From contig CAMOCI010000009.1 in NCBI GenBank assembly GCA_946610635.1, positions 1-11,465 on the forward strand: a stretch of 11,465 bases of DNA, read 5' to 3'. Source of the stretch: an uncultured Clostridia bacterium. GTDB lineage: Bacteria; Bacillota; Clostridia; Christensenellales; UBA1242. Positions 1 through 11,465 of the stretch are shown in pieces. Position 1 is the first letter of the stretch; each line of letters begins with the position of its first letter. The notes beneath the pieces were generated by a model. The model was not told the DNA's origin. It saw nothing but the letters and a program-made list of their open reading frames with translations, and did not search any database. The translations under genes were made by a program, and so were the position numbers.

Positions 1-1
1 T

Positions 2-1798
2 GAGTATCATACAGATAATAATAAACTAATCCCTATAAATAGTGATTATGGCTTTATGAATGAAGCATTAGGTGATTTGTCTAAAATTAACATTTTTATT
101 GGAGAAAATAATTCTGGAAAAAGTAGATTTCTTAGAGAATTGTTTTTGAAAAATTTTTATGGAATGAGTTTAGAGAATTTTGAAAAGTTTTTTAAAGAAA
201 TGAAAATGTATTCATATGGAAGTTATGAACAACCACAAAATATTAATATTTTAGATTTTGATCATATTTATAAAAAAAATGGACAAAACAACGCACTGCT
301 CAATAGATATGGAATTGATTTTTTTAAAGTATTATATGAATTTTCAAAAAGCTATGAAAGAAACGATAAGTATTATTTTCCAGTTATTAGAGGAGTTAAA
401 GATTATAAAACTGTAATAAATAATAAATTATCAGAATTTTTAAAAAATACACAATCAATTCAAAATAAAGATTCAATCAATCATTTTATTAGTTTATTAA
501 ATCTTGAACAAACGGGATTGGAAAATTTTGATATATATAGCGAGATTGTTTTTAATGAATATTTTAAAGAGCAAAAGAAAACTCTTCAACAAAATATTAT
601 TACAGGTGGTAAGCTTTATAATGAAATTAAAAAAATGTTATTAGGTAAAGAAGATGAAAGAAAAACAATAGAAGAATTTCAAAAGTTCTTAAAAGTGAAC
701 TTTTTTGAAGATTTTGATAAAGTTCAACTTATTCCGAATGAAACTGAAAAAGTCCTATATGTGAAAATTGGTAAAGATGAAAGACCAATTTATAATTGGG
801 GTGATGGTACTCAACAATTAATCATTATATTGTTCTATTTGTATGTACATAAGGACGAAAAAGATAAATTGTTTTTTATAGAAGAACCTGAAATGTATTT
901 TCATCCAGGCATTTTGCGTAAATTTATTGAAGTGCTAAATATGGATATTTTTAGCAACCACCAGTATTTTATAACAACTCACTCAAATGCTATCTTGGAT
1001 ACTTCAGCTGATACCAATATCAATATGTCGATTTTTAAATTTAAAAAAGTAAAGGATATTTCATCAAATAATGATAAAGAATTTCTGATTGAGCAATGTA
1101 ACAATGGAGATGTTTCATTACTTAATGAATTAGGTGTAAGAAATTCAAGTGTATTTCTTTCTAATTGCAGTATTTGGGTGGAAGGGATAACAGACAGATT
1201 ATACTTAAAGCATTATTTGGACTTATTTATTAATAAATATAATAAAGAAAAATTTAGAGAAAACATTGATTATACATTTATTGAATATGGTGGCGGGAAT
1301 GTAGTACATTTTAATTTTTCGAATGAAGATAACAGCCAAAGTATAAATGCAAAATATATTAACAATAAGATATTTTTAATTGCTGATAATGACAATACAC
1401 AGCCAGGTTCAGCTAAACAATCAAGAAAAGAAAAATATAAAGAATATTTACAAGATAATTTTTATGAGTTACCTGTTACTGAAATAGAAAACTTAATTAG
1501 TAACGAAATTTTGAAAAATGTTTTAATACAACAAAATCTGGGCAAAAAAGAAGATATAATAAACAAATTTGAAGATAATAAAGACTATAGAAATGTAAGA
1601 TTAGGTAAATTTATTGATGATTTATTTTGTGATTCTGATTTGAAAAAGTATTCCAGTGATAGTGGAACAATAAAGAACAAATTATCATTTTGTAATCTTG
1701 TTATTGAGAAAACAACAGATTATGATATGTTAACAAAAGAGGCAAAAGAGCTAGTTGAAAAAGTTTATGATTTTATACTAAAAAATAATAACAAGTAA
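2..1798 (+). CDS. OLD-family ATP-dependent endonuclease (AAA ATPase + TOPRIM), 5' partial
   Basis: The frame is open from the window edge, so the start is missing. The first Met, at 56, lies only 15 residues before the Walker A and leaves no room for the first strand of an ABC-type ATPase; about 18 in-frame residues precede it. Numbering from that Met: Walker A GENNSGKS at 16-23; Walker B LFFIEEPEMYFHP with acidic pair near 275-276; switch histidine in FITTHS near 304-309. A C-terminal TOPRIM domain follows, with VEGITD (E376, D380), ADND (D444, D446) and PVTEIENL near 470. This order is the OLD-family plan. Known members are DNA nucleases in anti-phage roles, for example GajA of Gabija, P2 Old and retron-linked OLDs. 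No UvrD-like partner lies downstream; any partner would be upstream, outside the window. It ends in TAA 65 bp before hsdM, with a promoter in between, so it is probably transcribed separately. Family call is firm; specific system is unknown. Confidence 0.88.
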   Translation, partial: EYHTDNNKLIPINSDYGFMNEALGDLSKINIFIGENNSGKSRFLRELFLKNFYGMSLENFEKFFKEMKMYSYGSYEQPQNINILDFDHIYKKNGQNNALLNRYGIDFFKVLYEFSKSYERNDKYYFPVIRGVKDYKTVINNKLSEFLKNTQSIQNKDSINHFISLLNLEQTGLENFDIYSEIVFNEYFKEQKKTLQQNIITGGKLYNEIKKMLLGKEDERKTIEEFQKFLKVNFFEDFDKVQLIPNETEKVLYVKIGKDERPIYNWGDGTQQLIIILFYLYVHKDEKDKLFFIEEPEMYFHPGILRKFIEVLNMDIFSNHQYFITTHSNAILDTSADTNINMSIFKFKKVKDISSNNDKEFLIEQCNNGDVSLLNELGVRNSSVFLSNCSIWVEGITDRLYLKHYLDLFINKYNKEKFRENIDYTFIEYGGGNVVHFNFSNEDNSQSINAKYINNKIFLIADNDNTQPGSAKQSRKEKYKEYLQDNFYELPVTEIENLISNEILKNVLIQQNLGKKEDIINKFEDNKDYRNVRLGKFIDDLFCDSDLKKYSSDSGTIKNKLSFCNLVIEKTTDYDMLTKEAKELVEKVYDFILKNNNK

Positions 1799-1811
1799 TA
1801 ATGAAATTACA

Positions 1812-1840
1812 TTTTCAAAATACAAACAAAATGATATAAT
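1812..1840 (+). promoter_or_regulatory. Promoter of the hsdM operon (extended -10)
   Basis: A perfect TATAAT at 1835-1840 is preceded by TG at 1832-1833, giving an extended -10. A -35-like TTTTCA at 1812-1817 (4 of 6 matches to TTGACA) sits at the ideal 17-bp spacing. Transcription would begin near 1847, just before the GGGAG ribosome binding site at 1852-1856, seven bases ahead of the hsdM ATG. It is the only clear promoter ahead of the five-gene operon. Confidence 0.72.
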
Positions 1841-1863
1841 AAATTATATACGGGAGATAAAAT

Positions 1864-3663
1864 ATGTCAGAAGATAAGACAAAACAAACAACAATAAATA
1901 TTTCAGAAAAAGCAAATGTGATTTGGGAAGTGGCAACTCATTTGTCAGGATTATATAAACCACACGAATATGGAAAAGTAATTTTGCCAATGACTGTCAT
2001 CAAAAGATTTAACGATACACTTCTTTCCACGCATGAAAAAGTTTTGGCAATGAACAAACAATGTGATGAAAGAGGGATTCAAGTTAAAGATGGATTTTTG
2101 CAAAAAGCAGCTGGTCACAAATTTTATAACACAAGTGTTTTTACATTAGACAAATTGCTTGATGATGCTGATAACATTGAAGATAATTTCAGAAGTTATC
2201 TCAATGGCTTTTCAGATAATGTTCAAGATATTTTGGAAAACTTTGAATTTGATAAAGAAATAACAAAGATGTCAAAAGGCAATGCGCTTTACATTGTTAT
2301 TCAAGAATTTTGTTCTGAAAAAGCATATATGGGTGCTGACAAAGTTTCTTCTGTTGATATGGGATACGTGTTTGAAGAACTTGTTCGTAAATTCTCTGAA
2401 AGTTATGATGAACAAGCCGGAGCACACTTTACAGCAAGAGATATAATTTATCTTATGACTGATTTGCTTATTGCTGGAGACAAAGAAAGCTTGAAGCAAG
2501 AAGTTGTTACAAAAACAGTTTATGATATGACAATGGGAACATCTCAGATGCTCGGTTGTTTGACAGAACGAATTCAACAAATCAATCCTGATGCCGATGT
2601 CACATGCTTTGGACAAGAGTTTAATCCAGAAACATTTGCTATTGCAAAAGCAGATATGCTCATCAAAGATGGAAATGCCGACAATATGAAGTTTGGTGAC
2701 ACTTTGGTAAAGCAAGAGTTTGCTCCAGAAAATGTTAAAGGTGATCAATTTGAAAATTATGAGTTTGATTACATAATTTCAAATCCACCATTTGGAATTG
2801 ATTGGAAGAAGGAAAAGGATTCTGTAGAAGCTGAAAATCGTCTTGGTGATGCTGGTAGATTTGGTGCTGGACTTCCACCAATTTCTGATGGACAAATGTT
2901 GTTTATGCTTAATGGCGTAAAAAAACTTAAAGATAATGGTCGTATGGCAATCATTCAAAATGGTTCACCACTTTTCAGTGGAGATGCTGGTTCAGGACAA
3001 TCTGACATTCGTGGATTGTTGCTTGAAAATGATTGGCTAGAAGCTATTGTTCAAATGCCAACCGATATGTTTTATAATACCGGTATTTCAACATACATTT
3101 GGCTTGTAACAAAAGAAAAATCGCCAGAAAGAGTTGGTAAAGTTCAACTTATTGATGCAAGCAATATGTTTGAAGCACGCAGAAAATGCCTTGGCAACAA
3201 AAGAAGAGATTTTTCTCAAGAATGCATTGAAAAAATTGTTATGGCTTACAATGAGTTCCAAAACAAATTTTATGATTATGGTGAAAAATCAGTAGAAAGC
3301 AAAATTTTTGATAATGAAGATTTCAAATACACAAAAGTTGTTGTGGAAACTCCACTCAAAGATGAAAAAGGGAATGTTGTGTTAGACAAAAAAGGTCGCA
3401 AACAACCAAACACAGAACTTAGAGATAGTGAAATCATACCTTTCAAACAAGATATTGAAGAGTATATGCAAAAGAATGTTTATCCTTTCAATCCAGATGC
3501 TTATATTGATGAAAGCAAAACAAAAATTGGATATGAAATACCTTTCACAAGACAGTTTTATAAATATATTTCACCAAAAGCTTCTGATGAGATTTTTGCA
3601 GAGATAAAAGAACTAGAAGCCGAAGAAACAAAACTAATGAAGGAGTTGTTTGGAAATGAATAA
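1864..3663 (+). CDS. hsdM: Type I restriction-modification system DNA methyltransferase subunit (HsdM)
   Basis: 599-aa N6-adenine methyltransferase subunit of a type I R-M enzyme. It pairs with HsdS to methylate the recognition site, and with HsdR added forms the restriction complex. The N-terminal HsdM helical domain is recognisable (WEVATHLSGLYKPHEYGK and following, residues about 20-60). VFEELVRKFSE...AGAHFTARDI near 170-195 precedes the SAM-binding motif I, here YDMTMGTSQML at 220-230, in a GTSQM form rather than the more usual GTGGML. The catalytic motif IV NPPF is at 307-310. The C-terminal part (EIIPFKQDIEEYM...PFTRQFYKY) is the tail usual for this HsdM type, and length is normal. The start has a GGGAG site seven bases upstream. 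The stop overlaps the next gene's start region, so translation is likely coupled. Product of the first gene in the operon M-X-S-Y-R. Confidence 0.97.
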   Translation: MSEDKTKQTTINISEKANVIWEVATHLSGLYKPHEYGKVILPMTVIKRFNDTLLSTHEKVLAMNKQCDERGIQVKDGFLQKAAGHKFYNTSVFTLDKLLDDADNIEDNFRSYLNGFSDNVQDILENFEFDKEITKMSKGNALYIVIQEFCSEKAYMGADKVSSVDMGYVFEELVRKFSESYDEQAGAHFTARDIIYLMTDLLIAGDKESLKQEVVTKTVYDMTMGTSQMLGCLTERIQQINPDADVTCFGQEFNPETFAIAKADMLIKDGNADNMKFGDTLVKQEFAPENVKGDQFENYEFDYIISNPPFGIDWKKEKDSVEAENRLGDAGRFGAGLPPISDGQMLFMLNGVKKLKDNGRMAIIQNGSPLFSGDAGSGQSDIRGLLLENDWLEAIVQMPTDMFYNTGISTYIWLVTKEKSPERVGKVQLIDASNMFEARRKCLGNKRRDFSQECIEKIVMAYNEFQNKFYDYGEKSVESKIFDNEDFKYTKVVVETPLKDEKGNVVLDKKGRKQPNTELRDSEIIPFKQDIEEYMQKNVYPFNPDAYIDESKTKIGYEIPFTRQFYKYISPKASDEIFAEIKELEAEETKLMKELFGNE

Positions 3664-4486
3664 TGAAATTGTAGATGAAGTTATTGAACTTTTACAAGAT
3701 AAAGGCTTATATACATCAGTTAAGAGTGTGAACATTATAGGATTTAAAGAACTTTATGAATATGAACAAATCAAGTCATTAGACTTATTTTGTCCAAAAT
3801 GTAATTTGCAAAAAACTTTTGTGTGTTCAAGATATTATACTGATGATTATTTAGGGCGAGAACAGTATCGAAGCAATAATAATGGTATTTGTTATACAAA
3901 TAGAAATTTGCATTTACAATTTGAATGTCCTACTTGTGGAAAGGAAATATGTTATAATTTAGTCTTTCAAAATAACAAAATAATAAAATATGGTCAATAT
4001 CCATCACTAAGAGATTTAAATATTAACGATATAAAAAAATTTAAAACTTTTGGATTAATTAATAAAGAATACATAGAAGAACTAAAAAAAGCTGAAACTT
4101 GTGCAAATGAAAGTTACTATGTGGCTGCATTATTATATTTAAGAAGAGTTTTTGAAAATTTAATTTATAATTTGTATTCTGAGAATAAAAATTCTTTAGA
4201 AATTTCCGAAAAAGATTTTTTTAGTAAGCATTTGGATGAAAAGGTTGAATGTTTGAAAGAATATTTGGCAATTGAAGAAGAATTGTATTCGCATTTGTAT
4301 AAACTTTTGAGTGAGGGGATACATAGTTTATCTGAAGAGGAATGTGAAAAAAAATATCAAATATTAAAAAGTTTATTGCTTGATATTTTAGAAGAACAAG
4401 AACACAAAAAAAAGAAACTAGAAAACCGTAAAGCTATTCATCAACTTATATCACAAAATAATGGTGGTGCTAATGATGAAAAATAG
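3656..4486 (+). CDS. Zinc-ribbon protein with DUF4145/HEPN-like C-terminal domain, embedded in the hsd operon
   Basis: 276 aa, not a standard R-M subunit. I place the start at ATG 3656, which overlaps the hsdM stop and lies 10 bases after AAGGAG (3640-3645). A TTG at 3650, two codons earlier, sits only four bases from that site. The N-terminal half carries two CPxC knuckles, C46/C49 and C91/C94, a probable zinc ribbon of the kind used for nucleic-acid or protein binding. The C-terminal half is helical: ALLYLRRVFENLIYNLY near 160-175, then LYKLLSEGIHSLSEEEC near 215-230. This arrangement resembles DUF4145 proteins, which have a HEPN-like helical bundle. Resemblance is by eye. The tail is a highly charged coiled-coil-like stretch (EEQEHKKKKLENRK). 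Its position between hsdM and hsdS, with overlaps on both sides, argues that it is co-expressed with and serves the R-M complex. Function unknown. Confidence 0.72.
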   Translation: MNNEIVDEVIELLQDKGLYTSVKSVNIIGFKELYEYEQIKSLDLFCPKCNLQKTFVCSRYYTDDYLGREQYRSNNNGICYTNRNLHLQFECPTCGKEICYNLVFQNNKIIKYGQYPSLRDLNINDIKKFKTFGLINKEYIEELKKAETCANESYYVAALLYLRRVFENLIYNLYSENKNSLEISEKDFFSKHLDEKVECLKEYLAIEEELYSHLYKLLSEGIHSLSEEECEKKYQILKSLLLDILEEQEHKKKKLENRKAIHQLISQNNGGANDEK

Positions 4487-5780
4487 TAATGTAGAATGGA
4501 TAGGACAAATACCTGATGATTGGCAAATGATAAAAATTAAAAATATTGCGAATATTATAAACGGTTATTCATTTAAAAGTGAACTATATACTGAACAAGG
4601 AATAAAAGTTGTAAGAATTACAAATGTTTCCGATGGCTATTTAAATAACGATAATCCACGATACTATCCAAGTGAATATAAGGATGATATTAAAGATGCA
4701 ATGTTACAACCTAAAGATATTCTGATTACATTGACTGGTTATATTGGTTTAAGTGGTATTGTAAATGATGATTATTTGCCAGCAGGACTTAATCAGAGAG
4801 TTGGATGTATAAGAATTAATAAAAATGGTTACGATAATAGGTTCTTGCATTATGTTATATCAACAAATCAATTTATAGAGATGTCAAATTTATATTCTAG
4901 TGGAACTGCTCAGCAAAATTTATCAACAGAATGGCTTAAAAATCAATTAGTGCCAGATATTGATATTAAAGAACAAATAAAAATTGCTGATTTGTTAGAC
5001 AAAAAATGTGGACAGATTGATAGACTTATTAAAATTCAACAGCAAGAAATTGAAAAACTAAAAGAATATAAAACTTCTGTGATAACTCAAACAGTCACAA
5101 AAGGTCTTGACCCAAATGTTCCAATGAAAGATAGTGGTATTGAATGGATAGGCCAAATTCCTGCACATTGGAATTTAAATAAACTTAAGTTTGTTTCGTA
5201 TCTTATTACTGATGGTACTCATCAAACACCTAATTACATTGATAATGGTATTCCATTTTTGTCAATTAAGGATATATCTTCAGGAAAAATTGATTTTTCT
5301 GATGTAAAATACATTAGTGAACTTGAGCATAGTGAACTATATAAACATGCACCAATTAACAAAGGAGATATGTTATTCACTAGAATAGGGACGATGGGGG
5401 TATTTGTATTAGTAGATACAGATAAAACCTTTGATATATTTGTTAGTGTTGGATTGATAAAATTTAAGAAGTATATTACACTTATTTTAAAGAAATATCT
5501 GATGTATTTTTTCTCTTCACTTAATTTTCTTGATTTTATTAATCTTGTAAAAGCAGGTGGCGGTACAACAGCAGCGAAATTTAATTTAGAAGATGTAAGA
5601 AATTCTATATTCACTTCACCACCTGAAAAAGAGATGGAAAGTATTGTACAATATATTGATGATTGCAATCAAAGAATAGTAGAAGTAATAACAAAAAAAC
5701 AAAAGAAAATACAAAAATTACAAGAGTATAAAAAGTCTTTGATATATGAATATGTCACAGGCAAAAGGAGAGTTATTTAA
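4476..5780 (+). CDS. hsdS: Type I restriction-modification system specificity subunit (HsdS)
   Basis: 434-aa DNA-recognition subunit; it sets the target sequence for both methylation and cleavage. It has the usual two-fold internal repeat. Each half opens with the same motif (VEWIGQIP at 6-13 and IEWIGQIP at about 222-229), followed by a divergent target recognition domain (about 14-160 and 230-385) and a conserved coiled coil (KEQIKIADLLDKKCGQID... and MESIVQYIDDCNQRI...). The two coiled coils end in the related LKEYKTSVI and LQEYKKSLIYEYVTGK. I choose ATG 4476 because HsdS proteins commonly begin M-K-x-S-x-x-E-W-I-G. ATGs at 4461 and 4473 are in frame but less typical, and the ribosome binding site (GGTGGT at 4463-4468) is weak. 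It overlaps the upstream gene by 11 bases, so translational coupling is likely. Both recognition domains are present, so the gene looks intact. Confidence 0.95.
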   Translation: MKNSNVEWIGQIPDDWQMIKIKNIANIINGYSFKSELYTEQGIKVVRITNVSDGYLNNDNPRYYPSEYKDDIKDAMLQPKDILITLTGYIGLSGIVNDDYLPAGLNQRVGCIRINKNGYDNRFLHYVISTNQFIEMSNLYSSGTAQQNLSTEWLKNQLVPDIDIKEQIKIADLLDKKCGQIDRLIKIQQQEIEKLKEYKTSVITQTVTKGLDPNVPMKDSGIEWIGQIPAHWNLNKLKFVSYLITDGTHQTPNYIDNGIPFLSIKDISSGKIDFSDVKYISELEHSELYKHAPINKGDMLFTRIGTMGVFVLVDTDKTFDIFVSVGLIKFKKYITLILKKYLMYFFSSLNFLDFINLVKAGGGTTAAKFNLEDVRNSIFTSPPEKEMESIVQYIDDCNQRIVEVITKKQKKIQKLQEYKKSLIYEYVTGKRRVI

Positions 5781-6688
5781 TGTTTTGGTATTGGTTTGGT
5801 TTTAGTGCATTTTTAGTTTTAATAATTTCAGGATTCTTTGGATTAAAAATGTTCAATATTAATATGCCTAAATCATTATGTGTCAGATATCTCATTTTTT
5901 CGGCATTTATTGATGCGTTTTATATCTCAATAGTGTATAGTCATTTACTTTGGCAGTTTATTTTTGGTGGTTTATGTTTATTGACTATATTTATGAATTT
6001 AAGTATAAACTTTGTAAATTCAGATAAGAGCCAACCTATTAAAAGATTTGATTTATTATTTGATTTTCTCTGTGGTATAGGATTAACAATTTATTTGTTA
6101 TACATAATTCCTAATGAGGCCTTGCAGTCAATTATGATACCAGTTGTTTCTGCAGTTTATGGTGGTCTGCTCACTTTGATTGGTGTTGCTTGGACAATAA
6201 AAAATCAAGATAAGCAAAGAAAGAATGATGAAAAGCTAAAATTTAAACCGATATTTGTAATTGAAGGTTATAGTAGTGAACAAAATGTTTGGTCAAAATC
6301 TAATACAAGAATGGTACAATTTAATAGTGATCATAAAAAGAAGGAGGATAATAATGAATATTTTACTCTAGATAATATTATTTTATCTAATTCAGATAAT
6401 TCAAATTTATTCATAAAAAATATTTATATAAATAATGAACCTTTAAGTAAGAAATTTGATAAATTTTTAGTTTATAAAGGTGAAATAATCGAAATATTAC
6501 TTAACGGGGATTATAGCTATGATAATATTAATATGACTATTGAAATTACTGATATGTTGGAAAATGAATATCGTTATAATATAATTTATGGCGAAAATAA
6601 GGAATATTTGCGACACAAAAAGAATGAAATTACTGAAATATACTATACAAGATTTATAGAAAAAGTGGAAGAAATAAAAAGAGGTTAA
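5780..6688 (+). CDS. Multi-pass membrane protein of unknown function between hsdS and hsdR
   Basis: 302 aa. The start codon overlaps the hsdS stop (taATG) and follows AAAGGAG at 5764-5770; its stop is one base before the hsdR start, so it is embedded in the operon. The first 140 residues hold about five hydrophobic helices, near 4-22, 37-54, 57-78, 92-110 and 117-139. The last (VVSAVYGGLLTLIGVAWTIK) runs straight into a basic stretch, NQDKQRKNDEKLKFKP. This TM-plus-basic-linker pattern recurs in uncharacterised Bacillota membrane proteins. Residues about 145-302 are soluble, rich in Asn, Ile and Tyr with alternating hydrophobic stretches, probably beta-rich and cytosolic by the positive-inside rule. 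No catalytic motif is visible. A membrane protein is not part of known type I enzymes. A separate defence module or a membrane-acting effector tied to the R-M system are both possible. Function unknown. Confidence 0.72.
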   Translation: MFWYWFGFSAFLVLIISGFFGLKMFNINMPKSLCVRYLIFSAFIDAFYISIVYSHLLWQFIFGGLCLLTIFMNLSINFVNSDKSQPIKRFDLLFDFLCGIGLTIYLLYIIPNEALQSIMIPVVSAVYGGLLTLIGVAWTIKNQDKQRKNDEKLKFKPIFVIEGYSSEQNVWSKSNTRMVQFNSDHKKKEDNNEYFTLDNIILSNSDNSNLFIKNIYINNEPLSKKFDKFLVYKGEIIEILLNGDYSYDNINMTIEITDMLENEYRYNIIYGENKEYLRHKKNEITEIYYTRFIEKVEEIKRG

Positions 6689-6689
6689 T

Positions 6690-9600
6690 ATGGCAATATT
6701 ACAAGATAATGAAAAGAGATTTGAAGAAGATATAGAAGCATTTTTGTTATCTGACAAAGGCGGCTATGAGAAAGGTGATTTGAAAACTTATGACAAGAAA
6801 AAAGCCATTGATATGGACAAGCTTGTCAAGTTTATCTCTGCCACTCAACCAAAAGAATGGAATAGATATCAAAAAATATATCAAGACAAAGCTGAAGACA
6901 ATTTGTATAAGAGATTTCAAGAAAGTGTAAATAATTTTGGATTGCTTTATACTTTGCGACATGGAATTGATGATAGAGGAGTTAGACTTAATCTTGTATA
7001 TTTTATGCCGGGTTCAAATATGAATCCTGAATTGGTTGATTTATATAACAAAAACATATTGACCGAAACAAGACAATTTGCTTATTCTGAAGATAATCAC
7101 AACACAATTGATATGGTTTTGTCTGTAAACGGAATTCCTGTTGTTGCACTTGAACTTAAAAATCAACTTAAAAATCAAACTTATGAAAATGCTGAAATTC
7201 AATGGAAGCAAGATAGAGACCAAAGAGAACTAATTTTCAATTTCAACAAAAGAATTTTGGTTTATTTTGCTGTTGATACTTACTATGTTTCTATGACAAC
7301 AAAACTTGATGGTGACAAGACAAGATTTTTGCCTTTCAATCAAGGTTCAAATGGTGCTGGAAATGTTGGTGGAGCTGGAAATCCTGCAAATGAAGATGGC
7401 TATTGCACATCATATTTATGGGAAAGAGTTTTGCAAAAAGATATGCTTCTTTCAATCTTACAAAAATACTTAAGTTTGCAAGTTGAAGAAATAATTGAAC
7501 TAAAAAACGGTAAAAAAGTTAAAAAAACAAGCAAAAAATTGATATTTCCTAGATATCATCAACTTGATGTTGTTGAAAAGACATTGCAAGATGTTTATGA
7601 ACGTGGCGCTGGAAAGAACTATTTAATTCAACATAGTGCTGGTTCTGGAAAGTCAAACAGTATTGCTTGGCTTACATATCGTTTGGCGTCTTTGCATGAC
7701 AAAAATGATGAGAATATTTTTGATTCTGTTATTGTTGTTACTGACAGAAGAGTGTTGGATAAACAACTTCAAACAACAATTTCAGGATTTGACCATAAGC
7801 TTGGTTTGATTGAAAAAATTGATGATAGCAAATCATCACAAGATTTGAAACAAGCAATAAATGATGGCAAAAAGATTATTATTTCGACTTTGCAAAAATT
7901 CCCTGTCATATATCGTGAAGTTAACGATCAACAAGGAAAAAGATTTGCTATTGTTGTTGATGAAGCACATTCTTCACAATCTGGCAATTCTGCAAAAAAA
8001 TTGAAAATTGCTCTTGCTGACACAACAGAAGCAATAAAAGAGTATAAGGAACTTTATGAAGATGAAGAAATAGATTCTTTTGATATGCTTACAAATGAAA
8101 TTCTTACACAAGGTAAACAAAAGAATTTGTCATTCTTTGGTTTTACCGCAACACCAAAGGCAAAAACACTTGAAATGTTTGGTGAAAGAATGCCAGATGG
8201 AACTTTCAGAGCATTTCATATTTATTCAATGCGACAAGCAATTGAAGAAGGATTTATTCTTGATGTGCTTAAAAACTATACTACAATGGAAAATTGCTTT
8301 AAGATTGCAAATGCAACAAGTGAAAATCCTGAATACAAAGAAACTCCAGCCATAAAAGCAATAAAGAAATATTATGCTAGCCATGAAAAAGTTATTGGTG
8401 ATTATGTTGAAGTTATTGTTGAGCAATTTAGACAAGTCACATTGACAAAAATTGATGGCAAGGCAAAAGCAATGGTTGTTTGTCCATCAAGACCAAGTGC
8501 AGTTAAATTTTATCAAGAAATTAACAAGTATATTCAAGAAAAAGGATATACTGATATGAGAACTTTGATTGCTTTCTCTGGAACGGTTACTATTGGCGAT
8601 AAAGAATACAAAGAAAATCAAATGAACTATACTGCAGATGGAAAGAGAATTTCTGAAGACCAGTTAAAAGCGCATTTTTCAGGTGATGAGTTTAATACTC
8701 TTATAGTTGCTGATAAATATCAGACAGGTTTTGATGAACCATTATTGCATACGATGTTTGTTCTTAAAAAATTAAATAGTGTAAAGGCTGTTCAAACATT
8801 ATCAAGATTAAATAGAACATGTCCGGGCAAAGTTGATACTTTTGTCTTGGATTTTGTAAATACTGCTGAAGATATTCAAAAATCATTTCAACCATTTTAT
8901 GAAGATACGATTTTGTCAGGTGAATTTAATATAAATCTTGTTTATGACAATGCTACAAAAGTAAAACAATACAATTTATTTAATGAAGATGATGTTGAAA
9001 AATTTGCAAAACTTTATTATAAAAAAACTGAACAATCAAATACAGATTTAGGCAAAGTTACAGCTTTATTTAAGCCTGTATGTGATAGGTTTAATGATTT
9101 AACCGAAGAACAAAAAGTTGAGTTTAAAGATGCCTTAAAGAGCTTTAATAGGTTTTATGCATATATTACACAAATCACAAGAACCTTTGATAAAGAGTTG
9201 CACAAAACATATTTGTTTACAGAATATTTAGCAAAGTTATTACCTAGAAGACCTAGCGAAAAAGTTAATTTAGACGATAAAATTCAACTTGAATATACAA
9301 ATATACATCAAACATTTAGTGGAGTTATTGAACTTAAAAAGAGTCCAAATGACAATTCAAATGTTGTTAATCCATCAAAAGATGCTAAGGTGAAATTTAT
9401 TGATGAGAAAAAAGAATTGCTCAATAATATTATCGATAAAATTAACATTATGTTTGAAGGTAAATTTGATGAGAGTGATAGGGTTATTGTAGAAACCATT
9501 TATAATAGATTTGTTGATGGAAAAAACACTAAACTAAAAAAATATGCGAAAAACACAGATAGAGATATGTTTGCAAAAAGCATTTTCCCAAAAGAGTTTG

Positions 9601-9728
9601 ATTCTGTTGCACAAGATTGTTATACAGAACAAATGGATGCTTTTGCTAAATTATTTGAGAATAAAGATTTCTATAACAAGGTTATGGAAGCTATGGGCAA
9701 AGCATTGTATCAAAGTTTAAGAAAATAA
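6690..9728 (+). CDS. hsdR: Type I restriction endonuclease subunit R (HsdR)
   Basis: 1012-aa motor and nuclease subunit of the type I enzyme. Bound to HsdM2-HsdS, it translocates DNA using ATP and cuts far from the site. The N-terminal nuclease domain has a PD-(D/E)xK core: D141 in TIDMVL, then E155 and K157 in ALELKNQ. The SF2 helicase motor follows: Walker A SAGSGKS at 316-322, VVTDRR near 350, DEAH at 424-427, FTATP at 485-489, and motif VI QTLSRLNRT at 702-710. The remaining 300 residues are the helical C-terminal region that docks on the methyltransferase core. Length is normal and every key motif is present, so it looks active. AAAGAGG at 6678-6684 precedes the ATG by five bases. From about position 8690 onward leucine is written mostly TTA, whereas the earlier part favours CTT and TTG. 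That hints at a mosaic gene (see findings). Confidence 0.97.
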   Translation: MAILQDNEKRFEEDIEAFLLSDKGGYEKGDLKTYDKKKAIDMDKLVKFISATQPKEWNRYQKIYQDKAEDNLYKRFQESVNNFGLLYTLRHGIDDRGVRLNLVYFMPGSNMNPELVDLYNKNILTETRQFAYSEDNHNTIDMVLSVNGIPVVALELKNQLKNQTYENAEIQWKQDRDQRELIFNFNKRILVYFAVDTYYVSMTTKLDGDKTRFLPFNQGSNGAGNVGGAGNPANEDGYCTSYLWERVLQKDMLLSILQKYLSLQVEEIIELKNGKKVKKTSKKLIFPRYHQLDVVEKTLQDVYERGAGKNYLIQHSAGSGKSNSIAWLTYRLASLHDKNDENIFDSVIVVTDRRVLDKQLQTTISGFDHKLGLIEKIDDSKSSQDLKQAINDGKKIIISTLQKFPVIYREVNDQQGKRFAIVVDEAHSSQSGNSAKKLKIALADTTEAIKEYKELYEDEEIDSFDMLTNEILTQGKQKNLSFFGFTATPKAKTLEMFGERMPDGTFRAFHIYSMRQAIEEGFILDVLKNYTTMENCFKIANATSENPEYKETPAIKAIKKYYASHEKVIGDYVEVIVEQFRQVTLTKIDGKAKAMVVCPSRPSAVKFYQEINKYIQEKGYTDMRTLIAFSGTVTIGDKEYKENQMNYTADGKRISEDQLKAHFSGDEFNTLIVADKYQTGFDEPLLHTMFVLKKLNSVKAVQTLSRLNRTCPGKVDTFVLDFVNTAEDIQKSFQPFYEDTILSGEFNINLVYDNATKVKQYNLFNEDDVEKFAKLYYKKTEQSNTDLGKVTALFKPVCDRFNDLTEEQKVEFKDALKSFNRFYAYITQITRTFDKELHKTYLFTEYLAKLLPRRPSEKVNLDDKIQLEYTNIHQTFSGVIELKKSPNDNSNVVNPSKDAKVKFIDEKKELLNNIIDKINIMFEGKFDESDRVIVETIYNRFVDGKNTKLKKYAKNTDRDMFAKSIFPKEFDSVAQDCYTEQMDAFAKLFENKDFYNKVMEAMGKALYQSLRK

Positions 9729-9759
9729 AAAAATGTCCGAAAATAACGGACATTTTTTT
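9727..9759. terminator. Bidirectional intrinsic terminator between hsdR and the convergent XRE gene
   Basis: A 13-bp perfect stem is formed by AAAAAAATGTCCG (9727-9739) and CGGACATTTTTTT (9747-9759), with a 7-base loop. The GC-rich top and the A-run/T-run base read as a rho-independent terminator on either strand. It overlaps the hsdR stop codon and ends three bases before the stop of the minus-strand gene, so it can serve both. Confidence 0.9.
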
Positions 9760-9762
9760 ATA

Positions 9763-10185
9763 CTAATTTTTATCTAACAAATCATCAATTGTACAGCCAA
9801 AGTAATTTGCAATTTCAAATAGGGTGCGAATACTTGGTTCAACACCATTCTTGTAGCGAATGATATTGTCTTTCGCATAATGTAAATCGTTGCAAAACTG
9901 TCTGTTTGATATTCCTGCTTTGTTTATCAAATTAGTAAGTATTTCATAAAATTTTTGTTGATTTGTTGAGTATTCATGGAAATGGTTTTCATCGGACAAT
10001 TCATACATATAATCAATGCTAACTCGTAAATAGTTAGCTATTTTTATTAGCGTTTGCAAACTTGGATTTCTTTGTTTGTATTTGTAAAATGTATCCCTTG
10101 AAATTATTTGATTATTAAACAAATCTTCAGTAGTTTTTCCTTGTTCTTCTAATATATTTTTAACAACTGTTATAAAATCTTTCAT
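9763..10185 (-). CDS. XRE-family transcriptional regulator with two tandem HTH domains
   Basis: 140 aa, made almost entirely of two helix-turn-helix units joined by a short linker. Unit 1 spans about 4-63 (SRDTFYKYKQRNPSLQTLIKIANYLRVSIDYM); unit 2 about 77-138 (YAKDNIIRYKNGVEPSIRTLFEIANYFGCTIDDLL). The two second halves align (YK-nn-PS-TL-IANY-SID), so an internal duplication is likely. Such a protein could bind an asymmetric site as a single chain. The start is ATG 10183-10185, six bases after GGAG (10192-10195); a TTG four codons upstream is less likely. It is divergent from the SLOG gene. The two direct repeats between them fall in both promoters, which suggests that it represses itself and its neighbour. 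It contains no effector or protease domain. Confidence 0.88.
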   Translation of the reverse strand: MKDFITVVKNILEEQGKTTEDLFNNQIISRDTFYKYKQRNPSLQTLIKIANYLRVSIDYMYELSDENHFHEYSTNQQKFYEILTNLINKAGISNRQFCNDLHYAKDNIIRYKNGVEPSIRTLFEIANYFGCTIDDLLDKN

Positions 10186-10204
10186 CTCAAACTCCAATTA
10201 TTAC

Positions 10205-10233
10205 GATATAATTATTGCCTAAAATGATGACAA
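10205..10233 (-). promoter_or_regulatory. Promoter of the XRE regulator gene
   Basis: Read on the minus strand, TTGTCA (10228-10233; 5 of 6 to the -35 consensus) and TATATC (10205-10210; 4 of 6 to the -10) are 17 bp apart. Transcription would start near 10198, giving a leader of about 13 bases that still contains the GGAG site at 10192-10195. The upstream copy of the 17-bp direct repeat covers most of the spacer and -35. Confidence 0.5.
10216..10232 (+). promoter_or_regulatory. Putative operator, direct repeat copy 1
   Basis: TGCCTAAAATGATGACA matches the copy at 10246-10262 at 15 of 17 positions; the two mismatches are the central AA versus TT. The copies lie 30 bp apart, about three helical turns, in the same orientation. 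This copy overlaps the spacer and -35 of the XRE gene promoter. The ends show weak symmetry (TGCC against GACA), as expected for a two-HTH protein. Binding by the neighbouring XRE protein is inferred. Confidence 0.6.
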
Positions 10234-10238
10234 AATAC

Positions 10239-10268
10239 TTGCTACTGCCTATTATGATGACATATAAT
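10239..10268 (+). promoter_or_regulatory. Promoter of the DUF1273/SLOG gene
   Basis: A perfect TATAAT at 10263-10268 is preceded, with an 18-bp spacer, by TTGCTA at 10239-10244 (4 of 6). The predicted start site is about 10275, the A of the proposed ATG, so the mRNA may be leaderless. The second direct repeat (10246-10262) exactly fills the spacer between these two elements, so a bound protein would block polymerase. Confidence 0.5.
10246..10262 (+). promoter_or_regulatory. Putative operator, direct repeat copy 2
   Basis: TGCCTATTATGATGACA is the partner of the repeat at 10216-10232. It sits between the -35 and -10 of the SLOG promoter. Having one copy per divergent promoter suggests that a single regulator controls both genes. 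Confidence 0.6.
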
Positions 10269-10274
10269 AATTAT

Positions 10275-10781
10275 ATGAAATCAATAAAGCAATTAACATT
10301 ATGTTTTACTGGCCATAGGCCACAAAAACTTCCATGGGGATTTAATGAACAAGATGAAAGGTGTTTGAAAGTAAAAGAAAAATTAAAAATATTGATTGAG
10401 CAAGCAATTATTGATGGATATAGTTATTTTTGGTCGGGAATGGCTCTTGGCTTTGATATGATGTGTGTTGAAATATTGTTAGAATTAAAAGTTAAGTATA
10501 AACGAATAAAAATTTATGGTGCTTTGCCATGTAGAAATCAAAGCCAAAAATGGCCGATAGAACAACAAAAGAGGTATGATAAGTTAATTAATCAACTTGA
10601 TGGTATTCGTTGTTTAAATGATAATTATACTGGTTTAGAATGTATGCTTGAACGCAATAGATTTATGATTGATAACTCATCAAAGCTAATTGCATTGTTT
10701 AATAGCAAAAGTGGTGGAACCAAATCAACAATTGAATATGCTAAAAAGAAAGAATTAGAAATAATTATACTTGAACCATAA
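10275..10781 (+). CDS. DUF1273 / SLOG-superfamily protein
   Basis: 168 aa, a compact Rossmann-like protein of the SLOG (Smf/DprA-LOG) superfamily, DUF1273/YpsA-like branch. Visible features are the N-terminal CFTGHRPQKLPWG (10-22), the WSGMALGFDMMCVEILLEL segment (53-71) and the C-terminal SGGT (146-149) followed by KSTIEYAKKK. Together these form the nucleotide or nucleotide-sugar binding pocket of the family. Superfamily members act as ligand sensors or enzymes in several defence systems, and DUF1273 genes are frequent on mobile elements; this protein's ligand and activity are unknown. I start at ATG 10275, where family similarity begins. Upstream in-frame TTG (10215) and ATGs (10224, 10227, 10254, 10257) would translate the operator repeats and have no ribosome binding site. 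No Shine-Dalgarno precedes 10275 either, consistent with a leaderless transcript. No effector domain is fused. Confidence 0.86.
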   Translation: MKSIKQLTLCFTGHRPQKLPWGFNEQDERCLKVKEKLKILIEQAIIDGYSYFWSGMALGFDMMCVEILLELKVKYKRIKIYGALPCRNQSQKWPIEQQKRYDKLINQLDGIRCLNDNYTGLECMLERNRFMIDNSSKLIALFNSKSGGTKSTIEYAKKKELEIIILEP

Positions 10782-10894
10782 TTGTTAAAAGATAGAATAT
10801 TATGTCTCTTTTTGATGAAAAATGGATAGTAAAAAATTTTTTAAAACTTTTTTTGTTAAAAATGGCAAAAACAGGTGTCCAAATCAAAAAAATA

Positions 10895-10918
10895 TGTCCT
10901 TAATAATATGGAGGAAAT
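10895..10918 (+). repeat. Repeat core, copy a
   Basis: Core with TGTCCTTAATAATATGG then AGGAAAT. It is preceded by TCCA at 10878-10881, which can pair with TGGA at 10909-10912 across 27 bases. Confidence 0.75.
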
Positions 10919-10979
10919 AAAAAAAATTTAATAAATTTTTGTAATTTTGCAAAAAACCCACGATATTTTTTTAAATACT

Positions 10980-11004
10980 TGTCCTTAATAATATGGGAGG
11001 AAAT
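10980..11004 (+). repeat. Repeat core, copy b
   Basis: Core identical to copy a except for one extra G (TATGGGAGG). CCCA at 10957-10960 can pair with TGGG at 10994-10997 across 33 bases; the extra G is matched by a C. Confidence 0.75.
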
Positions 11005-11076
11005 ATAAATATTAAAAAAATTTTTTTACAAATTTTGAAAAAATGCTTAAAATATACCCCACGATTTGGAAAAACT

Positions 11077-11100
11077 TGTACTTAATAAAGTGGAAGGGAT
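11077..11100 (+). repeat. Repeat core, copy c
   Basis: Diverged core TGTACTTAATAAAGTGG then AAGGGAT. CCAC at 11059-11062 can pair with GTGG at 11090-11093 across 27 bases. Confidence 0.7.
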
Positions 11101-11226
11101 ATTAAAATTGAGAACATGAAAAAAATGTAGAGCTTGTTAAAGTGTGTCGAAATATAGCATAACAAAAAAATTTTTAAAATTATTTATTTAAAAAGACCAA
11201 AAATACCCGCCCAATTTCAAAATACT

Positions 11227-11250
11227 TGTCCTTAATATTATGGAAGGGTA
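11227..11250 (+). repeat. Repeat core, copy d
   Basis: Core TGTCCTTAATATTATGG then AAGGGTA. CCTTAATATTATGG is itself a near-palindrome (12 of 14). CCA at 11211-11213 can pair with TGG at 11241-11243 across 27 bases. Confidence 0.75.
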
Positions 11251-11257
11251 CAAAGTA

Positions 11258-11329
11258 ATGATGGTAAAAAAATGTTCAAAAATATGGTCTAATAAAATTT
11301 TTTTAATGAATTTTTATGAAAAGAGGTAA
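11258..11329 (+). other. Possible 23-codon ORF following repeat copy d
   Basis: The GGAAGGG of copy d (11242-11248) is nine bases before ATG 11258, which opens a 23-codon frame (MMVKKCSKIW...NFYEKR) ending in TAA. It runs across the 39-bp spacer into copy e. It is lysine-rich with no recognisable family. In DNA this AT-rich a chance frame is quite possible; it is listed because the spacing from a strong ribosome binding site is good. Confidence 0.2.
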
Positions 11330-11355
11330 AATTCCATTGTTAAATTAAAAATACT

Positions 11356-11379
11356 TGTCCATATATTAGTGGAGAGACA
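11356..11379 (+). repeat. Repeat core, copy e
   Basis: Most diverged core: TGTCCATATATTAGTGG then AGAGACA. TCCA at 11333-11336 can pair with TGGA at 11370-11373 across 33 bases, the same spacing as copy b. Confidence 0.65.
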
Positions 11380-11382
11380 ATA

Positions 11383-11436
11383 ATGACTTACTTAACAACA
11401 GCTAAAAAGGTATTTCAATTGAAATATCATTTTTAG
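11383..11436 (+). other. Possible short or frameshifted ORF after repeat copy e
   Basis: ATG 11383 lies six bases after GGAGAG (11371-11376) and opens 17 codons (MTYLTTAKKVFQLKYHF) to a TAG. In the next frame, from about 11406, the reading stays open to the window end (GISIEISFLVAKYLKIEYE). A single-base slip in the five-A run at 11404-11408 would join them into an N-terminus vaguely like a small HTH protein. It could be a short peptide, a broken gene or chance. Confidence 0.2.
11402..11436. repeat. Strong inverted repeat / hairpin
   Basis: TATTTCAATTGAAATA at 11411-11426 is a perfect 16-bp palindrome. It is flanked by CTAAAAA (11402-11408) and TTTTTAG (11430-11436), which also pair, separated by a small internal bulge (GG opposite TCA). 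It could act as an operator, cruciform or weak terminator. It has no GC-rich stem, so it is not a standard rho-independent terminator. Confidence 0.7.
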
Positions 11437-11465
11437 TTGCTAAATATTTGAAAATTGAATATGAA

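Follow-up and report, generated by a model that had tools for sequence, protein, structure and literature searches.

The window analysed here, an 11,465-base stretch of DNA that constitutes one entire contig of a 762-kb assembly of 134 contigs (~71% complete), carries a real array of five repeat units near its 3' end. On our preferred reading, to which we give just short of an even chance, this array and its counterparts in related genomes would form the tandem protein-binding half of an extended transfer origin (oriT) in integrative mobilizable elements. The window's own assignment is by homology only, because the contig stops at 11465 before any transfer gene, 86 bases past the end of the array; at the other end, the contig start truncates an AAA ATPase gene. 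The features of the window are as follows.

1864..9728, plus strand: type I restriction-modification operon (Pfam, PADLOC), on the cargo side of the array
1864-3663, plus strand: HsdM (Pfam, PADLOC)
4461-5780, plus strand: HsdS (Pfam, PADLOC)
6690-9728, plus strand: HsdR (Pfam, PADLOC)
9763..10197, minus strand: regulator, divergent from the SLOG gene and carrying two helix-turn-helix stretches of Cro/CI type
10215..10781, plus strand: SLOG-family gene (YpsA, PF06908; Pfam 2.9e-26), directly 5' of the array
10832..10917, plus strand: repeat unit 1, 45.3 bits; core at 10894-10914, ATGTCCTTAATAATATGGAGG
10918..11003, plus strand: repeat unit 2, 27.3 bits; core at 10979-10999, 0 mismatches to the core pattern
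11014..11101, plus strand: repeat unit 3, 41.9 bits; core at 11076-11096
11102..11163, plus strand: spacer of 62 nt, no blastn match outside the window among the loci examined
11164..11250, plus strand: repeat unit 4, 45.7 bits; core at 11226-11246
11293..11379, plus strand: repeat unit 5, degenerate, 16.2 bits, E 1e-4; core at ~11355-11375
11399..11439, no strand: imperfect palindrome of 41 nt (opposite-strand self-match, 86%), 3' of the array and near the contig end

Two genes of the type I operon (3650-4486 and 5780-6688) matched neither Pfam nor PADLOC. By eye, the SLOG gene likely starts at the ATG at 10275, and relatives of this gene adjoin arrays in three other loci (L039, L075 and L137). 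The palindrome could be a genuine hairpin or an assembly fold-back; no hairpin of the covarying type found in relatives (see below) occurs in the window.

A five-copy array of near-constant length, as an earlier note on this DNA had described, is borne out. A profile trained on 54 units from other genomes, with the window's own units excluded, recovered all five copies (E 6e-14 to 1e-4), each ~86 bp long and the fifth degenerate, against a top score of 9.1 bits in 200 dinucleotide-preserving shuffles of the array region. The 21-nt core pattern, with <=3 mismatches allowed, gave 4 matches in the window versus 0.00 expected, unit 5 not being matched at this threshold. The core-to-core distances are 85, 97 and 150 bp, followed by ~130 bp to the fifth core. 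In the window the spacing varies, and among the loci examined the 62-nt spacer is without relatives and the 42-nt spacer gave two partial matches (E 0.006) and no convincing relatives; in sister arrays, however, the segments between units are conserved between elements.

In relatives, each unit is laid out as a block of A/T tracts, a variable one whose last bases are often ACGATTT, and a core, TGT(AG, CC or AC)TTAATAATATAGAGGG, with the conserved pattern TGTNN-TTA-AT-rich-TAGAGGG (also written TGTNNTTA...TAGAGGG); eight columns are invariant across 34 aligned units. Successive cores lie less than 100 bases apart in 40 cases; the distance is 83-88 bases in 36 of these and 75, 76, 76 and the window's 97 in the remaining four, with longer distances found where degenerate units intervene. 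The widest distance inside arrays is 429 bp, two larger ones that lead to stray upstream matches being left out. The alignment holds unit by unit and position by position between elements, and the first and second inter-unit segments of L039 recur at about full length in 10 (79-92% identity) and 11 (82-96% identity) other loci, respectively. All 92 units scoring at least 9.2 bits in 33 regions oriented by core or mobC, the window's five included, lie on the plus strand, and in relatives they uniformly point towards the transfer module. The main-clade elements defined below possess 3 to 7 units at >=9.2 bits, spanning up to ~0.9 kb. Past the last unit, 18 of the 33 oriented regions and 16 of the 17 array-bearing loci with a relaxase or mobC have a terminator-like hairpin; in a pattern search, one also stands 5' of the array in 12 of the 33 regions, the upstream hairpin of L039, seen in a separate analysis of that locus, having crossed the region edge and so fallen outside the count.

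Mean predicted curvature in 120-base windows, calculated with wedge values, was equalled by 3 of 100 shuffles for the window and by 0-8 of 100 over 8 arrays; the maximum in the window was ordinary (32 of 100 shuffles as high). Predicted curvature thus modestly supports a bend. As for base composition at the start of the core, in 66 non-independent cores from 23 loci the two bases after TGT are AG (40), CC (21) or AC (5) and never CG, and the base preceding TGT is never C; by eye, the upstream block may pair with TGT in a few units.

The search for the core in the host and its relatives, which had been suggested as a check, found this array as the only one in the host assembly and the core in 21 of 309 family genomes. 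With <=2 mismatches allowed, the host assembly (~71% complete) yielded the array and one two-mismatch core match, and the reversed control pattern also yielded one match. An ordinary repeat dispersed through the genome, the refuting outcome that the earlier note had named, is therefore rejected, the assembly having yielded one array and an extra match equalled by the control. A search of 60 relatives found the core in the window's genome and in one other, the latter with a single match, and a second array, in another genus (L011/L039), was reached through a SLOG protein search. The refined core pattern (<=1 mismatch) matched 24 of the 309 family genomes, leaving 21, the window's genome included, once 3 lone matches were discarded; the core matches in G184, G014 and G201 are attributed to chance, being isolated, scoring at most as a partial core and, in two cases, lying within reading frames. 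Across the family, the reversed control matched in 12 genomes, with a maximum of one match per genome. The order-wide search (396 genomes) matched 12: 5 of them belong to the family, and the other 7 lie outside it and gave one lone one-mismatch core match apiece. The 12 loci with a close relaxase come from assemblies labeled uncultured Christensenella sp., Clostridia bacterium or Eubacteriales bacterium. A phage search for the array repeat gave no match, nor did viral contigs match the core patterns from the window and from one relatives' core; the single viral match to the unit model (11.6 bits, core part only) falls in a stretch that looks coding by eye and is regarded as a chance hit.

In relatives, the order of the element is cargo, array, hairpins, a gene for a 76-aa protein, MOBL relaxase, Xis and integrase. 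The array leads into this mobC/auxiliary-relaxase module in 20 of the 23 array loci with a readable downstream side, the exceptions being L081 and L084, where the array lies directly 5' of xis-int without a relaxase there, and L089, where it adjoins unrelated sequence. The sequence ends before the downstream module can be read in the window, L079, L085 and L090, within the hairpins in L076 and L078, and inside a small gene in L082. As to a recombinase near the array, relatives have an integrase and transfer genes just beyond it, the window's contig stopping at 11465; with these genes, the note's broader notion that the array is DNA acting in cis as part of a mobile element holds.

Each element carries one to six hairpins between the array and mobC (for example, L165:3777-4125 and L039:3007-3180). 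Among 27 distinct 25-nt hairpins, 249 of 270 stem pairs are kept, and the seven positions left free by the search pattern keep 170 of 189 pairs, with several pair types; the arms differ yet stay complementary, and the loop and outer pairs are approximately constant. Under a strict test, a hairpin is present between array and mobC in 14 of the 17 array-bearing relaxase/mobC loci. The remaining three have imperfect hairpins: L071 has two copies with one mismatch apiece, L073 a single copy with one mismatch, and L138 a single copy with two. The L163 hairpin differs in sequence from the others. No such hairpin was found in the array-less loci L154-L162 and L167 (0/10).

The 76-aa protein showed no meaningful sequence match to solved structures; its predicted fold (mean pLDDT 77.6) has ribbon-helix-helix proteins as its best, weak structural matches. 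The L039 relaxase matches PF18555 (MOBL, 5.2e-23), its relatives at 89-96% identity sit downstream of arrays, and distant plasmid relatives at 25-28% identity bear the name MobP2. The small Xis-like gene matches HTH_17 weakly and is followed by a tyrosine integrase, and no mating-pore gene was recognized among the annotated proteins of the elements. Several smaller features were noticed around these genes. Just 5' of mobC, L039:3191-3211 and its relatives contain a strong ribosome-binding-like sequence, AAAGGAGGTG, followed by ATGTAA, a start with an immediate stop. By eye, small sigma-factor-like frames lie 5' of the transfer genes in L169 (3701-3955) and 5' of mobC in L103, and these frames, like the auxiliary genes of L169 and L082, have a ribbon-helix-helix look.

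Elements were assigned to clades by relaxase identity to L039, with L074, L088 and L091, which are cut before or within the relaxase, placed by mobC. Counting only relaxase matches assigned a locus, the array is present in 11/11 loci of the main clade and in 5/5 loci of a clade at 66-68% relaxase identity; L163 (46%) has a divergent array and L169 (39%) a single unit. Disregarding weak unit-model matches (7-14 bits) near the relaxases in question, which may represent a degenerate unit, the array is missing from the loci at 49-61% identity (0/9, apart from a 13.2-bit match in L154 ~2 kb from mobC) and from L167 (42%) and L168 (36%), the two MOBL relaxases of the window's own assembly. Judged from sequence, core type tracks the clade of the relaxase in all 16 elements that allow it to be read: type I cores occur in 11/11 main-clade elements, with no type II there, and type II cores in 5/5 elements of the 66-68% clade, with no type I there. 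A third core variant is also found in 7/11 main-clade elements, and L076 and L078, with the relaxase unread, fit the core types uncleanly. A tie of the array to Xis and Int was considered and rejected, given that in 8 of the 9 array-less loci L154-L162 the Xis shares 78-96% identity with that of array-bearing elements (31% in L155). Because the array-less L154 shares its Xis (92% identical) and integrase (79%) with the array-bearing L081, it is the transfer module, not the integration module, that the array follows.

The organization of these elements resembles that of the MOBL prototype, plasmid pLS20 of Bacillus subtilis. In its oriT, direct repeats and a static bend lie in a half bound by two ribbon-helix-helix proteins, nic is at an inverted repeat, and the auxiliary and then the relaxase genes come next (PMC5313138, PMC5675868). 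The relatives studied here show a matching order: direct repeats with a modest predicted bend on one side, hairpins that may correspond to the inverted repeat at nic, a putative auxiliary gene, and a MOBL relaxase. The relaxase downstream is found in relatives, the window's contig ending before any such gene. Since the order matches, the array may be a lengthened auxiliary half and the hairpins the relaxase side. The pLS20 oriT differs in being 362 bp long, its short repeat TGTGCAT occurring three times, compared with 3-7 units of ~86 bp and up to ~0.9 kb here, and the elements described here have several hairpins with differing arms, an integrase and cargo. They share integrase, Xis, relaxase and cargo with the integrative and mobilizable elements of Firmicutes (PMC5704250) but differ from them in the MOBL relaxase, the long repeat array and the often restriction- or defence-related cargo. 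No such array was described in the titles and abstract openings returned by literature searches on oriT, relaxases and mobilizable elements; as the repeat region of a transfer origin, it would be a new form of a known type.

Under this transfer-origin reading, the core of each unit would be bound by an auxiliary protein of the relaxosome, either the 76-aa protein or a partner, and the units would bend the DNA through their A/T tracts. The bound, bent array could then load the relaxase at the adjoining hairpins, where nicking would start transfer with the array and cargo leading; with pLS20-like nicking of the template strand of the transfer genes, array and cargo would enter the recipient first. 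More units would mean more binding capacity, and units could be gained or lost by recombination, as judged from part of the inter-element alignment, core distances and unit scores.

A possible, though distinctly doubtful, alternative is that the array is a regulatory region of the transfer/integrase operon or of the cargo, each unit being a promoter or operator with a -10-like core. In favour of this promoter/operator reading, the core includes a TATAAT-like sequence, in L169 the core of the single unit ends ~60 bp before a pair of auxiliary and relaxase genes, L081 and L084 have the array directly 5' of xis-int, and promoter-like matches on the minus strand, which face the cargo, coincide repeatedly with cores (6 of 11 in L039, at three cores, and 5 of 12 in L137, at two cores). 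Yet sigma-70-like matches were not enriched over shuffles (8 vs 5.3+-2.2, 11 vs 8.7+-2.8, 5 vs 4.3+-2.2 and 12 vs 9.5+-3.2), so that a plus-strand sigma-70 promoter array was rejected, and only one plus-strand match coincides with a core (window unit 5). Also at odds with a regulatory role are the terminator-like hairpin that separates the array from the transfer genes in all but one of the 17 relaxase/mobC loci with an array and the existence of closely similar xis-int modules without one. A partition or replication site, that is, a centromere or iteron array of an element also replicating while excised, would suit an AT-rich tandem array of regular pitch and modest predicted curvature; we consider it quite improbable, given that no Rep or Par gene was found among the proteins annotated, which represent part of the ORFs, or on reading through the ORFs surrounding L073, L075, L137, L138 and L165, and that iterons are usually ~20 bp apart, compared with units of ~86 bp.

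The repeated small RNAs that the earlier note had allowed for, or a type III-like array of RNA antitoxins, are very improbable. Many relatives do have terminator-like hairpins at one end of the array or at both, but RNAalifold found zero consensus pairs in the 34 aligned units, 8 units folded as single-strand DNA were as stable as shuffles (z -1.02 to 0.09), and Rfam searched up to E 1 gave two matches, both outside the array and below gathering scores; the units thus have neither conserved structure nor Rfam support, and the folding results lend no support to a single-strand promoter either. Scarcely credible is the array of cassettes or recombination sites with exchangeable inserts that the note had put first, with spacer comparison set beforehand as the test. 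Direct repeats at variable distances, as in integron cassette arrays, and the tyrosine integrase downstream in relatives would agree with it. However, unlike integron arrays, there are no exchangeable gene cassettes here, units align position by position across elements, and core distances inside arrays (<=429 bp) are too short for most genes; because the inter-unit segments are conserved between elements, as the recurrence of the L039 segments in 10 and 11 other loci attests, this is not a cassette array.

An unlikely extension of the transfer-origin reading is that the array acts as a stand-alone mobilization tag, a variable-copy set of relaxosome-loading sites, with relaxase-less defence islands (L081, L084 and possibly the window) mobilized in trans by co-resident MOBL elements, array and defence cargo first. 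L081 and L084 are candidates for such trans-mobilized elements. If the transfer-origin reading is correct, the array would be a sequence tag for mobile elements moving restriction-modification, DISARM and other defence cargo among uncultured Christensenella-like Clostridia; a MOBL transfer origin would be built of long tandem units, whose number could relate to transfer; and a way in which relaxase-less islands could travel would be suggested.

The genes 5' of the array vary between elements, and in array-bearing elements this cargo often consists of restriction or defence genes, the list covering annotated elements and implying no rate of defence cargo. Type I restriction genes are present in the window and L074, and also in L073, L086 and L077 (24-36% similarity to the window's Hsd proteins). 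Other restriction cargo comprises type IIG (L085, L088), BpuSI-like (L091), AlwI-like (L137) and type III (L165) systems, and further defence-type cargo includes DISARM DrmA/DrmB (L079), Hhe/PDC-S37 (L070, L074) and an Orf5/HEC-06-like protein (L080); the cargo of L078 is non-defence (radical SAM).

At the opposite end of the elements, many integrase genes end in GATTTTGARATGT(A/G)(A/G) (for example, L165:7433-7447 and L075:13751-13765) and the sequence past the stop varies from element to element, a pattern suggestive of an attachment core that overlaps the end of the integrase gene; some relaxase genes end similarly. In L165, an attachment-site-like repeat of 17 nt is shared by the mobC leader and the integrase end, and it is shorter in most other elements.
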